64,000 nucleotides of DNA from an uncultured Methylococcaceae bacterium (lineage in GTDB: Bacteria; Pseudomonadota; Gammaproteobacteria; Methylococcales; Methylomonadaceae): contig CAIYRS010000003.1 in the NCBI GenBank assembly GCA_903928685.1, forward strand, positions 1 through 64,000, written 5' to 3'. Both the position numbers and the translations under genes were made by a program. This document shows, piece by piece, positions 1 through 64,000 of this stretch. Numbering within the stretch: the stretch's first letter is position 1; each line of letters starts with the position of its first letter. The notes under the pieces were generated by a model. It ran no database searches and was not told the DNA's origin. It saw nothing but the letters and a program-made list of their open reading frames with translations.

Positions 1-150
1 CGCCCTCAGCATCGCCCGGTTGCATTTTATTCTTCGCGAAAAGCATGCTCGAAAAAACGCCGGTTGCGATGAGGGCTACCTGGGACTAACGGCACTAACT
101 TCTCCCGACTCCGGTTCGAAGTTCCATGTGCCGTCAGCGGAGGAGAGAGG
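1..150 (+). ncRNA. Structured RNA, 5'-truncated by window edge; possibly 3' part of 6S RNA
   Basis: The first 150 bases show no convincing gene but fold well. GCCCTCA at about 2-8 with CATCGC pairs with GCGATGAGGGC at about 66-76, giving a long hairpin. Downstream, ACTCCGGTTCGAAGTTCC can form a small hairpin, and the stretch ends in GTGCCGTCAGCGGAGGAGAG before a strong terminator. A long terminal hairpin, an unpaired arm, a small 3' hairpin and a GC-rich closing strand recall the 3' half of gammaproteobacterial 6S RNA. The similarity is judged by eye only; another structured RNA is equally possible. The 5' half lies outside the window. Confidence 0.35.
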
Positions 151-160
151 TGTTAAAAAC

Positions 161-189
161 AAAAAAGCCGCTAAAAAGCGGCTTTTTTT
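161..189 (+). terminator. Rho-independent terminator
   Basis: AGCCGC and GCGGCT form a short GC-rich stem extended by an A-run on the left and a T-run of seven on the right, with a small AT-rich loop. It sits just after the structured RNA at the left edge and just beyond the stop of the convergent PEP-CTERM gene. The flanking A and T runs would let it serve both directions. Confidence 0.75.
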
Positions 190-211
190 ACTGAAGATAC
201 CAGTGATTGGC

Positions 212-898
212 TTAATAATTGAAGCGACGGTATTTGTGGTTTAAAGCAAATAGTATGGCTAAGGCAAATATTATTAAGGAACTTGGTTCAGCGATTACTG
301 GGATTAATGTGCCTGCGCCAACAAATCCTTGGTGTGCATAAGTGCCGCCAGGGCCATTTAGCGGGTTGATCCACAATACGGTGTTTACGGCGGCAGTGTT
401 GTTACCGAGTAGCGCTGAATATTGGTTGTAATAAGCGTTTGCTGATACTGAGTTTAAAGATGAATTGTAGACAACGCTACCAGGATATAGCAGCTCCCAA
501 ATTAAGCCCTGTAAGGCTTGGTATTGCACGGTACTGGTTGCTGTTGGTGCTACGTTGTTAATTAACCAAGCAATTTTTCCGCCAGCAGTTAAAACTACGT
601 TATTAATAACTGCATTTGCGTTGAAAGACGCTTGATAGGTTGTATTTAAATTAGCGTTGGTGAATAAATCCACGCAATACATTTGAGTCAGTGACAGTGC
701 CCCGAGTCCTGCAATGCTAACGGAAGAGCCAGTAATGTTGCCACCAGCTTCTAAGGTGTTGTTTCCATTGATATTAATCCAAAAACCGCCAGAATATCCG
801 CTACCTAGGGTAACTGTGCCGGAGTAGTTAGCGTTTGCAGCTTGTGCTGAAACAATTATAAATAATCCAAGTAATAGGGATAGGAAAGAGAATTTCAT
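212..898 (-). CDS. PEP-CTERM sorting-domain exported protein
   Basis: This 228-aa protein opens with a clear signal peptide (residues 1-23, ending SAQAANA). It ends with the three-part PEP-CTERM tail: E-P-S at about 204-206, a hydrophobic helix, and a basic RR cluster four residues before the end. In this family the tail directs export and processing by exosortase, usually in bacteria that make exopolysaccharide. The body is rich in Asn, Gly, Ser and Thr, with many short strands and a single Cys pair, typical of secreted surface proteins. No catalytic motif is visible and no exosortase gene is in the window. The start is the first ATG, directly before the signal peptide. Confidence 0.8.
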   Translation of the reverse strand: MKFSFLSLLLGLFIIVSAQAANANYSGTVTLGSGYSGGFWININGNNTLEAGGNITGSSVSIAGLGALSLTQMYCVDLFTNANLNTTYQASFNANAVINNVVLTAGGKIAWLINNVAPTATSTVQYQALQGLIWELLYPGSVVYNSSLNSVSANAYYNQYSALLGNNTAAVNTVLWINPLNGPGGTYAHQGFVGAGTLIPVIAEPSSLIIFALAILFALNHKYRRFNY

Positions 899-1111
899 AT
901 TTATTTTTCCGGCAAATATTGGTTTTTCAAAATTATATTAATGCTTTTTTTGTTAAGCAGAAACTGTGCCATTGATTTTTATTTTATATAAAACAATTTG
1001 TTATGATTTTTTTTGAGGTTTTCTGGGTTTAGTTGTCAAAAAGATTGACGTTTTTGTTAGAAATTATTTTCTAGTCATTATTTGCCAGTAGCTTGGTTTT
1101 TGCTTGTGGTT

Positions 1112-1140
1112 TTAGGAAATAACCGGGAACTGCGTATAAT
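1112..1140 (+). promoter_or_regulatory. Probable sigma-70 promoter of the PP-loop gene
   Basis: A perfect -10 hexamer TATAAT (1135-1140) lies 27 bases before the ATG of the downstream gene. Seventeen bases upstream is TTAGGA, a weak match to the -35 consensus. The region from 899 is AT-rich and otherwise shows no gene. Confidence 0.5.
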
Positions 1141-1167
1141 CGACGATTTTTGAATATTTAGAGTGTT

Positions 1168-2211
1168 ATGAGCCAACAAAGAAAAGCAGTCGCCTTAATT
1201 TCCGGTGGCTTGGATTCCATGCTTGCGGCAAAAACCGTTATGGAACAAGGTATTCACGTTGAGGGCATTAATTTTTTCACGGGTTTTTGTGTAGAAGGGC
1301 ATACCCATGCCATACGTGAAAAAGATCATGCCAAACCCAAGCGCAATAATGCCTTGTGGGTTGCCGAGCAGTTGGGTATTAAGCTGCACATTGTTGATGT
1401 CATCGAAGAATACAAGAATGTGCTAATTAATCCCAAGCATGGCTACGGGGCGCATCTTAATCCCTGTTTGGATTGTAAGATTTTTATGGTTAACCGCGCT
1501 AAGCGCTGGTTGGTTGAAAATGATTTCGACTTTATTATCACGGGTGAGGTAATCGGTCAGCGCCCTATGTCGCAGCGCAAAAATACCATGCCGATTATTT
1601 CCAAGCAGTCGGGTGCAGATGATTTGTTATTGCGACCGTTATGTGCAAAAAATTTACCAGAAACATTGCCAGAGCGTGAGGGTTGGGTAGATCGGGAGAA
1701 ATTACACGACATTACTGGGCGTTCACGTAAACCGCAAATGGCAATGGCAGAGCAATTCGGTATTGAAGAGTATTCGCAACCAGCAGGTGGCTGTTGTTTT
1801 TTGGTGGATAAAAACTATACGGCAAAATTGGTCGATTTGTGGCAAGCCCAAGGCACAAAAGATTATGAGCTGGATGATGTCATGTTGCTAAAGGTTGGCA
1901 GGCATATAAGGCCAGCACCAAACTTCAAGTTGATTGTTGCCCGCGAAGAAGGCGAAGGCCGATTTTTGCAAGGTTATAAAAAGGAATACACCAGCTTGCT
2001 GGCGGTTAGCCATAATGGCCCTTTGGTGTTGTTAGATGGCGATGCTTCTGCTGAGGATTTATTCTTGGCGGCAAGAATTACTGCGCGGTTTGGTCAGGGT
2101 AGGGAGGCCGAACAAGTGGAGGTGGCGATTACTGATAAGACTGGGGTGGAGCGGGTTGTTACTGTTGCGCCGTTGCCTCAAGCTGAATTGCCTAAGGATT
2201 GGTATATTTGA
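1168..2211 (+). CDS. PP-loop ATPase, tRNA thiolation-type protein (ThiI/MnmA-like)
   Basis: The 347-aa protein has the ATP-pyrophosphatase P-loop SGGLDS at residues 12-17, as in MnmA, ThiI and related enzymes that adenylate a tRNA base before sulfur transfer. Two Cys groups, CLDC at 101-104 and GGCC at 208-211, sit where such enzymes carry catalytic or metal-binding thiols. It lacks the usual MnmA domain order and length, so it belongs to a separate PP-loop family often labelled tRNA methylaminomethyl-2-thiouridylate methyltransferase. The exact tRNA position and sulfur donor cannot be read from sequence. It stands alone behind its own promoter and converges on the dynamin-like gene. Confidence 0.7.
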   Translation: MSQQRKAVALISGGLDSMLAAKTVMEQGIHVEGINFFTGFCVEGHTHAIREKDHAKPKRNNALWVAEQLGIKLHIVDVIEEYKNVLINPKHGYGAHLNPCLDCKIFMVNRAKRWLVENDFDFIITGEVIGQRPMSQRKNTMPIISKQSGADDLLLRPLCAKNLPETLPEREGWVDREKLHDITGRSRKPQMAMAEQFGIEEYSQPAGGCCFLVDKNYTAKLVDLWQAQGTKDYELDDVMLLKVGRHIRPAPNFKLIVAREEGEGRFLQGYKKEYTSLLAVSHNGPLVLLDGDASAEDLFLAARITARFGQGREAEQVEVAITDKTGVERVVTVAPLPQAELPKDWYI

Positions 2212-2217
2212 ATACGA

Positions 2218-2253
2218 ACATGGCTATCAGCCGCTATGTGCTGATAGCCATGT
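2218..2253. terminator. Perfect 13-bp stem-loop between convergent genes
   Basis: ACATGGCTATCAG and its exact complement enclose a 10-base loop, between the stop of the PP-loop gene and the stop of the dynamin-like gene. There is no strong T-run, so it may be a weak bidirectional terminator or an mRNA 3'-end stabiliser. Confidence 0.5.
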
Positions 2254-2265
2254 GGATTTAAATGC

Positions 2266-4209
2266 TTACGCTTCTTCGTTGGCGGATTGGCTATCCAGTT
2301 GCATGCCCCTGATGATAATCATCAGTTCATCCCGTTGCCGCTTTAGTGGAGCCAGTTCAGCTTCAAGATTGGCGATGTTTTCAGAGACAGTGCCTTTTGA
2401 GTCATTGATTTTTCTCAACATGCTCAAACGGTTTTCAATTTGCTTTTTATGGTCTTTAATTTGGTGCATTAATGGTGTTAATGCGCCGTTGCTCCACATA
2501 ATGGCATCGTTATGTGCCATTTTTATGGTGTTTCTGGCTTTGGCGACCAATGTGTTGTAAAGCTTGTCAATAACGATATGCTGTTCGGTCATCGCTACTT
2601 TGGCGCTTGTTCGGAAGGCTTCGCCCTCTTCAAAGATATGTTCTAATTCAATTTGGTAATTGCTGACTGAAAACAGCTTTACATCAATTTCCCTAAAGCC
2701 ATATTCATCACGGAATTTTTTGTGGATTGCCAATACCAAGCGTCTGGTTTCATTGGTAATATCAATTGAATTACCTAATAAGTCACGTAGCTCATCAAAC
2801 ATCTTACGCATGTTTTGTTTCATGCCGTAAGTGGTCAGGCTTTTTGCCATATCAGATTTTGCTTGGTTGACGATCTCATCAACTTTCTCGTTGGCAAAAG
2901 AATCAATCAGCATTTTCGCTTGGACTATAAATACCCGACGGCTACTTTGGAAGTTTTCCACATTTGCCATGTAGGCATTTTGTTTGTCGCGGGTTTCTGC
3001 CATTAATTTGCCAGTCATGTCTTGATTGCGGAAATCAACTTTTTTGAATTCCTCAAGTTGTTCACTGGCTTGGGTTAATGAAGTAGTTACCAAATTAAAT
3101 GACTCGCTCACCATGCTGCCAATATCGCGGCTGACGGTTTCGGTCATGATGTTGCGTTTTTGTTTAAGGATGTCGACAGCGAGGTAATTTTCCAAACCGG
3201 GCAAGCGGCTTTTTTCTAATAAGTCTTTGTCCCCTTTTACTTTTGCCAGCAGTGCTTGTTTGGCAGAAACCGGAAAAATAGCGTCTTCATTGATTTTTAA
3301 GATAGTAGCGGATGCTTGTATTTGTGATTTTATGGATGCGTCATAAGCAGCATTGCCTGCAATGTCATCCCACATAGCATCAATTTTGTTCATCACCACT
3401 GCCAAACCTTGGGTTTTGCCAGCACGGGCGCGACCAATATGGTTTAGCCAGATTTCCAAATCACTTTTTGTGACCCCTGTATCGGCAGCTAACATAAAAA
3501 TGATAGCTTGGGCATTGGGCAACATGTTGAGTGTTAGTTCTGGCTCGGTACCTAAGGCATTTAAGCCTGGGGTATCAATAATCACCAAGCCTTGCATTAA
3601 TAACGGATGTGGAAAACTAATGAGGGCATGACGCCAGCAAGGGATTTCTACTTTATCAGGATTAATAACGCCACGGCTTGCGGCTTCTTGTTCATCCCAT
3701 AAACCCAATTTGTCAGCCAGTTCCAAATCAACCTTTTTGGTGGCGATAAGCTCCTTAAAAATCTCCTGCATTTGCGATGGCGATTTAGGGTTTAACTTAA
3801 ACTCAGTCCAGCGGTCAGGGATTTGTTTGAATTCAGCCAGTGACAAGTCTTCAAGACGGCTTTCGATATTTAATAAACGGATATAGCTGCCGCCTTGCTC
3901 GTCATAAAAAATTTCAGTTGGCGACATGGTGGTGCGCCCCGGTGAAGACGGTAACAAGCGTACGCCGGAGTCGGCAAAAAACATCGCGTTAATTAATTCA
4001 GTTTTTCCGCGCGAAAATTCGGCGACAAAAGCCAAACTAATCTGGTCGTTCTGTAGGCCATTAAGGATGTTTAAAATACTGTTGGTGCTATGGGTGTCAT
4101 TTAAATTATAACGGACAAGCCATTCTTGATACATTTCAATAGCTTGTGTCAAATTTGCACGCCACTGCGAATATTCGTGCATTTTGTCTTTAAATTCCAA
4201 GTTCCTCAT
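2266..4209 (-). CDS. Dynamin-family large GTPase
   Basis: The 647-aa protein has a dynamin-type GTPase domain: a P-loop at 63-70 reading AEFSRGKT, a conserved TTMSPTEI switch region near 93-100, DTPG at 212-215 and NKID at 274-277. The long helical middle (about 370-560) and the coiled-coil C-terminus (about 590-645, rich in Glu, Lys and Leu) fit the stalk of bacterial dynamin-like proteins. These bind or remodel membranes using GTP. The first Gly of the canonical GxxxxGKS/T loop is Ala here, as in some bacterial relatives. No partner dynamin lies next to it; many bacterial ones come in pairs. The start ATG follows an AT-rich leader. Confidence 0.8.
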   Translation of the reverse strand: MRNLEFKDKMHEYSQWRANLTQAIEMYQEWLVRYNLNDTHSTNSILNILNGLQNDQISLAFVAEFSRGKTELINAMFFADSGVRLLPSSPGRTTMSPTEIFYDEQGGSYIRLLNIESRLEDLSLAEFKQIPDRWTEFKLNPKSPSQMQEIFKELIATKKVDLELADKLGLWDEQEAASRGVINPDKVEIPCWRHALISFPHPLLMQGLVIIDTPGLNALGTEPELTLNMLPNAQAIIFMLAADTGVTKSDLEIWLNHIGRARAGKTQGLAVVMNKIDAMWDDIAGNAAYDASIKSQIQASATILKINEDAIFPVSAKQALLAKVKGDKDLLEKSRLPGLENYLAVDILKQKRNIMTETVSRDIGSMVSESFNLVTTSLTQASEQLEEFKKVDFRNQDMTGKLMAETRDKQNAYMANVENFQSSRRVFIVQAKMLIDSFANEKVDEIVNQAKSDMAKSLTTYGMKQNMRKMFDELRDLLGNSIDITNETRRLVLAIHKKFRDEYGFREIDVKLFSVSNYQIELEHIFEEGEAFRTSAKVAMTEQHIVIDKLYNTLVAKARNTIKMAHNDAIMWSNGALTPLMHQIKDHKKQIENRLSMLRKINDSKGTVSENIANLEAELAPLKRQRDELMIIIRGMQLDSQSANEEA

Positions 4210-4321
4210 GGCAAACCTTTTGTTATTAACACAGATAAAGAAATTCGAACATTACATTCGCCGGATCGATGGCTAATTGTAGACCAATTATTTTAACATC
4301 AGAACAATTAATCGGTTTTCC

Positions 4322-4960
4322 CTAAACGCCGTAGCATTTTTGGTATTGTTTTATGGTGTTGATTTCGGCTTGTGCGCCAGCTTCTGCCAAATAATCGACA
4401 ATTGTTGATAGGCTGATAATAGTTAGTACCGGAATACCAAATTTTTCAGTCACTTCGGCAATTGCTGAGATAGCATTTTGGCCTTTTTCTTGTCTGTCTA
4501 AAGCGCAGAGCACCGCGCAAGGCGTTGCTTGGGCTTGTTTGATGATTTCTACGGATTCTCTTACGGATGTGCCTGCGGTGATGACGTCATCAACGATAAC
4601 GACATTGCCTTTTAATGGTGCGCCGACCAATTCGCCGCCCTCACCGTGATCTTTGGCTTCTTTGCGGTTAAAGACATACGGGATGTCGCTGTTGGTAATC
4701 TCTGCGTAAGCAATGGCGGTTGCGCTTACTAAAGGGATGCCTTTATAGGCTGGGCCATAAAGTATATCCACTGGCAGGTCTGCTTGGATGAGCGTTTTTG
4801 CATAAAATTGGCCTAATTTAGCCAATCTCGCCCCAGTATTAAATAAGCCAGAGTTAAAAAAATACGGGCTAATACGCCCTGATTTTAATTGGAACTCGCC
4901 AAATTTTAGGGCTTCACATGCCAAGGCATAGGCTATAAATTCTTTCTGATAGTCAAGCAT
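4322..4960 (-). CDS. pyrE: Orotate phosphoribosyltransferase
   Basis: This enzyme converts orotate and PRPP to orotidine 5'-monophosphate in pyrimidine synthesis. The sequence follows E. coli PyrE closely along its length: the KFGEFxLKSGRxSPYFFN opening, GPAYKGIPL, FNRKEAKDHGEGG (catalytic Lys loop) and the PRPP-binding VVIDDVITAGTS segment. The start was set at the ATG giving MLDYQKEFI, which aligns with the E. coli N-terminus. A longer reading from TTG at 5020 adds 20 unconserved residues. It is a single gene between the dynamin-like GTPase and trmB. Confidence 0.95.
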   Translation of the reverse strand: MLDYQKEFIAYALACEALKFGEFQLKSGRISPYFFNSGLFNTGARLAKLGQFYAKTLIQADLPVDILYGPAYKGIPLVSATAIAYAEITNSDIPYVFNRKEAKDHGEGGELVGAPLKGNVVIVDDVITAGTSVRESVEIIKQAQATPCAVLCALDRQEKGQNAISAIAEVTEKFGIPVLTIISLSTIVDYLAEAGAQAEINTIKQYQKCYGV

Positions 4961-5200
4961 AGTATCCATCGGTTTGTTGGCAGGTTGCCGTGAGATGCCC
5001 ATTAAGGACTTTTTTGGCAAACAGGAACTTAATTAAGCAATTCTAGTGCCATTTGGCGGGTTAATTAAAATAAAGATAACGACATGAATTTTATTGGATT
5101 AATGATGCGTGTTACTTTGGCAAATATACGGTGTAAAGCAAAGTGACAAAAGTGCGTGTTTTAGACAAAAAAAGTCACAATAAATGGTTTTTAACAATTG

Positions 5201-5896
5201 TTAAATAATTTTAAACACAATATCCCAAACCCCATGCCCTAAACGTATGCCACGCTGCTCAAATTTAGTGAGCGGGCGTGATTCTGGTCGCGGACAGTAG
5301 TCGCCCGTGGTGCTGGTATTTTGGAATAACGGGTTGGCGTTCAAAAAGGCTAGCATCTTTCCCGCGTAATGCTGCCAGTCGGTTGCGGCATGAAAATAAC
5401 CGCCTGGTTGTAATTTTTTGCTTAATAAGTTCAGAAAATCAGGGTTAACGATGCGACGTTTTTGGTGCTTTTGCTTTGGCCATGGGTCGGGGAAGAACAG
5501 ATGCACGCCCGCTAAGCTATGGTCTGGTAGCTTTTGTTCCAAAATCTCGATGGCATCGTGGCAATAAATCCGCACATTGTTTATTTGCTGTTGATTGAGC
5601 AGCATCATTAAATGCCCGACACCAGGTCGATGTACTTCAATGCCTAAATAATCGTTATCAGGATTGTTTTTGGCGATTTCTGCCAAGCCTTCGCCATTGC
5701 CAAAGCCAATCTCCAAGATTAATGGCGCACGACGCCCGTATACCTGTGAAAAATCATAGCTGGCTTTAGGGTCTAAGCAGTAAGTATCCCACAGTGTATC
5801 CAGTGCCAATTGTTGCCCGCCTGTTAAGCGGCCTTGGCGGCGGATAAAGCTTTGGATTTTTTTTTGTAAGCTTGGTTGGTCAGGAGCGGCAGGCAT
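5201..5896 (-). CDS. trmB: tRNA (guanine-N7-)-methyltransferase
   Basis: TrmB methylates G46 in the variable loop of many tRNAs using S-adenosylmethionine. The 231-aa protein shows the family hallmarks: LILEIGFGNGEGL (SAM site), YLGIEVHRPGVG, and the FPDPWPKQKHQKRRIVN catalytic stretch, followed by ATDWQHYA and a C-terminal RPLTKFEQRG motif. Length is normal. The ATG start precedes MPAAPDQP, and the conserved RSFIRRQGR-like region begins about 15 residues in. Confidence 0.95.
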   Translation of the reverse strand: MPAAPDQPSLQKKIQSFIRRQGRLTGGQQLALDTLWDTYCLDPKASYDFSQVYGRRAPLILEIGFGNGEGLAEIAKNNPDNDYLGIEVHRPGVGHLMMLLNQQQINNVRIYCHDAIEILEQKLPDHSLAGVHLFFPDPWPKQKHQKRRIVNPDFLNLLSKKLQPGGYFHAATDWQHYAGKMLAFLNANPLFQNTSTTGDYCPRPESRPLTKFEQRGIRLGHGVWDIVFKII

Positions 5897-5962
5897 GGCG
5901 GTACAAAGGCGATGGCAGCGACAAAAGGGTGTCGTTGCAGAAGAAATTAGGGATGTAACTCA

Positions 5963-6136
5963 TTTGTCCACGAAAAACACGAAATAGTAAGAAAAAGCTA
6001 GATAGTCGGTAAAGGTAAAAATTAAGGTGATGTTGTTTTTCAAAGATGGCATCAAAAAATCCTTTTGTTGACATCTCTTTCGTACAATCACTTAACTTCT
6101 TAGCTCTACCCATTAATTTTCGTGTCGTTCGTGGAC
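5963..6136. repeat. Intergenic element with about 20-bp imperfect terminal inverted repeats
   Basis: The left end reads TTTGTCCACGAAAAACACGA and the right end is its near complement (TCGTGTCGTTCGTGGACA), with two mismatches. The same ends, as GTCCACGAAATACACGAAAA, bound another element at 42782-42993, but the interiors differ. A 77-codon reading frame inside on the minus strand looks non-genuine. The element fills most of the gap between trmB and thiSG. Confidence 0.6.
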
Positions 6137-6163
6137 ATTATAAATATGCGTAACGACAGTTAT

Positions 6164-7150
6164 TTAGAAAAACAAGCCATCAATAGGTGACGAAGCAGAA
6201 GCAAAACGCTTTCTGGGCATACGTCCTGCTAGATAAGCTTCCCGTCCAGCTTCTATGCCTTTTTTCATGGCAGAAGCCATAAGGATTGGGTTTTGGGCTG
6301 CGGCAATGGCGGTGTTCATTAACACACCTGCACAGCCTAGTTCCATAGCAATTGCGGCATCGGAGGCAGTGCCTACGCCAGCATCAACCAAAATCGGCAC
6401 CTTGGCGTTTTCAATAATGGTGAGGATGTTGTAAGGGTTGCGTATGCCTAAGCCTGAACCAATTGGCGCGGCTAAGGGCATAACGGCGACGCAGCCGATG
6501 TCTTCTAAGCGTTTGGCGGCGATAGGGTCGTCGTTGGTATAAACCATGACATCAAAGCCGTCTTTTACCAGTAGCTCAGCAGCAACAAAGGTTTCGGCGA
6601 CATCTGGGAACAAAGTGATTTGGTCTGCCAGCACTTCCAGTTTTACCAACTTGTGTCCGCCCAATAATTCCCGCGCCAAACGGCAGGTTCTGACCGCGTC
6701 TTCGGCGGTATAGCAGCCTGCGGTATTTGGCAAGATGGTGTATTTATCGGGCGAGATAACATCCAGCAAGTTCGGCTCACCAGGATTTTGACCAATATTT
6801 GTACGGCGGATGGCAACGGTGACAATTTCTGCACCGCTGGCTTCAATGGCAAGCCGGGTTTCTTCCAAATCTTTGTATTTGCCGGTACCGACTAATAGCC
6901 GCGAATGGTAAGTTGTGCCAGCGATGACAAAACTATCATTTAAGTTGCTTTGTCCGCCGCCAATGGCATGGACGATTTCCAACTGATCGCCTGCTTGTAA
7001 AACTTGGCTGGCAAATTGGTTAAATGGCAGGATTTCTTTATTCAACTCGACGGCAATTTTTTTTCCGGTTAAACCTAAGTCGGTGAGCAAATCAGCGACT
7101 TTGCTGTTTTCGGCGATTTCACGTTGGTCGCCGTTGACAAAAATCATCAT
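6164..7150 (-). CDS. thiG: ThiS-ThiG fusion, thiazole synthase with its sulfur carrier
   Basis: Residues 1-66 are a ThiS-like ubiquitin-fold sulfur carrier ending in Gly-Gly-Gly (64-66); residues 70-328 are ThiG. ThiG builds the thiazole phosphate of thiamine from deoxyxylulose 5-phosphate, dehydroglycine and the ThiS thiocarboxylate, through a Schiff-base Lys, here probably K169 in LVKLEVL. Because ThiS is normally activated at a free C-terminal Gly, the fusion is odd: sulfur loading would need cleavage after the glycines or a different chemistry. ThiSG fusions are known in some proteobacteria. The start ATG overlaps the aroG stop by four bases (ATGA), so the two are probably co-translated. 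Confidence 0.9.
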
Positions 7151-8235
7151 ACGTTCAAGCTCCGGCTAGCATCAACTTTACGGCGTTGTTGTACAGATTT
7201 GGCAAGATGGCGCAACAATGGCACAGAATCTTCCCAAGACAAACAGCCATCGGTGATGCTTTGTCCATAAACCAGCGGCTGGCCTTCAACCACTTTTTGG
7301 CTGCCCGCTTTTAAATGGCTTTCAATCATCACGCCCATGATGCGGTAATCGCCACTGGCGATTTGTCCACCCACATCGTCACCAACAATCAGCTGGCGTT
7401 GGCATTGTTTCAAGCTATTGGCATGGCTGAAATCGATCATGATATTGGGGCGTAACTCGGCTTTTTTTAGGCCTTCTGCCACTTGTTCAACACTGACCGC
7501 GTCGTAATTGGGGCGATCATTACCGCCGCGCAAAATAATATGCACGTCTTCGTTGCCAGTGGTGGAGAAAATGGCAGAACGGCCTGATTTGGTCAGCGAC
7601 AAGAAATGGTGGGGGCTCATCGCCGCGCCGATCGCATCGATAGCGATTTTAATCGTGCCATCGGTGGAGTTTTTAAAGCCAATAGGGCAAGACACGCCAG
7701 ATGCCAGTTCGCGATGGCCTTGGCTTTCGGTGGTTCTTGCGCCAATCGCCCCCCAAGCAATCAGATCAGAAATGTATTGTGGGCTGATTAAATCCAAGTA
7801 TTCGGTAGCCGCTGGCACGCCGATGGTGTTGACATCCAACAGCAATTCCCTAGCAACGCGCAAGCCTTTGTTGATATTGAAACTGGAGTCCAAATCAGGG
7901 TCGTTAATCAAACCTTTCCAGCCCACAGTTGTGCGGGGTTTTTCAAAATACACACGCATGACAATCACTAAATCGTCGGCTAGCTCATCCTTCATGCCTT
8001 TCAGCAATTGCGCGTATTCTTTGGCAGCGACGGGGTCATGAATTGAGCAAGGGCCGATAACCACTAAGAGGCGGTCATCTTCGCCTGTCAAAATCTTATG
8101 GATTTCGGCGCGGGCGGCTAGTGTAGTTTGTGCGGCGATTTCGCTAATCGGCAATTCTTCATGGACTTGGATAGGCGCAATAACTTCTTTAGTTTCGCTA
8201 ATCCTTAAGTCATCAGTGTTGTATTGTGTTTGCAT
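7147..8235 (-). CDS. aroG: 3-deoxy-7-phosphoheptulonate (DAHP) synthase, class I
   Basis: This is the first enzyme of the shikimate pathway, condensing phosphoenolpyruvate and erythrose 4-phosphate. Class I (AroF/G/H) motifs are plain: [50 protein letters not shown], and the metal-binding [10 protein letters not shown] and GVMIESHL. The start is at [12 protein letters not shown], matching the family N-terminus; an upstream extension would run into the inverted-repeat element at 8271-8400 and is not conserved. The allosteric amino acid cannot be named from sequence. It overlaps thiSG by four bases. Confidence 0.93.
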
Positions 8236-8270
8236 GATAGCTACCAAGCTGTGGCTTTGTGACAGGTTGA

Positions 8271-8400
8271 GAACGTGTTTTAAAAGCGGCTGCGCGGTTC
8301 GATTGCAGCGTTGCGCGGTGCTCGAAATCCTCATGTACGTTCTGTACACTCCGGTTTCGCTTTGCACTCAAACCGCTCGCGACACTTTTAAAACACGTTC
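8271..8400. mobile_element. 130-bp MITE-like element with perfect 16-bp terminal inverted repeats
   Basis: GAACGTGTTTTAAAAG at the left end is exactly complemented by CTTTTAAAACACGTTC at the right. The interior carries a second hairpin (CATGTACGTTCTGTACA) and no reading frame of note. The size, ends and lack of coding capacity fit a non-autonomous miniature element. It ends 36 bases before the aroG ATG, so it may supply or displace the aroG promoter. Confidence 0.7.
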
Positions 8401-8456
8401 TAGGTGTTAAATCGCAGCATTTTAACTGGTTTCTAGCGGCTTTTGTTAGTTTTTGC

Positions 8457-8945
8457 TTAGCGTCTGATGTACTTCAAGAAGCTATAAGTGAAATCTACGG
8501 AGGCATCATCATTAATGTCTTCGCGTTGCTGTTCTAGCCAATCTGCCGTAGGCCACTCCGGAAAAGCTGTGTCGCCGCTGAATTCTTTATTAATTTCAGT
8601 GATATAAAGTGTGTCAGCTTGTGGCAAAAAACGTTCGTACAGGGTCGCGCCGCCAATGATGAAAATTTCTTCGGCGGTGGTACAGGCAAACGTTAAGGCT
8701 GCATCGGGGTCTTGGAAAACTAAGCAACCAGCGGCTTGATAATTAGCATTACTACTAACGACAATATTGGTACGGCCTGGTAATGGCCTGCCGATGGCTT
8801 CGTAGGTGTTGCGTCCCATTAAAATTGGTGCGCCTAGGGTGATTGCTTTAAAGCGTTTTAAATCCGCCGATAAATGCCAAGGCATTTGCTTGTTGGCACC
8901 GATAATGCGGTTGCTTGCCATAGCAACGATGAGAGAGATTTTCAT
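8457..8945 (-). CDS. folA: Dihydrofolate reductase
   Basis: FolA reduces dihydrofolate to tetrahydrofolate with NADPH, feeding one-carbon metabolism and thymidylate synthesis. The 162-aa protein shows the full family pattern: SLIVAMASNRIIG, MPWHLSADLKRFK (catalytic acidic residue and loop), GAPILMGRNTYEAIGRPLPGR, and EIFIIGGATLYE. The start was chosen at MKISLIVAMA; a reading from 8999 adds 18 unconserved residues. It is divergent from the asparaginase gene, with 57 bases between the starts. Confidence 0.95.
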   Translation of the reverse strand: MKISLIVAMASNRIIGANKQMPWHLSADLKRFKAITLGAPILMGRNTYEAIGRPLPGRTNIVVSSNANYQAAGCLVFQDPDAALTFACTTAEEIFIIGGATLYERFLPQADTLYITEINKEFSGDTAFPEWPTADWLEQQREDINDDASVDFTYSFLKYIRR

Positions 8946-9002
8946 TTTATTGGCTAGCCTGTGTTTGCTATTCTGAGGGTTACTTTTTGAAGGCATCATA
9001 CT

Positions 9003-10040
9003 ATGAAAAAAATATTGCTTGTATTGACTGGTGGCACGATAGGCTCAACCGTTACTGATGGCGCAATCGGCACCAACCCAAACAGCCGCTATCAATTACT
9101 GGCGATGTTGCAGGCGCAATACCCTTGGCATGAGGAATTTGCTTTTCATGTCATCCAGCCTGTTGAGATATTAAGCGAGAATTTGCAACCTGTGGTCTGG
9201 GAAACGGTGGTCGCCGCCATCATCACAGCACAACCTCAGCAATATCAGGGCATCATCATTACCCACGGTACAGATACTCTGGCTTTTTCGGCATCCGCAT
9301 TAAGTTTTTGTTTGCAATCATTAAACCTGCCTATATTGCTGGTTTCTAGCGATTATCCCTTAGCGGATGACCGGGCAAACGGGTTGGCTAATTTTATCTG
9401 TGCTTTGGAATTTATTCGGCAAATCCAGCAAGCTGGCGTTTTTGTCCCGTACCGCAACCAAGGCCAAACCATGCAAGTGCATTTGGCGACACGTTTGGCC
9501 TCTTGTTTACAGCTAAGCGGTGATTTTATTACCGTCCAACAGAAAAGCTATATGCAGTTTGCCGATGGCAAATTCAGCTTATTGAATCCGTCTACAGTGC
9601 TGGAAAAGTCCCCGCCGACAACAATAAGTCCGCGTTTTTCCCAACGGGTGATGCTGGTAAAACCCTATCCCGGCTTGAATTACCAACATATCGCCATTAA
9701 CCAAGTCGATGCGGTGCTGCATGACTTGTACCACTCAGGTACGGCGGCAGTGTCTAGTCAATGGGGTAGCGATTATTCCTTGCTAGATTTTGCCCAGCGT
9801 TGCCAGCAGCAAGGTGTTGCGCTGTATTTGGCGCCATCGGTCAAATCAACGGCGGTTTATGACACCACCAAGGCGTTAATCGACCACGGGGCAATCATGC
9901 TTTGGAATATGTCTTTGGAAGCAGCCTACGCCAAGTTGCTGCTCGCTTACGGTAATTTTAATGATACCGCAAGCGTTATGGCGTTTATGGCAGCGGATAT
10001 TGCGGGGGAGATTATTGAATCGCCATTGCAAGCCAATTAA
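9003..10040 (+). CDS. Asparaginase family protein
   Basis: The 345-aa protein has both signature regions of the asparaginase/glutaminase family: TGGTIGST near residues 9-16, with the nucleophilic Thr, and ITHGTDTL near 87-94, with the second catalytic Thr-Asp pair. Such enzymes hydrolyse Asn (sometimes Gln) to the acid and ammonia. There is no signal peptide, so a cytoplasmic type I-like enzyme is likely. The 3' end overlaps the convergent ppa gene by four bases. Confidence 0.85.
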   Translation: MKKILLVLTGGTIGSTVTDGAIGTNPNSRYQLLAMLQAQYPWHEEFAFHVIQPVEILSENLQPVVWETVVAAIITAQPQQYQGIIITHGTDTLAFSASALSFCLQSLNLPILLVSSDYPLADDRANGLANFICALEFIRQIQQAGVFVPYRNQGQTMQVHLATRLASCLQLSGDFITVQQKSYMQFADGKFSLLNPSTVLEKSPPTTISPRFSQRVMLVKPYPGLNYQHIAINQVDAVLHDLYHSGTAAVSSQWGSDYSLLDFAQRCQQQGVALYLAPSVKSTAVYDTTKALIDHGAIMLWNMSLEAAYAKLLLAYGNFNDTASVMAFMAADIAGEIIESPLQAN

Positions 10041-10738
10041 TCGATATATTCTTCTTCCAAAGCATCGCGGCGGTGTTTCCGTATCAGGCTTTTTAACGGT
10101 AGAAAGCGGCTGGCGGAAAAGCGGTCGCGGTTACCGTAGTGGGTTTGATAGTCTTCCAACGAACGGCGGATGACTTCATGCGCTTCTTCACGACCGTAAA
10201 CATTGGTGATTTCACAACTGCTGGCTTCACCAGGCAGGTTTTTGTAGGTGAGAAAGTAATGTTTGAGGCGGTTGATATAAGAGATAGGGCAGTCAGAAAC
10301 ATCATTCCATTGCCGATAAAATTCATCGCCTTTTAATACCGCGATAATTTTGTCATCAGCTTCGCCCTTGTCTAACATGCGGAAGCCGCCAATTGGGATA
10401 GCTTGCACGATAATATTGCCATGGGTGACGCTGCGTTCACTGAGTACGCAAATATCCAACGGGTCACCATCGCCTTTGGCGACCATTTTGCCGGATTTTA
10501 GTGCGGCGAATTCAGCCGTTCTTTCGGCACAATAGGTTTGCGGGATAAAGCCATATAAGGTGGGGACAGTATTAGAAAACTTTTGTGGACGGTCGATTTT
10601 TAAATAGCCGCTCTCTTTATCGATTTCATATTTCACGGTATCGGTCGGAACAATTTCAATAAATGCGGTGACGATATTGGGCGATTTTTCGCCTGGGTCG
10701 ATGCCATGCCAAGGATGGGCTTTGTGTTTTAAGTTCAT
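10037..10738 (-). CDS. ppa: Inorganic pyrophosphatase, family I
   Basis: This hydrolyses pyrophosphate to phosphate and so pulls biosynthetic reactions forward. The family I metal-binding signature appears as GDGDPLDICVL (about residues 89-99), with YGFIPQTYC upstream and KGEADDKIIAV downstream. At 233 aa it is longer than the usual 175-aa bacterial form, with an N-terminal extension (HPWHGIDPGEKSP) and a C-terminal helical extension, which resembles the larger eukaryote-like type. It stands alone and converges on the asparaginase gene. Confidence 0.92.
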   Translation of the reverse strand: MNLKHKAHPWHGIDPGEKSPNIVTAFIEIVPTDTVKYEIDKESGYLKIDRPQKFSNTVPTLYGFIPQTYCAERTAEFAALKSGKMVAKGDGDPLDICVLSERSVTHGNIIVQAIPIGGFRMLDKGEADDKIIAVLKGDEFYRQWNDVSDCPISYINRLKHYFLTYKNLPGEASSCEITNVYGREEAHEVIRRSLEDYQTHYGNRDRFSASRFLPLKSLIRKHRRDALEEEYID

Positions 10739-10839
10739 TGAGAGTGCCGTTGTTGGGAATGCGTTTTATATTGCGTTGAAAGCAATGAGTATAGGTAATG
10801 GATGAGAAATTTACCGTAATTGACTGAAAATTGGCTGAA

Positions 10840-13683
10840 TCAAGCTTGCTCTAAAAGTAGTTTAGCAAATTCATCCGCTGGTAAGGGTTTGCTTTTTAAA
10901 TATCCTTGATACATATCACAGCCGTGTGCTTTTAAGAACGCCAGTTGCGCCTCGGTTTCCACGCCTTCTGCCAACACTTTAAAGCCGAGTTTTTCGCCGA
11001 TTGCCAATATCGTCGTGGCAATGCCAACATCGCCATTACTGTTTGGAATATCGTCGATGAAGCATTTGTCAATTTTTAGCACATCCACCGGGAAGCGCTT
11101 TAGATAGGCGAGGGAAGAGTAGCCAGTACCAAAATCATCAATCGCTAAACGTATCCCTAATGCCCGTAGCTTATGCAAAATGCGGATGGCATCGGCTTCG
11201 CGGGCCATTAATGCCGTTTCGGTCAGTTCCAATTCCAACTGCGCGGCGGAGTAGCCAGTTTCTAACAAAATGCGCGTGACCAAAATATCCAATTCGCATT
11301 GCATAAACTGATGTGGCGAGACATTGACGGCGAGGCTAATGACTGGCAGGCCAGCATCTTGCCATTGTTTGCCTTGGCGACAGGCTTCATACAATGCCCA
11401 TTCACCAATTTTTAGAATTAGGCCATTTTCTTCGGCAAAAGGGATAAATTTGATCGGCATAACTAAGCCATGCAAAGGGTCTTGCCAACGCACCAAGGCT
11501 TCTGCGCCAATAATTTTGCCGCTAATAATGTCTACTTGCGGTTGGTAGTAAAGACGTAAATCATTGTTAGCAATTGATTTCCGTAATCTCGCTTCCAAGT
11601 CGGTACGGGCGCGGGCAGCGACCGTTAAATCCTCGGTAAAATACGCATAGCGACCACGGCCTTGGGATTTTGCTAGATATAAAGCGGTATCGGCCTGTTG
11701 CAATAAGATTTCCGGCGTATCGCTATTTTCAGGGAAGACACTGATGCCAATGCTCGCGCCGATACGCACTTCACCGTGAGGATTAAGGTAAAAAGGTTCG
11801 CTTAAATCATCAATAATGATTTTTGCCAGTCGCCCAGCATCATCGGAATCACTAATATCTGTTAGTACCAAGGTAAATTCATCACCACCTAAACGGGCGA
11901 CGGTATCCATTTTCCGTAAGCGTTTGGTTAGCCGTTCTGCCACTTGCTGTAACAGGTCGTCGCCAGCCAAATGCCCAAAGCTGTCGTTGACGTGTTTAAA
12001 ACTATCCAAATCCAGCATCATTAATGCCAGTTGTTTTCTGTTACGTTGTGCCGATTCTAAACCGTGTTGTAGCCGATAAAGCAGTAATACCCGGTTTGGT
12101 AAGCTGGTTAAAGGGTCGTGGTGCGCCAAAAATTCCAATTTTTGCTCGGATTTTTTTAGCACCGTTAAATCGGTAAAAATCCCCGTGTAATGGGTGACCT
12201 TGTTGAATTCGTCCGTCACGGTGCTGATACTCAACAGTTCCGGATAAATTTCGCCATTTTTCCGGCGATTCCAGATTTCACCTTGCCAAAAACCATTAAA
12301 CCTAACGGCAACGGCTATTCTTTGGTAGAAATCATGGTCATGTACGCCAGAATTTAACAATTCCGAGGTTTCTTTGCCGATGGCTTCTTCTTGGCTGAAG
12401 CCAGTTGTGGTGGTGAAGGCCTTGTTAACCATAACGATTTTTTTACGGGCATCGGTAACCACAATGCCTTCCATGCTGCGTTCAAACACCTGTGCGGCAA
12501 TCCGCTGTTGCGCTTCGCTCTGTTTGCGTGCAGTAATGTCATGGGTTATTGAAAGTACTGAAGCTGTACCACTTTCGCTATCTAAGAGTTGCGTAGAATT
12601 AGTTTCCAGCCAACGGCGTGTGCCCTGCAAACCGATAATTTCAAATTCTAATGTCCCCGTTTCGCCGTTTAATGTGCGCTTATGCAAATCCATAAAGGCA
12701 TCGAAATATTGAGGGCGAATAAAGGCTTTTATTCCAAGTTGATTAATTTTCTCCACAGAATCGACTTCCAGCATTGCCAATCCTGCCATATTCATATCTA
12801 ACACCGTTCCATTGCTATCAGTGGTTTTTACGCATTCCGGTTCGTTTTCAATGATTGCTTTTAAGTACGCCCTGTTTTTTGATAGCGCCAATTCGCTTTC
12901 GTGGCGAGCCGCCTCATTGGCAAAATTGTTGATGGCATAATCGAGGTCGGCAACGATTTCTGATAGCAATTTCTGCACTTCTTCATCGAAAACATCGGTT
13001 TCTGCACTATAGAACGTAAAAGCGCCAATGACTTTGTTTGCCCTATGCAAGGGCAAGGATGCGGATGCCGCTATGCCAGCGGCTTTCTTGGCTTGATACC
13101 ATGGTTGGGGATTTTCAATAGCATCAATGTTTTGATGCCAAACAGCTTGATCCAGATGGATAGCTTGTTCGGTTGAGCCGCAGAAAAAAGGGCCATTTTT
13201 ATCGGTAGTGATTTGGATGTTATTCAGGAAATCGAACTGTTTGCCAAACTGAATAAGCGTGTTTACCTGTTGGCTTGTGTCATCAACCATGCCTATCCAA
13301 GCCATGTCCAAGCCGCCAAATTCAACCACATGGCGACAAGCTTGCTCAAATAATTCCGCCTCGGATTTACAGCGGACGATACTTTGGTTACACAAGCTCA
13401 ACGCCATGTAGAGGTTTTTTAGTCGCTGAATTTTTTTTGCATCCAACTGTTTTTCCAACAGTAATTCGGCTTTATGTTGGGCAGTTTGCCAGTTTGAAAT
13501 GGCATAGAACAGTAAAAAACCACTACAAAGAAAAAACACCACTTCAACAAGTAACTCAATGGAGTTGAAAATGGATTTTGGGAAAATGCCATACAGTAAA
13601 TAATCAGAAAACACCGCCCAAACCAGCGATACCACAACATAAAAGCAGGCGATTCTGCGGGCTGACCAATGATTATTATGCAT
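10840..13683 (-). CDS. Membrane c-di-GMP enzyme: GAF-PAS-PAS-GGDEF-EAL
   Basis: The 947-aa protein has two N-terminal membrane segments (about 10-30 and 42-62), a GAF domain (about 90-255), two PAS/PAC domains (about 270-390 and 395-515), a GGDEF domain with an intact ARLGGDEF motif, and a C-terminal EAL domain with intact EALVRW and DDFGTGYSS motifs. GGDEF domains make cyclic di-GMP and EAL domains degrade it; both sites look intact, so the net activity cannot be predicted. The GAF and PAS domains suggest input from a small ligand or redox state. It follows nfeD by 11 bases and is probably last in an SPFH-NfeD operon. Confidence 0.92.
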   Translation of the reverse strand: MHNNHWSARRIACFYVVVSLVWAVFSDYLLYGIFPKSIFNSIELLVEVVFFLCSGFLLFYAISNWQTAQHKAELLLEKQLDAKKIQRLKNLYMALSLCNQSIVRCKSEAELFEQACRHVVEFGGLDMAWIGMVDDTSQQVNTLIQFGKQFDFLNNIQITTDKNGPFFCGSTEQAIHLDQAVWHQNIDAIENPQPWYQAKKAAGIAASASLPLHRANKVIGAFTFYSAETDVFDEEVQKLLSEIVADLDYAINNFANEAARHESELALSKNRAYLKAIIENEPECVKTTDSNGTVLDMNMAGLAMLEVDSVEKINQLGIKAFIRPQYFDAFMDLHKRTLNGETGTLEFEIIGLQGTRRWLETNSTQLLDSESGTASVLSITHDITARKQSEAQQRIAAQVFERSMEGIVVTDARKKIVMVNKAFTTTTGFSQEEAIGKETSELLNSGVHDHDFYQRIAVAVRFNGFWQGEIWNRRKNGEIYPELLSISTVTDEFNKVTHYTGIFTDLTVLKKSEQKLEFLAHHDPLTSLPNRVLLLYRLQHGLESAQRNRKQLALMMLDLDSFKHVNDSFGHLAGDDLLQQVAERLTKRLRKMDTVARLGGDEFTLVLTDISDSDDAGRLAKIIIDDLSEPFYLNPHGEVRIGASIGISVFPENSDTPEILLQQADTALYLAKSQGRGRYAYFTEDLTVAARARTDLEARLRKSIANNDLRLYYQPQVDIISGKIIGAEALVRWQDPLHGLVMPIKFIPFAEENGLILKIGEWALYEACRQGKQWQDAGLPVISLAVNVSPHQFMQCELDILVTRILLETGYSAAQLELELTETALMAREADAIRILHKLRALGIRLAIDDFGTGYSSLAYLKRFPVDVLKIDKCFIDDIPNSNGDVGIATTILAIGEKLGFKVLAEGVETEAQLAFLKAHGCDMYQGYLKSKPLPADEFAKLLLEQA

Positions 13684-13694
13684 GGCGTATTCCT

Positions 13695-14141
13695 TTACTC
13701 TGAATGGACAACATCAAACACCGTGCCGCGAATGGCGACCACTTTAACTTTGGTGGTTAAATCACAATCGTCGCCATGTACTTTCCAAATGGTGTCGTCG
13801 ACTTTTATTTTGCCTTGTCCGTTTTCAATCGCTTGGTACAAATTGAACGTCCGGCCGACATACTGTTCGCCGCGCTTGTTTAAGGTGGGGTGGTCAGTTT
13901 TTTGATTGCGGGCATTTTTGGCCATGAATTTCCACGCCAAAATACTGATGATGGCCAATAGCGAAAACATCAGCAATTGCCCAGATTGGGTAATAAAGGG
14001 CATTAACAAAACCAATAGCCCTGTAATGGCGGCGGCAATCGCCAGCCATAAAAAGAAGAAACCAAAAATCAAAATTTCCAGCACTAAAAAAACCAGGCCG
14101 AAAACCCACCAGTACCAAAACTCCCAAGCGAATTCAAACAT
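13695..14141 (-). CDS. NfeD-family membrane protein (short form)
   Basis: The 148-aa protein begins with three or four membrane helices (within 8-75) and ends in a small soluble beta-barrel OB-fold (about 88-145, containing GRTFNLYQAIENGQGKIKV and WKVHG). This is the short NfeD architecture. NfeD proteins work with SPFH/stomatin partners in membrane organisation, and the neighbouring gene just upstream encodes such a partner with a 15-base gap. It lacks the N-terminal serine-protease domain of long NfeD. Confidence 0.88.
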   Translation of the reverse strand: MFEFAWEFWYWWVFGLVFLVLEILIFGFFFLWLAIAAAITGLLVLLMPFITQSGQLLMFSLLAIISILAWKFMAKNARNQKTDHPTLNKRGEQYVGRTFNLYQAIENGQGKIKVDDTIWKVHGDDCDLTTKVKVVAIRGTVFDVVHSE

Positions 14142-14156
14142 GACGGTGCCTCAGGG

Positions 14157-15080
14157 TTAGCTACTGGTTTTGTTGCTGGCGGCTTTCGCCAATTCGGTAA
14201 TGCCACCCAGTGCGCCGATAACGCTAGAGGCTTCCAGCGGCATAAAAATCAGTTTACTGTTGGGTGAGGTGGCAACGTCTTTCAGGGATTCAATATATTT
14301 TTGAGCCACAAAATAATTCACCGCTTGAATATCACCTTTGCTGATGGCTTCAGAAACCATCAAGGTCGCGCGGGCTTCGGCTTGTGCCAAACGCTCGCGG
14401 GCATCAGCATCGCGGTAAGACGCTTCTTTACGGCCTTCAGCTTCCAAAATAGCCGCTTGTTGCGCGCCTTCAGCTCGCAGAATTTCGGATTGGCGCAAAC
14501 CTTCGGCTTCTAAAATAGAGGCACGTTTCAAACGTTCTGCTTTCATTTGCCGCCCCATGGCTTCAACTAAATCTTTTGGCGGGGCGATGTCTTTGATTTC
14601 AATACGGGTGACTTTTATGCCCCACGGCGTCGTGGCATCATCCACCACCGACAGCAAGCGGGCGTTGATGTCATCACGGCGGGACAGCAATTCGTCTAAA
14701 TCCATAGAACCCATCACGGTACGGATGTTGGTCATAACCAGATTTAAGATCGCCCAATCCAGCTTGCTGACTTCATAAGCGGCTTTGGCGGCATCCATCA
14801 CTTGAAAAAACACCACGCCATCCACCGTCACCATAGCGTTGTCTTTGGTGATGACTTCCTGTGACGGCACATCCATGACTTGCTCCATCATGATGAGCTT
14901 TCTGCCGATGCTGTCGATAATCGGCATAATAATGTTTAAACCTGGGGTTAGCGTGGCGGTGTATTTGCCAAACCGCTCGACGGTGTATTCCATGCCTTGT
15001 GGCACCGATTTGACACTCATAAATAACAGCACGACAGCAAAGACCAACAGCACTAAAACGAAAATTGCAAAACCACTCAT
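14157..15080 (-). CDS. SPFH/Band 7 (stomatin-like) membrane protein, QmcA type
   Basis: The protein has one N-terminal membrane helix (about 4-24), then an SPFH domain opening with VPQGMEYTVERFGKY and containing VITKDNAMVTVDGVVFFQV and the IEIKDIAPP turn, then a long Ala/Glu-rich coiled coil (about 180-255). These proteins oligomerise into membrane microdomain scaffolds and often modulate the FtsH or NfeD proteases. It leads an apparent operon with nfeD and the c-di-GMP enzyme, and is divergent from the small membrane protein at 15248. Confidence 0.9.
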   Translation of the reverse strand: MSGFAIFVLVLLVFAVVLLFMSVKSVPQGMEYTVERFGKYTATLTPGLNIIMPIIDSIGRKLIMMEQVMDVPSQEVITKDNAMVTVDGVVFFQVMDAAKAAYEVSKLDWAILNLVMTNIRTVMGSMDLDELLSRRDDINARLLSVVDDATTPWGIKVTRIEIKDIAPPKDLVEAMGRQMKAERLKRASILEAEGLRQSEILRAEGAQQAAILEAEGRKEASYRDADARERLAQAEARATLMVSEAISKGDIQAVNYFVAQKYIESLKDVATSPNSKLIFMPLEASSVIGALGGITELAKAASNKTSS

Positions 15081-15247
15081 AAAACCTCCGGTTGTTTAGA
15101 CATTGTTTTTATTGCTGGCTATTGTCAAAACCAGCGAAAGCGATACATCATCATCGTGGCAAATACGGTTTTGCCAGTGCGTTAGTTATAGGCACTCGGC
15201 TATAATAATGCAAATTCAAGCAAATAAAAGTTAAACAGGTAAGCGAT

Positions 15248-15565
15248 ATGATTCTTTTCTCAATCAATTTGGCACTATTAACCGTGCTGTTTTTTATAGT
15301 CGGTATGATTAAGCCTAAATGGGCGTTATTCTTCTTAAACGCACCTACGCGTTTTTTAATTGTTGCCATCACTACCGTTCTGGTGATGATAACTCTGACG
15401 GTTTATGGTGAAGGCGTAAGACGCGCAAAAGAAGAGCGCGAAGTAAAAACGCCTGTTGCTAAAGAGCAAAGTGTAGTCCCTGTACCCGTTCCTGCCCCGG
15501 CTGCGCCAGCCACAGCACCTAGTGAAACTACTCCTGCTGCCCCGGCTAAAAAATGGCTGCCGTAA
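15248..15565 (+). CDS. Small two-helix membrane protein with Pro/Ala-rich tail, unknown function
   Basis: The 105-aa product has two membrane helices (about 3-20 and 34-53) separated by a short basic loop (KPKWALFF..PTR). It then has a charged linker and a low-complexity Pro/Ala tail ending in KKWLP. No family is recognised with certainty. The last 13 bases overlap the deformylase start in another frame, implying translational coupling. A TATAAT at 15201-15206 is a candidate -10 box. The helices and ordinary start context argue that it is real. Confidence 0.6.
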   Translation: MILFSINLALLTVLFFIVGMIKPKWALFFLNAPTRFLIVAITTVLVMITLTVYGEGVRRAKEEREVKTPVAKEQSVVPVPVPAPAAPATAPSETTPAAPAKKWLP

Positions 15566-16092
15566 CAACGGTTGCCGCTGCCGCCATTGTGCAATTAGGC
15601 GCGCCAGTATTGCGCGTACCAGCGGCAGAAGTCACCGATTTGCAATCTGACGATACCCGCAAGGACATCGCCGTGATGCGCGCCTCCCTCGCCGAAACCC
15701 AAGGCGTGGGCTTGGCGGCACCGCAAATCGGCATCTCCAAACGCATTATTATTGTTGCTTCCAGACCCACGGCGAGATACCCCAATGCGCCGTTGATGTC
15801 GCCGACCGTGATGCTTAATCCTAGCTATCAACCGTGTTCAGAAAGTAAAGAAAAAGGCTGGGAAGGCTGTTTAAGTGTTCCATCAATCCGCGCTTTAGTG
15901 CCGCGTTATCTGGATATAGACATCCGCTATTACAGCGAACAAGGCGAATTGGTCACTGCCAATTTGCAGGGCTTTGTCGCGCGGGTGTTCCAGCATGAAT
16001 ACGACCATCTGGAAGGCATGGTGTATTTGGATAGAGTTGAAGATAACCGCGATATTGTTGCTGAAAGCGAATATTTCCGGCAGCAGATGTAA
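15553..16092 (+). CDS. def: Peptide deformylase
   Basis: The enzyme removes the formyl group from the initiator Met of new proteins. All three metal-site motifs are present: GVGLAAPQIG at 51-60, EGCLS at 104-108 (Cys metal ligand) and HEYDH at 148-152. Length (179 aa) is normal for a type with an extended N-terminus. It is not next to fmt, so it may be a second deformylase copy; whether another exists lies outside this window. It starts inside the upstream membrane-protein gene. Confidence 0.93.
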   Translation: MAAVTTVAAAAIVQLGAPVLRVPAAEVTDLQSDDTRKDIAVMRASLAETQGVGLAAPQIGISKRIIIVASRPTARYPNAPLMSPTVMLNPSYQPCSESKEKGWEGCLSVPSIRALVPRYLDIDIRYYSEQGELVTANLQGFVARVFQHEYDHLEGMVYLDRVEDNRDIVAESEYFRQQM

Positions 16093-16233
16093 TGGTACTG
16101 CTGGAATCTAAAGCCTGTTTTGCACGTAGGATGTGCCGACGATAGAAGGCGCATCAATCACCTTGACACTATCTTTTGAAATCCGTTGAAGAATCGCTTT
16201 ACACAAGCTCGTACTGGATCAAAGTTGAATTGT

Positions 16234-16348
16234 GTCGGTATTGTTTTCGTAGGGGCGAGCGGCTTCTCGCCTTATCGCACCCGGATTTGATACGGATTCT
16301 TAAAAAGGCGGACAGCCGTCCGCCCCTACGTAGTTGGATTAACCCGAC
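16234..16348. repeat. 115-bp dispersed repeat with inverted-repeat ends (copy 1)
   Basis: This element begins GTCGGTATT and ends CCCGAC. It carries a short inner hairpin (GGGGCGAGCGGC) and a GGCGGACAGCCGTCCGCC hairpin. A second copy, nearly identical apart from scattered changes, lies at 42828-42940. The rest of the 393-base gap before dnaB holds only a half REP-like sequence (GTAGGATGTGCC, about 16126) and no credible gene. Confidence 0.75.
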
Positions 16349-16418
16349 AAAGAATCATTGTCTGAGAATTTTGTAACCCATTCCATAAAGACTACCAAGA
16401 TTAGAAATTTTTCAACGG

Positions 16419-16446
16419 TTACTAAAGCCATCGCTATAGCTATAAT
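16419..16446 (+). promoter_or_regulatory. Possible dnaB promoter
   Basis: A perfect TATAAT (16441-16446) lies 39 bases before the dnaB ATG, with the weak -35 candidate TTACTA 16 bases upstream. The -10 match is the main evidence. Confidence 0.4.
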
Positions 16447-16485
16447 GGCATTCCCTCTGCATAACCGTCGTTTACTATCCCAACC

Positions 16486-17880
16486 ATGTCTGATAACTAC
16501 CCGTTCGAACGCGATTACGCTTTCGATGCTTTAAAAGTCCCCCCCAATTCCATCCAAGCCGAACAATCGGTGCTAGGTGGCCTGATGCTGGATAACCAAG
16601 CCTGGGATTCAGTGGCAGATAAAGTCATCGAAAGCGATTTTTACCGCAAAGACCATCGGCAAATTTTCCGTGCCATCGAGCAACTTGCCGAAAAACAACA
16701 GCCGTTTGACATCATCACCATTTCCGAAGCCTTAGCTTCCATCAACGAGCTGGAAAATGTCGGTGGCTTGGCTTATTTGGGCTTGCTGGCGAAAGACACC
16801 CCCAGCGCCGCCAACATCGTCAGTTACGCCAATATCGTCCGCGACCGCTCAGTATTACGGCAACTCATCCATGTCGGCACCGACATTGCCGATTCCGCCT
16901 TCAATCCCGAAGGCCGCGAAACCGCCGATTTGCTGGAACACGCCGAACGCGAAGTATTTAAGATTGCCGAGCAACGCCAGCGCGGGCAGGGCGGTTTTAT
17001 GCCGATTAAATCGCTGTTGGCAAAAGCCGTTGACCGCATTGAAACCCTGTACGAACAAGACGGTAACATCACAGGCGCGGCAACTGGATTTACCGATTTC
17101 GACCAGCTCACTTCCGGTTTGCAACCATCGGATTTAATCATTGTTGCGGGCAGGCCATCGATGGGTAAAACCACCATCGCCATGAACATGGCAGAAAACG
17201 TCGCCATCAAAGGCGATAAACCCGTGGCGGTGTTCAGTATGGAAATGCCAGGCGATGCCTTAGCCATGCGGATGATGTCGTCGTTAGGGCGTATTGACCA
17301 AAATAAAGTCCGCACGGGTAAACTCGATGATGACGAATGGCCCCGATTAACCTCCGCCATCAATCTGCTGGCAGAAACCAAATTATTCATCGACGATACC
17401 CCAGCGTTATCGCCCACCGAAGTACGTTCCCGCGCCAGACGCTTAATGCGCGAACACGGGCAACTGGGTTTGATTGTTTTGGATTACTTACAGCTGATGC
17501 AATCGCCATCCAGCGGCGACAACCGCGTACAACAAATTTCCGATATTTCCCGTGGCCTCAAAGCCCTAGCCAAAGAGCTGCAAGTTCCGGTAATTGCCTT
17601 ATCGCAGCTCAACCGGAATCTGGAACAACGCCCTAACAAACGCCCAGTGATGTCGGACTTGCGCGAATCCGGCGCGATTGAGCAGGATGCCGATTTAATC
17701 GTGTTCGTGTACCGCGACGAAGTCTACAACGAAGACAGTCCCGACAAAGGCATCGCCGAAATCATCATCGGCAAACAGCGTAACGGCCCACTAGGCACAG
17801 TGCGTCTGACCTTCTTAGGACAATACACCCGTTTTGAAAACTTCGCGGGTGGTTCTTACAGCGATTCGGACTATGAGTAA
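16486..17880 (+). CDS. dnaB: Replicative DNA helicase
   Basis: DnaB unwinds DNA at the replication fork as a ring-shaped hexamer. The N-terminal domain opens with PPNSIQAEQSVLGGLMLD. The RecA-like C-terminal domain has Walker A AGRPSMGKTT at 221-230, the VLDYLQLM Walker B region, and the SQLNRNLEQRPNKRP and DLRESGAIEQDAD motifs. Length is normal at 464 aa, with no intein. It overlaps the alanine racemase start by eight bases, the usual gammaproteobacterial neighbour order. Confidence 0.97.
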   Translation: MSDNYPFERDYAFDALKVPPNSIQAEQSVLGGLMLDNQAWDSVADKVIESDFYRKDHRQIFRAIEQLAEKQQPFDIITISEALASINELENVGGLAYLGLLAKDTPSAANIVSYANIVRDRSVLRQLIHVGTDIADSAFNPEGRETADLLEHAEREVFKIAEQRQRGQGGFMPIKSLLAKAVDRIETLYEQDGNITGAATGFTDFDQLTSGLQPSDLIIVAGRPSMGKTTIAMNMAENVAIKGDKPVAVFSMEMPGDALAMRMMSSLGRIDQNKVRTGKLDDDEWPRLTSAINLLAETKLFIDDTPALSPTEVRSRARRLMREHGQLGLIVLDYLQLMQSPSSGDNRVQQISDISRGLKALAKELQVPVIALSQLNRNLEQRPNKRPVMSDLRESGAIEQDADLIVFVYRDEVYNEDSPDKGIAEIIIGKQRNGPLGTVRLTFLGQYTRFENFAGGSYSDSDYE

Positions 17881-18988
17881 ATCGCCCATCAATCCCGCCG
17901 CCTTCGCGGTACTGGACTTGCCCGCCGTCGCCCATAACTTAGCTGTGGTGCGCCAACACGCACCCGCCGCCAAAGTGATGGCAGTCATCAAAGCCAACGG
18001 CTACGGACACGGCCTAACCCGCATAGCACAAGCCTTAGAAGCCGCCGATGGTTTCGCGGTGGCGCGGGTAGATGAAGGCGTGCGCTTGCGGAAAGCAGGC
18101 ATCAGCCAACGCATTGCGGTCTTGGAAGGCTTCACCCGTAGCGAAGAATTAGATTTATTACTGCAATACCAATTAGATGCCCTAATACATTCACCCAGCC
18201 AATTGCCCTTGATTGCCGCTCATCAAGGGCAAGCGGAAATCGCCGTCTGGCTAAAAATGGATTCCGGTATGAATCGCTTAGGCTTCAAACCCGACGCCTT
18301 TGCCGACGCTTACCAAAGCCTATTGGCCTGCCCGTTGGTAAAACAGCCCATTAATGTCATGACCCATTTGGCAAACGCCGATGACCTGGGCCACGCCATG
18401 ACTTTGCAGCAAATCGACCTATTTAACCAGGCCGTACAAAACTTGCCCGGCGAGCGCAGTATCGCCAACTCAGCAGGTATTTTAGGATGGACGCAAGCCC
18501 TAGCCGATTGGGTACGCCCCGGCGTGATGCTGTATGGCATATCGCCATTCCCCGACAAAACCGCTGCCGATTTCGGCCTAAAACCCATCATGAGCCTGCA
18601 TTCACGGTTAATCTCAGTTAAACAGCTAGCCGTAGGCGATAGCGTCGGCTATGGCGCCAGCTGGGTTTGCCAACAAGCCACTACCATGGGTATCGTGGCA
18701 ATCGGATACGGCGACGGCTACCCGCGTTACGCCAAAGTCGGCACCCCCGTGTTAGTCAACGGCAAACGCGTACCGCTGATTGGCAGGGTATCTATGGATA
18801 TGGTCACCGTGGATTTAGCCAGCCAACCCGAAGCCGAAGCAGGCGACCCGGTAACCCTTTGGGGCGACACATTGCCCGTAGAAGAAATCGCCGCCTGCGC
18901 GGATACCATCCCCTATACTTTGGTATGCGGCATTACCCAGCGCGTGCAGATTGTTGAGGGATCGGTTTTAGGTTCGGTTTTTGGCTAA
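17873..18988 (+). CDS. alr: Alanine racemase
   Basis: This PLP enzyme makes D-alanine for peptidoglycan. The PLP Lys is K40 in VIKANGYGHG, and the second catalytic residue is the Tyr of the VGYGASW motif. SMDMVTVDL and the GDPVTLWG region complete the family pattern. The start was placed at the ATG inside the last codons of dnaB (MSKSPINPAAF), giving 371 aa. A further upstream reading is possible but lies wholly in dnaB and is unconserved. Confidence 0.95.
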   Translation: MSKSPINPAAFAVLDLPAVAHNLAVVRQHAPAAKVMAVIKANGYGHGLTRIAQALEAADGFAVARVDEGVRLRKAGISQRIAVLEGFTRSEELDLLLQYQLDALIHSPSQLPLIAAHQGQAEIAVWLKMDSGMNRLGFKPDAFADAYQSLLACPLVKQPINVMTHLANADDLGHAMTLQQIDLFNQAVQNLPGERSIANSAGILGWTQALADWVRPGVMLYGISPFPDKTAADFGLKPIMSLHSRLISVKQLAVGDSVGYGASWVCQQATTMGIVAIGYGDGYPRYAKVGTPVLVNGKRVPLIGRVSMDMVTVDLASQPEAEAGDPVTLWGDTLPVEEIAACADTIPYTLVCGITQRVQIVEGSVLGSVFG

Positions 18989-19048
18989 GGCCGTTAATTG
19001 ATGGTGATTGCCAATAAATCGCCGTGATTCAAAAATGCTGGCTTAAAT

Positions 19049-19143
19049 GTAGGATGCACCCAAGGGCATAAAGGCTGACGACAGGAAGCCCATCAATCTA
19101 ATTGCTTTCTAATGATGGGCTTCCTATCGTCAGTCCATCCTAC
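19049..19143. repeat. REP-like palindromic repeat, GTAGGATG family, copy 1
   Basis: The left arm GTAGGATG...GGCTGACGACAGGAAGCCCATCA is complemented by TGATGGGCTTCCTATCGTCAGTCCATCCTAC on the right. Related copies occur at 32728-32759 (half), 45411-45576 and 58251-58322, all between genes. This one separates alr from the FMN reductase gene. Confidence 0.75.
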
Positions 19144-19165
19144 CTATTAGTGTTGCCAATCCAAC

Positions 19166-19711
19166 ATGCCAATCCCCGCCAAGCCATTACGCATCCTTGC
19201 TGTGTCCGGAAGTTTACGGGCAGCTTCTTTGAATACGCTGTTATTACAAACCCTCGCCACACTTGCACCTGCGTCGATTGATGTCCAACTGTATCGGCAT
19301 TTAGGTGACTTGCCGCTGTTTAATCCCGATTTGGAAAAGCCATTGCCCGAACCTGTGGCGGATTTTAAAAATCATATCCTCAGCGCGGATGCCGTGATTA
19401 TTGCAAGCCCGGAATATGCCCACGGGGTGACAGGGGTGATAAAAAACGCTTTGGATTGGCTGGTTGGTACGGAAGCTTTCGTCAATAAACCCGTCGCTTT
19501 GCTGAATGTTTCCGGGCGGGCGGTACATGCTTACGCGGCGTTGCGGGAGATTGTCACCATGATGTTCGCCAATATCATCGATGCGGCATCCCTGACCATT
19601 CCCTTGTACGGTAACGGTTTGACCGAGGCGGATGTATTGGCTAATCCGCAAACCGTGCAGGATTTACAGGCGGTTTTGGTGGCTTTGCAGCAGGCTCAAA
19701 ATTTAGAATAA
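19166..19711 (+). CDS. NADPH-dependent FMN reductase family protein
   Basis: The 181-aa flavodoxin-like protein has the FMN-phosphate loop VSGSLRAASLN near residues 13-23 and the family motif ASPEYAHGVTGVIKNALDW. Such enzymes reduce FMN, quinones, azo dyes or metals such as chromate with NAD(P)H; the physiological substrate cannot be chosen from sequence. It appears to be a single gene. Confidence 0.88.
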   Translation: MPIPAKPLRILAVSGSLRAASLNTLLLQTLATLAPASIDVQLYRHLGDLPLFNPDLEKPLPEPVADFKNHILSADAVIIASPEYAHGVTGVIKNALDWLVGTEAFVNKPVALLNVSGRAVHAYAALREIVTMMFANIIDAASLTIPLYGNGLTEADVLANPQTVQDLQAVLVALQQAQNLE

Positions 19712-19724
19712 AGCCAAGACATAA

Positions 19725-19850
19725 TTATTTATCCAGCTTCAATAACTTTTTGCATATGCGCTTTGGATTGCGGCGGCAATCAAGAACGGGATAGATAGTT
19801 ACCGTATCGCCGACTATTTTATAGTAAACCACATAAGGAAATCGGTCGAT
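19725..19850 (-). pseudogene. RelE/ParE-family toxin remnant (C-terminal 41 codons)
   Basis: On the minus strand an open stretch reads RFPYVVYYKI, then GDTVTIYPVLDCRRNPK and a Lys-rich end, typical of the C-terminus of RelE/ParE-type toxins. The frame is closed upstream by an in-frame stop at 19851-19853 and there is no start codon or antitoxin partner. It is therefore a decayed fragment of a toxin-antitoxin locus, lying just beyond the stop of the HTH-ATPase gene. Confidence 0.65.
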
Positions 19851-19859
19851 TTATAGGGG

Positions 19860-20894
19860 TTAGGCTTCAATCTTAGATTCTGCCCGTGAAATCATCTGCC
19901 CAACATCTTTACAGGTATTGATATGATGCAATTCAATTTCAGGGTGTTGGTTTCTGAAAACGCGAAAAACTTCATCGGCGAAAGCTTGCCCAATGGTTTC
20001 AACTCCATCAAAATCAAAAATAACAATTTTGAATCTATCAATACGAACCAGTAGCCTTTTGGCTTGGGAGCGTGAAATCAGTTTTTCATGACCATATTGT
20101 GCCAGACGAACAGGAACAACAGTTTTTGAAAAGCTATAATTTTCGTCTGAAAAACTATCAAAAATTTTTGTTGTTGTTCGCGCCGTATTGTTATTAAGCT
20201 TCATAAAAACACTTGTTCCTGACTGTGTTTTTTTCGTTTCTAGAATCCAATCTTCTACTTTGTTATGTTGGTGTGAAAAATATACATTTCCTGACAAAAT
20301 CTTGAAGTCATCAAACATACGGGATGAAAAAAATATCCCTTCGCCGGAATGATTAGCTGGATCAGTGGTTAACTTTCCTTTTGAAAGCTCAAGCACAGCA
20401 TGCCTCTCATCGATTAATTCCAATTGGCGCTGAATCTTTTTAAATATACCTTCCCCATCGTCGTAGATTTGAACTTCAGTGGTTGTAGCTGTTTTTTCCA
20501 AATGAATGCTTACATTTTTTCCTGATGAATGGTCTATGGCGTTATTTAGCATTTCAGTAAAGCCGTAATTCCAAATGTCCATAACGTTGTCTGGCATTTG
20601 GCCGAGCCGTGGAGAAATTTCATTTTTCCAAATAACATGCTCTTCAAGTAAGTTGCTTAAATCATAAATATGATCCCATTTTTCAAGAGGCTGCAAAATG
20701 TAATGTCTGCTGCGTGTGGAGCCACGTACAAGTAATGCTTGTTGTTCCACTAAGCAGTGAATGTGTTTATTTACGGCTTGGCGGGATATTTCAAATGTTT
20801 TCGAAGTAAGATTAGCGACATCATTTGGATATTGTTCAACATTAGCAAGAATAAATTGGCGAATTTCTTCGCCTCTTTTGCGTAATTTAGCCAT
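19860..20894 (-). CDS. HTH - GHKL ATPase - STAS-like (DUF4325) regulator
   Basis: Three domains are visible in 344 aa. Residues 1-65 form a winged-helix DNA-binding region (ISRQAVNKHIHCLVEQ recognition part). Residues about 95-240 form a GHKL/HATPase domain with N-box EMLNNAIDH (114-122), DDGEGI (145-150) and a glycine lid (GEGIFFSSRMFD). Residues about 275-335 resemble the STAS-like DUF4325 domain (FDFDGVETIGQAFADEV). No phosphoacceptor His domain is seen, so the ATPase is closer to the SpoIIAB/RsbW type than to a histidine kinase. The gene is visibly more AT-rich than its neighbours, suggesting transfer. Three phased TTGACAA repeats precede it. Role unknown. Confidence 0.8.
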   Translation of the reverse strand: MAKLRKRGEEIRQFILANVEQYPNDVANLTSKTFEISRQAVNKHIHCLVEQQALLVRGSTRSRHYILQPLEKWDHIYDLSNLLEEHVIWKNEISPRLGQMPDNVMDIWNYGFTEMLNNAIDHSSGKNVSIHLEKTATTTEVQIYDDGEGIFKKIQRQLELIDERHAVLELSKGKLTTDPANHSGEGIFFSSRMFDDFKILSGNVYFSHQHNKVEDWILETKKTQSGTSVFMKLNNNTARTTTKIFDSFSDENYSFSKTVVPVRLAQYGHEKLISRSQAKRLLVRIDRFKIVIFDFDGVETIGQAFADEVFRVFRNQHPEIELHHINTCKDVGQMISRAESKIEA

Positions 20895-20910
20895 ATAAAA
20901 CTAGCCTCTA

Positions 20911-20963
20911 ATTGTCAATATTAAGTTTATTCATTGTCAATTAAATATATTTCTTTGTCAATC
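20911..20963 (-). promoter_or_regulatory. Three direct TTGACAA repeats spaced two helical turns; putative operator
   Basis: Read on the minus strand, TTGACAA occurs three times, starting 21-22 bases apart, within the 70 bases before the ATG of the HTH-ATPase gene. Each also matches the -35 consensus TTGACA. The spacing of about two DNA turns puts all copies on one helix face, which suggests cooperative binding, perhaps by the HTH protein itself. Confidence 0.45.
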
Positions 20964-21005
20964 TGTTCTGGCGGTCATTTGGTTTTTTCTGTATTGATGG
21001 GCTTA

Positions 21006-22484
21006 TCAAGTCGGCAAACTAAACGTAAACATCGCCCCTTGTCCGGGTTTGCTGAAAGCTTCAATGGTTGAGCCGTGCAATTCTAAAATCCTCTTGGTAA
21101 TCAACAAACCTAAACCGCCACCGCCGTGGCTGCGGTTGCTGCTATGTCGTAGCGGCGAATGGCGTTCAAACAAGCCGCCGAGATTTTCTTCGGCAATCCC
21201 TTTGCCCGTATCTGCTACCCGTACGCTGACGTTGCCGTCTGTCGGCAATAATTCCAGATTGATGCTGCCTTGCTCTGGGGTGTAGCGCAAGGCATTGTCG
21301 ATTAAATTACTTAACACCCGCTCAATCATGGCGATGTCGGCGTACACCATTGGCATGGCCTGATCTAAAGTAAAGTGGATGTGGATGTGTTTTTTCTGCG
21401 CCGCCAGTTCAAATTTTTGGATGACATCTTGGATCAGCTCTTGCAGGAAGAAATGTTCAAAACTGGGGCTGGTTTCTTCGCATTCCAATTTTGCCAGTTC
21501 AAACAGTTCGTGCGCCAATTGCGCGACCCGCTGGCTTTGGCGCACGGCTACGGTTAAATATCGGTGTTGTTCTTCCGGCGTTAGGTTTTCGCTTTTGCGT
21601 AGCAAGGTTTCCAGATAGCCTTGCATGGAGGTTAATGGCGTGCGTAAGTCGTGGGAAACATTAGCTATCATTTCCCGGCGCAGTTCGTCTTGGGCGTGGA
21701 TTTGCTGGATTTGCTTGCTGATGCGCTCCGCCATGTGTTCAAACGTGCAGGCCAACTGCCCGATTTCATCGCTACTGCGAGTGATTTTTGGGCAAACATG
21801 CAGGCCGCCGGAAAAATCCATTTTTTCAAATTCGGCCATCGTGCCGCTTAAGGCGTTTAGCCTGCGGGTGATGGCGGCAAACAATCCCAATCCCGCCAAT
21901 AAAGTCAACACTAATACCCCAAAACCTGTCCACATCGCGCTTTGGAACACATGGCCTTGCCAGACTTGGTTTGCCAAGTGTTGGTAATCTTGCCCAGTCA
22001 AAATAATGTACAAATAGCCGACTTTAACGCCGTCCTGGCGCAGTTCGGTGGCGCTGAACACATTGGCGGCATCAGGATTGCGTGGGTTATCGCCTGTTAA
22101 TGGCAGGTGCTGGTTGTCTAAAAATGCTTGGATAGGCGCGAGGTTAACTTGTTGTAAAAGTAAGCGTTCGTCTGGGTGGTGATGATTGGGTTGAAAGGCT
22201 TTGATAACACCGTTGTTATCCAACAAATACACTTCAATGCTGGGGTTGACGATCATCAGCATGTGAAATAGTTCAGCTATGGCAGATTTGTCCAGCTCAT
22301 TGGCTTTGGCTAGCGGCCAGTGTTTGGCGATATGTTTGGCTAAGTCTTTACTTAAGCGTTGTACGATTTCCTGTTGGTGATACTTGGCGGCGACTAAATC
22401 CAAGCCGCCACATAAACTGCCAAACAATAAAATTAGTACGGCAAAGGTGAGGGCGATACGGCTGTAGAGTGATTTGAATTTCAT
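21006..22484 (-). CDS. Membrane sensor histidine kinase
   Basis: The 492-aa protein has membrane helices at about 8-30 and 183-204 flanking a periplasmic sensor region of about 150 residues. It continues with HAMP (about 205-260), HisKA with the phosphoacceptor H278 in NVSHDLRTPLTS, and a HATPase domain with N-box NLIDNALRYTP and DTGKGIAEENL. The periplasmic part is His- and Asn-rich (NHHHPDER), with no obvious known fold. Its start overlaps the response regulator stop by four bases (ATGA), so the two form a two-component pair. Confidence 0.93.
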   Translation of the reverse strand: MKFKSLYSRIALTFAVLILLFGSLCGGLDLVAAKYHQQEIVQRLSKDLAKHIAKHWPLAKANELDKSAIAELFHMLMIVNPSIEVYLLDNNGVIKAFQPNHHHPDERLLLQQVNLAPIQAFLDNQHLPLTGDNPRNPDAANVFSATELRQDGVKVGYLYIILTGQDYQHLANQVWQGHVFQSAMWTGFGVLVLTLLAGLGLFAAITRRLNALSGTMAEFEKMDFSGGLHVCPKITRSSDEIGQLACTFEHMAERISKQIQQIHAQDELRREMIANVSHDLRTPLTSMQGYLETLLRKSENLTPEEQHRYLTVAVRQSQRVAQLAHELFELAKLECEETSPSFEHFFLQELIQDVIQKFELAAQKKHIHIHFTLDQAMPMVYADIAMIERVLSNLIDNALRYTPEQGSINLELLPTDGNVSVRVADTGKGIAEENLGGLFERHSPLRHSSNRSHGGGGLGLLITKRILELHGSTIEAFSKPGQGAMFTFSLPT

Positions 22485-23191
22485 GCGGTCAACTCTCTGT
22501 TATCAGAGAATTTATAGCCCACGCCCCAGACGGTTTGGATGAATTGCGGTTGGCTGCTGTCGCGTTCAATTTTGTTGCGTAAACGGTTGATGTGCGAGTT
22601 GACGGTGTGTTCGTAGCCATCGTGTTGGTAGCCCCAAACTTGATCCAATAAGGCCATACGGGTGAAGGCTTTACCGGGGTTTTTGGCGAAAAACAGCAAC
22701 AACTCAAATTCTTTGGCGGTCAGGGCAATGGCTTGGTTGTCCAATTTGACTTCATGGGCAATGAGGTCAATGACCAAGTTGCCTGCGGTAATCACCGAGC
22801 TTTTGTTTTGCGCGGTTTTGTTGATGGCATCCACACGCCGGAAAAGGGCGCGGATTCTGGCCACCAGCTCAGGTACGGAAAAAGGTTTGCTCAGGTAATC
22901 GTCTGCGCCCAGTTCCAAGCCCAATATCCGTTGGGTTTCGGCGGATTTCGCGCTGATGATGATAATCGGCTGGTAATGCGTCATTTGCCGGACTTGTCGG
23001 CAGATTTCCAAACCATCCATTCCCGGCAACATCAAATCCAGCACCAGCAAATCGTAAGTTTGTGTCTTTAGGCGATTAAGCCCAACTAAGCCGTTAGTTA
23101 CAACATCAATCTTGTAACCTTCATCACGCAGGTTAATGTCCAAAATATCGCCAATATCGGGATCGTCTTCAATAATCAGTAGGTGTTTCAT
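22481..23191 (-). CDS. OmpR/PhoB-family response regulator
   Basis: The 236-aa protein has a receiver domain with acidic pocket EDD (8-10), phosphoacceptor D52 and the KPF lysine, followed by a winged-helix DNA-binding domain (LTAKEFELLLFFAKNPGKAF, and HTVNSHINRLRNKIE). It is the partner of the overlapping kinase. The start MKHLLIIEDD matches the family; the longer open frame to 23533 runs back over the divergent gene's leader. The divergent exported-protein gene begins 178 bases away and is a plausible target. Confidence 0.94.
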   Translation of the reverse strand: MKHLLIIEDDPDIGDILDINLRDEGYKIDVVTNGLVGLNRLKTQTYDLLVLDLMLPGMDGLEICRQVRQMTHYQPIIIISAKSAETQRILGLELGADDYLSKPFSVPELVARIRALFRRVDAINKTAQNKSSVITAGNLVIDLIAHEVKLDNQAIALTAKEFELLLFFAKNPGKAFTRMALLDQVWGYQHDGYEHTVNSHINRLRNKIERDSSQPQFIQTVWGVGYKFSDNRELTA

Positions 23192-23369
23192 GGCTGCGGT
23201 CTTGGGGAAAGGATGATTTAGGGTAGCAATGTTAATGCGCGCGGACAAATCACTTTTAAATGATTTCTCTGTGACCATTTCGTGATGTTTGGCTGGGCAG
23301 AATAGCCCTGCCTTAGCCAATTGGCTGAAAGTTAGGCAAACCTTAATTTCCTGCCCCGGAGACTCTACG

Positions 23370-24548
23370 ATGAAATTTCCAAAGAAAACCAAACTGTTAA
23401 CTGCCGTGCTGTTAGCTACATTAGCCACGTCAGTGCTTGCCGAAGGCTTGGGTGATAATGTTATGCCTGCGCCCCCTTCCATTGGCTCAGTTGTGCCATT
23501 GACGTATTTTGGCCCAGCGCCTTCCAGTGTCAATCCAAGCTTTATTGGCCCGTATCAGTTATTGACGTCAAGTAAGGTCAATATGAACCGTCTGACGGTG
23601 ACAATGCCTTTGTATAAAGCGGTCTCTCCAGAAGGTGAAACCTATTGGTATGTGCTGACAGACAGTAATGATAAAGCTAACTCAGAAGCCTTGGGCCTGA
23701 ACTTTTCCGGCAAATTGACTTATGCCGATACCGGACGCGGTGTCCGTCATGGAGTACAGCAATTTGACGGTACGGTGAAATTTACCACGCCGCAAGCAGG
23801 TGTTAATTTCGCACCTTTTTACAAATTGGTGCCGGGTGAGGCGCCAAATTTATTTCCGCCTAAAGAATTTAGGGCCGGCTCAGTCGGTCAGGCCAATTAC
23901 AGTCCATTAATGAAAATCGACAATGTTGGCGGCTATATTTACAACGCCCCCATTGTTGCCAAAGGCTCTGAAGAGCAGTTGAACGCGCTTTGCGATGTGA
24001 ATGCCGATAAACGTTTGGTTCATGACAAAGTTCGCCGAATATGTCCCGCTGAAGGTACGGTGGAATTAAAACTGACATTGGGATTCACATTTTCACGGCC
24101 TTTACTGTATTTAAGTTTAGAGGCTAGCCATGAGTTGCCTGCAACCATGGAGGGTGCGACTTATGCGCCAGCGATGCAAGATATTGGTGTAGGTCGTGAT
24201 GATAGTGCATTTAGTGCCGTTGAACGTTTGTTTGCCGTTATAAATGGCCCTATTGGCAAAAACAACCCACAACGCCAAGGCTTTAACAGTGCACTGGCAG
24301 GTGATGGCAATGCCTTAAATGTTTTAGGCGGCATCCCAACCGTCGCCACCGATTACAGCCCGTTATGGGATGTGAATGCGGTTGAATGGACAAAAGACGC
24401 CATCGATAAAGGCTACCGTTCACGGGTACTGGGTGAATTTGAATTGCTAGGTTTAGTACAACAAGGCTGGTTGACTGGCCCAGGTGGTGCAAAATTTGGC
24501 TCAACAGGCTTTATTGTCAATTGCCCACCAGTGATGCGTTTGTTGTAA
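23370..24548 (+). CDS. Exported protein of unknown function, 392 aa
   Basis: A signal peptide is clear (KKTKLLTAVLLATLATSVLA, residues 5-24, with cleavage after AxA-like LA). The mature part is rich in Pro, Gly and Tyr. It includes a probable disulfide pair (CDVNADKRLVHDKVRRIC) and another Cys near the C-terminus. No catalytic motif or family is recognised. The start is supported by GGAG at 23357-23360. It lies divergent from the two-component system and upstream of the metallophosphoesterase-cupredoxin pair, separated from them by a palindromic terminator-like repeat. Confidence 0.7.
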   Translation: MKFPKKTKLLTAVLLATLATSVLAEGLGDNVMPAPPSIGSVVPLTYFGPAPSSVNPSFIGPYQLLTSSKVNMNRLTVTMPLYKAVSPEGETYWYVLTDSNDKANSEALGLNFSGKLTYADTGRGVRHGVQQFDGTVKFTTPQAGVNFAPFYKLVPGEAPNLFPPKEFRAGSVGQANYSPLMKIDNVGGYIYNAPIVAKGSEEQLNALCDVNADKRLVHDKVRRICPAEGTVELKLTLGFTFSRPLLYLSLEASHELPATMEGATYAPAMQDIGVGRDDSAFSAVERLFAVINGPIGKNNPQRQGFNSALAGDGNALNVLGGIPTVATDYSPLWDVNAVEWTKDAIDKGYRSRVLGEFELLGLVQQGWLTGPGGAKFGSTGFIVNCPPVMRLL

Positions 24549-24615
24549 GTATTAAGGTTTCGCCCATCAGGCTTTTGATGGGTGGAATGCTTTGACTGCA
24601 TAGTGCGGTTTAAAC

Positions 24616-24648
24616 AGACCTGTCAGGTTTTAAAAACCTGACAGGTCT
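24616..24648. terminator. 33-bp palindrome, terminator-like (copy 1)
   Basis: AGACCTGTCAGGTTT and its exact complement enclose TAA; TTGTTTT follows. The same structure occurs at 38475-38507, with one base pair changed on both arms (G-C to T-A). It lies at the 3' end of the 392-aa exported protein gene. A bidirectional terminator or a dispersed palindromic repeat are both possible. Confidence 0.65.
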
Positions 24649-24726
24649 TGTTTTCGCCCAACGGCTAAGCCGGAAAAATCAGAATGATCTGGCACTAGGC
24701 TATTGTTTACTAGAAGGATTAAATCC

Positions 24727-25644
24727 ATGAATCCATTAATCGACAGAAGAAAGTTTTTACAATTGGCAAGCTTAGGGGGCGGTGCGGCCTTCATGTCGGG
24801 TTTGGGCTTTGAGGTGTTGGCTGCCGACCGTTTAAGTGCTGGCGTTGCTGCGGAAGATTTTTATTTTGTGCAATTGTCCGATACCCACTGGGGTTTTAAA
24901 GGCCCAGATAAAAACCCCGATGCTGCTGGCACCTTACAAAAAGCCGTCGCCGCCGTTAACGCTTTGGATAAACAGCCCGATTTTGTGGTGTTTACAGGTG
25001 ATTTGACCCACACCACCGACGATGCTCAAGAACGCCGCCGACGGATGTCGGAGTTTAAAGCCATCGTTAGCGAGCTGAAGGTTAAGCAGATTAAATTTAT
25101 TCCCGGCGAACACGACGCTTCCTTAGATAAAGGCGAAGCTTACCAAGCTTATTTTGGCGATTTGCATTACAGCTTCAACCATAAAGGCATCCATTTCATC
25201 GCCTTGGATAACGTCTCCGATCCTGCCGCGCAACTAGGACTAGCCCAGTTAGACTGGTTAAAAGCCGATTTGCAAGCCTTAGCCGCCAATACCCCAATTG
25301 TGGTGTTAACCCATCGCCCGTTGTTTGATTTATACGCCAAATGGGATTGGACTACCCGCGATGGTCAGCAAGCCATCGATTTGTTGATGGCCTTTGAAAA
25401 CGTCGCGGTTTTTTACGGGCATATCCATCAAGAACATCACCACGTCACCGGGCATATCGTCCATCACGCGGCAAAATCGCTGATTTTCCCATTGCCCGCA
25501 CCCGGTTCTGTGCCGAAACGCGCACCGATACCGTGGAACCCCGCTAAGCCTTACAACGGTTTGGGTTTTAGAAATATCGAAGCCTATCCTTGGAAAAATT
25601 ACCGTCTCGACGAGAAAGCCATCATCTCAGGAGAAACGCTATGA
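24727..25644 (+). CDS. Tat-exported metallophosphoesterase
   Basis: The N-terminus carries a Tat signal (DRRKFLQLASLGGG, residues 6-19). The calcineurin-like site is visible as LSDTHW (D52, H54), FTGDLTH (D92), PGEHD (128-130, with Glu where Asn is usual), THRP and GHIHQEH. Such enzymes cleave phosphate mono- or diesters with a dinuclear metal centre; the substrate is unknown. Tat export suggests the metal is loaded in the cytoplasm. The start is supported by an AAGGA site. The stop overlaps the cupredoxin start by four bases (ATGA), so the two are translationally coupled and probably act together in the periplasm. Confidence 0.85.
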   Translation: MNPLIDRRKFLQLASLGGGAAFMSGLGFEVLAADRLSAGVAAEDFYFVQLSDTHWGFKGPDKNPDAAGTLQKAVAAVNALDKQPDFVVFTGDLTHTTDDAQERRRRMSEFKAIVSELKVKQIKFIPGEHDASLDKGEAYQAYFGDLHYSFNHKGIHFIALDNVSDPAAQLGLAQLDWLKADLQALAANTPIVVLTHRPLFDLYAKWDWTTRDGQQAIDLLMAFENVAVFYGHIHQEHHHVTGHIVHHAAKSLIFPLPAPGSVPKRAPIPWNPAKPYNGLGFRNIEAYPWKNYRLDEKAIISGETL

Positions 25645-25994
25645 AAGCGTATTGGCATAAATGCCTGTTGTGCTTGTTATTGCTGACTCCATTGGCAGCA
25701 ACTGCCAACGCCGAGCCAACGGTTATCGTCATCAAAGCCAGTAAATTCTTATTCCAACCCGCCAAAATCGAGCTGAAAAAAGGCCAAACGGTGATTTTAG
25801 AATTCACCAGCAGCGACAGGCTACACGGCTTTTCGCTACCGGATTTTGCACTGCAAGCCGATATAGAACCAGGCAAAACCACGCGGATTAGCTTTACCCC
25901 CGATAAGGCCGGCACGTTTGTGTTCCGTTGCAGTGTTTTTTGCGGTGATGGCCATGAAGACATGGCGGGGGAGATTGTTGTTAAGGATAGTTAG
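25641..25994 (+). CDS. Periplasmic cupredoxin with CuA-type ligand pattern
   Basis: After a signal peptide (residues 1-24) the 93-residue mature protein is a single cupredoxin domain. It carries H62 (LHGFSLPD), C97, C101, H105 and M108. The C-x3-C-x3-H-x2-M spacing matches the CuA centre of cytochrome oxidase subunit II and nitrous oxide reductase. No oxidase transmembrane hairpin is present, so it may be a soluble electron carrier or copper chaperone. It is coupled to the Tat metallophosphoesterase. Confidence 0.85.
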   Translation: MKAYWHKCLLCLLLLTPLAATANAEPTVIVIKASKFLFQPAKIELKKGQTVILEFTSSDRLHGFSLPDFALQADIEPGKTTRISFTPDKAGTFVFRCSVFCGDGHEDMAGEIVVKDS

Positions 25995-26090
25995 GCGCGT
26001 CCTTAAGACCATTTATTCAAGCTCTGGTTAAAAACGTAGAAGGTACAAACAAAAGCATTATGGCTGGCAAATAGATATAAGGTGATACTT

Positions 26091-26408
26091 ATGGATAACT
26101 TGCATTTTATAAATCAACAGGCTATGCCGCTTGATTACCGTATCAAAATAGGCGGCTGCGAATACACCGGAAGTTTGGAGACTATGACGCTCAATGGCGC
26201 ATTTTTGGCATATCCTCAACAAGTTTTGCCAGATAGTGTTGAAAATATCAAGGAAATTGCTCTGCTTTTCAAACAGGAATGGCAGTTTTTTGCTTGCGAG
26301 ATAGTTTATGCAGCTAAAGTCGAAAATGGTATTTTCCCCTATGGTTTTGCAGTTGCTTTCCTTGAAGACGATGCCACACAATTGGACGTGTTCTGTAAAA
26401 CACTATAG
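26091..26408 (+). CDS. Small protein, possibly PilZ-like
   Basis: The 105-aa product has a beta-rich pattern (IKIGGCEYTGSLETMTLNGAFLAYP...FACEIVYAAKVENGIFPYGFAVAFLED). The segment GSLETMTLNGAFL recalls the second c-di-GMP-binding motif of PilZ domains, but the RxxxR motif is missing, so the assignment is weak. An AAGG 10 bases before the ATG supports the start; an upstream in-frame GTG at 26082 is also possible. It follows the cupredoxin gene by about 95 bases. Confidence 0.5.
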   Translation: MDNLHFINQQAMPLDYRIKIGGCEYTGSLETMTLNGAFLAYPQQVLPDSVENIKEIALLFKQEWQFFACEIVYAAKVENGIFPYGFAVAFLEDDATQLDVFCKTL

Positions 26409-26768
26409 GTTAAGGAGCTGCTGAACAAATTTCCTGAAATAAGATAATAACGCATTCGGGTTTTAGTTTTGCGTTGCGTCTGTCGGCGGGAGCTTGGTCC
26501 CGATTATCGGTGCTCCGCTTAGATTTAATGCAAATCGTGCCTAGTGACAAATTGGCCGGCTCCATCATGGCTTTTAGAGTCTTACCAACTTTCAATAATA
26601 TCCCAGTCTGGTATCTTATTGCTTCCTTTAGCTGATAGCGGTCTTTCAAGAGCTTTCTCGGCTTTGGTCTGATTGAAAAAGCTTAAAACTATATCGGCTT
26701 ACCTTCTTCATTTTATATTAGGTGCACTTTGGTATAACCCTGAGTGCCACTTGCCATTTCCCATATCC
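26409..26768. other. 360-base intergenic stretch without a supported gene
   Basis: The only long open frame is on the minus strand (26410-26649, 79 codons). It is basic, has no recognisable domain and shows no clear ribosome site. No inverted-repeat element was seen. The stretch may hold the promoter of the following porin gene. Confidence 0.4.
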
Positions 26769-27503
26769 ATGAATAAACAAGCTTCGTGGCACTTATTTTT
26801 TTATGTTGCCCTGCTTTGTACTCATTGCAACCTAAGCCTTGCCGACCCTCATGCCACCGTCACCCTAACTACTGACAACATCAACAGATGGTTTACTAAA
26901 ACCAACCACAATGTCGCTTTGCAAGCCAATGTTGACTACCAATATGAACGCGGTTTTTTTTTAGGCAGTTCGGTTTCCAATATTGATTACGGACACAAAA
27001 AATACGACAAATCCGCCCATGTCGAAATCATCCCTTATCTGGGATGGAATGTAAATTTGAGCAAACAATGGCGGGCTAACACGCAAATATCACGCTATAT
27101 ATTCGATGGAAAAATGTATGGGCATAACGCCGATTACAACGAATATTATCTGTTTTTACATTACAAAGACTTATTCACTGGCAGAGTTTCTTATGCCGAT
27201 GACTACTACCATTTGAGCAAAGATGCACTGGATTATGAACTGACGGGCAAATATCCACTGAGCAACCAATTTGAATTTTCCACAAGTTTTGGTTACAGCC
27301 AAACCAAAGCGGCACTCAATGCCGATTATCTGTATTGGAACGCGGGTATCACCTATTTTTACAACATTTTTGCTATCGACCTCCGCTATATGGATGCAAC
27401 AGAAAACAATACAAAAGAAAATCTTGTTGAAAAAATGCGTAAAAAATTCGACCTGCCCCTGCTGAACACCAATATTGTCTTGTCTATCTCTGTCGGCTTC
27501 TAA
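26769..27503 (+). CDS. TorF-like putative outer-membrane porin (TIGR02001 type)
   Basis: The 244-aa protein starts with a signal peptide (MNKQASWHLFFYVALLCTHCNLSLA) and continues as alternating beta strands ending in aromatic residues. The segments VDYQYERGFFLGSSVSNIDYG and HVEIIPYLGWNV match the small putative porin family seen in many proteobacteria, and the chain ends in SISVGF with the C-terminal Phe typical of outer-membrane barrels. The start avoids a longer TTG reading from 26673 that would place a stray segment before the signal peptide. It lies upstream of the ECF sigma gene on the same strand. Confidence 0.7.
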   Translation: MNKQASWHLFFYVALLCTHCNLSLADPHATVTLTTDNINRWFTKTNHNVALQANVDYQYERGFFLGSSVSNIDYGHKKYDKSAHVEIIPYLGWNVNLSKQWRANTQISRYIFDGKMYGHNADYNEYYLFLHYKDLFTGRVSYADDYYHLSKDALDYELTGKYPLSNQFEFSTSFGYSQTKAALNADYLYWNAGITYFYNIFAIDLRYMDATENNTKENLVEKMRKKFDLPLLNTNIVLSISVGF

Positions 27504-27628
27504 TTTATCGGCAGAAATTACTAAGAACGTATTTTAAATAATTTAACGCCATTGAACCTTTTAGCGCTTTTTTACAATGGACTATTGAATAGCAAGCATG
27601 TCGGCTATCTGACTCAAGGCGCGACTCA

Positions 27629-28216
27629 ATGGGACATAGATTGGATAACAAAAACTTCCGCATCAATAATGAAGAAAAAGCCTTACTGTTACGCATCTGT
27701 AATGCCGATCAAGCAGCGCTGGAGCATTTGTACAACAATTATTATCCCCGCCTGTTCCGTTTTATTGGCAGGATCACTTGGCAAGATGACCTGATTGACG
27801 AAATCATCAACGACGTGATGTTTACGGTGTGGGAAAAGGCCAACACCTATAATCACCAATGCCAACTGTCCACATGGATTTTCGGCATCGCCTTCAACAA
27901 AGCCCGTCAAGCGGTACGCAATAGCAACCACGCCAATGAAGATTCGCTGGAAGAAATAGATGCCGATAACGTCGTTTTCGCAAGCCCAGATGCGGGTTTA
28001 AAACAACTGGAAATGACTGATTGGCTAGATTCGGCCTTACAAAAGTTATCGCCAGAACAGCGCGCCGTGATTGAACTGACCTACTTTCAAGGTCTGCACT
28101 ACAGCGAAATTGCCGTGCTGATGGACTGCCCTGAAAATACCGTGAAAACCCGAATGCACTATGCCCGTAAAATTTTAGCGACCCATATTTCGGCAGACGA
28201 ATACGCACCGTTATAG
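27629..28216 (+). CDS. ECF-type RNA polymerase sigma factor
   Basis: The 195-aa protein has sigma region 2 (LEHLYNNYYPRLFRFIGRITW, then DEIINDVMFTVWEKA and STWIFGIAFNKARQ) and region 4 (LSPEQRAVIELTYFQGLHYSEIA, then CPENTVKTRMHYARKIL), with no region 3. It should direct RNA polymerase to a small regulon under control of the adjacent anti-sigma factor, whose gene starts 28 bases downstream. TTGAACC at 27552-27558 resembles an ECF -35 element and may mark autoregulation, but no matching -10 is clear. Confidence 0.92.
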   Translation: MGHRLDNKNFRINNEEKALLLRICNADQAALEHLYNNYYPRLFRFIGRITWQDDLIDEIINDVMFTVWEKANTYNHQCQLSTWIFGIAFNKARQAVRNSNHANEDSLEEIDADNVVFASPDAGLKQLEMTDWLDSALQKLSPEQRAVIELTYFQGLHYSEIAVLMDCPENTVKTRMHYARKILATHISADEYAPL

Positions 28217-28244
28217 CGATACGCCCAACCTGCGAGACTTCAAC

Positions 28245-28937
28245 ATGAATTATCCTGACAACACCCCCTACACAAACCATGAAAAGGTTTTGTTGCTGTT
28301 ACCGTGGCATGTCAACAAAACCTTATCCGGCAAAGAACAGGCTTTGATTGAACAACACTTAAAAGTTTGCCTGACCTGCAAACGCGAACTCAACAACCTG
28401 CAAACTTTAGCGGCTGCTGTTAAACAAAGCGAAACCTACAATACGGCTAATCCTGCGCCGCATGCAGCCTTTGCACAATTGCAAATGCGCCTGGAAAACC
28501 CCAACAATCTGCCAGCAGCCAACGCGCCAACCAAGCAACGGCAAATTAAATTAAAAAGTTATAAATTATCCGCCTTAGCCGCCAGCGTGATGATTATGGT
28601 GATGTTGCCCAATATGAACACTCTCAACAATATGCTGGGCAATGACTACCGCACTTTGTCCAATGCCGAACCCAGCAGCACACCGCCACACGCGCTTAAA
28701 GTGATTTTTAAGGCCGAAACTGGGGCGCAAACCATCGCGCAAATCTTAGCATCTGTTGAAGGCCATGTTATCGACGGCCCAAACGAACGAGCACTGTACA
28801 CCATAGGCTTTAAGCAAACCGATGCCGATACGCTGAAAGACAAATTAGTAGCCTTAAGAAAACGCCCCGATGTCATCTTTGCAGAGCCGTCTTACGACCT
28901 TGCCGCCAACCCCTCATCCCAAAAGGCAAAGCCATGA
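28245..28937 (+). CDS. Membrane anti-sigma factor with subtilase-propeptide-like C-terminal domain
   Basis: Residues 14-50 form a zinc-binding anti-sigma domain with H38-x3-C42-x2-C45. A single membrane helix lies at about 108-124. The exported part (about 150-218) reads LKVIFKAETGAQTIAQIL, then VEGHVIDGPNERALYTIGF and RPDVIFAEPSYD. That pattern, with a closing V-x-x-AEPxY, is the look of subtilisin propeptides (I9/fervidolysin-like), which fold on and inhibit the protease. The next gene, overlapping by four bases, encodes a subtilase. A periplasmic protease-binding domain on an anti-sigma factor suggests direct coupling of protease state to sigma release; this is inferred. Confidence 0.8.
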   Translation: MNYPDNTPYTNHEKVLLLLPWHVNKTLSGKEQALIEQHLKVCLTCKRELNNLQTLAAAVKQSETYNTANPAPHAAFAQLQMRLENPNNLPAANAPTKQRQIKLKSYKLSALAASVMIMVMLPNMNTLNNMLGNDYRTLSNAEPSSTPPHALKVIFKAETGAQTIAQILASVEGHVIDGPNERALYTIGFKQTDADTLKDKLVALRKRPDVIFAEPSYDLAANPSSQKAKP

Positions 28938-30265
28938 AAGCGGCGGCGGTTTTTCAATGCCTATTGTTAACAGTGGCGTGTTTATTGGCGATGCCTTTAA
29001 AAAGCGAAGGCATCAGCGCGAAAACCTATGAAACCTCGCCGCTTTACAATAAAAACAACGCCGACCATCTGCTCTTGGTGGCCTTCAAAGATGCGTCCAT
29101 TAAAAGGATGCCCAATACCGCCACTGGTTATCGGCAGCGCGGTAGTTACAGCAGCTCAACATGGAGCGAAGAAGTCAGCGAGCAAATCGCCCATGACTAT
29201 CATCTGCAAAAACTCACCGAATGGCCGATGACCGAAGTGGGCGTGCATTGCGTGGTTTACCAAGTGGCATTGAATGAATCAGTCGCTGATACTTTAAAAA
29301 ACTTGTCGCAAGACCAGCGCGTGGACATTGCCCAAACCATGCACGTGTTCAACACCAAAACCCATGAAGGCAACGACCCGTACCACACGCTACAAGCCAA
29401 TCTGCAAAGCATGCACATTGACCAAGCGCACCGCACAGCCACGGGCAAAAACATCACCATCGCCATGATTGATACGGGCGTGGATAGGCAGCATCCGGAT
29501 TTGTCGGGGCAAATCAGCCAAAACGAAAACTTTGCCGAAGGCATTTCCGCCAGTTTTGACAACGACAAACACGGCACGGCGGTCGCAGGCGTGATGATTG
29601 CCAAAAAGGACAACGGCATTGGCATCGTCGGCATTGCCCCCGATGCCAGACTTATCGCCCTAAAAGCCTGCTGGCCTGACAGCGACGATACTATGTCAGC
29701 GGCCTGTAACAGCTTTACCTTGGCCTTAGCGGTAAATGCCGCCATCAAATCGGGGGCGGACATTTTGAATATGAGCCTAAGCGGTCCGCAGGATCCAATT
29801 TTGGAATTGTTGCTGAACAAAGCCATTGCCGAAGGCATGATTGTAGTTGCCGCCGATAACGGCCAATCGAGCAAAGAAAGCAATTTTCCGGCCTCGATGC
29901 CGAATGTGATTTCCGTGCAATCTTGCCAACCTGCCGCCAATGCCGCGCAAAACATTAGCGCGCCGGGCGACAAAATCCTCACCACCCTGCCGCATAGCAC
30001 TTACGACTTCATTTCCGGCAGCTCCATTTCCGCCGCCGAAGTATCGGGTATTATTGCCTTGTTATTGGAACTGAAAGGCGATTTGAGCATTGCCGAAGCC
30101 AAAACCCTGTTGCAACAAGCCACGCTTGGCATTTTAGCTAATATTAACGCTAACCAAGCGGTCTCAGCTTTATGTATGCAGACCCATTGCCCATCTGAAA
30201 ACGTATCCTTAGCACATAAAATCCTCGATTGGCCCAACAAGTCCTTTGCTAACGCCTTTAATTAA
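28934..30265 (+). CDS. Exported S8 (subtilisin-like) serine peptidase
   Basis: A signal peptide covers residues 1-25. Residues about 45-140 look like a second propeptide-type region (HLLLVAFKDASI...VVYQVAL). The catalytic domain has D180 (MIDTGVD), H213 (KHGTAVAG), oxyanion N309 (AADNG) and S364 (SGSSISAAEVSG). The usual GTSMAAPHV around Ser is altered: Thr to Ser, and the AAPH part to SAAE. The four catalytic positions are kept, so activity is likely. It ends with a short Cys-containing tail. It is translationally coupled to the anti-sigma gene, which argues for a joint regulatory role. Confidence 0.9.
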   Translation: MKAAAVFQCLLLTVACLLAMPLKSEGISAKTYETSPLYNKNNADHLLLVAFKDASIKRMPNTATGYRQRGSYSSSTWSEEVSEQIAHDYHLQKLTEWPMTEVGVHCVVYQVALNESVADTLKNLSQDQRVDIAQTMHVFNTKTHEGNDPYHTLQANLQSMHIDQAHRTATGKNITIAMIDTGVDRQHPDLSGQISQNENFAEGISASFDNDKHGTAVAGVMIAKKDNGIGIVGIAPDARLIALKACWPDSDDTMSAACNSFTLALAVNAAIKSGADILNMSLSGPQDPILELLLNKAIAEGMIVVAADNGQSSKESNFPASMPNVISVQSCQPAANAAQNISAPGDKILTTLPHSTYDFISGSSISAAEVSGIIALLLELKGDLSIAEAKTLLQQATLGILANINANQAVSALCMQTHCPSENVSLAHKILDWPNKSFANAFN

Positions 30266-30314
30266 CAATCACACCATTAATTAAAGTCATACCTTGAACC
30301 ATTAACCCAAGATC

Positions 30315-30376
30315 GGGAATTAAAAGGAAGGCAGGCATTGTTTGTAATTCATTAACAACTCGCCTGCCTAATTCCC
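30315..30376. terminator. Two-step stem-loop after the protease gene
   Basis: GGGAATT with AATTCCC and, inside, GGCAGGC with GCCTGCC form two stacked 7-bp stems with a long AT-rich loop. The structure lies between the S8 gene and the FG-GAP gene. It may terminate the sigma operon or sit in the leader of the next gene. Confidence 0.45.
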
Positions 30377-30420
30377 CTCTTAGTTTTATCAACGGTTAAA
30401 ATTGTTAAAGGAAATTGGTT

Positions 30421-31671
30421 ATGAATACAAAATACGCATTAGCTATAAATACCAGCGCCAGCAGCCGTCGTCGGTTATTACCCGCAGCCATCTGCGCATT
30501 ATTGGCAATAGGCATCAGTGCACCCACATTTGCCGGAACACTGAGCTTTAAAGCCAGCAAAATCTATCCACTTGGCCCTGCTGCCGTCGGCATTGATGTA
30601 GCGGACATTAACAACGACGGCAAACAAGATGTGATTGGTGCTGACAAAGTTAACGGCTCGTTAAGCATCCTGTTTGGTAAGGGCGATGGCACATTCGCCC
30701 GTAGAATCAATTATCCTGAAACCGCGTTCAGCTTAAATAACCCTGACATTCGTTTCCTAAAAATCATTGCCAAAGATGTTAGCCCGCTGTTTCCAGGTGT
30801 TGAAGTCAACGTATTAACTAACGGTCAAATTTCCCAGCTGAACTTAATACAACGCCCACAAGATCCTCCTCAGGGTATTTTGGTCGGCTTTGATGGCACT
30901 ACAAGTGGTGACCTAGTTGATTTTGCCGTAGAAGATTTCAACCACGATGGCATCTTCGATGAAGCTAGCGCTTCGTCACAAGGATTTTTTGAAGTGGATT
31001 TGCGTGGTAAAAACCATCAATTTGGTTTGAATAGCAAGCATATTTATGATGGCGGACAGGTCTCAGTCAAGAGTATGCTGACTGGCGACATCAACCTCGA
31101 TAGTCATATCGACATCATCACCTTAGACAGACAAGCTGCGCAAATGAACGTCTCACTAGGCAAACGTGATGGCAGCTACCCAACCAAAACGGCTTATCGC
31201 GCGCCCATTGGGATAGACGATGCCACCATTGCCGACCTCAACAAAGACGGCAAGCCCGACGTGATAATGACTAGCGCACAACATAACGGTGGTGGTATTA
31301 GCCTGTTTTTGGGCAATGGCAAAGGCGGATTTAAAACGCCTAAAGAATTCGCTGCCAAAAGTGCCAGCCAACGCCCCAGCCACTTAGCGATAAGCGACCT
31401 CAACGCCGACGGCAATATGGACGTAGTTGTATCATTCCTAGATAACACCGTAGGTAGCAGATTTAGCGGCAGCAACGAACTGGGCGTATTTTTAGGCAAC
31501 GGCGACGGCACTTTTCAACCCAATACCAACCTTATCGTCGGCAATTTGCCGGATACCTCCACTGAACCAGGCCAAATTGTCATCAAAGATGTCAATCAGG
31601 ACGGTAAACCGGATGTACTGGTCGCCACCGTTTCTGGCGTAGCGGTGTTGTTAAATACTAATACCTTGTAA
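30421..31671 (+). CDS. Exported FG-GAP/VCBS repeat protein
   Basis: The 416-aa protein has a long signal peptide (about 1-39, with an SSRRR basic start and cleavage after FAG) and at least six calcium-binding D-x-N-x-D-G motifs (DINNDGKQD, DFNHDGIFD, DLNKDGKPD, DLNADGNMD, DVNQDGKPD and a weaker DINLDSHID). These repeats build a beta-propeller used in adhesion or extracellular binding. AAAGGA 9 bases before the ATG supports the start. Its place right after the sigma/anti-sigma/protease operon makes it a candidate regulon member or protease target. Confidence 0.85.
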   Translation: MNTKYALAINTSASSRRRLLPAAICALLAIGISAPTFAGTLSFKASKIYPLGPAAVGIDVADINNDGKQDVIGADKVNGSLSILFGKGDGTFARRINYPETAFSLNNPDIRFLKIIAKDVSPLFPGVEVNVLTNGQISQLNLIQRPQDPPQGILVGFDGTTSGDLVDFAVEDFNHDGIFDEASASSQGFFEVDLRGKNHQFGLNSKHIYDGGQVSVKSMLTGDINLDSHIDIITLDRQAAQMNVSLGKRDGSYPTKTAYRAPIGIDDATIADLNKDGKPDVIMTSAQHNGGGISLFLGNGKGGFKTPKEFAAKSASQRPSHLAISDLNADGNMDVVVSFLDNTVGSRFSGSNELGVFLGNGDGTFQPNTNLIVGNLPDTSTEPGQIVIKDVNQDGKPDVLVATVSGVAVLLNTNTL

Positions 31672-31695
31672 TACCTAAAACGGATAGTCCATTAG

Positions 31696-31724
31696 GTCGG
31701 GCAACAGCCTTACCGTTGCCCGAC
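31696..31724 (+). terminator. Terminator-like hairpin after the FG-GAP gene
   Basis: GTCGGGCAAC and GTTGCCCGAC pair perfectly over 10 bp with a 9-base loop, about 25 bases after the stop. The following ATTCAAT is only weakly T-rich. Confidence 0.6.
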
Positions 31725-31793
31725 ATTCAATAGTACGATGATGGAAAATTCTAATGAAACCGATAACCCAACAATTATTGGGCAGCGTTAGGC

Positions 31794-32054
31794 ATGAAGG
31801 GTAAAGGCTATGATTCAGACCAGTTCGTGTTCGCCATCACAGCCAGCTTGGGCATTCCTGTCATACCCTCGAAAAAGAACAGGAAAACGCCAAGGGCGTT
31901 GGACAAAACCCTTTATAATGAACGTAATTTGGTTGAGCGGCTATTATTCCAGAAGTTAAAGTATTTCAAGCGTGTGGTCACGCGCTATGAACGCTTGGAA
32001 AGGAATTATCTTGCCATGCTCTGCTTGGTTTCCACGGTAATATGGCTCAATTGA
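31794..32054 (+). pseudogene. IS5-family transposase remnant (C-terminal part)
   Basis: An 86-codon frame reads KGYDSDQF, IPSKKNRKTPRALDKTLYNERNLVERLL and KYFKRVVTRYERLERNYLAMLCL, the characteristic C-terminal third of IS5-group DDE transposases, including the glutamate region (YNERNLVE). The N-terminal two thirds with the first two acidic residues are missing, and no terminal inverted repeats could be paired. It is a dead fragment beside a broken toxin-antitoxin locus. Confidence 0.85.
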
Positions 32055-32116
32055 GAACGTCCCCTAGATAGCTTGAATGCCGAAGTGCAAATTATTTGCT
32101 GAGTGATAACAGAAAC

Positions 32117-32435
32117 TTATAACTCAAACATACTAACCAAAGTCTCAGAAACCAATCGTTGTGTTTTGGCATCAACTGCGCCAAGTTTTTTAATCAGCCG
32201 AGATTTATCTACAGACCTAATTTGATCCAGCAGTATAAGCCCTGTTTTATCGTGAAATTGAAGGGCTACCCGCGAAGGTGCGGTAAAGCCTTTAGTAGTC
32301 TGGGGCTATTAAAAAAGCATTTAGGTCAAGCATTTCATTTGGCGAAATAATGACGCATGGCCTGGTTTTCTTAATTTCACTGCCGATACTTGGATCAAGC
32401 TGGATCAGGAAAATATCAAACCGTTTGATTACCAT
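32117..32435 (-). pseudogene. mazF: MazF/PemK-family toxin, frameshifted
   Basis: The first part reads MVIKRFDIFLIQLDPSIG and KKTRPCVIISPNEM, typical of MazF endoribonuclease toxins, up to LIAPDY and a stop. In a different frame the sequence resumes with TKGFTAPSRVALQFH, DKTGLILLDQIRSVDKSRL and ends SETLVSMFEL, the normal C-terminus. Where relatives have Ala-Pro-Met-Thr-Thr-Lys-Gly, two bases of the Met codon appear to be lost. The ATG overlaps the end of the antitoxin gene by seven bases, the usual arrangement. The toxin is probably inactive. Confidence 0.8.
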
Positions 32436-32680
32436 TCCCATGTTTCCCCTGTCGCTAGTTCTGCAGAATGGTCAGTTTGGTGGTCTTGCTGTGCCTCTAG
32501 GCTGTTCAGTTTTTCAAATTGTTCTTCCCAACCTGTCCGGGAATTTTTTATCGGTTTGATTAACAAGCCATTTTCTACAACTTGTAAGGTAAGCTCTTGG
32601 TTTTCTAAATGAGCTTGCTGGATTAATGTTTGCGGGATTTTGATGCCTTGGGAGTTACCGATTTTGATTAAATGCGCCAT
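32429..32680 (-). CDS. mazE: MazE/AbrB-family antitoxin
   Basis: The 83-aa protein starts with the swapped-hairpin DNA-binding fold of MazE/AbrB (MAHLIKIGNSQGIKIPQTLIQQA, written here in two parts: LIKIGNSQGIKIP and LIQQAHLEN) and ends in an acidic, disordered tail (ELATGETWEW) that in this family wraps the toxin. The gene is intact although its toxin partner is frameshifted. It would still be able to bind its own operator. Confidence 0.85.
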   Translation of the reverse strand: MAHLIKIGNSQGIKIPQTLIQQAHLENQELTLQVVENGLLIKPIKNSRTGWEEQFEKLNSLEAQQDHQTDHSAELATGETWEW

Positions 32681-32727
32681 TGTGGACTCCTTGATTTACA
32701 GGTTTTTTCATTTGCTTTAAGCGGTGT

Positions 32728-32759
32728 TGATGGGCTTCCTTGCGTCAGCCCATCCTGCA
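32728..32759. repeat. REP-like repeat, GTAGGATG family, half copy
   Basis: TGATGGGCTTCC followed by GCGTCAGCCCATCCTGC matches one arm of the repeats at 19049, 45411 and 58251. Only one arm is present, so it cannot form the full hairpin. It lies just beyond the speA stop. Confidence 0.65.
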
Positions 32760-32765
32760 TTCGAA

Positions 32766-34607
32766 TTACTTTTCCAAATAAGTATAGGCATTCAAGCCTG
32801 CGACTAATTCTTGTTCATATTCTTGCCGTTGCGCGGCGTTTAAATCACTTTTGGCGAGTTTTTCTTGGAAGGCGGTTTTTAGTTCTTCGCTGCTGATGTG
32901 TACGTAATCCAGCAATTCCGATACGTCTTCGCCTTCTTGTAGGTCGTAAAAGTGGTAGCCGTTGTCGTCGAGTTTGATGTTGATGGAGTGGGTGTCGCCG
33001 AATAGGTTGTGCATGTCGCCTAAGATTTCTTGGTAGGCGCCGATCATGAAGAAGCCGATTAAGTAGGGCTGGTTGCTGGCGATTTCGTGCACGGGTAGGG
33101 TGGTTTCGATGTTTTGCCCGTCGATGTAGTGGTCGATGCTGCCGTCGGAGTCGCAGGTTAAGTCTTGCAGAATGCCGCGCCGCGTGGGTTGTTCGTTGAG
33201 GCGGTGGATGGGCATGATGGGGAAGATTTGTTCGATGCCCCAAATGTCCGGCAGGGATTGGAATAGCGAGAAGTTGCAGAAGATTTTGTCGGCGAGTTTT
33301 TCGCTGAGTTCTTGCAGGATGGTGGCTTCGCTTTGGTTGGCGGGGTTGGCGGCTTGTTTGATTTGTTGGCAGCGGATGGCGTAGTCGTTTTCTGCTTGCG
33401 CGAGGCCTGCGATGCTGATTTTGTCTTGGGTGAAGCGCACGCGGGCTTCGGATAAGGCGAATTGGGCGTCGTGGTAGAGTTCGACGATATTGTCGTTAGC
33501 GGGCAGCGGCGTTTGTGCGGCGGGGTTGCTGTACACGGATTCAATGTCGGTGACGTTGGTGATGAGTACGGCGTGGTGGGCGGTGAGGGCGCGACCGGAT
33601 TCGGTGATGATGTCGGGTTGCGGCACTTGTTTTTCGCGGCAGATGTCGGCGAAGCTGCGGACGATGTTTTGGGCGTATTCGTCGAGGCTGTAGTTGATGG
33701 AGGATTCGCGGCGCGAGTGGCTGCCGTCGTAATCTACGCCTAGGCCGCCGCCTGCGTCGACGATGTCGATGGCGGCACCGAGGCGGCGTAGTTCCACATA
33801 AAATTGCCCGGCTTCTTTGAGGGCGACTTTGATGTCGTGGATGTTGGCGATTTGTGAGCCCATGTGGAAGTGCATGAGTTTTAAGGTGTCCAGCAAGCCT
33901 GCGCGTTTTAGGCGTTCGACCAGTTGTAGCACTTCAAAGGCGTGGAAGCCGAATTTGGATTTTTCGCCGCCGCTGTTTTGCCATTTGCCAGCGCTGATGC
34001 TGGAGAGGCGGATGCGTACGCCGAGCTGTGGTTTGATGTTGAGTTTGGCGGATTCTTCGATGATGTATTCGAGTTCTAGGGGTTTTTCTATCACTAAATA
34101 CAGGTTTAAGCCCATTTTTAGGCCGATTAATGCCAAGCGGATGTAGGCGCGGTCTTTGTAGCCGTTGCAGACCACGACGCATTCGTTGGATAAGGCCATT
34201 ATCGCCAGTAATTCCGGTTTGCTGCCTGCTTCTAGGCCGATGTTTTCGGCGGCGAGTATGCCTTCAACCACTTGCCGTTGTTGGTTGACTTTGATGGGGT
34301 AAACAGGGGTGTATTTGCCTTGGTAGGCGTTGTTGGCGCTGGCTTTTTTAAAGGCGTTTTGTAGGCGCAGTACGCGGTCTTGGAGAATGTCGGTAAAGCG
34401 TACCAGCACGGGTAGGGACAGGTTTTTGTCGTTTAAGGACTGGGCGATTTCGTATAAATCTAAGGCGATGTCTTTATTGGCGCTGGGTTTTACGCAGACG
34501 TGCCCGTCGGCGTTGATGGCAAAATAGCCGTCGCCCCAATTGTTGATGCCGTAAATGTCTGCCGATTGCTGGGTAGTCCAGTTTTTGCCTTGCGCTGAAT
34601 TCACCAT
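32766..34607 (-). CDS. speA: Biosynthetic arginine decarboxylase
   Basis: SpeA decarboxylates arginine to agmatine in polyamine synthesis. The 613-aa protein follows the fold III family: YPIKVNQQRQVVEG with the PLP Lys, then GLEAGSKPELLA, HMGSQIANI, DAGGGLGVDYDGS, ESGRALTAHHAVL, and the C-terminal LTCDSDGSIDHYID and FFMIGAYQEILGDMHNLFGD motifs. Length is slightly below E. coli SpeA, with a shorter N-terminus. The gene is GC-richer than its surroundings and produces long antisense open frames that are not genes. Confidence 0.95.
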   Translation of the reverse strand: MVNSAQGKNWTTQQSADIYGINNWGDGYFAINADGHVCVKPSANKDIALDLYEIAQSLNDKNLSLPVLVRFTDILQDRVLRLQNAFKKASANNAYQGKYTPVYPIKVNQQRQVVEGILAAENIGLEAGSKPELLAIMALSNECVVVCNGYKDRAYIRLALIGLKMGLNLYLVIEKPLELEYIIEESAKLNIKPQLGVRIRLSSISAGKWQNSGGEKSKFGFHAFEVLQLVERLKRAGLLDTLKLMHFHMGSQIANIHDIKVALKEAGQFYVELRRLGAAIDIVDAGGGLGVDYDGSHSRRESSINYSLDEYAQNIVRSFADICREKQVPQPDIITESGRALTAHHAVLITNVTDIESVYSNPAAQTPLPANDNIVELYHDAQFALSEARVRFTQDKISIAGLAQAENDYAIRCQQIKQAANPANQSEATILQELSEKLADKIFCNFSLFQSLPDIWGIEQIFPIMPIHRLNEQPTRRGILQDLTCDSDGSIDHYIDGQNIETTLPVHEIASNQPYLIGFFMIGAYQEILGDMHNLFGDTHSINIKLDDNGYHFYDLQEGEDVSELLDYVHISSEELKTAFQEKLAKSDLNAAQRQEYEQELVAGLNAYTYLEK

Positions 34608-34824
34608 GGTCTCCGTGTTGTCGAGTGATAATGGCCTCTAATATAACCTGAGTTGTGGCGGAAAAAGGCAATTTTTAATGCGCCGATTGCCTTTGCTTTC
34701 GGGTTAATGCTTTTATTCCTACCAGCAGTCATTTAAACTTGTCGGCTATTTTGGTCGCCAACGTAATGGCTTAGGTTTTAACAAGCTATGTTGAATAATT
34801 TTTTTGTAGTCTTCCGAGCAATTT

Positions 34825-35553
34825 ATGCCATTTGATCCGGCTTTTTCCACGTCTTATTTCGTGGCATTTTTAATGGGCTTAATTAGTAGCCTGCATTGTA
34901 TCGGTATGTGTGGCTCGATCATTGGTACTTTAACGCTGAGTTTAAGTCCTGAAATCCGCCATAAAAAGTCGTTATTGTTGCCGTTTGTGTTCAATTACAA
35001 CTTAGGGCGCATCACCAGTTACACCATTGCTGGCGCGTTGGCTGGAATTATCCAGTCGATTGCGGTGATGCACATGAGCGAGATTAATGGTCATCGCTTA
35101 TTGCAGATTTTCTCGGCGATTATCATGGCGAGTGCGGGTTTGTATATTGCAGGCTGGTTTCCGCGCTTTGCTTACATCGAAAAAATTGGCGTGCATTTCT
35201 GGAAAAAAATCGAGCCTTACGGGCGTAAATTAATTCCAGTGCAAAACCGTAACCAAGCATTTTTGTTCGGCATGGTTTGGGGCTGGTTGCCTTGCGGCTT
35301 GGTTTACGCCGCCTTGGCAGTGGCAGCAACAGCGGGTGATGTCACTAAAAGTGCGTTGACTATGCTGGCATTTGGTCTTGGTACTTTGCCTGCTGTAATG
35401 GGGGTGGGTATAATGACGGGTATATTGACGCGGTTATCGCGGATGCAACGCTTTAAGCAGGCTATCGGCTTATTCATGATTGCCCTCGCCCTGCTGGCGG
35501 CTATGCCTTGGTTAAATCCAATGGCGTTTATTTCTAACCATGCAAATCATTAA
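34825..35553 (+). CDS. TauE/SafE - DsbD_2-type multi-pass membrane protein
   Basis: The 242-aa protein has about six membrane helices and two Cys motifs inside them: SLHCIGMCGSI near residues 22-32 and WGWLPCGLVYAAL near 152-164. This is the sulfite-exporter TauE/SafE-like, DsbD_2/CcoS-neighbour family linked to metal or thiol transport, often near cytochrome oxidase maturation genes. The transported species cannot be told from sequence. It ends 10 bases before the sigma-54 activator start, so the two may be co-transcribed. Confidence 0.85.
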   Translation: MPFDPAFSTSYFVAFLMGLISSLHCIGMCGSIIGTLTLSLSPEIRHKKSLLLPFVFNYNLGRITSYTIAGALAGIIQSIAVMHMSEINGHRLLQIFSAIIMASAGLYIAGWFPRFAYIEKIGVHFWKKIEPYGRKLIPVQNRNQAFLFGMVWGWLPCGLVYAALAVAATAGDVTKSALTMLAFGLGTLPAVMGVGIMTGILTRLSRMQRFKQAIGLFMIALALLAAMPWLNPMAFISNHANH

Positions 35554-35563
35554 CGAGGCAATT

Positions 35564-36529
35564 ATGGATTATTTTAGTGCGATTATCGGGCAATCTCCCG
35601 CGCTGGATTCCTTAATTCGTAGTGCAAAAATCGCTGCCGCGACTGATGTTACCATTCTTATTAAAGGCGAAACGGGTACAGGTAAAGAAGTGTTGGCGAA
35701 TGCCATCCAAAAATCTAGCAGCCGCGCCGGTAAAAAATTCATCACCTTAAATTGTGCCGCTTTGCCGGAAAGCCTGATTGAATCAGAGTTGTTTGGTCAT
35801 AAAAAAGGCGCATTCACTGGCGCTAGCGGCAATAGCCAAGGGCTGTTCCAAGCTGCTGACGGCGGTACTTTGTTTTTGGATGAAATCAATTCTTTGCCGC
35901 TGACTATCCAAGGCAAATTATTACGCTTTTTGGATTCTGGCGAATGTCTTGCCGTTGGCGATACCAGCACTTATAAAGTGGATGTCAGGGTGATTGCCGC
36001 CACCAACACCGATTTGAGTGACCAAATTAAAGCCGGGCAATTTCGCCAAGATTTGTTTTACCGCTTGAATGTCGTGCCTTTAGAATTGCCGCCGTTGGCA
36101 AAACGTAGTGAAGATGTTGAGCATTTGGTGAAGCATTTCTTAACCATGTTCGCCACTGCCCACGGCATTGCCGCCCCGCAATTTAGCAAAGCCGCCATGA
36201 AAGTGTTACGCACCTATAAATGGCCCGGCAATATCCGCGAATTACGCAATTTGTGTGAGCGTTTGAGCATCCTGTTATCAGGTGCGGTGATTGAGCCAGA
36301 AAATTTACCCGCCGAATTTAAGGCAGTTGCACCATCTGAAAACGCGGCCTTGGAAGGGAATTTTGTGTTGCCAGAATCAGGCTTGAAGTTGGATAGCTTA
36401 GAAGCGGATTTAATCAGCCAAGCATTGAGCCGCACCAAAGGCAACCGCAGTCAATCTGCGCGGTTGTTAGGTTTATCCCGCGATACCTTGTTGTACCGTA
36501 TGCAAAAATACGGATTTACTACGCATTAA
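35564..36529 (+). CDS. Sigma-54-dependent activator without receiver domain
   Basis: The 321-aa protein is an AAA+ sigma-54 activator with Walker A GETGTGKE (35-42), the sigma-54 contact loop GAFTGA (82-87), LFLDEIN, and RLNVVPLELPPL, followed by a Fis-type HTH (SQSARLLGLSRDTLLYRMQKYG). There is no N-terminal regulatory domain, as in PspF or HrpR-type activators, so control must come from expression or a partner protein. GAGG 7 bases upstream supports this start over one at 35540, which lies in the preceding gene. Confidence 0.9.
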   Translation: MDYFSAIIGQSPALDSLIRSAKIAAATDVTILIKGETGTGKEVLANAIQKSSSRAGKKFITLNCAALPESLIESELFGHKKGAFTGASGNSQGLFQAADGGTLFLDEINSLPLTIQGKLLRFLDSGECLAVGDTSTYKVDVRVIAATNTDLSDQIKAGQFRQDLFYRLNVVPLELPPLAKRSEDVEHLVKHFLTMFATAHGIAAPQFSKAAMKVLRTYKWPGNIRELRNLCERLSILLSGAVIEPENLPAEFKAVAPSENAALEGNFVLPESGLKLDSLEADLISQALSRTKGNRSQSARLLGLSRDTLLYRMQKYGFTTH

Positions 36530-36556
36530 TTCATTTGCAATCGACTACACTGATGT

Positions 36557-36830
36557 CATCGTTCCCACGCTCCGCGTCACTGCCATTAAGTTAAGCGGGA
36601 ATGGCTCCCTCTCCCTCAGGGAGAGGGTTGGGGTGAGGGGATAAAATTAAGGAAAAATGCTTTATTTTGATCCCCCTCATCCTAGCCTTCTCCCAAAGGG
36701 TGAAGGGGCTTTTTCCTTAACTTAATGGCAGTCGCTCCGCGTGGTAACGCATCCAGCAACGCTCCTGCGTTGCGGAATGCGACGCTGGAGCGTCATAGGC
36801 GACATTCCCACGCGGAGCGTGGGAACGATG
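36557..36830. repeat. Palindromic intergenic element with 21-bp terminal inverted repeats
   Basis: CATCGTTCCCACGCTCCGCGT at the left end (21 bp) is exactly complemented at 36810-36830. Inside the right part is a second hairpin (GACGCTGGAGCGTC). The element fills the gap between the sigma-54 activator and ylqF, and is interrupted near its left end by another inverted-repeat element (36579-36732). Confidence 0.75.
36579..36732. mobile_element. 154-bp MITE-like element nested in the 36557 repeat, with apparent 10-bp target duplication
   Basis: ACTGCCATTAAGTTAAG (36579-36595) is exactly complemented by CTTAACTTAATGGCAGT (36716-36732). CGCTCCGCGT stands on both sides (36568-36577 and 36733-36742), as a duplication of target DNA would. 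Inside are G-rich and C-rich tracts (GGGAGAGGG, GGGGTGAGGGG and CCCCCTCATCC) that can pair into a hairpin. There is no coding sequence. Confidence 0.7.
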
Positions 36831-36839
36831 TGCGATAAG

Positions 36840-37763
36840 TTACGTTGCTTGATCTTTCCACTTCTCTTTTCTGGCTTTTTTCTTAGCTTCCTTCTCGGCG
36901 CGGATAATTTCCAACTCTGCCAATTCTTCAGTCATCATCGACGGCGTTTCCAACGTTATCCGTCCCAAAGTTCCTGCACGCAATTCTTGTAATAAAATCT
37001 TGGCGACTTTATCCAGATCGATAAGCCCGCCAGCGCGTAAACAGCCGCGTTGTTTGCCGATAACGCCTAAGAGTTCGGTTTCGCTGCGCGGACAAGTTTC
37101 CAATTGATAACGGCTTTTCACCAAATCAGGGTATTCTTGGATCAACATTTCCGCTACAAAATAAGCGATGTCATCATGGTCTATCGCGGTATCCTTGATA
37201 GCGCCTGTTGCCGCCAAACGGTAGCCCGTGTTTTTGTTTTCCAGATTCGGCCAGAGCATACCCGGCGTATCCAGCAAAATAATGCCGTTACCAATATCGA
37301 TACGTTGCTGGTGTTTGGTGATAGCGGGTTCGTTTCCGGTTTTGGCAATCGTGCGCCCTGCCAAGCAATTGATTAACGTCGATTTGCCGACGTTAGGGAT
37401 GCCGATAATCAACGCCGTCAGCAAGCGGTTGCTTTCTTGCCGATTGGGCAACATCCGGTGACATAATTCCGGTAGTTGCCGCGTCCTTTCTGGCTGATCG
37501 CTAGTGATGGCTAAGGTTTTCACCCCTTGTTCCCGCTCCAAAAACGCTTGCCATTGTTGGGTGCGGTCGGGGTCTGCCAAATCGCTTTTATTGAGGATTT
37601 TAATGCACGGTTTATCGCCGCGCAGCTTTGACAGCATCGGGTTTTGGCTGCTGAACGGGATACGCGCATCCAGCACTTCTATAACCAAATCGACTTGCGG
37701 CAATATCGCTTTAACTTCCTTGCTGGCCTTGTGCATGTGACCAGGGTACCACTGAATGAGCAT
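36840..37763 (-). CDS. ylqF: Ribosome biogenesis GTPase YlqF/RbgA-like
   Basis: The 307-aa protein is a circularly permuted GTPase: the G4 motif NKSD (58-61) precedes G1 GIPNVGKS (121-128) and G3 DTPG. It opens with the family sequence IQWYPGHMHKASKEV and has a basic Lys/Glu-rich C-terminal tail (EKEAKKKARKEKWK) for RNA binding. The family acts in late assembly of the large ribosomal subunit. A single gene, divergent from yfbR. Confidence 0.92.
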   Translation of the reverse strand: MLIQWYPGHMHKASKEVKAILPQVDLVIEVLDARIPFSSQNPMLSKLRGDKPCIKILNKSDLADPDRTQQWQAFLEREQGVKTLAITSDQPERTRQLPELCHRMLPNRQESNRLLTALIIGIPNVGKSTLINCLAGRTIAKTGNEPAITKHQQRIDIGNGIILLDTPGMLWPNLENKNTGYRLAATGAIKDTAIDHDDIAYFVAEMLIQEYPDLVKSRYQLETCPRSETELLGVIGKQRGCLRAGGLIDLDKVAKILLQELRAGTLGRITLETPSMMTEELAELEIIRAEKEAKKKARKEKWKDQAT

Positions 37764-37846
37764 AATGTTCCGTTAACGGGTATAGCGGTTAAAATAGCCT
37801 AGTAGAACATATCCCTGCCTTACCACCAAACCATCTAAAGAAACTT

Positions 37847-38452
37847 ATGCAGCAAACCACTATAAAAAGCAGCTTTTACGCGTATTTATCCCGACTGCGT
37901 TGGATTAAACGCTGGGGCTTGAAACGTAACGCCAATCCGGAAAATGTGATGGAACATAGCTGGGAAGTGTCGGTGATTGCCCACACTTTGGCGTTGATAA
38001 AAAACCGTTATTTTGATGGCAATGTTGATGCCCAAGCAGTGGCGACAGCGGCGTTGTACCACGATGTCACCGAAGTTATCACGGGCGATTTACCGACACC
38101 GATCAAATACCATTCCGAAGCCATCAGCTTGGCTTACAAGCAGATTGAAAACCAAGCAGAAATGGAATTGCTGAATTTATTGCCTGACGGCTTACGCGCC
38201 GATTTTGAAGCGCTGATTTGCCATGAACGCTTGCCGGAAGAGCATCGCTTAATTATTAAAGCTGCCGATAAAATTTCCGCGTATTTAAAATGCCAAGGCG
38301 AATTAAAAGCGGGAAATCGGGAGTTTGAAGTGGCGGCGGAGCATTTGGCGGAAGCTTTAAGAGACTCCGACCAACCGGAAGTGATCTTTTTTATGCAAGC
38401 CTTTGTGCCAAGCTGTGGTTTGACTTTAGATGGTTTGATGAAGACTTATTAA
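37847..38452 (+). CDS. yfbR: 5'-deoxynucleotidase, HD family
   Basis: YfbR removes phosphate from deoxynucleoside 5'-monophosphates. The 201-aa protein matches the family: RWIKRWGLKRN with substrate-binding residues, ENVMEHSWEVSVIAH (H37), the YHDVTEVITGDLPTPIKY metal site (H72, D73), and KAADKISAYLKC. Length is normal. It begins 83 bases from the divergent ylqF start. Confidence 0.93.
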   Translation: MQQTTIKSSFYAYLSRLRWIKRWGLKRNANPENVMEHSWEVSVIAHTLALIKNRYFDGNVDAQAVATAALYHDVTEVITGDLPTPIKYHSEAISLAYKQIENQAEMELLNLLPDGLRADFEALICHERLPEEHRLIIKAADKISAYLKCQGELKAGNREFEVAAEHLAEALRDSDQPEVIFFMQAFVPSCGLTLDGLMKTY

Positions 38453-38474
38453 GCCAGTTTTGTCACGAAATCCT

Positions 38475-38507
38475 AGACCTTTCAGGTTTTAAAAACCTGA
38501 AAGGTCT
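38475..38507. terminator. 33-bp palindrome, terminator-like (copy 2)
   Basis: AGACCTTTCAGGTTT and its complement enclose TAA, 22 bases after the yfbR stop and followed by TCTCATTTT. It is identical in design to 24616-24648, with a T-A pair in place of G-C in the stem, a compensated change that implies the paired form matters. Confidence 0.65.
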
Positions 38508-38562
38508 TCTCATTTTGAGAAGGTGACGCCATTGTGTCGCCCAACCTCGCTGCAATTTATAC

Positions 38563-38925
38563 TTAAGATTCTGATTTCTTCCGTAAGCGTTCAGTCAAAA
38601 CCCGCATAACATTCAAAGCAAAATACGGATGCTCTTGAACAAGGAAAGTGAAATATTTTTCGTTGATGGCAACCACTTGGCTGTCGGTTTTGGCGATGGC
38701 ATTGGCGGAACGGATTTTTGCATCAATCAATGCCATTTCCCCAAAAATCTCCCCCGCGCCGACCAATACCAATTCTTTGCCGTCTAAAGTAATGCTGACT
38801 TCCCCAGACTTGACAAAGTACATCACCTCGCCAGCTTGTCCGATTTCAAATATTTTTTCGCCAGCTAAAAACGTTTCAAAATTAGTGTCGTTATTGAGAA
38901 TATTAAAGTTTGGGTGTAAAGACAT
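38563..38925 (-). CDS. Stand-alone cyclic-nucleotide-binding (cNMP) domain protein
   Basis: The 120-aa protein is one CRP-type beta-barrel domain: LAGEKIFEIGQAGEVMYFVKSG, LVGAGEIFGEMALIDAKIRSANAIA (phosphate-binding cassette, with FGEMALI and R), and a short helical end with no HTH. It probably senses cAMP or a similar ligand and acts on a protein partner. AGGA before the ATG supports the start; the longer frame to 39075 is not conserved. Confidence 0.85.
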   Translation of the reverse strand: MSLHPNFNILNNDTNFETFLAGEKIFEIGQAGEVMYFVKSGEVSITLDGKELVLVGAGEIFGEMALIDAKIRSANAIAKTDSQVVAINEKYFTFLVQEHPYFALNVMRVLTERLRKKSES

Positions 38926-39038
38926 GGTGATTCCTAAATAAATATGGCTGGAAAAGATGTAGCTGGATGGTACACGCCAGCCTGAGTATCTGCAAGACAC
39001 CGCTTTACAGCTGGTTTTTAGGGGAAATTTATAAAAGC

Positions 39039-39074
39039 GTGTCATATAACCTATTGGGTGTGTCATATCACACA
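39039..39074. promoter_or_regulatory. Possible CRP-like operator in the gap upstream of the cNMP gene
   Basis: TGTGTCATATCACACA (39059-39074) has perfectly complementary 5-base arms around a 6-base core, the layout of a CRP/FNR site, and a related GTGTCATATAAC stands at about 39039-39050. The remaining 408-base gap (38926-39333) shows no convincing gene. The regulator is unknown. Confidence 0.35.
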
Positions 39075-39333
39075 CTTTTTGATTTTAAATTGTCGTCAAG
39101 GATGTTGGTTTTTATTTTTAATTATTGAATTACATAGACTTATAATTTTTCTGGGTTTCTGGTGTATTATTTGCTGCCATTATCGTTGGGATTTTCATTT
39201 CTTTTGGTCGCCGCTCGCCCACGCGAAAAAATACTAGATTCGATAACACCACGGTTATCATCCTTGTTGGCTTAAAGGCATTTAATTTAAGCATTTCAAT
39301 AGATAAATTTTTAATCAAAACAAACAATAACTT

Positions 39334-40341
39334 ATGTCATCAAATAAAAAAACTGCGATTCGTTTGGCTGTTACTACAGGCGTTCTTCTTACCAGTAACC
39401 TCGTTTGTGCCGACCACGGCTCGCTCGGCTTTGGTATTGGTACAGCTTCGCCTATCATCACCCAGCCGGGTATTACCTTGCCCGCTAATATGTGGGCGGC
39501 GGGCATCATCACCCAGTTCTCCAGTTTTGATCGCGCTTCTGATGACAAATTATTGGCCTTAAAAAACAGTGGCAATACCGATGTCCATAGCGTCGATACC
39601 TTTTTACAACCGTCGGTGTTTATCGCCAATGGCATCACTGATGACCTGACTTTAGGTATGAAAATCCCCTACGTCATCCGTTCTGGCGTGCGTTCGCCCA
39701 GTGAAGATGAAGACAGCGTGACCAAACTGGGCAACCCTAGCGGTTTTGGCGATATTTCCCTATTTGGTCAATACCGTTTTTACCACAGTGCTGATAACCT
39801 CAACCACGCCGCGTTGACCATCGGTTTAAAAACCCCGACTGGCGAAACTACTATTAAAACCTTGCAAGGCGATGCTTTTGAAACCCATCACCAACCAGGC
39901 AGCGGCTCTTGGAACCCTTCCGCCGGGGTTTCCTTTACCCGTGTAATGGGATCGTTTTCATTTGATACCAATGTGCTGTATTCGGTGGCGACCGAAGGCG
40001 CACAAAAAACCAATTTGGGTGATAACTTTGGCTACAACTTCGCCTTGTCTTACGCATTTGGCGCGCCCGCCCGAAATGCGTTTTTCTCTGCCAGCAATAA
40101 TGCGCCATGGACGGCAGTTCTGGAGTTGAACGGCGAATGGCAGGATTATCAAAAAGCCGCTGGTGTGCAAGATCCTAATTCCGGCGGACATACCATCTTC
40201 ATTTCTCCTGGTATGCGCTTTTCTGGCGGTAAAAACTGGAACACTGCGTTGTCCGTGGGTGCGCCGATTGTGACTGATTACAACGGCTACCAAACGCCGC
40301 CGGAATATCGCATTACTTACCGCTTAGTGATGGCGTTTTAA
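39334..40341 (+). CDS. Outer-membrane beta-barrel transporter (Phenol_MetA_deg-like)
   Basis: The 335-aa protein has a signal peptide (to about residue 26, ending VCA) and repeated amphipathic strands ending in aromatic residues, with a terminal RLVMAF. Segments such as LTLGMKIPYVIR, FGDISLFGQYRFY and LTIGLKTPTGE match the MetA-pathway/transporter family of outer-membrane barrels. It lies one base before a lipoprotein gene and is followed by a thioredoxin-like gene, which suggests a three-part envelope system. Confidence 0.75.
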   Translation: MSSNKKTAIRLAVTTGVLLTSNLVCADHGSLGFGIGTASPIITQPGITLPANMWAAGIITQFSSFDRASDDKLLALKNSGNTDVHSVDTFLQPSVFIANGITDDLTLGMKIPYVIRSGVRSPSEDEDSVTKLGNPSGFGDISLFGQYRFYHSADNLNHAALTIGLKTPTGETTIKTLQGDAFETHHQPGSGSWNPSAGVSFTRVMGSFSFDTNVLYSVATEGAQKTNLGDNFGYNFALSYAFGAPARNAFFSASNNAPWTAVLELNGEWQDYQKAAGVQDPNSGGHTIFISPGMRFSGGKNWNTALSVGAPIVTDYNGYQTPPEYRITYRLVMAF

Positions 40342-40342
40342 T

Positions 40343-41515
40343 ATGGCTGCCACTAAGCCTTTCGGATTGCTGGCTCTGGCGTTATTGGCGTTAACGGCTT
40401 GCAGCACCAGCCATCAACATAGCATCAGTGCAGGCGCGGCGGATTATCAACATTATCCGGCGGGCGGCGGTTTGTACATTGCGACGACCTTCGCACCCGA
40501 TGGCAAATTGTGGCGGTTTGTGCCGGAAAAACAGGCGGTTTACGTCGATTATTCCAGTGACTTTGGCAAAACCTTCAGTGCACCTGTGAAGGTAAATTCA
40601 GAAGCACAGAAAATTAAAGTCAGCGGCGAAAACCGTCCCAGCATCGCCATTGATGATGCAGGCCGGATTTTTGTGATGTACGCCGCCGAAGGCACGCAAC
40701 CCAGCGCGGTGTTTACCAGCGTCTCTACCGATAACGGGCGAAGCTTTTCCGCGCCAACGCCTGTCAGCGATAAAGCTGCCGAAGCCAATACTTACCAAGG
40801 CCAATTGGCAGCCAGCCCGAATGGGCAAGTGCTTGCTTTTTGGCATGATGAACGCGATCGGCTCGATTGGAAGCAGGCAGGCAATGCCATTTATTCGACC
40901 AGCAGCCAAAACCAAGCCTTTAAACCTGTCGCGCAAAAACTCGCCGACACCCTCTGTGATTGCTGCCGCATTGCCGCCGCCTTTGATACCGACGGTCAAC
41001 CCGTGTGGCTGGCGCGGTTTATTTATCCGGGTAGCATTCGCGATCAAGGATTGATTAAAGGCCAGAAAAATTGGCGGGTGACATTTGATGATTGGTCGAT
41101 TGAAGTTTGTCCAGAACACGGCCCAGCGTTGGCGATTAGCGACACAGGCCGTTACCACATGGTCTGGTTTACTCAAGGCAATGCCCGCCAAGGGATTTTC
41201 TATGCAAACTCCAGCGATAAGGGAGTGCAATTCTCCACGCCGTTACCATTAGGGAATGCCGAAAAGTTGCCCAGCCATCCCGATGTTATCGCCCAAGGTC
41301 AGCAAGTCGCCGTGGCGTGGACAGAATTTGACGGCAGCAAAACCCAGTTAGTGGTGATGCAATCGCCAGATGGCGGACAAACATGGCAAGCCGCCAAAAC
41401 CATCGCCGACAGCAGCGCCGAAGCCGATTTCCCGCATTTGCTGCACCATCAGCAAACCTTGTACGTCTCTTGGAACAGCAAAAATGAAGGCTATCGTTTG
41501 CTGGCTATCCGTTAA
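40343..41515 (+). CDS. BNR/sialidase-fold lipoprotein with Cys-rich site
   Basis: The 390-aa protein has a lipobox LTAC with C20 as the lipidated residue. The body has several Asp-box-like turns (SSDFGKTFSAPV, STDNGRSFSAP, SSDKGVQFSTP, SPDGGQTWQAA), so it folds as a beta-propeller of the sialidase type. Sialidase catalytic residues are not evident. A CDCC cluster (205-208) and CPEHG (256-260) could hold a metal or form redox-active disulfides. It sits between an outer-membrane barrel and a thioredoxin-like protein, which would fit a thiol or metal role. Confidence 0.75.
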   Translation: MAATKPFGLLALALLALTACSTSHQHSISAGAADYQHYPAGGGLYIATTFAPDGKLWRFVPEKQAVYVDYSSDFGKTFSAPVKVNSEAQKIKVSGENRPSIAIDDAGRIFVMYAAEGTQPSAVFTSVSTDNGRSFSAPTPVSDKAAEANTYQGQLAASPNGQVLAFWHDERDRLDWKQAGNAIYSTSSQNQAFKPVAQKLADTLCDCCRIAAAFDTDGQPVWLARFIYPGSIRDQGLIKGQKNWRVTFDDWSIEVCPEHGPALAISDTGRYHMVWFTQGNARQGIFYANSSDKGVQFSTPLPLGNAEKLPSHPDVIAQGQQVAVAWTEFDGSKTQLVVMQSPDGGQTWQAAKTIADSSAEADFPHLLHHQQTLYVSWNSKNEGYRLLAIR

Positions 41516-41536
41516 CCCAATAATAAAAATAACATT

Positions 41537-42040
41537 ATGTCGATTTCTGCTTTTGCCCGTTTACTGGGTTTGCTTTGCTGTTTAACTATTTTCAATGTCT
41601 GGGCTGAACCTGCTAGCGCCACACCACAAGCTTTTGTTTCCGGCAGTTATAAACAACTGCTCGCCAACCACACAAAACAACCATTTGTGTTGGCGATTTG
41701 GTCGGTGAATTGCGTTTCCTGCATGAAAGACATGGCTTTGCTGCGTGAAATTCACCAGCAAAACCCAACTATAAAGCTTATTTTACTGGCGGCAGACGAC
41801 TTATCCGCTAACGAACAAATCCAAACTATCTTAGCTAAATTGCAATTGACTGATGTGGAAAGCTGGGTGTTTGCCGATGAAAACGACCAAAAACTGCGTT
41901 TTGAAATCGATCCGAAATGGTATGGGGAAGTCCCAAGGACGTATTTTTTTGATGCCGCGCAAAAACGTACAGGGGTTAGCGGGGTGTTGTCGAAAGAAAA
42001 ATATCAAGATTTGTTGGGCAAGATGGCGGCGATGCCTTAG
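41537..42040 (+). CDS. TlpA-like exported thioredoxin-fold protein
   Basis: The 167-aa protein has a signal peptide (residues 1-23) and a thioredoxin fold with the active-site motif C59-V-S-C62 in WSVNCVSCMKDM, followed by LLAADDLS and a cis-Pro region VPRTYFFD. It probably acts as a periplasmic disulfide reductase. It follows the Cys-rich lipoprotein gene by 21 bases, which may be its substrate, and ends in a 28-bp palindrome. Confidence 0.85.
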   Translation: MSISAFARLLGLLCCLTIFNVWAEPASATPQAFVSGSYKQLLANHTKQPFVLAIWSVNCVSCMKDMALLREIHQQNPTIKLILLAADDLSANEQIQTILAKLQLTDVESWVFADENDQKLRFEIDPKWYGEVPRTYFFDAAQKRTGVSGVLSKEKYQDLLGKMAAMP

Positions 42041-42045
42041 CAAAA

Positions 42046-42073
42046 AGGAGTCCAAAACATGTTTTGGACTCCT
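42046..42073. terminator. 28-bp perfect palindrome (copy 1), between convergent genes
   Basis: AGGAGTCCAAAACA and its exact complement abut with no separate loop, 5 bases after the TlpA-like stop and before the fae stop. The same 28 bp recurs at 61853-61880, and a variant at 58167-58194. All lie at gene 3' ends. A role as bidirectional terminator is likely; protein binding is possible. Confidence 0.65.
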
Positions 42074-42087
42074 AACGTTTGATTGCC

Positions 42088-42636
42088 TTAAATTTTCCCG
42101 TCCAAGCCCATTTGGAAATATTTATGGGTGATTTTGTCTTGGTTTTCTAATAACCAATCGATATCTGGGGTGTTGGTCATGGCTTTGTGGATAGCCAATG
42201 CCATAGCTTTACGGTGAATATCAAACAGAATTTGGTGATCCAAATTTTCATCGGTAATAACGCTGGGGTTTAACCAAACCGAGCAGATAATGCCCAAATC
42301 ATTGGCTTTTTCTTTCGGAATGTCGCCTGCGCGTACTGCATCCAACACGCCGTTGGCAATCGCCGCTTGTACCGTGCCCATCAAAATATTGGTGTATCGG
42401 CTATTGTTTACCGTCACTTTGCTGACCATTAACGTCACCGGACGTACTTGAATGTCGGTGTTTAAAATGGCAAATACTTTGGAATGGCCTTTGGCTTGAT
42501 TGCCTGTTAGGGTCGCCAAAGCTACGCCGACTGGGCCGTCCAATTCACCAATAATAACTTCCGGCTCTGCCGCTGTACCTGGTGGCCCACCTGCAACCAA
42601 AGCTTCACCCGTCCGCATGATAATTCGTTCGCTCAT
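42088..42636 (-). CDS. fae: Formaldehyde-activating enzyme
   Basis: Fae joins formaldehyde to tetrahydromethanopterin, the entry step of formaldehyde oxidation in methylotrophs. The 182-aa protein matches the family: GEALVAGGPPGTAAEPEVIIGE, LDGPVGVALA, NQAKGHSKVFAILNTDIQVRP and the C-terminal HKYFQMGLDGKI region. An AGGAGA ribosome site precedes the ATG. No other methanopterin genes lie nearby. It strongly supports a methylotrophic host. Confidence 0.95.
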   Translation of the reverse strand: MSERIIMRTGEALVAGGPPGTAAEPEVIIGELDGPVGVALATLTGNQAKGHSKVFAILNTDIQVRPVTLMVSKVTVNNSRYTNILMGTVQAAIANGVLDAVRAGDIPKEKANDLGIICSVWLNPSVITDENLDHQILFDIHRKAMALAIHKAMTNTPDIDWLLENQDKITHKYFQMGLDGKI

Positions 42637-42781
42637 TTTAGGTCTCCTGTATTAATGCTGATTAAATTTACCCCAGCAGGATAGCATGATTTGGCTGGCT
42701 GCTTAACAGCAAGGATTCGTTGCCAGAGACGGTTTTCTATGGCAAAGTCAGTTGCCTATTGGATTGTGCTGATGGCTTAAG

Positions 42782-42993
42782 TTTGTCCACGAAATACACG
42801 AAAAAGCACGAAAGGGTAGAAGTTATTGTCGGTATTATTTTCGTAGGGGCGAGCGGCTGCTCGCCTTGTCGCGTCAGGATTTGGGATGGATTTTTAAAAG
42901 GCGGACAGCCGTCCGCCCCTACAGGGATAGATTGCCCGACAAAAAACCGTTTTTTGATGCCGTTCGTGCCTTTTCGTGTATTTCGTGGACAAA
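42782..42993. mobile_element. Intergenic element with about 32-bp terminal inverted repeats, holding a second repeat
   Basis: TTTGTCCACGAAATACACGA at the left is matched at the right by TCGTGTATTTCGTGGACAAA, and the pairing extends to about 32 bp with one mismatch. The ends are shared with the element at 5963-6136. The centre is a copy of the repeat at 16234. The 385-base gap between fae and the SRPBCC gene is mainly this element; no gene is seen. Confidence 0.7.
42828..42940. repeat. 113-bp dispersed repeat (copy 2), nested
   Basis: It begins GTCGGTATT and ends CCCGAC, with the GGGGCGAGCGGC hairpin and the GGCGGACAGCCGTCCGCC hairpin, as at 16234-16348. It lies wholly within the 42782-42993 element. 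Confidence 0.75.
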
Positions 42994-43021
42994 AAACCTT
43001 AAATTAAAACCGGAGTTGCCT

Positions 43022-43555
43022 ATGTTAGAAATGATTTTGCTGGTGGTTTTGTTGGTTTTGGTGGTGTTTGTTTTTATGGTCGTTAAGCAACCGGACGAGT
43101 TTGCTATAAGCCGTTCGCGCACCATCGCCGCCCCAGTTTCAGCGGTTTTCCCGCATGTCAATGAATTGCAAAAATGGCAGGCGTGGTCACCTTGGGCGAC
43201 TATTGATCCAGCGGCGGTGCATAATTTTCAAGGCCCAGAATCTGGCGTTGGTGCGGTGATGGGTTGGTCGGGCAATAATAAAGTCGGCGTAGGCAAAACC
43301 ACCATTGTTGAATATCGCGCCGATGATTATCTGCAATTCAAATTAGAATTCCAAAAGCCCTTTAAAGCCACCAATAAAGCCGAGTTTTCTTTTGAAGCCG
43401 AAGGCGATAGCACCACGGTAACTTGGACGATGACTGGGAAAAATACCTTGGTTGGCAAAGTGATGTCGGTGTTGATGAATTGCGAAAAAATGGTCGGCAA
43501 ACAATTTGCCCAAGGCTTGGCAAATTTGGAAGCTGTTGCCGTTAGCAACGCTTAA
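43022..43555 (+). CDS. Membrane-anchored SRPBCC (START-like) protein
   Basis: One N-terminal membrane helix (about 3-21) is followed by a SRPBCC/polyketide-cyclase-like domain (SRSRTIAAPVSAVFPHVNELQKWQAWSPWA, given here as SRTIAAPVSAVFPHV and WQAWSPWA; then FEAEGDSTTVTWTM). The fold makes a hydrophobic pocket, but the ligand is unknown. The start ATG has a GGAG site; a longer frame from 42866 runs through repeat DNA. It is followed closely by the YidD-like gene. Confidence 0.8.
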   Translation: MLEMILLVVLLVLVVFVFMVVKQPDEFAISRSRTIAAPVSAVFPHVNELQKWQAWSPWATIDPAAVHNFQGPESGVGAVMGWSGNNKVGVGKTTIVEYRADDYLQFKLEFQKPFKATNKAEFSFEAEGDSTTVTWTMTGKNTLVGKVMSVLMNCEKMVGKQFAQGLANLEAVAVSNA

Positions 43556-43570
43556 GTTTTTGCGTTGCTG

Positions 43571-43954
43571 ATGATTAACCATAGCCTTGCCATTGCCATT
43601 TCTGGCTACCAAAAATATCTCTCGCCTTATAAAGGTTTCTGTTGCGCCCATAAAGTGCATCATGGTGGCGTGTCTTGCTCGGAATTTGTCAAACAAGCCT
43701 TACTGCAAGATGGTTTGTGGCAAGCGACGCCGGACATACGCCAGCGTTTTCGGGATTGCAAAACCGCCGCTTTGGCGTTGTCGGCAAACCAGCCGCCGCG
43801 CCAAAACCGCAACCGTCGCCAGCCAGCCGATCGTCATAAAAGCCACGCCGCGGATGTTTGCGATTGCTTAAGCGGCATTGGCGAGCTGCCTTGTGGCAGT
43901 TGCCATTTGCTGGAATTTGAGGCCGCCGAAGCCTGTGCCTGCATCTCGTGGTGA
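43571..43954 (+). CDS. yidD: YidD-family membrane insertion factor with Cys-rich tail
   Basis: Residues 7-70 match the YidD/HlyA-hemolysin-like domain: ISGYQKYLSPYKG, SCSEFVKQALLQDG and RFRDCKTAALAL. YidD aids YidC-dependent membrane insertion. The protein then has a 57-residue extension that is basic and holds six Cys (97, 99, 108, 111, 122, 124) near the end. The usual neighbours rnpA and yidC are absent, so this may be a paralogue with another role. The ATG at 43571 is preferred to the TTG at 43565. Confidence 0.8.
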   Translation: MINHSLAIAISGYQKYLSPYKGFCCAHKVHHGGVSCSEFVKQALLQDGLWQATPDIRQRFRDCKTAALALSANQPPRQNRNRRQPADRHKSHAADVCDCLSGIGELPCGSCHLLEFEAAEACACISW

Positions 43955-43979
43955 TAGATTTGTTATCATAAGCCATTGA

Positions 43980-45401
43980 ATGCTGGCACGTCGCCGCTTC
44001 GCCTACCCAAAAGAGCCTTTTGTGACTACCGCCTTTTCCTCGTTACCGTTAGACCCCGCCTTACTCGACAACATCGCCTCGCTAGGCTACACGCAGCTCA
44101 CCCCCATCCAAGCCGAAGCCTTGCCGCATATTTTGGACGGCAAAGACATCATCGCCCAAGCCAAAACTGGCAGTGGCAAAACCGCCGCCTTTGGTATTGG
44201 CTTGTTGTCGCGTATCGATTTCAGCCGCTTTACCGTGCAAGCCCTAGTGATTTGCCCAACCCGCGAGCTGGCAGACCAAGTCTGCAAAGAACTGCGCTTG
44301 CTGGCGCGGTTTACCCAAAACGTGAAAATCTTGTCGTTATGCGGCGGCGTGCCCAGCCGACCACAAATCGACTCGCTAGGCCACGGCGTGCATATCGTGG
44401 TTGGCACACCAGGCCGCTTGCAAGAACATCTCCGCAAAGGCAATCTAAAACTTAACCGCCTGCAAACCTTAGTATTGGACGAAGCCGACCGCATGTTGGA
44501 CATGGGTTTCTCAGAAGTGATTGCCGATGTGATTTCCCAAACCCCGAAACAGCGGCAAACCTTGCTGTTTTCGGCGACCTATTCCGACCCGATCCGCGAC
44601 ATCAGCAAGCGTTTCCAAAACCAGCCGATCAGCGTCAGCATCGACAATAACCATCACGACAGCGTTATCGAACAGCGATTTTTCCGCGTTGACAAAGCCA
44701 AACGCATCAATGCCTTGGGTTATTTATTGGCCTATCACCGCCCAGAATCCACAGTGGTGTTCTGCAATACCAAACGCGAATGCCAAGATATTAGCGCCGC
44801 CTTAGATAACTGCGGCTTTTCCGTACAAGCTCTGCACGGCGATTTGGAGCAAAAACAGCGCGACCAAGTGCTGGTGCGTTTCGCTAACAAAAGCTGCTCG
44901 ATTTTAGTCGCCACCGATGTTGCTGCCCGTGGCTTGGATATTAAAGACTTGCAGGCGGTTATCAATTACGAATTGCCGTGGGATCCGGAAATTTATGTGC
45001 ACCGCATAGGTCGTACCGGACGTGCAGGCAAACAAGGTTTGGCGTTAAGTTTGTGTCTTGAAACCGAAATGGAGCGAGTTAAAGCGGTTGAAGAGTATTT
45101 AAAAATCACCGCCAAATGGGACGAAGTCGCGCCTTTCCAAATGAATTACCAAGAACGCTTCCAGCCGCCAATGGCGACCTTATGGATAGACGGCGGACGC
45201 AAAAACAAACTCCGCCCCGGCGATATTTTGGGGGCATTAACAGGCGAAGGCGGCATTCCGGGCAGTGAAATCGGCAAAATCACTATTTTTGACGAGCAAG
45301 CATTCGTGGCAATCCAGCAAGAAAGCATCAATGCCGCCTTGGCTTGGTTACAGAAAGGCAAGATTAAAGGCCGCAGTTTTATGGTGCGGAAATCTAAGTA
45401 A
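43980..45401 (+). CDS. dbpA: ATP-dependent RNA helicase DbpA
   Basis: This DEAD-box helicase acts on 23S rRNA hairpin 92 in large-subunit assembly. The Q-motif region, AKTGSGKTAAFG (Walker A), PTRELA, DEAD, SAT, and HRIGRTGRAG motifs are all present. The C-terminal RNA-binding domain (WIDGGRKNKLRPGDILGAL, then KGRSFMVRKSK) is the DbpA type. A GTG at 44022 giving VTTAFSSLP would align with E. coli DbpA, so the first 14 residues from 43980 may not be translated. Confidence 0.93.
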   Translation: MLARRRFAYPKEPFVTTAFSSLPLDPALLDNIASLGYTQLTPIQAEALPHILDGKDIIAQAKTGSGKTAAFGIGLLSRIDFSRFTVQALVICPTRELADQVCKELRLLARFTQNVKILSLCGGVPSRPQIDSLGHGVHIVVGTPGRLQEHLRKGNLKLNRLQTLVLDEADRMLDMGFSEVIADVISQTPKQRQTLLFSATYSDPIRDISKRFQNQPISVSIDNNHHDSVIEQRFFRVDKAKRINALGYLLAYHRPESTVVFCNTKRECQDISAALDNCGFSVQALHGDLEQKQRDQVLVRFANKSCSILVATDVAARGLDIKDLQAVINYELPWDPEIYVHRIGRTGRAGKQGLALSLCLETEMERVKAVEEYLKITAKWDEVAPFQMNYQERFQPPMATLWIDGGRKNKLRPGDILGALTGEGGIPGSEIGKITIFDEQAFVAIQQESINAALAWLQKGKIKGRSFMVRKSK

Positions 45402-45410
45402 TTGGTGTAG

Positions 45411-45576
45411 GTAGGATGGGCTGAACGCAGTGAAGCCCATCAGGGTAGTGGCTTAAATCTGGCGGGTGGGGTACAAGCCTAGACTTGTACTAGCGCAAGC
45501 CGAGCAGAGTACCAACCGGAATTACAACCTCATCAGAATCAAAACGATGGGCATCACTGTGTTCAGCCCATCCTAC
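45411..45576. repeat. REP-like repeat, GTAGGATG family, copy with long interior
   Basis: GTAGGATGGGCTGAACGCAG and TGAAGCCCATC on the left are complemented by GATGGGCATCACTG and TGTTCAGCCCATCCTAC on the right. About 100 bases of extra DNA lie between, including a GTACAAG/CTTGTAC palindrome at about 45471-45490. It fills the gap between dbpA and soxB. Confidence 0.65.
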
Positions 45577-45687
45577 CTTACCGAAATTATTTTTAGTGGG
45601 CGACCAGCTCGTCGTTGCTACCGCCGTTGGTGCTTCATAGTTGATTTCTTTCTTCCCCAAATAACCCCAAAGGCAATCGTAATCTCC

Positions 45688-47337
45688 ATGAACCGCCGAA
45701 AATTCCTGCAATTCCTTGCTGCATTAGGCTGTTCGCCGTGGTTGATGTCGCCTGTTAAACAGCGGGATGCGCGGCAGTTTGGGCAGGTTACTTTGATGCA
45801 CTTTACCGATTGCCACGCGCAGTTGCTGCCTATGTATTACCGCGAACCGTCGCTTATTGTCGGTGCGGGGGCTGCAAAACAATTGCCGCCGTATTTGGCG
45901 GGGCAAGCAATGTTGGATTTTTTCGGTATTGCCAAGGGTTCGGCGGATGCTTATGCGCTGTCATCGGTGAATTTTGCTGAGGCGGCGCGGGTGTTCGGAA
46001 AAATGGGTGGCTTTGCACATTTGGCGACTTTGGTTAAGCAAATACGCGAAGCGCGGGGGCATGAGAATACCTTGTTGCTGGATGGCGGCGATACTTGGCA
46101 GGGTTCGGCGACGGCGTTGTGGACGCAGGGCGCGGATATGGTTGCCGCCTGTAATTTGCTGGGCGTGGAGGTGATGACCGGGCATTGGGAGTTCACTTAT
46201 GGCGATCAGCGGGTTCAGGCCTTATGCCGGGCGTTTAAAGGCGATTTTGTCGCCCAGAATATCCGCTTGACCGAGGAGGCGCAGTTTGCAGCAGGTATTG
46301 ATAGCGATCAGGTGTTTAAGCCGTATGTTATCAAGCGTTGTGGGCAGGCGCGGATTGCGGTGATTGGGCAGGCGTTTCCGTATACGCCAATTGCTAATCC
46401 CCGGCGGTTTGTGCCGGATTGGCGTTTTGGTATTGAGGAGGCGCATCTGCAAGCGTTGGTGGATGGTATCCGGCAGCGTAAAGAGGCAGAGGTGATAGTG
46501 CTGTTGGCGCATAACGGTATGGCGGTGGATTTGCAGTTGGCGGCGCGGGTGACGGGCATTGATGTGATTTTGGGTGGGCATAGCCATGATGCCTTGCCAC
46601 GTCCGGTGGTGGTAAAAAATGCGGCGGGCAGCACGTGGGTGACCAATGCGGGTAGTCACGGTAAGTTTTTGGCGGTGTTGGATTTGGACATCGCTAATGG
46701 GCGTTTGCAAAATCTGCGTTATCAATTACAGCCGATTTTTGCCAATTTGTTGCCACCAGATGCGGCGATGCAGCAGTTGATTACGGGTATTCGTCAGCCG
46801 TATCTTGAAAAGTTGCGCCAACCGTTGGCGGTGACTGAGCAATTGCTGTATCGGCGGGATACGTATCACGGCAGTTTTGATGGCTTGTTGTTGGCGGCGT
46901 TGCTGGCGGTTAATGATGCGGAGATTGCTTTGTCGCCGGGGTTTCGTTGGGGTGGCAGTTTGTTGCCGGGGGATGTTATCCATTATGAGGATGTGTTGAA
47001 TCAGACGGCGATTACTTATCCGAATAGTTATGTGCGGCTGATGTCTGGCAGGGATTTGCAGGCGTTGCTGGAGGATGTCGCCGATAATGTTTTTAACCAA
47101 GACCCGTATTATCAGCAAGGTGGCGATATGGTGCGGGTGGGCGGCATTAGTTACCGTTGTCAGCCGGAGGCGGCAATGGGGCGGCGGATTAGTGAGTTGC
47201 GTTGGCCTGATGGCAGTTTGTTGGCGGCGGATAAGCTTTATAAGGTGGCAGGCTGGGCAGGTGTGGGTGAGCCCTTGGCGGGCTTGCCTATGGATGAGCT
47301 GGTGTGCCGTTATTTGCGGCAGGGGCGTTTGTCTTAA
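45688..47337 (+). CDS. soxB: SoxB-type thiosulfohydrolase (Tat-exported)
   Basis: The 549-aa protein has a Tat-type start (NRRKFLQFLAALG), then a 5'-nucleotidase-like metallophosphatase domain with HFTDCHAQ (38-45), LLDGGDTWQGS (130-140), TGHWEFTYG (164-172) and GGHSHD, and a C-terminal domain with PGFRWG and NSYVRLMSG. GHWEFTYG and the length mark it as SoxB, which releases sulfate from SoxYZ-bound thiosulfate using manganese. No other sox genes are in the window. The start follows the Tat motif; a longer frame from 45466 passes through repeat DNA. Confidence 0.88.
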   Translation: MNRRKFLQFLAALGCSPWLMSPVKQRDARQFGQVTLMHFTDCHAQLLPMYYREPSLIVGAGAAKQLPPYLAGQAMLDFFGIAKGSADAYALSSVNFAEAARVFGKMGGFAHLATLVKQIREARGHENTLLLDGGDTWQGSATALWTQGADMVAACNLLGVEVMTGHWEFTYGDQRVQALCRAFKGDFVAQNIRLTEEAQFAAGIDSDQVFKPYVIKRCGQARIAVIGQAFPYTPIANPRRFVPDWRFGIEEAHLQALVDGIRQRKEAEVIVLLAHNGMAVDLQLAARVTGIDVILGGHSHDALPRPVVVKNAAGSTWVTNAGSHGKFLAVLDLDIANGRLQNLRYQLQPIFANLLPPDAAMQQLITGIRQPYLEKLRQPLAVTEQLLYRRDTYHGSFDGLLLAALLAVNDAEIALSPGFRWGGSLLPGDVIHYEDVLNQTAITYPNSYVRLMSGRDLQALLEDVADNVFNQDPYYQQGGDMVRVGGISYRCQPEAAMGRRISELRWPDGSLLAADKLYKVAGWAGVGEPLAGLPMDELVCRYLRQGRLS

Positions 47338-47346
47338 AACAGGTTC

Positions 47347-48141
47347 TTAGCGGTGTAGGATCAGTTCCAAGACGAATTTGCTGCCAAAATAGGCGAGCAT
47401 TAATAGCAAAAAGCCGCTTAATGTCCAATATAAGGCAATCTGCCCGCGCCAGCCATAACGCCATCTGCCTAGCAATAAGCCAGAAAACAGTAGCCACGCG
47501 GAAATGGATAGCACGGTTTTATGGACTAGGTGTTGGGCGAATAGGTCTTCTATAAAGACAAATCCGCTTACTAAAGAAATACTTAAGAACAATACGCCAG
47601 CGGAAAGCATCTGGAATAACAATGATTCCATGGTTTGCAGGGAAGGCAGGGATTGGGCAAAACGTTTGGGCGGGTGGCTTTTCAGTTGTTGGTCTTGGAA
47701 TGCCAGCAGTAAGGCTTGCAGCGCGGCAATGTTGAGTAAGCTAAAGGCGATGATGGATGCCAGTATGTGGCTGGTCATTGCCCAACCGTGGCTTGATAGT
47801 TGTTGGTTACTATCGGCGAAAAAGCGGTCAAGTACCAGCATGGCGGCGGCTGTTGGGAATATGGCTATCCCCAGCTTGGCAACAGGCTTGCTAATGGCGG
47901 CAATCAATAAGATTAAGGCGACGATGCCTGCAACTAAGGCGGCGGTGCTGAAAAAGCCAAAGTTGAAGCTGTGGTTTTCGTTGATGTTTGTTAAAACATA
48001 CAGGCTTTGCAAAATGGCGGCTAGCCACGCGGCAATCAGTGCGGATTTTGGGGCTGGGGTTTTGGCGATATGGCGGATCAGCAAGTAACTGCCGACGCAA
48101 TAACAACAGATAGCTAAGCTGGCAAAGGCGGTAACAAGCAT
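47347..48141 (-). CDS. CcsA/YpjD-like cytochrome c assembly membrane protein
   Basis: The 264-aa protein has about eight membrane helices. It shows the family order of conserved His residues and segments, such as SSHGWAMTSHILASIIAFSLL, cut here as SSHGWAMTSHILAS, then GFVFIEDLFAQHLVHKT, AWLLFSGLLLGRWRYGWRG. It belongs to the CcmF/CcsA heme-handling family, as the short YpjD type that commonly lies beside ffh in gammaproteobacteria. Function is inferred. Confidence 0.88.
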   Translation of the reverse strand: MLVTAFASLAICCYCVGSYLLIRHIAKTPAPKSALIAAWLAAILQSLYVLTNINENHSFNFGFFSTAALVAGIVALILLIAAISKPVAKLGIAIFPTAAAMLVLDRFFADSNQQLSSHGWAMTSHILASIIAFSLLNIAALQALLLAFQDQQLKSHPPKRFAQSLPSLQTMESLLFQMLSAGVLFLSISLVSGFVFIEDLFAQHLVHKTVLSISAWLLFSGLLLGRWRYGWRGQIALYWTLSGFLLLMLAYFGSKFVLELILHR

Positions 48142-48275
48142 TGCAGTAGGTGGACGTGGCTTAGGGCGGGTGCATACGAGTCTTTAGCTATGGTAAACTA
48201 TCCGGCTAAATAGTCCTAGCCCAATCTGCCCGTGCATATTGGCATTTTTACCTTAAAAATAACAATAATTCAGCT

Positions 48276-49631
48276 ATGTTCGATAATTTAACCGATAGTT
48301 TAAGTGCTACCCTTAAAAATCTTCGTGGTCAGGGCCGTCTGACCGAAGACAATGTCAAGGACACCCTGCGTGAAGTGCGTATGGCTCTGCTTGAGGCCGA
48401 TGTTGCCTTGCCAGTGGTGACGGATTTTATTGAACAGGTTAGGGCGGGGGCGTTAGGGCAAGAAGTCCAAAACAGTCTTACTCCTGGGCAATCACTCATC
48501 AAGCTAGTTCAGGCTGAATTGGTGAAGGTGATGGGGGCCGCCAATGAGGGCTTGAATCTGAAAACCCAGCCGCCAGCCATCATTTTAATGGCGGGTTTAC
48601 AAGGTGCGGGTAAAACCACTACGGTCGCTAAATTAGGTCGTTGGTTGCAGGAAACCCAAAAGAAAAAAGTCGGCGTGGTCAGTGCGGACGTTTACCGTCC
48701 TGCGGCTATCAAGCAATTGCAGACTTTGGCAGAAGATTTATCGCTGACGTTTTTCGATAGTGATATTTCCCAAAAGCCTGTTGATATAGCCAAAAACGCT
48801 ATCGAAGCTGCCAAGCGCAAGTATTTGGATGTGCTGATTGTCGATACCGCAGGCCGATTGCATATCGACGATGAAATGATGGGCGAAATTAAAGCCTTGC
48901 ATGCGGCGATTAATCCAATCGAAACCTTGTTTGTGGTCGATAGCATGACCGGGCAAGATGCCGCCAATACTGCAAAGGCCTTCAATGATGCCTTGCCGTT
49001 GACGGGTGTAATCTTGACGAAAGCAGATGGCGATGCTCGTGGTGGTGCGGCGTTATCTATCCGGCATATTACAGGCAAGCCGATTAAGTTTATTGGTGTC
49101 GGTGAAAAAACCACGGCGTTGGAACCATTTTATCCAGACCGGATTGCCTCGCGCATTTTGGGTATGGGCGACGTTTTGGGTTTGATTGAAGAAATCGAAC
49201 AAAAAGTCGATAAGGAAAAAGCCGAGAAGCTCGCCAGAAAAATCCAAAAAGGTAAAAACTTTGATTTGGAAGACTTCCGCGAACAATTGCAGCAAATGCA
49301 AAGTATGGGTGGCGTGAGTTCTATGTTGGACAAATTGCCGGGTATAGGCAATGTGCCGCAAGAGATGAAAGATAAGGTCAACGATAAAATGATTGCCCGC
49401 CAGATTGCGGTGATTTGCTCCATGACCAAGCAAGAACGTAAGCATCCAGATTTAATTAAAGGCAACCGTAAAAAACGTATTGCCGATGGTTGCGGGCAAG
49501 AATTGCAGGATGTTAACCGTTTGCTAAAGCAATTTATGATGATGCAAAAAATGATGAAGAAGCTGAAAAGCGGCAATATGGCTAACATGATGCGCGGCAT
49601 AAAAAGCAATATGCGCGGCTTGAGAAGATAG
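48276..49631 (+). CDS. ffh: Signal recognition particle protein Ffh
   Basis: Ffh with 4.5S RNA targets membrane proteins to the translocon. N-domain, GTPase and M-domain are complete: GLQGAGKTTT (G1), DVYRPAA, DTAGRLHID (G3), TKADGDARGG (G4), and a Met-rich C-terminal M-domain (QFMMMQKMMKKLKSGNM). Length (451 aa) is normal. It is divergent from ccsA and followed by the rpsP operon. Confidence 0.97.
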   Translation: MFDNLTDSLSATLKNLRGQGRLTEDNVKDTLREVRMALLEADVALPVVTDFIEQVRAGALGQEVQNSLTPGQSLIKLVQAELVKVMGAANEGLNLKTQPPAIILMAGLQGAGKTTTVAKLGRWLQETQKKKVGVVSADVYRPAAIKQLQTLAEDLSLTFFDSDISQKPVDIAKNAIEAAKRKYLDVLIVDTAGRLHIDDEMMGEIKALHAAINPIETLFVVDSMTGQDAANTAKAFNDALPLTGVILTKADGDARGGAALSIRHITGKPIKFIGVGEKTTALEPFYPDRIASRILGMGDVLGLIEEIEQKVDKEKAEKLARKIQKGKNFDLEDFREQLQQMQSMGGVSSMLDKLPGIGNVPQEMKDKVNDKMIARQIAVICSMTKQERKHPDLIKGNRKKRIADGCGQELQDVNRLLKQFMMMQKMMKKLKSGNMANMMRGIKSNMRGLRR

Positions 49632-49692
49632 TTGTTTTATAGCGGCTAAACACTGCATAACAACAGAGTGCATTGATTTAGACAGTTTTTTC

Positions 49693-49720
49693 TTCACTTA
49701 TGAATAATTTCGCGTAGAAT
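49693..49720 (+). promoter_or_regulatory. Possible rpsP operon promoter
   Basis: TAGAAT (49715-49720) lies 42 bases before the rpsP ATG with TTCACT 16 bases upstream. The spacing is acceptable and the -35 match is weak. Confidence 0.4.
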
Positions 49721-49762
49721 AGGCGGATTATTTTTTGACTAAATGTTTTCTGAGGAATTTAG

Positions 49763-50020
49763 ATGGTAACCATTCGTCTTTCCAGAGGTGGTGCAAAAAA
49801 CCGCCCTTTCTACCATGTTGTGGTAACCAATAGCCAAAGCGCCCGTGATGGTCGTTATATTGAACGCATTGGTTTTTTCAATCCGTTGGCGCGTGGTAAT
49901 GAAGAGCGTCTGCGTTTGGATGATGAACGCGTCAATTACTGGCAAGCCAACGGTGCTCAAGCATCTGACCGTGTTGCCAGATTGATTAAAGATGCCCGTA
50001 AAGCTGCGGTAGCGGCGTAA
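49763..50020 (+). CDS. rpsP: 30S ribosomal protein S16
   Basis: The 85-aa protein starts [20 protein letters not shown], the signature of S16, and ends in a basic helix ([13 protein letters not shown]). It binds 16S rRNA in small-subunit assembly. First gene of rpsP-rimM-trmD-rplS. Its stop is one base before the rimM start codon. Confidence 0.97.
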
Positions 50021-50021
50021 T

Positions 50022-50528
50022 TTGTCTGAGCAAAAGCTTATAAATGTCGGAAAAATTTCCGGCGTTTTCGGCATCAAAGGTTGGGTAAAAGTATTTTCCT
50101 TTACCGGAGATCGCGGCAATATCCTTGATTATTCGCCGTGGCAATTAAAAAAAGCAGATTTAAGCAAAACCATTAATGTTGTTGATGGTGCGCTGCAAGG
50201 TAAGCTCGTTGTTGCTGCATTGGAAGGTATAACTGACAGGGATCAGGCAGCCAGTTTAATCGGTTGGGATATTTTTATCAGCCCTGAGCAACGTCCACAG
50301 GCCGCTGATGGTGAGTATTACTGGTCGGATTTGTTGGGTTTACAAGTTGAAACCAAAGAAGGCGTGCCGTTAGGTGTCATCGATAGCTTGCTGGAAACCG
50401 GTGCCAATGATGTTGTTATTGTTAAAGGTGAGCGTGAACGCGCCATACCTTTTATACAAGGACAAAGCATTGTCAGCATCGATTTGCAACAGGGCAAAAT
50501 GATAGTCGATTGGGATCCTGAATTTTAA
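50022..50528 (+). CDS. rimM: Ribosome maturation factor RimM
   Basis: RimM assists late assembly of the 30S head with S19. The 168-aa protein has the RimM N-domain ([18 protein letters not shown]) and PRC-barrel C-domain ([38 protein letters not shown]). It starts with TTG immediately after rpsP, the start that best keeps the conserved N-terminus and the operon spacing. Confidence 0.95.
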
Positions 50529-50547
50529 TGCCGATAGGAAACTAAGT

Positions 50548-51285
50548 ATGCGTTTCGATGTGGTGACCTTGTTCCCAGAAATGGTAACAGTAGCCGCAAG
50601 CTACGGGGTTACTGGTCGGGCAATTGAACGTAAATTGGTCGATTTGTCGGTATGGAATCCTAGAGATTACACCGAAGATCGCCATAAAACTGTGGATGAC
50701 CGCCCTTATGGTGGTGGTCCAGGCATGGTGATAAAGTATCAGCCTTTGCACGATGCAGTACAGGCCGCGCAGCAGCATGAAGTCGCTAAGCGAAAAATTG
50801 TCTATTTAAGTCCACAAGGCAGACCATTAAGCCAGTCGTTGTTGACAGAAGCCATTGGCCTAGATCAGCTTATTTTAATTGCAGGCCGCTACGAAGGTGT
50901 TGATGAGCGTTTCGTCCAGCTGGATTGTGATGAAGAATGGTCGCTGGGTGATTATGTCATCAGCGGTGGCGAGTTGGCGGCTTTGATTGTCATTGATGCT
51001 ATTACCCGGTTATTACCAGGGGTTTTGGGCGATGAGCAATCGGCACAACAAGATTCGCACATGCAAGGTTTATTGGATTGTCCGCACTTTACCCGTCCAG
51101 AGCAATTGTCAGATTTAGCCGTCCCTGCGGTTTTGCTCGGTGGCAACCATGCGGAAATTGATCGCTGGCGTATGAAACAAGCACTCGGAAGGACTTGGCA
51201 AAGACGTCCGGATTTGTTGGAAAACAAACAATTGAGCGTAGAGCAGGAACGCTTGCTCAAAGAATTTATAATCGAATTGAGTTAA
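50548..51285 (+). CDS. trmD: tRNA (guanine-N1-)-methyltransferase
   Basis: TrmD methylates G37 next to the anticodon, preventing frameshifts. The 245-aa protein has the SPOUT trefoil-knot motifs: [56 protein letters not shown] and a C-terminal [13 protein letters not shown]. Normal length. Confidence 0.97.
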
Positions 51286-51297
51286 TTAAGGTGTGGT

Positions 51298-51636
51298 ATG
51301 AATATTATTGATGAACTGGAAGCACAACAGTTAAAACAAGTGCCAGCATTTGGCCCAGGCGATACCGTTGTCGTACAAGTAAAAGTAAAAGAAGGCGAGC
51401 GTGAGCGTATCCAGGCGTTTGAAGGTATTGTTATCGCCAAACGTAACCGTGGTTTGAACTCTGCCTTTACCGTACGCAAAATCTCGCACGGCACAGGTGT
51501 TGAGCGTGTGTTCCAAACACATAGCCCGATGATTAATGAAATTCAAGTAAAACGCCGTGGTGATGTGCGTCGCGCTAAATTGTATTACTTGCGTAACCTG
51601 ACTGGTAAAGCAGCGCGTATTAAAGAAAAATTATAA
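51298..51636 (+). CDS. rplS: 50S ribosomal protein L19
   Basis: The 112-aa protein has L19 features: [43 protein letters not shown], and [24 protein letters not shown], here shortened as [18 protein letters not shown]. It lies at the 30S-50S interface. Last gene of the rpsP operon, followed by a strong terminator. Confidence 0.97.
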
Positions 51637-51651
51637 GCGTAGCTTTTGCAA

Positions 51652-51689
51652 GCAACAAAAAAGGCAGCCTAGGCTGCCTTTTTTGTTGC
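51652..51689. terminator. Strong bidirectional terminator after rplS
   Basis: A perfect 19-bp inverted repeat: AAAAAAGGCAGCCT joined to its complement, with flanking GCAAC and GTTGC. A-run and T-run on either side give Rho-independent signals for both rplS and the convergent TIGR02647-type gene. Confidence 0.92.
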
Positions 51690-51708
51690 TAACGGTTTAG
51701 CGTTGACG

Positions 51709-51948
51709 TTAAGCCGGATTCAGTAAGTTCAGCAGCAATTGTGCTTGTTCTGCTGCTTCATGTCCCATATTGGTTAGATAGCCGCCATCACTTTGTGTGA
51801 CCAAACCCTTTTGGAACAATCGTTCAGTGGCGGCAACAATCGCCTCTGGTGCGGTGCTTTTATGGACTTTAATGCCTTCTTGTGTAGTGCTGAGGTTATA
51901 GCGTACCAAGATATTTAATTCTTCCACTAATTTTTCTGTGTATGGCAT
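51709..51948 (-). CDS. TIGR02647-family small DNA-binding-like protein
   Basis: The 79-aa protein matches a small gammaproteobacterial family: LVEELNILVRYNLSTTQEGIKVH, ATERLFQKGLVTQSDGGYLTN and GHEAAEQAQLLLNLL, cut to short pieces here. It has a winged-helix-like layout, but its role is unknown. It converges on rplS and shares its terminator. Confidence 0.8.
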   Translation of the reverse strand: MPYTEKLVEELNILVRYNLSTTQEGIKVHKSTAPEAIVAATERLFQKGLVTQSDGGYLTNMGHEAAEQAQLLLNLLNPA

Positions 51949-52068
51949 AGCTTGCTCTCCTTGTTGTTTAAGTGCACCGGAAGCATAGAACTATTTCGCT
52001 TATATCGCTATTTATTATTTACTCAAAACCGTTTAAGCAGGTTCTATGGGAGCAGCAAGCTTGATTGC

Positions 52069-52470
52069 TTATTGTGGATAAGCAACACTTGGTTGGGCTG
52101 TGGGGTTAACGGCTTGGCTATCAATGCTGCTACGCAAATAACCTGTCAAATAATTCATGATAAGTTCTGCTGCTTCCTGTTTTTGGCTGGACACGGCAAT
52201 TTGCACATAAGTGGCATCCGCCAAGCGATGGCAATTGACGATGGCGATGCTTTGCTCGCCAAAGCCACCAATAGTGCCATTGCCACGGTCATCAATTTCC
52301 AAGTTCATTTTGCCCATGATTTCTTTAGTGCGTTTTTGGCACTGGTCGAAACTAAATTCATGTTTCATAAAACTGGAAGTGGTAAGTGCTGGCGGTGCGG
52401 CATAAGCATTAGCGGAACACGCTACTGAAACAATAATGGCCATTAAGGAATGTTTGGCGGTCATTTTCAT
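52069..52470 (-). CDS. Small exported protein of unknown function
   Basis: The 133-aa protein has a signal peptide (residues 1-24, ending AYA) and a compact domain with Cys at QCQKRTKEIM and IVNCHRLADATY, which may form a disulfide. Two short hydrophobic strands alternate with charged turns. The family is not recognised. It lies between the TIGR02647-type gene and hprA on the same strand. Confidence 0.65.
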   Translation of the reverse strand: MKMTAKHSLMAIIVSVACSANAYAAPPALTTSSFMKHEFSFDQCQKRTKEIMGKMNLEIDDRGNGTIGGFGEQSIAIVNCHRLADATYVQIAVSSQKQEAAELIMNYLTGYLRSSIDSQAVNPTAQPSVAYPQ

Positions 52471-52549
52471 AAATACGGATTTTTGTTGGAATTAGTAAGG
52501 GAAGTTGGCGATAGCTAAAAGCGTGTTAAAACTGACAGTAATTTCTGGG

Positions 52550-53521
52550 TTATACGACGCGGTCATCGGGTTCGTTACCAGCAAAAAACGCCGCGATATT
52601 ATTCAGTACCCGATTGCCCATAGCAGTACGGGTTTCTTCGCTGGCACTACCGATGTGCGGCAACAGGGCAACATTATTTAAGGTGAGAAAGCCTGGATTC
52701 AAATTCGGTTCGCCTTCAAACACATCCAATCCCGCACCTGCAATCCAGCCTTCTTTTAAAGCTTTAATTAAAGCATCGCTATCGATTACGTCACCACGAG
52801 CGGTGTTGATTAAATGGGCGGATGGGCGCATAAGCCGCAAGCGGTCTTCGTTGATTAAATGTTTAGTGGCAGCGCCGCCAGGGCAGTGCAGGGAGACAAA
52901 ATGCGCTTCACTCAACAGGGCTTCCAGTGTATCGCAACGCTCTGCCTTTAATTCATCAACAATGGCTTGATCTGGTGCGGAAGGCACATAAAACAAAATC
53001 TTCATGCCAAAACCATGATGGGCTTTGCGGGCCATGGCTTGGGCAATACGACCAAAACCGATCAGGCCTAAGGTTTTGCCAGTGACTTTTTGCCCCAGTA
53101 ATTGCGTTGGCCCCCAGCCTGTCCATTGTTTGTTAAGTACCATACGTTCTGCTTCTGGCGCACGGCGGGCGGACATTAGCAGTAACAACATGGCAATATC
53201 GGCGGTGCAATCGGTCAATACATGCGGGGTGTTGGTGACCAGCACGCCTTGTTCTTTGGCGGCATTGATGTCGATATTGTTGTAGCCCACACCAAAATTA
53301 CCAATGATTTTAACGCGGCGGTTTTCGACATTGATAATATCGGCAGTGATCGGATCGGTTACGGTCGGCAATAAAGCATCGGCGGATTGCATGGCAAGCT
53401 TGAGTTCGTCCTCGCTCATGGGCGTGTCAGACTCGTTCAGTTGCACGTCGTACAAGGCTTTCAGCTGGGTTTCCACTTCGACAGGCCAGCGGCGGGTGAC
53501 AATAACTTTGGGTTTGCTCAT
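52550..53521 (-). CDS. hprA: D-2-hydroxyacid dehydrogenase, probable hydroxypyruvate reductase
   Basis: In the serine cycle this enzyme reduces hydroxypyruvate to glycerate. The 323-aa protein has the NAD(P)-binding GLIGFGRIAQAMARK at about 153-166, NTARGDVID (catalytic Arg), GLDVFEGEP (Glu) and LLPHIGSAS (His), the D-isomer dehydrogenase triad. The family also includes glyoxylate reductases, so the substrate is inferred from its place beside sga. hprA and sga point the same way, 116 bases apart. Confidence 0.88.
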   Translation of the reverse strand: MSKPKVIVTRRWPVEVETQLKALYDVQLNESDTPMSEDELKLAMQSADALLPTVTDPITADIINVENRRVKIIGNFGVGYNNIDINAAKEQGVLVTNTPHVLTDCTADIAMLLLLMSARRAPEAERMVLNKQWTGWGPTQLLGQKVTGKTLGLIGFGRIAQAMARKAHHGFGMKILFYVPSAPDQAIVDELKAERCDTLEALLSEAHFVSLHCPGGAATKHLINEDRLRLMRPSAHLINTARGDVIDSDALIKALKEGWIAGAGLDVFEGEPNLNPGFLTLNNVALLPHIGSASEETRTAMGNRVLNNIAAFFAGNEPDDRVV

Positions 53522-53637
53522 AGAGAACTCCGTACAAGAGAGGGGATGTGTGGAGTATAGCGTAACTCGGCGGTGCCGGTTAATAGAGCTGGGCTAAGAA
53601 TTTAGCCCAGCAACAAGACAGGATTTGCTAGTAGCAA

Positions 53638-54804
53638 TTACTTGGCAGTTGAACGGTAATATTCAATGGCTGCCGCGACGCCGCTACCTGGGACAATATC
53701 AAAACCGCTGTCCAATAAGGCCATTTCCACGCCAGCGATGGCGCCCAACATAGAAACGTCGTTCATATCGCCAACATGACCAATACGGAACACTTTGCCT
53801 GCCACTTCTGACAAGCCAGCGCCTAAAGAAATGTTGTATTTGCTGAATGCAGTGCTGATAACAGTACGTGCGTCTTTGTCTTCAGGGACAACCACGGCGG
53901 TTACGGTATCGGAAGCAAAGCCAGGTTGGGCGCATTCTTTCATGCCCCAAGCAGCAACTGCCCGACGTGTACCTTCTGCCAAACGGTGATGACGTGCGTA
54001 AACGTTTTCCAAGCCTTCTTCTAACAACATATCTAAAGCTTTACGCAAGCCGTACAGCAGTGGCAAGTTGGGTGTGTAAGGCGTGTAGCCGTTAGCGTTG
54101 TTGGTCATTTGGTCTTTCAAATCCAAGAAACAACGTGGGTAAGTTGAAGTTTCCACGGCTGCCAAAGCTTTTTGGCTGAAGGCAACAAACGCGCCGCCTG
54201 CTGGCAGCATAAAGCCTTTTTGTGAACCGCTGATCGCACCGTCCACGCCCCACTCGTCCATGCGGAAATCCAAGCTGGCAATCGAGCTAACGCCGTCAAC
54301 AAACAAAAATGCAGGGTGGCTGGAGGCATCCATCGCTTTACGGACGCCCGCGATGTCGCTGGTAACGCCTGTGGCAGTTTCGTTGTGGGTTGCCAAAACG
54401 GCTTTAATGGTGTGGTCGCTGTCTTCTTTTAGGCGTGCTTCCAATTGGTCTAAAGGAATGCCCATGCCCCAAGGCACTTGATGGATTTCAACTTCAAAAC
54501 CCAAACGTTTCGCCATTTCTGCCCATAAGTGGCTAAATTGGCCAAAACGGTAAATCAACACTTTATCGCCAGGGTTTAAGGTGTTGGTCAGGGCAATTTC
54601 CCAGCCTGCTGTACCAGTAGCAGGATAAATAAAGGCTTGTCCGGTTTCGGTGCGGAAGATTTTTTTCAGGTCTTCCAATAATGGCGTCAATAATTTAGGA
54701 AAAATCGGCGAGCGATGGTCTTCCATGGCGACGTGCATGGCATTAAGGATTTCGTTAGGAACGTTAGTAGGGCCTGGGATATAAAGGTGGTTGCGACCAG
54801 CCAT
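53638..54804 (-). CDS. sga: Serine-glyoxylate aminotransferase
   Basis: This PLP enzyme converts serine and glyoxylate to hydroxypyruvate and glycine, a core serine-cycle step. The 388-aa protein matches the class V aminotransferase family: YIPGPTNVPNEILNAM, FIYPATGTAGWEIAL, HNETATGVTSDI, FLFVDGVSSIAS and the PLP Lys K196 in SGSQKGFMLPAG. It lies upstream of hprA, divergent from the mcl-mtk genes across a 241-bp control region. Confidence 0.93.
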   Translation of the reverse strand: MAGRNHLYIPGPTNVPNEILNAMHVAMEDHRSPIFPKLLTPLLEDLKKIFRTETGQAFIYPATGTAGWEIALTNTLNPGDKVLIYRFGQFSHLWAEMAKRLGFEVEIHQVPWGMGIPLDQLEARLKEDSDHTIKAVLATHNETATGVTSDIAGVRKAMDASSHPAFLFVDGVSSIASLDFRMDEWGVDGAISGSQKGFMLPAGGAFVAFSQKALAAVETSTYPRCFLDLKDQMTNNANGYTPYTPNLPLLYGLRKALDMLLEEGLENVYARHHRLAEGTRRAVAAWGMKECAQPGFASDTVTAVVVPEDKDARTVISTAFSKYNISLGAGLSEVAGKVFRIGHVGDMNDVSMLGAIAGVEMALLDSGFDIVPGSGVAAAIEYYRSTAK

Positions 54805-54932
54805 GGTTTTGCCTCAATTTTAAGTTGTTGAAAGATTGATTAAAACTTTGATTGTAACAAAGCAAAGTTGAAAAAATTGGCAATCATGACATAGCAACCA
54901 TCAATCGGCAAGATTTGATTTTTTACTAAAAA

Positions 54933-54960
54933 TTGACATTAATCGCCCTAAAAGTAGAAT
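54933..54960 (+). promoter_or_regulatory. Sigma-70 promoter of mcl-mtkA-mtkB
   Basis: A perfect -35 TTGACA (54933-54938) and TAGAAT (54955-54960) are 16 bases apart, 85 bases before the mcl ATG. The rest of the 241-bp divergent gap is AT-rich with several TTGATT and AAAGTT repeats that could hold regulator sites; none is certain. Confidence 0.7.
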
Positions 54961-55045
54961 GGTCGGTTTATTTTGGCTTCGGCTTGCCCAAAGCGCCATT
55001 TCGCACTGAAAAATCAGCGCGCTATCAATGAGATGAGGAATATTG

Positions 55046-55996
55046 ATGAGTCACACTTTATATACAGCGTCGGTTCAACGGGTACAACGCTGTGAATTAG
55101 CCGTTCCAGGATCGACACCTGATCTGTTCGAAAAAGCCCTGAAAAGCGGCGTAGATTTTATATTTTTGGATTTGGAAGATGCGGTTGCTCCAGACGATAA
55201 ATTACGTGCCCGTAAAAATGTCATTGAAGCCATCAACGATTTAGATTGGAAAGGTCATGGCATTACCGTTTCTGTGCGTATCAACGGCTTAGATACCCAA
55301 TATATGGTGCGTGACGTAGTCGATTTGGTTGAACAAGCAGGCAGCAAAATCGATACCATTTTAATTCCAAAAGTCGGCGTTTATGGCGATGTTTACATGG
55401 TTGAAGCCATGTTGAACCAATTGGAAATGCAACAAGGCCTGAAAAATAAAATCGGCATTGAAGCTTTAATTGAAACCGCATTAGGCATGGCAAACGTTGA
55501 AGACATCGCCCGCCAAGGCGCACATGGTCGTTTGGAAGCCCTGCATTTTGGCGTTGCCGATTATGCCGCCAGCAACCGCGCCCGCACCACCAATATCGGT
55601 GGACTTAACCCAGATTATCCAGGCGACCAATGGCATGCCGCTATCAGCCGCATGACTGTCGCTTGCCGCGCTTACGGTTTGCGCCCAATCGACGGCCCAT
55701 TCGGTGACTTTAAAGACCCAGATGGTTTTATTTTGGCAGCCAAACGCGCCGCAGCCTTAGGTTGCGAAGGCAAATGGGCGATCCATCCTTCACAAGTCGC
55801 ATTGGCGAATGAAGTATTTACGCCACCTGCTGCCGAAGTGGATAAAGCCCGCCGTATTTTAGTTGCCCTGCAAGAAGCGGCAGCTCAAGGTAAAGGCGCT
55901 GCGGCGCTAGATGGACGTTTAATCGACGCTGCATCAGAACGCATGGCTAATAATATCGTCCGCGCCGCTGAAGCGATTGCGGCAAAAAACCAATAA
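55046..55996 (+). CDS. mcl: Malyl-CoA lyase (HpcH/HpaI-CitE family)
   Basis: This enzyme splits malyl-CoA into glyoxylate and acetyl-CoA, closing the serine cycle. The 316-aa protein has RCELAVPGSTPDLFEKAL, FIFLDLEDAVAPDDK (metal-binding Asp/Glu), VRINGLDTQYMVRD, LIETALGMANVEDIA and KWAIHPSQVALANEVF. This is the CitE/Mcl family, and the adjoining mtkA/mtkB fixes the role. GAGG 9 bases before the ATG supports this start. Confidence 0.92.
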   Translation: MSHTLYTASVQRVQRCELAVPGSTPDLFEKALKSGVDFIFLDLEDAVAPDDKLRARKNVIEAINDLDWKGHGITVSVRINGLDTQYMVRDVVDLVEQAGSKIDTILIPKVGVYGDVYMVEAMLNQLEMQQGLKNKIGIEALIETALGMANVEDIARQGAHGRLEALHFGVADYAASNRARTTNIGGLNPDYPGDQWHAAISRMTVACRAYGLRPIDGPFGDFKDPDGFILAAKRAAALGCEGKWAIHPSQVALANEVFTPPAAEVDKARRILVALQEAAAQGKGAAALDGRLIDAASERMANNIVRAAEAIAAKNQ

Positions 55997-56050
55997 CACC
56001 AGTGCAGATGTGCAAGCATCTGCAGTTAATTTGACACACAAGGAGATGCT

Positions 56051-57238
56051 GTGGATATTCATGAATATCAAGCAAAAGAAATACTAAGCGGTTACGGTAT
56101 TAAAATCGCTGAAGGCGGTTTGGCTTACAGCCCAGAAGATGCAGTACAACGGGCGCGGGAAATTGGCGGACATGTTTGGGCGGTAAAAGCGCAAATCCAT
56201 TCTGGTGCGCGTGGTAAAGCGGGCGGTATCAAAATCTGCAAAACCCACGACGAAGTCGAAGCGGCTGCGGAAGCTTTATTGGGCAAACGTTTAGTGACCC
56301 ATCAAACTGGCCCTGCGGGTAAAGTGTGTAACCGTTTGTATATCGAAGCGGGTACTGACATTGCCAAAGAAATTTATTTTTGCTTTTTGGTTGACCGTTG
56401 CGCCGAGCGCATTGTCATGGTCGGTTCTGCCCAAGGCGGTATGGATATTGAAGAATTGGCGCAAACCAATCCTGAAGCCATCACCAAAATCTACATTGAA
56501 CCTGCGGTTGGTTTGCAAGATTACCAAGCCCGCGAAATGGCATTCAAACTGGGTTTTGATGCCGAAATCATCAGCCATGCTGTGAAAACCATCAAAGGTT
56601 GCTACCGTGCGTTGCGTGATTTAGACGCCAACATGTTGGAAATCAACCCATTGGTTGTTACCAAAAATAACGAATTGGTCGCTTTAGACGCGAAAATGGG
56701 CTTTGACGAAAACGCCCTGTTCCGCCAATTGAAAATCTCCGAATTGCGCGACAAAACCCAAGAAGACCCACGCGAAACCGCTGCCGCTGACCGTGGCTTA
56801 AGCTATGTTGGCTTAGATGGCGACATCGGCTGCATGATTAACGGTGCGGGCTTGGCGATGGCGACCATGGACATGATTAAACTGGCTGGCGGCGAACCTG
56901 CCAATTTCTTGGACGTTGGTGGCGGCGCATCCGCAGAACGTACTGAAAAAGCCTTCCGTTTAGTATTGGCTGACCAAAACGTTAAAGCCATGTTGGTGAA
57001 CATTTTCGCGGGTATCAACCGTTGTGATTGGATTGCCGAAGGTGTGGTGCAAGCGGTCAGAAAAATCGACATGAAAGTGCCATTGATCGTGCGTTTGTCT
57101 GGCACGAATGTGGAAGAAGGCCAACGCATCATCAGAGAAAGCGGTTTGCCGATTATCACCGCAGAAACCTTGGCAGAAGCGGCGGAAAAAGCCGTGCAAG
57201 CGCGTAATGAAGTTGCCGCCCGTCTCTCAGCGGCTTAA
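56051..57238 (+). CDS. mtkA: Malate thiokinase (malate-CoA ligase) large subunit
   Basis: MtkA with MtkB makes malyl-CoA from malate, CoA and ATP. The 395-aa protein is a succinyl-CoA-synthetase-beta relative: [39 protein letters not shown], an ATP-grasp region, and [16 protein letters not shown]. Context with mcl and mtkB favours the malate over the succinate enzyme. The start is GTG with AGGAG eight bases ahead, matching the normal N-terminus. Confidence 0.92.
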
Positions 57239-57249
57239 GGAATATCAGA

Positions 57250-58137
57250 ATGGCTATTTTAATTAACGAAAACACCCGCATCATCGTCCAAGGTTTCACG
57301 GGCAAAATTGGCAGTTTCCACGCCCAAGACATGATTAACTACGGCTCAAATGTCGTTGGTGGCGTAACGCCAGGTAAAGGCGGACAAACCCATTTAGGCT
57401 TGCCTGTGTTCAACACCGTTAAAGAAGCGGTTGAAGCAACTGGCGCAGAAGCCAGTATCGTGTTTGTACCGCCTGCGTTTGCGGCAGATTCCATCATGGA
57501 AGCGGCGGATGCTGGCATTAAATACTGTGTGTCTATCACTGACGGTATTCCTACCCAAGACATGATGACCGTTAAAAACTTCTTGCGCCGCTTTCCAGTG
57601 GAACAACGCATGATTTTGACCGGCCCCAACTGCGCCGGCACTATCAGCCCAGGTCGCGCCATGCTCGGCATTATGCCAGGCCATATCTACATGCAAGGTA
57701 ACGTCGGCATCGTCGGACGTTCTGGCACATTAGGCTACGAAGCAGCAGACCAATTGAAACGCTTAGGTTTGGGTATTTCCACTTCAGTCGGTATCGGCGG
57801 CGACCCTATCAACGGCAGCTCGCACCGCGATATTTTGGAACATTTCGAAAATGATCCAGAAACCAAAATCGTCATCATGATCGGCGAAATTGGCGGCCCA
57901 CAAGAAGTGGAAGCGGGCATTTGGGCGAAAGCCAATATGACTAAACCGGTGGTTGCTTATATCGCGGGTTTGACTGCACCAGAAGGCCGTCGTATGGGCC
58001 ATGCGGGTGCGATTATTTCTTCAGCGGGTGAAAGCGCGGCGGAAAAAGTCGCCATGTTGCAAGAACTCGGTGTGATTATCAGCCCTACGCCATCGGCAAT
58101 GGGGCAAACAGTTGCTGACGTATTAGCAAAAATGTAA
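57250..58137 (+). CDS. mtkB: Malate thiokinase (malate-CoA ligase) small subunit
   Basis: The 295-aa alpha-type subunit has INENTRIIVQGFTGKIGSFH, the GGVTPGKGGQTHLG CoA-binding loop, CAGTISPGRAMLGIMPG, GRSGTLGYEAADQL, and the phospho-His motif RRMGHAGAI. It begins 11 bases after mtkA, so both subunits are made in equal amounts. A palindromic terminator-like repeat follows. Confidence 0.93.
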   Translation: MAILINENTRIIVQGFTGKIGSFHAQDMINYGSNVVGGVTPGKGGQTHLGLPVFNTVKEAVEATGAEASIVFVPPAFAADSIMEAADAGIKYCVSITDGIPTQDMMTVKNFLRRFPVEQRMILTGPNCAGTISPGRAMLGIMPGHIYMQGNVGIVGRSGTLGYEAADQLKRLGLGISTSVGIGGDPINGSSHRDILEHFENDPETKIVIMIGEIGGPQEVEAGIWAKANMTKPVVAYIAGLTAPEGRRMGHAGAIISSAGESAAEKVAMLQELGVIISPTPSAMGQTVADVLAKM

Positions 58138-58166
58138 GTTGTCGCGCATAAGTTATTTGCTATTTT

Positions 58167-58194
58167 AGGAGTACAAAATAGGATTTGTACTCCT
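58167..58194. terminator. 28-bp palindrome variant (copy 3), after mtkB
   Basis: AGGAGTACAAA and TTTGTACTCCT pair around ATAGGA, 29 bases after the mtkB stop. It is the same size as the 42046 and 61853 copies, with C to A and matching G to T changes in the stem. Confidence 0.65.
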
Positions 58195-58250
58195 AAGCAA
58201 AGCACTTCAAGAATCGAGATTTAAAGCGTTTTCCAAGTTAATATCGATTG

Positions 58251-58322
58251 ATGGGCTGACGTAAGGAAGCCCATCAAACTAGGTAGCCCCATGATGGGCT
58301 TCCTATCGTCAGCCCATACTAC
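58251..58322. repeat. REP-like repeat, GTAGGATG family, copy 4
   Basis: ATGGGCTGACGTAAGGAAGC and CCATCA are complemented by TGATGGGCTTCC and ATCGTCAGCCCAT. The short 20-base middle allows a long hairpin. It lies between mtkB and the acidic membrane protein gene. Confidence 0.75.
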
Positions 58323-58361
58323 GTTTAGTTGTTTCCTAGGAAACACTGTCACCTTGCCTAT

Positions 58362-59024
58362 CTAAGGCAATGCTTGTTCAGGCGCTTGCGCCGTCTTTTC
58401 AATGTTCGCTGGCGCTTTAAGCTGGCTCATCTCCGTTTTCAATTCCGCCACCATAAACGCTAAAACGCAGGTGATTGCCAAGGTAATGGCGCTTATGCCT
58501 AGCAATAAATAGCTTAGCGTATTACTGCTGGTGACCTTCGCGGGTTTGCTGGTTTTCTCCCTTACCATTTTAGGTATCGCCGGACGTTCTTCAGTGGCGG
58601 TGTTAACCATTATCGGTGCTGCGGCAAAATCCCTAATTTCTTCACTATCTAAATCGATAACCGCAGCGGTATCTGTGGTGGTCGCGATTGCCAAACTTTC
58701 ATCAGCAGTTTCCTGAATGCTTACAAAAGTATCTTCAACCGCAAAAGCGTCATCGTTTGGTTTTTGATGAATGTCTTCAACCAAAACGAAATCCGCTGTT
58801 TTAGATATTTCAGCTAAAGCGTGGTCATCAAAACCTGAACTGGCAATCATGCGATCCATCGTATCTTGGTGGTTGTTTGCCGCATTCATCGGGGTAACAG
58901 CAAGAAAATGGTCATCAGCCATCACCTGAATATCGGCTAATAACACATCCTCGTCTTGTCGGTTTAAATTGGAAGTAAACGGGCTTCGGCGAGCTTTTGA
59001 GGTTTTTTTCATTGAATTTCGCAT
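58362..59024 (-). CDS. Acidic single-span membrane protein of unknown function
   Basis: The roughly 220-aa protein has a basic N-terminus (KKTSKARRSPF), a long acidic, low-complexity middle rich in Asp, Glu and Ala (about 35-150), one membrane helix near the end (YLLLGISAITLAITCVLAFM), and a short Ala/Pro tail. No domain is recognised. It may be a cell-envelope scaffold. The ATG at 59024 is preferred to a TTG at 59066; ATG 59012 is also possible. Confidence 0.55.
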   Translation of the reverse strand: MRNSMKKTSKARRSPFTSNLNRQDEDVLLADIQVMADDHFLAVTPMNAANNHQDTMDRMIASSGFDDHALAEISKTADFVLVEDIHQKPNDDAFAVEDTFVSIQETADESLAIATTTDTAAVIDLDSEEIRDFAAAPIMVNTATEERPAIPKMVREKTSKPAKVTSSNTLSYLLLGISAITLAITCVLAFMVAELKTEMSQLKAPANIEKTAQAPEQALP

Positions 59025-59282
59025 AATGGGATTTAAGGGCGGGAAAATGAAAGGCTGTTTTTTCAAGTTAAAAGCGGTTAATGTTTAGCTAGACGTTTTC
59101 ACGTCAGTAGGGCATGATAAAAGCCGAGACAGGACTTTTAAGAGTCCATTCTTCAACTCGATGCTATTGTTTATATTCTATATATAAATCGGGATAGTTT
59201 TACTAAAGTTAGCCGCCAAGGCCAAATCTAAGTAAAGTTTGTCTTATTCAACGATAAACTGCCAAACTTTTTATTAAATAGC

Positions 59283-59807
59283 ATGCAACTAGCCATTACT
59301 GTATTAGGTAACAACCCCATTAATTTTATTGCAGAAATATTGGCGGTTATCCGCGATTGCAAATGCAATATTATAGAACTTCGCTCATCTTCCCTTTCCC
59401 AGTCCACAGCCGCTTACTTGTTAGTGCAAGGCAACTGGAACCAAATCGCCAAACTTGAAAGCATGTTGGAATTTTTCGAGCGGCGTGCAGATATAAAAAT
59501 CAACACCCTAAGACCTGAGATGCGGGAAAAAAGCAAGGAGCGCCTGCCTTACTCATTGGAGACCTTATCGTTAGACAAAGATAACGTAGTCGAATCTATC
59601 GTTTCTTTCCTGATGGTGAGGGACATCGCGGTAGAAGAAGTTACCGCCAGCTCGTATCAAGCCCCATATATTCAAAACACCGTATTTTCCACCAAGTTTA
59701 TCATTCTAATCCCCCCCCAACAGCATTTGTTATCACTGCGCGAAGAATTCTTGGATTTTTGCGACCAGTTAAATATCGATGCAATTCTTGAACCCATAAA
59801 ACGATAG
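59283..59807 (+). CDS. ACT-domain protein, GcvR-like
   Basis: The 174-aa protein has two ACT-like halves (LAITVLGNNPINFIAEILAVI with CNIIELRSSSLSQSTAAYLLVQG; then VVESIVSFLMVRDIAVEEV), the layout of GcvR, the accessory repressor of the glycine cleavage operon, and of related gammaproteobacterial proteins that neighbour bcp. It lies five bases before bcp. Confidence 0.75.
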   Translation: MQLAITVLGNNPINFIAEILAVIRDCKCNIIELRSSSLSQSTAAYLLVQGNWNQIAKLESMLEFFERRADIKINTLRPEMREKSKERLPYSLETLSLDKDNVVESIVSFLMVRDIAVEEVTASSYQAPYIQNTVFSTKFIILIPPQQHLLSLREEFLDFCDQLNIDAILEPIKR

Positions 59808-59812
59808 GTTTA

Positions 59813-60298
59813 ATGATGTCCGACATAGCAATTGGCAGTCTTGTGCCTGATTTTCAGGCATTGTCCACAGGTGATAAAACCCTAAGCTTAGGGGATTTTC
59901 GTGGTAACTATCTGGTGTTGTATTTTTATCCCAAAGACAACACCCCAGGTTGTACCCAAGAAGGCCAAGCGTTCCGCGACCATATCGACCAATTTACCGC
60001 ACTGAATGCCAAAATTATTGGCGTCTCCCGCGATAGCGTCAAAGTCCACGAAGGCTTTAAATGCAAACAGGCATTCCCATTCGATTTACTGTCCGATAGC
60101 GACGAAAGCCTCTGCCAAATGTTTAACGTCATCGCCATGAAAAACATGTATGGCAAACAAGTCAGAGGTATAGAGCGCAGCACTTTTTTGATTAACCCCG
60201 ACGGCATCTTGGTGCGCGAATGGCGGAAAGTGAAAGTAAAAAGCCATTGTGACGAGGTATTGCAGGCACTAACGGAATTGGCAGGAGCATCAGCATGA
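59813..60298 (+). CDS. bcp: Thiol peroxidase (bacterioferritin comigratory protein)
   Basis: This peroxiredoxin reduces peroxides with its Cys in NTPGCTQEG (residues 43-51). The 161-aa sequence has LVLYFYPKDNTPGCT and VSRDSVKVHEGFKCKQAFPF; a nearby second Cys for the resolving role is not where it usually stands, at NTPGCTxEA-x4-C, so it may be of the 1-Cys type. It overlaps the phoH-like gene by four bases. Confidence 0.9.
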   Translation: MMSDIAIGSLVPDFQALSTGDKTLSLGDFRGNYLVLYFYPKDNTPGCTQEGQAFRDHIDQFTALNAKIIGVSRDSVKVHEGFKCKQAFPFDLLSDSDESLCQMFNVIAMKNMYGKQVRGIERSTFLINPDGILVREWRKVKVKSHCDEVLQALTELAGASA

Positions 60299-61713
60299 AT
60301 ATAAAAACCACACCGGATAAAAAACTGTTTGTACTGGATACCAACGTATTAATGCACGACCCCGCCTGTATTTTCCGCTTTCATGAGCATGATATTTTTA
60401 TCCCCATGATTGTTTTGGAAGAGCTGGATCATGCCAAAAAAGGCTTTACCGACGTCGCCCGTAACGTCCGCCAAGTCAGCCGATTTTTGGATGAACTCAT
60501 CCGTGGCGCTAGCCAAGAAACCCTAAATGACGGCTTGCCGCTAAGCCATGTCGAACATCGCCCCAGCTCAGAAACCGTAGACTGTGACGGGCGCTTGTAC
60601 TTCCAAACCAGCGCTATGAACGCGCTGTTACCAGAGAGTATGCCCGGTTCCATCGCCGATAACTCCATTCTCAGCATCGTCTTAGCGCTCACCAAAAAAC
60701 TCCCAGACGTTAATGTCATCTTAATCTCCAAAGACATTAACATGCGGATTAAAGCCGCCACCTTAGAGCTGCTCTCAGAAGACTACCACAACGACCAAAC
60801 CCTCGATGATATTGACCTGCTGTACAGTGGCGCGATGGCCTTGGACAGCGATTTTTGGGAAGAACACGGCTCAAAAATGGAATCTTGGCAAGAAAAAGAC
60901 CGCACCTTTTACCGCCTGCAAGACCCGCTAGTCACCGAATGGTATCCCAACCAATACCTGTACATGGATGACGAATTCAATTTTGAAGCCATCGTCCGCT
61001 CCTGCCAAGGCGATGTCGCCGTCTTAGAATTGGCGCGCGACTACCGCAGCAAACACAACAACGTTTGGGGCATCACCGCCAAAAATCGCGAGCAAAATTT
61101 CGCCCTAAACGTCTTGCTCGATCCAGAAATTGATTTCGTCACCTTATTAGGCACAGCTGGCACAGGCAAAACCTTAATAGCCCTCGCCGCAGGCTTAGTA
61201 ATGACCTTAGAGAAAAAACTCTACAACGAAATCGTCATGACCCGCGAAACCGTCCCCATCGGCGAAGACATCGGCTTTTTGCCCGGTACTGAAGAAGAAA
61301 AAATGGCACCGTGGATGGGCGCATTGATGGACAACCTAGAATTACTAGGCAGCCGTTCTGGACAGAACGAATGGGAACAGGGCGCAACCAAAAATATCTT
61401 GATGAACCGGGTAAAAATCCGCTCATTAAACTTCATGCGCGGACGCACCTTCCTCAACCGTTTTTTAATTATCGACGAAGCCCAAAACCTGACCTCCAAA
61501 CAAATGAAAACCCTGATAACCCGCGCCGGCCCAGGGACAAAAATCATTTGTATCGGTAACTTAGGGCAGATAGACACCCCGTACCTAACCGCCACCACTT
61601 CCGGTTTAACCTACGTGGTCGACCGCTTTAAAACCTGGGAACACGGCGCACATATTACCTTACGCCGTGGCGAGCGCTCACGCTTAGCGGATTATGCGTC
61701 GGATATTTTGTAA
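60295..61713 (+). CDS. PIN-PhoH family ATPase
   Basis: The 472-aa protein has an N-terminal PIN-like nuclease domain (FVLDTNVLMHDP, then DNSILSIVL and ISKDINMRIKA acidic residues) and a C-terminal PhoH ATPase domain with Walker A GTAGTGKT (286-293) and RGRTFLNRFLIIDEAQNLT (Walker B). This is PhoH2, an RNA helicase/RNase linked to stress and RNA processing. It is translationally coupled to bcp. Confidence 0.92.
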   Translation: MNIKTTPDKKLFVLDTNVLMHDPACIFRFHEHDIFIPMIVLEELDHAKKGFTDVARNVRQVSRFLDELIRGASQETLNDGLPLSHVEHRPSSETVDCDGRLYFQTSAMNALLPESMPGSIADNSILSIVLALTKKLPDVNVILISKDINMRIKAATLELLSEDYHNDQTLDDIDLLYSGAMALDSDFWEEHGSKMESWQEKDRTFYRLQDPLVTEWYPNQYLYMDDEFNFEAIVRSCQGDVAVLELARDYRSKHNNVWGITAKNREQNFALNVLLDPEIDFVTLLGTAGTGKTLIALAAGLVMTLEKKLYNEIVMTRETVPIGEDIGFLPGTEEEKMAPWMGALMDNLELLGSRSGQNEWEQGATKNILMNRVKIRSLNFMRGRTFLNRFLIIDEAQNLTSKQMKTLITRAGPGTKIICIGNLGQIDTPYLTATTSGLTYVVDRFKTWEHGAHITLRRGERSRLADYASDIL

Positions 61714-61741
61714 TTAATCTAAAAAGTTATTGTAAGAAAAA

Positions 61742-61767
61742 GGTGTGAAAAACCCGTTTTTCACACC
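61742..61767 (+). terminator. Terminator-like hairpin after the phoH-like gene
   Basis: GGTGTGAAAAAC and GTTTTTCACACC pair perfectly around CC, 28 bases after the stop. A T-run lies in the stem rather than after it, so it could act in either direction. Confidence 0.5.
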
Positions 61768-61852
61768 AACAATTACCAAAACATAGAAGGCGATTAATAA
61801 GTTACTGTTCAAAAGCTTTTTAACAATCGCGGTAATTGGATAGCTTAATTTT

Positions 61853-61880
61853 AGGAGTCCAAAACATGTTTTGGACTCCT
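61853..61880. terminator. 28-bp perfect palindrome (copy 2), between convergent genes
   Basis: The sequence is identical to 42046-42073 (arm AGGAGTCCAAAACA) and is likewise flanked by TTTT before and AAAT after. It lies between the convergent phoH-like and flavin reductase genes. Confidence 0.65.
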
Positions 61881-61919
61881 AAATAAGAGTTAAAGCTAAT
61901 ATTTTGTGCAAGCCTATCG

Positions 61920-62408
61920 TTATTCGCCTTTCCCATAAAGCCCATCACTTTTATCCATATCCCCCGTTTGGCTATATAACAACGGTTTACCATCCTGTAA
62001 TTTCGCGGCGGCGATCACTTGGCAAATAGCCAGTTTGTGGTCGCCAGCATCACAAACATGGCTTAATCGGCAATCAAAATAAGCCAAGCTGTTTGCCAAT
62101 ATCGGTGCGCCAGTTTCTGCGCTCAGCCAGTCGTAGCCAGCCATTTTGTCCTTGATACCGCCGCTGCCAAAATGTTCGGCAGCAGCGTATTGCTGTTGCG
62201 TTAGTACATTCACCGAGCAAATTTTGCCAGCTTGTAATAATTGGTAAGAGTAATTACTGGGGTTGATGCTGATCGCTAACAGCGGTGGATTGAAGGATAC
62301 TTGCATCACCCATGCGGCGGTGAAGGCGTTATGGTGTTCGCCATCGCTGACACCGATGACGTAAACACCGTGGCTTAAGGTTTTAAATAGATCAGCCAGC
62401 TCAGTCAT
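61920..62408 (-). CDS. Flavin reductase family protein
   Basis: The 162-aa protein is a flavin-reductase-like FMN-binding domain (SHGVYVIGVSDGEHHNAFTAAWVMQVSFNPP, given as GVYVIGVSDG and AFTAAWVMQVSFNPPLLAIS; FGSGGIKDKMAGYDW; HKLAICQVIAA). Such proteins supply reduced flavin to a monooxygenase or act alone. Partner unknown. Its start overlaps the nadC stop by eight bases, so it is co-translated with nadC. Confidence 0.88.
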   Translation of the reverse strand: MTELADLFKTLSHGVYVIGVSDGEHHNAFTAAWVMQVSFNPPLLAISINPSNYSYQLLQAGKICSVNVLTQQQYAAAEHFGSGGIKDKMAGYDWLSAETGAPILANSLAYFDCRLSHVCDAGDHKLAICQVIAAAKLQDGKPLLYSQTGDMDKSDGLYGKGE

Positions 62409-63234
62409 GGCCTTGTACCAGTTGGATACGCATGGATAAATCCACGGCGTGCAGGTTTTTAGTCAACGCGCCTATGGAAATGAAATCTACGCCAGTTTCG
62501 GCAATGGCGCGGATGTTGTGCAGGCCGATATTGCCGGAGGCTTCCAGTTCAACTTGTCCAGCGTTGATGGCGACGGCGGCGACCATATCCGCCATGCTGA
62601 AATTATCCAGCATGATACGGTCAGGCTTGGCGTTTAGGGCTTGCTGCAATTCGGCTAAAGATTCTACTTCCACTTCAATCGGCATATTACTTTGCTGTCT
62701 AGCTGTCGCGACCGCGAGGGCAATAGAGCCTGCGGCGATGATGTGGTTTTCTTTGATTAACACGCCATCGTACAAACCCATGCGGTGATTATGGCAACCG
62801 CCGCAGGCTACGGCGTATTTTTGTGCGTTACGCAAACCGGGCAGGGTTTTGCGGGTGTCCAGCACTTTACAGCTCGTGCCTGCGACGGCATCCGCATATT
62901 GCTTTGCCACGCTGGCAGTGGCGGATAAGGTTTGTAACAGATTGAGTGCGGTGCGCTCGCCTGTTAACAGTCCGCGCGCCAAACCGCTGAGCTTGCACAG
63001 CACGGTGTTGCTGGCGACGTTTGCACCTTCGGCGACTTGCCAATCAATCTGCACATTGGCATCTAACTGGGTGAATACCGCGTTAAACCAAGCTGTGCCG
63101 CATAGCACCATGGCATCGCGGGTGATGACTTCGGCAGTGGCGTAGGTGTCAGTGGGGATTATCGCGGCGGTCAGGTCGCCGTCGCCAAGGTCTTCGGCAA
63201 GAAATGGGGCAATATCAATGGTTGGTGAGGGCAT
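62401..63234 (-). CDS. nadC: Nicotinate-nucleotide pyrophosphorylase (carboxylating)
   Basis: NadC turns quinolinate and PRPP into nicotinate mononucleotide in NAD synthesis. The 277-aa protein has EDLGDGDLTAAIIP, ERTALNLLQTLSATAS, KVLDTRKTLPGLRNAQKYAV, GGCHNHRMGLYDGVLIKENH and DNFSMADM, all family motifs. The start MPSPTIDIAPFL fits the family; 20 residues of a longer reading are unconserved. It is divergent from the radical SAM gene. Confidence 0.95.
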   Translation of the reverse strand: MPSPTIDIAPFLAEDLGDGDLTAAIIPTDTYATAEVITRDAMVLCGTAWFNAVFTQLDANVQIDWQVAEGANVASNTVLCKLSGLARGLLTGERTALNLLQTLSATASVAKQYADAVAGTSCKVLDTRKTLPGLRNAQKYAVACGGCHNHRMGLYDGVLIKENHIIAAGSIALAVATARQQSNMPIEVEVESLAELQQALNAKPDRIMLDNFSMADMVAAVAINAGQVELEASGNIGLHNIRAIAETGVDFISIGALTKNLHAVDLSMRIQLVQGHD

Positions 63235-63315
63235 GGCAGTGTCCAAAAAACTCAAATAAAAGCGGCAGAACGCCGTAGAATAGCATGTTTGCATATCCCC
63301 CTTAAGCTTGAGTGC

Positions 63316-64000
63316 ATGGCGTTGACTTTATCCATTACCAACCACCGCTCCGATATTGTCGGGCTGAAATATATTTATCCTGTGTTGTCCAGACGCGCAG
63401 GCGGCCTGTCTATTGGCATCAATTTCAATACCAATAACGCCTGTAATTGGCGCTGTATTTATTGCCAAGTGCCGGATTTGATAACGGGTAGCGCACCTGC
63501 GTTGGATTTCGCCTTGTTGGAGCAAGAATTGCGCGGTTTTTTACAGCAAGTGCTGCACGGGGATTTTTATGATGTTTTCCAAGTGCCGCCAGAACAGCGG
63601 GTCATCAAAGACATTGCCATCGCGGGCAATGGCGAACCCACCAGCTTAAAAGAATTTGCCGAAGCCGTTGGCTTGATTGGGCGCATCGCCACAGAATTGG
63701 GCGTATTACCACAGAGCAAATTTGTGTTGATAAGCAACGGCAGCCTCATTCATTTGCCGAAAGTGCAAGATGGCTTACGGGCGTTGCACCGCTATGGTGG
63801 CGAAGTGTGGTTTAAGTTGGATAGTGCCGATGACAGCCGCCGCAAGCTAATCAATAACAGCGTGCAATCCACCGCCGCCGCATTGGCAAATATGCGGATA
63901 GCATCCGGGTTATGCACCACCAAAATCCAAACTTGCGTGTTTGAATATCAGCAACAAGGTTGGTCGTTATCTGAGCAGCAAGCTTATTTAGATGCGCTCA
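63316..64000 (+). CDS. Radical SAM protein, 3' truncated by window end
   Basis: An open frame runs from the ATG at 63316 to the last base of the window (228 codons). It has the 4Fe-4S cluster motif C43-x3-C47-x2-C50 in NACNWRCIYCQ and a GNGEPTSL segment for SAM binding. GINFNTNNACNWRCIYCQVP resembles the Mob/MoaA-like or YfkAB-type radical SAM proteins. The substrate cannot be told from the visible part. It is 81 bases from the divergent nadC start. Confidence 0.85.
   Translation, partial: MALTLSITNHRSDIVGLKYIYPVLSRRAGGLSIGINFNTNNACNWRCIYCQVPDLITGSAPALDFALLEQELRGFLQQVLHGDFYDVFQVPPEQRVIKDIAIAGNGEPTSLKEFAEAVGLIGRIATELGVLPQSKFVLISNGSLIHLPKVQDGLRALHRYGGEVWFKLDSADDSRRKLINNSVQSTAAALANMRIASGLCTTKIQTCVFEYQQQGWSLSEQQAYLDAL

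Follow-up and report, generated by a model that had tools for sequence, protein, structure and literature searches.

Subtilase propeptides, such as the N-terminal propeptides of fervidolysin and subtilisin (Pfam PF22148; I9-type fold), bind and inhibit their protease and serve as folding helpers within one protein. In FecI-FecR-FecA type signalling, an ECF sigma factor is combined with a membrane anti-sigma factor having a periplasmic part and with a linked outer-membrane protein gene that encodes a TonB-dependent transporter. In the RpoE-RseA system, the membrane anti-sigma factor is released by proteolysis via DegS and RseP (PMC8103513). RseA is covered by RseB, while RsgI senses the substrate of the enzymes that it controls. 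In ECF54, subtilase and CHAT genes are found in the sigma neighbourhood (PMC8999054). Here we analysed a window of 64,000 nucleotides from an uncultured Methylococcaceae bacterium (GenBank assembly GCA_903928685.1, contig CAIYRS010000003.1, positions 1 to 64,000 of the forward strand), in which an anti-sigma factor with a propeptide-like outer domain is encoded beside an S8 (subtilase) protein. Our limited literature searches showed no description of this arrangement (related passages in PMC8999054, PMC8103513 and PMC7406223), although a mention of this neighbourhood in the ECF re-classification paper (10.1093/nar/gkaa1229) is not excluded.

A preliminary description made from the sequence alone had noted three tightly packed genes for an ECF sigma factor, an anti-sigma factor and an exported subtilase, the last two overlapping by four bases, and an anti-sigma factor with an HxxxCxxC domain, one membrane helix and a periplasmic domain ending in V-x-x-AEPxY, as subtilisin propeptides do. 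We confirmed this observation. The overlap is ATGA (28934-28937), and the sigma and anti-sigma genes are 28 bases apart. The features of the locus are listed in the table.

Features of the locus, with positions in the 64,000-nucleotide window
Position	Strand	Feature	Basis
26673-27503	+	TorF/Gcw_chp-family putative outer-membrane porin, fourth member of the cassette (start codon uncertain)	NCBIfam TIGR02001, E 1.2e-23, 83.9 bits, above its cut-off; Pfam PF09694, the only match in this genome
27551-27584	+	Promoter-like site before sigma, ATTGAACCTTTT...ACAATGGAC (self-regulation inferred)	22.9 bits; in the motif training set
27629-28216	+	ECF sigma factor (195 aa)	TIGR02937 sigma70-ECF, E 5.8e-26, above cut-off; Sigma70_r4_2, E 7.1e-17; Sigma70_r2, E 1e-7
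28245-28937	+	Anti-sigma factor (230 aa)	Translation; AlphaFold2 model
28278-28388	+	Cytoplasmic zinc anti-sigma domain, residues 12-48, H38-x3-C42-x2-C45	zf-HC2, E 9e-4, 19.8 bits, just under its cut-off of 22.2; H38, C42 and C45 invariant in 18 aligned sequences, window included; helical in the model, block-mean pLDDT 92-97 for residues 11-60
28569-28631	+	Probable membrane helix, residues 109-129	Helix in the model at low to middling confidence; hydrophobic and called membrane-spanning by eye
28683-28895	+	Propeptide-like outer domain, residues 147-217, ending VIFAEPS	Predicted βαββαβ; PF22148 across the family; structural match to pro-subtilisin E, tied with others
28934-30265	+	Exported S8 (subtilase) protein, 443 aa, signal sequence by eye	PF00082, E 1.7e-34, the only match in this genome; D180, H213 and S364 conserved
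29063-29353	+	Prodomain-like N-terminal domain of the S8 protein, residues about 44-140	Superposition of a relative's model on pro-subtilisins
29444-30124	+	S8 catalytic domain, residues 171-397	PF00082
30293-30326	+	Second promoter-like site, CTTGAACCATTAACCCAAGATCGGGAATTAAAAG	27.2 bits; not in the training set
30421-31671	+	Exported FG-GAP-repeat protein, predicted target of the sigma factor	FG-GAP_3, E 4.9e-31; starts 128 nt downstream of the start of the second site

The anti-sigma factor ends in V-I-F-A-E-P-S-Y plus 13 residues. In the AlphaFold2 model, residues of about 147-217 adopt a βαββαβ arrangement, with block-mean pLDDT values of 92-98 for residues 151-210. For the window protein alone, the best Pfam model of this domain is PF22148 (Fervidolysin_NPro-like), with an E-value of 0.004 and 17.9 bits, which is below the curated cut-off of 21. 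Across the family, however, 29 of the 63 members scanned (window included) match PF22148 at E 0.01 or better, where every other family matches at most 1, and 45 of 63 match at E 1 or better, where every other family matches at most 2; the best member reaches 2.1e-6. Inhibitor I9 was not among the families shown in either scan. The last strand contains Glu in 89 of 106 aligned sequences. The fold agrees with the profile match: pro-subtilisin E heads the structural list, with a middling Z of 8.3 and an rmsd of 2.1 Å over 62 residues, but it is tied with unrelated ferredoxin-like proteins, the next at 8.2. Foldseek on the anti-sigma model gave no match at E 0.001 or better and mixed ACT, ribosomal S6 and propeptide folds, and a profile search of the domain against the sequences of solved structures found nothing credible (best E 0.36).

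From the protease side, 74 of 80 loci have the anti-sigma domain directly upstream, 65 of 80 also have sigma, and 63 of 80 hold a TorF relative, found by a profile built from the window gene and nine neighbours, in four arrangements with varying order and strand. These loci come from methanotrophs, including the named strain Methylomonas sp. LW13, as well as Nitrosomonas, Dyella, Burkholderiales and Acidobacteriota. They are the best 80 of 503 confirmed relatives, and a second set of 30 loci was likewise limited to the best; since both sets are ranked by similarity and hold near relatives, the counts are not independent samples. Genomes present twice (8 loci; 9 to 11 in two reference lists) were dropped from the profile-profile comparison and from the tail, lipobox, co-divergence, signal-sequence, catalytic-residue and oxyanion-hole counts given below, but not from the 80-locus counts. 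From the anti-sigma side, 17 of 22 loci with the domain (window included) have an S8 gene within 1.5 kb, against 0 of 8 without it (Fisher p 2e-4); leaving out four loci cut by contig ends, the figures are 17 of 21 against 0 of 5 (p 0.002). The propeptide profile match and the conserved gene linkage had both been named in advance as tests of the preliminary description, and both held.

There are exceptions to this linkage. Two nearly complete genomes (G372 and G151) have the anti-sigma domain but no S8 gene, and in genome G029 a weak form of the domain (17 bits) is followed by a caspase-type protease instead. Together with the widespread fold and the tied structural match, these cases leave room for the outer domain being a ferredoxin-like sensor for something else, with the S8 gene a neighbour kept in the operon for other reasons. 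We consider this the least likely of the explanations entertained here, because the family matches a subtilase propeptide model and hardly any other, and because the domain goes with S8 neighbours.

The co-divergence of the outer domain was strongest with the S8 catalytic domain (partial r 0.27), compared with sigma (0.18), its own zinc domain (0.09) and the S8 prodomain (0.05). These values are not corrected for phylogeny, and in two of four random halves the outer domain follows sigma as well as or better than the S8 catalytic domain (0.21 against 0.20 and 0.31 against 0.24). A first joined alignment misplaced the anti-sigma fragments and was dropped, and a second without them was not used.

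The S8 protein carries its own prodomain. In the model of a relative (L003), this domain and the enzyme together superpose on pro-subtilisins over the range 148-530, with about 325 residues aligned and a Z of about 36, against about 250 residues for mature enzymes. In this joined-chain model, the S8's own N-domain, not the anti-sigma domain, lies in the propeptide position. Pfam propeptide models hardly see it (3 of 49 and 2 of 49 at E 1). We considered whether the S8 N-domain and the anti-sigma domain are recent duplicates and rejected this, since their profiles are only weakly alike (hhalign local probability 53 percent, E 1.3e-4 for the single comparison; global mode 5 percent). A mycosin label for the S8 protein was also rejected (TIGR03921, 144 bits against a cut-off of 279). 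Unlike a propeptide, the anti-sigma domain is encoded by a separate gene, and no ORF listed in the survey carried both the anti-sigma domain and the S8 domain. Judged from aligned ranges, a C-terminal tail of roughly 7 residues would be needed to reach the active site; 64 of 93 tails beside close S8s have them, while 29 of 93 beside close S8s and 8 of 8 beside distant S8s look too short.

The Asp and His of the catalytic triad are kept in 99 of 99 close relatives and the Ser in the 93 that have sequence there, window included, which suggests that catalysis still matters. In contrast, 87 of 99 close S8s have no Asn in the six-residue oxyanion-hole stretch, where an Asn is usual but not universal. 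In the aligned column, 5 of 99 have Asn and the commonest residue is Pro (39 of 99). The window protein is one of those with an Asn, one residue earlier than the Gly-Asn that distant partners keep. Short tails and a poor oxyanion hole make a classical tight inhibitor complex unlikely in many members. The poor oxyanion hole fits a shield model, in which the S8 protein would be mainly a binding partner rather than a cutter, covering the anti-sigma factor as RseB covers RseA, so that its loss would expose the anti-sigma factor to a general site-1 protease. In addition, 49 of 99 close S8s have a lipobox-like N-terminus by a crude rule that also fires on the window protein, so some may stay anchored near the membrane. 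However, the conserved triad and the Gly-Asn of the distant partners speak against this model, and we regard it as unlikely, though ahead of the other alternatives.

A TGAAC-centred, promoter-like motif (TTGAACCTTTT...GGAAT) lies 40-140 nt upstream of sigma in 64 of 85 loci. The second site in the table is one of two over threshold in the window, and it is the only perfect match in this genome to a consensus pattern, which was written after this site had been seen; the eight other matches to the pattern had 3 mismatches, against 14 matches in the control. With a two-mismatch pattern, the hits in the genome (46) were fewer than in the reversed control (80) and were ignored. A dyad search upstream of TorF gave at most 5 of 62 loci, against 3-4 in shuffles. 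Of the non-sigma ORFs after such sites, 15 of 17 have a crude signal sequence, against 94 of 368 nearby ORFs; the 17 were picked from 24 after seven sigma or anti-sigma frames had been taken out by eye, and eleven motif sites had no ORF of 70 aa or more within 330 nt. As far as these pattern searches show, the sigma factor would control its own operon and one exported protein in the window's genome. The S8 gene follows sigma and anti-sigma behind a site of this motif, and the predicted targets are mostly exported, which would suit a product-sensing model in which the S8 protein is a target or processing protease of the exported regulon and the anti-sigma factor measures free S8 protein as feedback, much as RsgI senses the substrate of the enzymes that it controls. 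Such a model explains neither the TorF linkage nor the weakened oxyanion hole, and seems improbable to us.

The preliminary description had further inferred that the anti-sigma factor may hold the S8 protease in an inhibited complex, with loss or activation of the protease leading to cleavage of the anti-sigma factor and release of the sigma factor, as a self-contained switch. This interpretation is only partly supported: the propeptide-like character of the domain and the three-gene linkage agree with it, whereas the S8's own prodomain, the short tails, the poor oxyanion hole and the genomes without an S8 gene do not, and "self-contained" misses a porin gene and a second promoter-like site. 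In our view the locus is a conserved envelope-signalling cassette of TorF porin, ECF sigma factor, membrane anti-sigma factor and exported S8 subtilase. What the analysis itself establishes is the anatomy, the profile match of the outer domain, the gene linkage and the shared promoter-like motif. The remainder is inference, including binding and inhibition of the sigma factor and any inhibition or folding of the S8 protein by the outer domain: the module plausibly docks on the partner S8 protein, competing with or succeeding that protein's own prodomain, so that the state of the S8 protein (immature, engaged or active at the envelope) would decide whether the anti-sigma factor is cut, by the S8 protein itself or by another protease that it gates. 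Cutting would free the sigma factor, which would then transcribe its own operon and, in this genome, the exported FG-GAP protein. We hold this explanation to be about as likely as not.

A more far-reaching possibility, which we put forward only as doubtful, is that a protease propeptide has become the receptor domain of an anti-sigma factor, so that maturation or occupancy of an envelope subtilase is itself the signal. In this view, the subtilase's own prodomain and the anti-sigma domain would compete for one site, and a TorF porin at the outer membrane would trigger the exchange, giving a porin-subtilase-anti-sigma relay distinct from FecA-FecR-FecI and DegS-RseA. If the domain binds the subtilase, a propeptide would have been reused as the sensor of a transcription switch, and signal, protease and output would be open to study in one small system with a candidate promoter motif. 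The cassette also offers a functional setting for the TorF/Gcw_chp family, which Pfam lists as of unknown function.

Compared with the described systems, the anti-sigma factor has the Hx3Cx2C motif in an N-terminal helical domain and the neighbouring ECF sigma gene of zinc-type (class I) anti-sigma factors. Compared with fervidolysin and subtilisin propeptides, the outer domain has the predicted βαββαβ fold and, family-wide, the sequence profile, but it sits at the C-terminus of a membrane anti-sigma factor, in a separate chain from a protease that has its own prodomain as well, and its tail is often short. As in ECF54 (PMC8999054), a subtilase gene lies in the sigma neighbourhood. As in RpoE-RseA with DegS/RseP (PMC8103513), a membrane anti-sigma factor is expected, by inference here, to be released by proteolysis in two steps, but the candidate partner protease is subtilase-type and co-encoded, and no PDZ domain was hit in it. 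As in FecI-FecR-FecA, an ECF sigma factor, a membrane anti-sigma factor with a periplasmic part and an outer-membrane protein gene are linked, but the outer-membrane partner is a TorF-type putative porin instead of a TonB-dependent transporter, the anti-sigma factor has no FecR hit, and an S8 gene is part of the unit.

The preliminary description had reported a tightly packed operon of three genes, sigma factor, anti-sigma factor and S8 protease, and this observation held: the three genes lie where they had been placed, with the stop codon of the anti-sigma gene and the start codon of the S8 gene sharing the sequence ATGA. The anti-sigma factor contains a zinc-type N-terminal domain, a hydrophobic helix and an outer domain that is modelled as βαββαβ, with a block-mean pLDDT of 92-98 in its confident stretch. 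The positions of the individual features are collected in the table below.

Positions of the features in the window and in two related loci
Feature	Position	Remarks
Hydrophobic helix of the anti-sigma factor	residues 109-129	
Outer domain of the anti-sigma factor, stretch with block-mean pLDDT 92-98	residues 151-210	modelled as βαββαβ
Second promoter-like site	window 30293-30326	before an exported FG-GAP-repeat protein
Cys106 of the S8 protein	window 29249-29251	in the protein's own prodomain
Metallophosphoesterase with a possible twin-arginine signal, followed by a cupredoxin/COX2-like protein	window 24703-25994	
Sigma and anti-sigma followed by a caspase-type peptidase C14 with a Sel1 repeat	L135:1868-4478	genome G029; weak form of the outer domain; no subtilase in this place
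One reading frame matching both sigma and the zinc domain, next to a further sigma piece and a full anti-sigma gene	L083:1-1508	perhaps a frameshift or a broken duplicate

We searched 61 genomes, including that of the window, and found a match to the anti-sigma factor in 17 of them. Of the 19 loci examined from these genomes (L003-L021), 17 have the S8 gene downstream and 17 have the sigma gene upstream; L004 and L018 lack S8 in the stretch examined, and L011 and L017 lack sigma, near contig ends. When the survey was made from the S8 side, 74 of 80 loci have the anti-sigma domain directly upstream, and 65 of 80 have both this domain and sigma. The six loci without the domain upstream are L075 and L121, in which none was found; L095, in which it lies nearby on the other strand; L120, in which it is separated; L114, which has an anti-sigma gene without a detected domain; and L118, which is at a contig edge. 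In the class-wide search, 17 of 22 loci with the domain (window included) have an S8 gene within 1.5 kb, in contrast to 0 of 8 anti-sigma loci without the domain. One of the 22 and three of the 8 are cut by contig ends, and without them the counts are 17 of 21 against 0 of 5 (p 0.002). Of the five exceptions, L037 has little contig left, whereas the genomes G372 and G151 (loci L027 and L038, also L132 and L133) keep a well-kept outer domain in the anti-sigma factor but have no S8 gene in the genome. In genome G029 (L051, also L135), the caspase-type protease is next door and an S8 is located elsewhere, and genome G359 (L041) has S8 genes elsewhere.

The gene before sigma in the window encodes a TorF/Gcw_chp-family putative porin and is a fourth member of the unit. 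Using a profile built from this gene and nine neighbours, we found a relative in 63 of the 80 loci of the S8 survey, and in 53 of the 61 loci with at least 3.4 kb before and 1.5 kb after the S8 catalytic domain; the other eight loci with enough flank have no TorF relative. The relative is upstream on the same strand in 48 loci, downstream on the same strand in 8, and on the other strand in 7. The window genome has one PF09694 and one PF00082 match, both situated here. The changed order with kept linkage argues for a functional tie, although it does not distinguish whether the porin would act as a sensor, a target or an export route.

A dyad, TGAAC-N16-GGAA, lies upstream of sigma in 26 of 85 loci, against at most 4 for any such dyad in shuffled sequences, and a TGAAC 40-140 nt upstream is found in 64 of 85. 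A matrix built from these 64 finds 72 sites in 718 kb (window plus 80 loci) and none in one mononucleotide and one dinucleotide shuffle. Of the 72 sites, 43 are before sigma and are partly training sites, and 29 are elsewhere, two of which (in L074 and L108) probably belong to sigma too. The window has two sites, one before sigma and the second site listed in the table. In the whole genome, a consensus pattern, which was written after the second site had been seen, has this site as its one perfect match, and the remaining matches have 3 mismatches, at background level. Elsewhere, 17 ORFs other than sigma (the window's included) follow such sites, and 15 of these have a crude signal sequence, against 94 of 368 neighbouring ORFs; they include RTX-repeat, collagen-like, TIGR03118 and InlB-repeat proteins. 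However, eleven sites had no ORF of 70 aa within 330 nt. In 11 Nitrosomonas-type loci (L059, L060, L062, L063, L064, L068 and L069, and also L061, L067, L086 and L089), a short ORF of roughly 30-45 aa by eye, on the minus strand and divergent from TorF, ends in or near G[VLM]GGTG with synonymous codon changes by eye, and in seven of the eleven it lies about 160 nt after a strong sigma motif. Shuffled loci gave 2 such ends and the real ones 12; the ORF may encode a small peptide of the regulon. The system looks like one that controls envelope or surface proteins.

In the S8 protein, the catalytic Asp and His are kept in 99 of 99 close relatives, and the Ser in the 93 with sequence there. In addition, Cys106 is kept in 98 of 99 close relatives, and Cys246 and Cys258 are kept in 99 of 99. 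In contrast, the oxyanion-hole stretch has no Asn in 87 of 99 close relatives; the window protein is one of the 12 that has one, located one residue earlier than in a second, more distant set of S8 partners. This distant set of sigma/anti-sigma/S8 triads (L029, L031, L033, L035, L036 and L039) has an anti-sigma domain without the AEP tail, and its S8 proteins keep Gly-Asn at the oxyanion place (six in the alignment, and two more at the ends of truncated ORFs). One of the three distant partners scanned, in L036, has a TIG domain.

We compared the divergence of the outer domain with that of other domains across 84 loci, and obtained a partial r of 0.27 with the S8 catalytic domain, 0.18 with sigma, 0.09 with its own zinc domain and 0.05 with the S8 prodomain. 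In four random halves the S8 value is 0.20-0.34, but in two of them sigma is equal or higher; without phylogenetic correction, this coupling is suggestive only. The best reading is that the anti-sigma domain docks on the S8 protein at, or in exchange with, the propeptide site, with the state of the S8 protein deciding the release of sigma; both the docking and the steps after it are inferred. The interpretation of the preliminary description, a stable inhibited complex of the anti-sigma factor with the protease, is only partly supported and represents one version of this reading, whereas the shield, product-sensing and unrelated-sensor models remain open.

Comparisons of the outer domain with known subtilase propeptides rest mainly on the sequence profile. 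For the window protein alone, the match to the fervidolysin prodomain (PF22148) is under the curated cut-off (17.9 bits against 21), but across the family it is clear: of 63 members (window included), 29 match this model at E 0.01 or better while every other family matches at most 1, and 45 match at E 1 while every other family matches at most 2. Structural comparison lists pro-subtilisin E first (Z 8.3, 62 residues, 2.1 Å), but by the rule of the method this is tied with other ferredoxin-like proteins (next 8.2), and such values are common for unmatched models; the sequence profile is the stronger argument. The S8 protein also carries its own N-terminal domain. In the joined-chain model of L003, a related locus, about 325 residues from 148 to 530 superpose on pro-subtilisins at Z about 36, against about 250 residues for mature enzymes, so this domain occupies the usual propeptide place in the model. 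Pfam propeptide models barely recognise it (PF22148 in 3 of 49 and S8_pro-domain in 2 of 49 at E 1), and an unrelated model, ORF_2_N, reached 7 of 49. In the case of the anti-sigma tails, those beside distant S8s end 0-2 residues after the aligned Pro position (8 of 8). Judged from the aligned ranges of 3whi and 1spb, roughly seven residues are needed to reach the cleavage position, so a plug-like tail is possible in 64 of 93 members beside close S8s.
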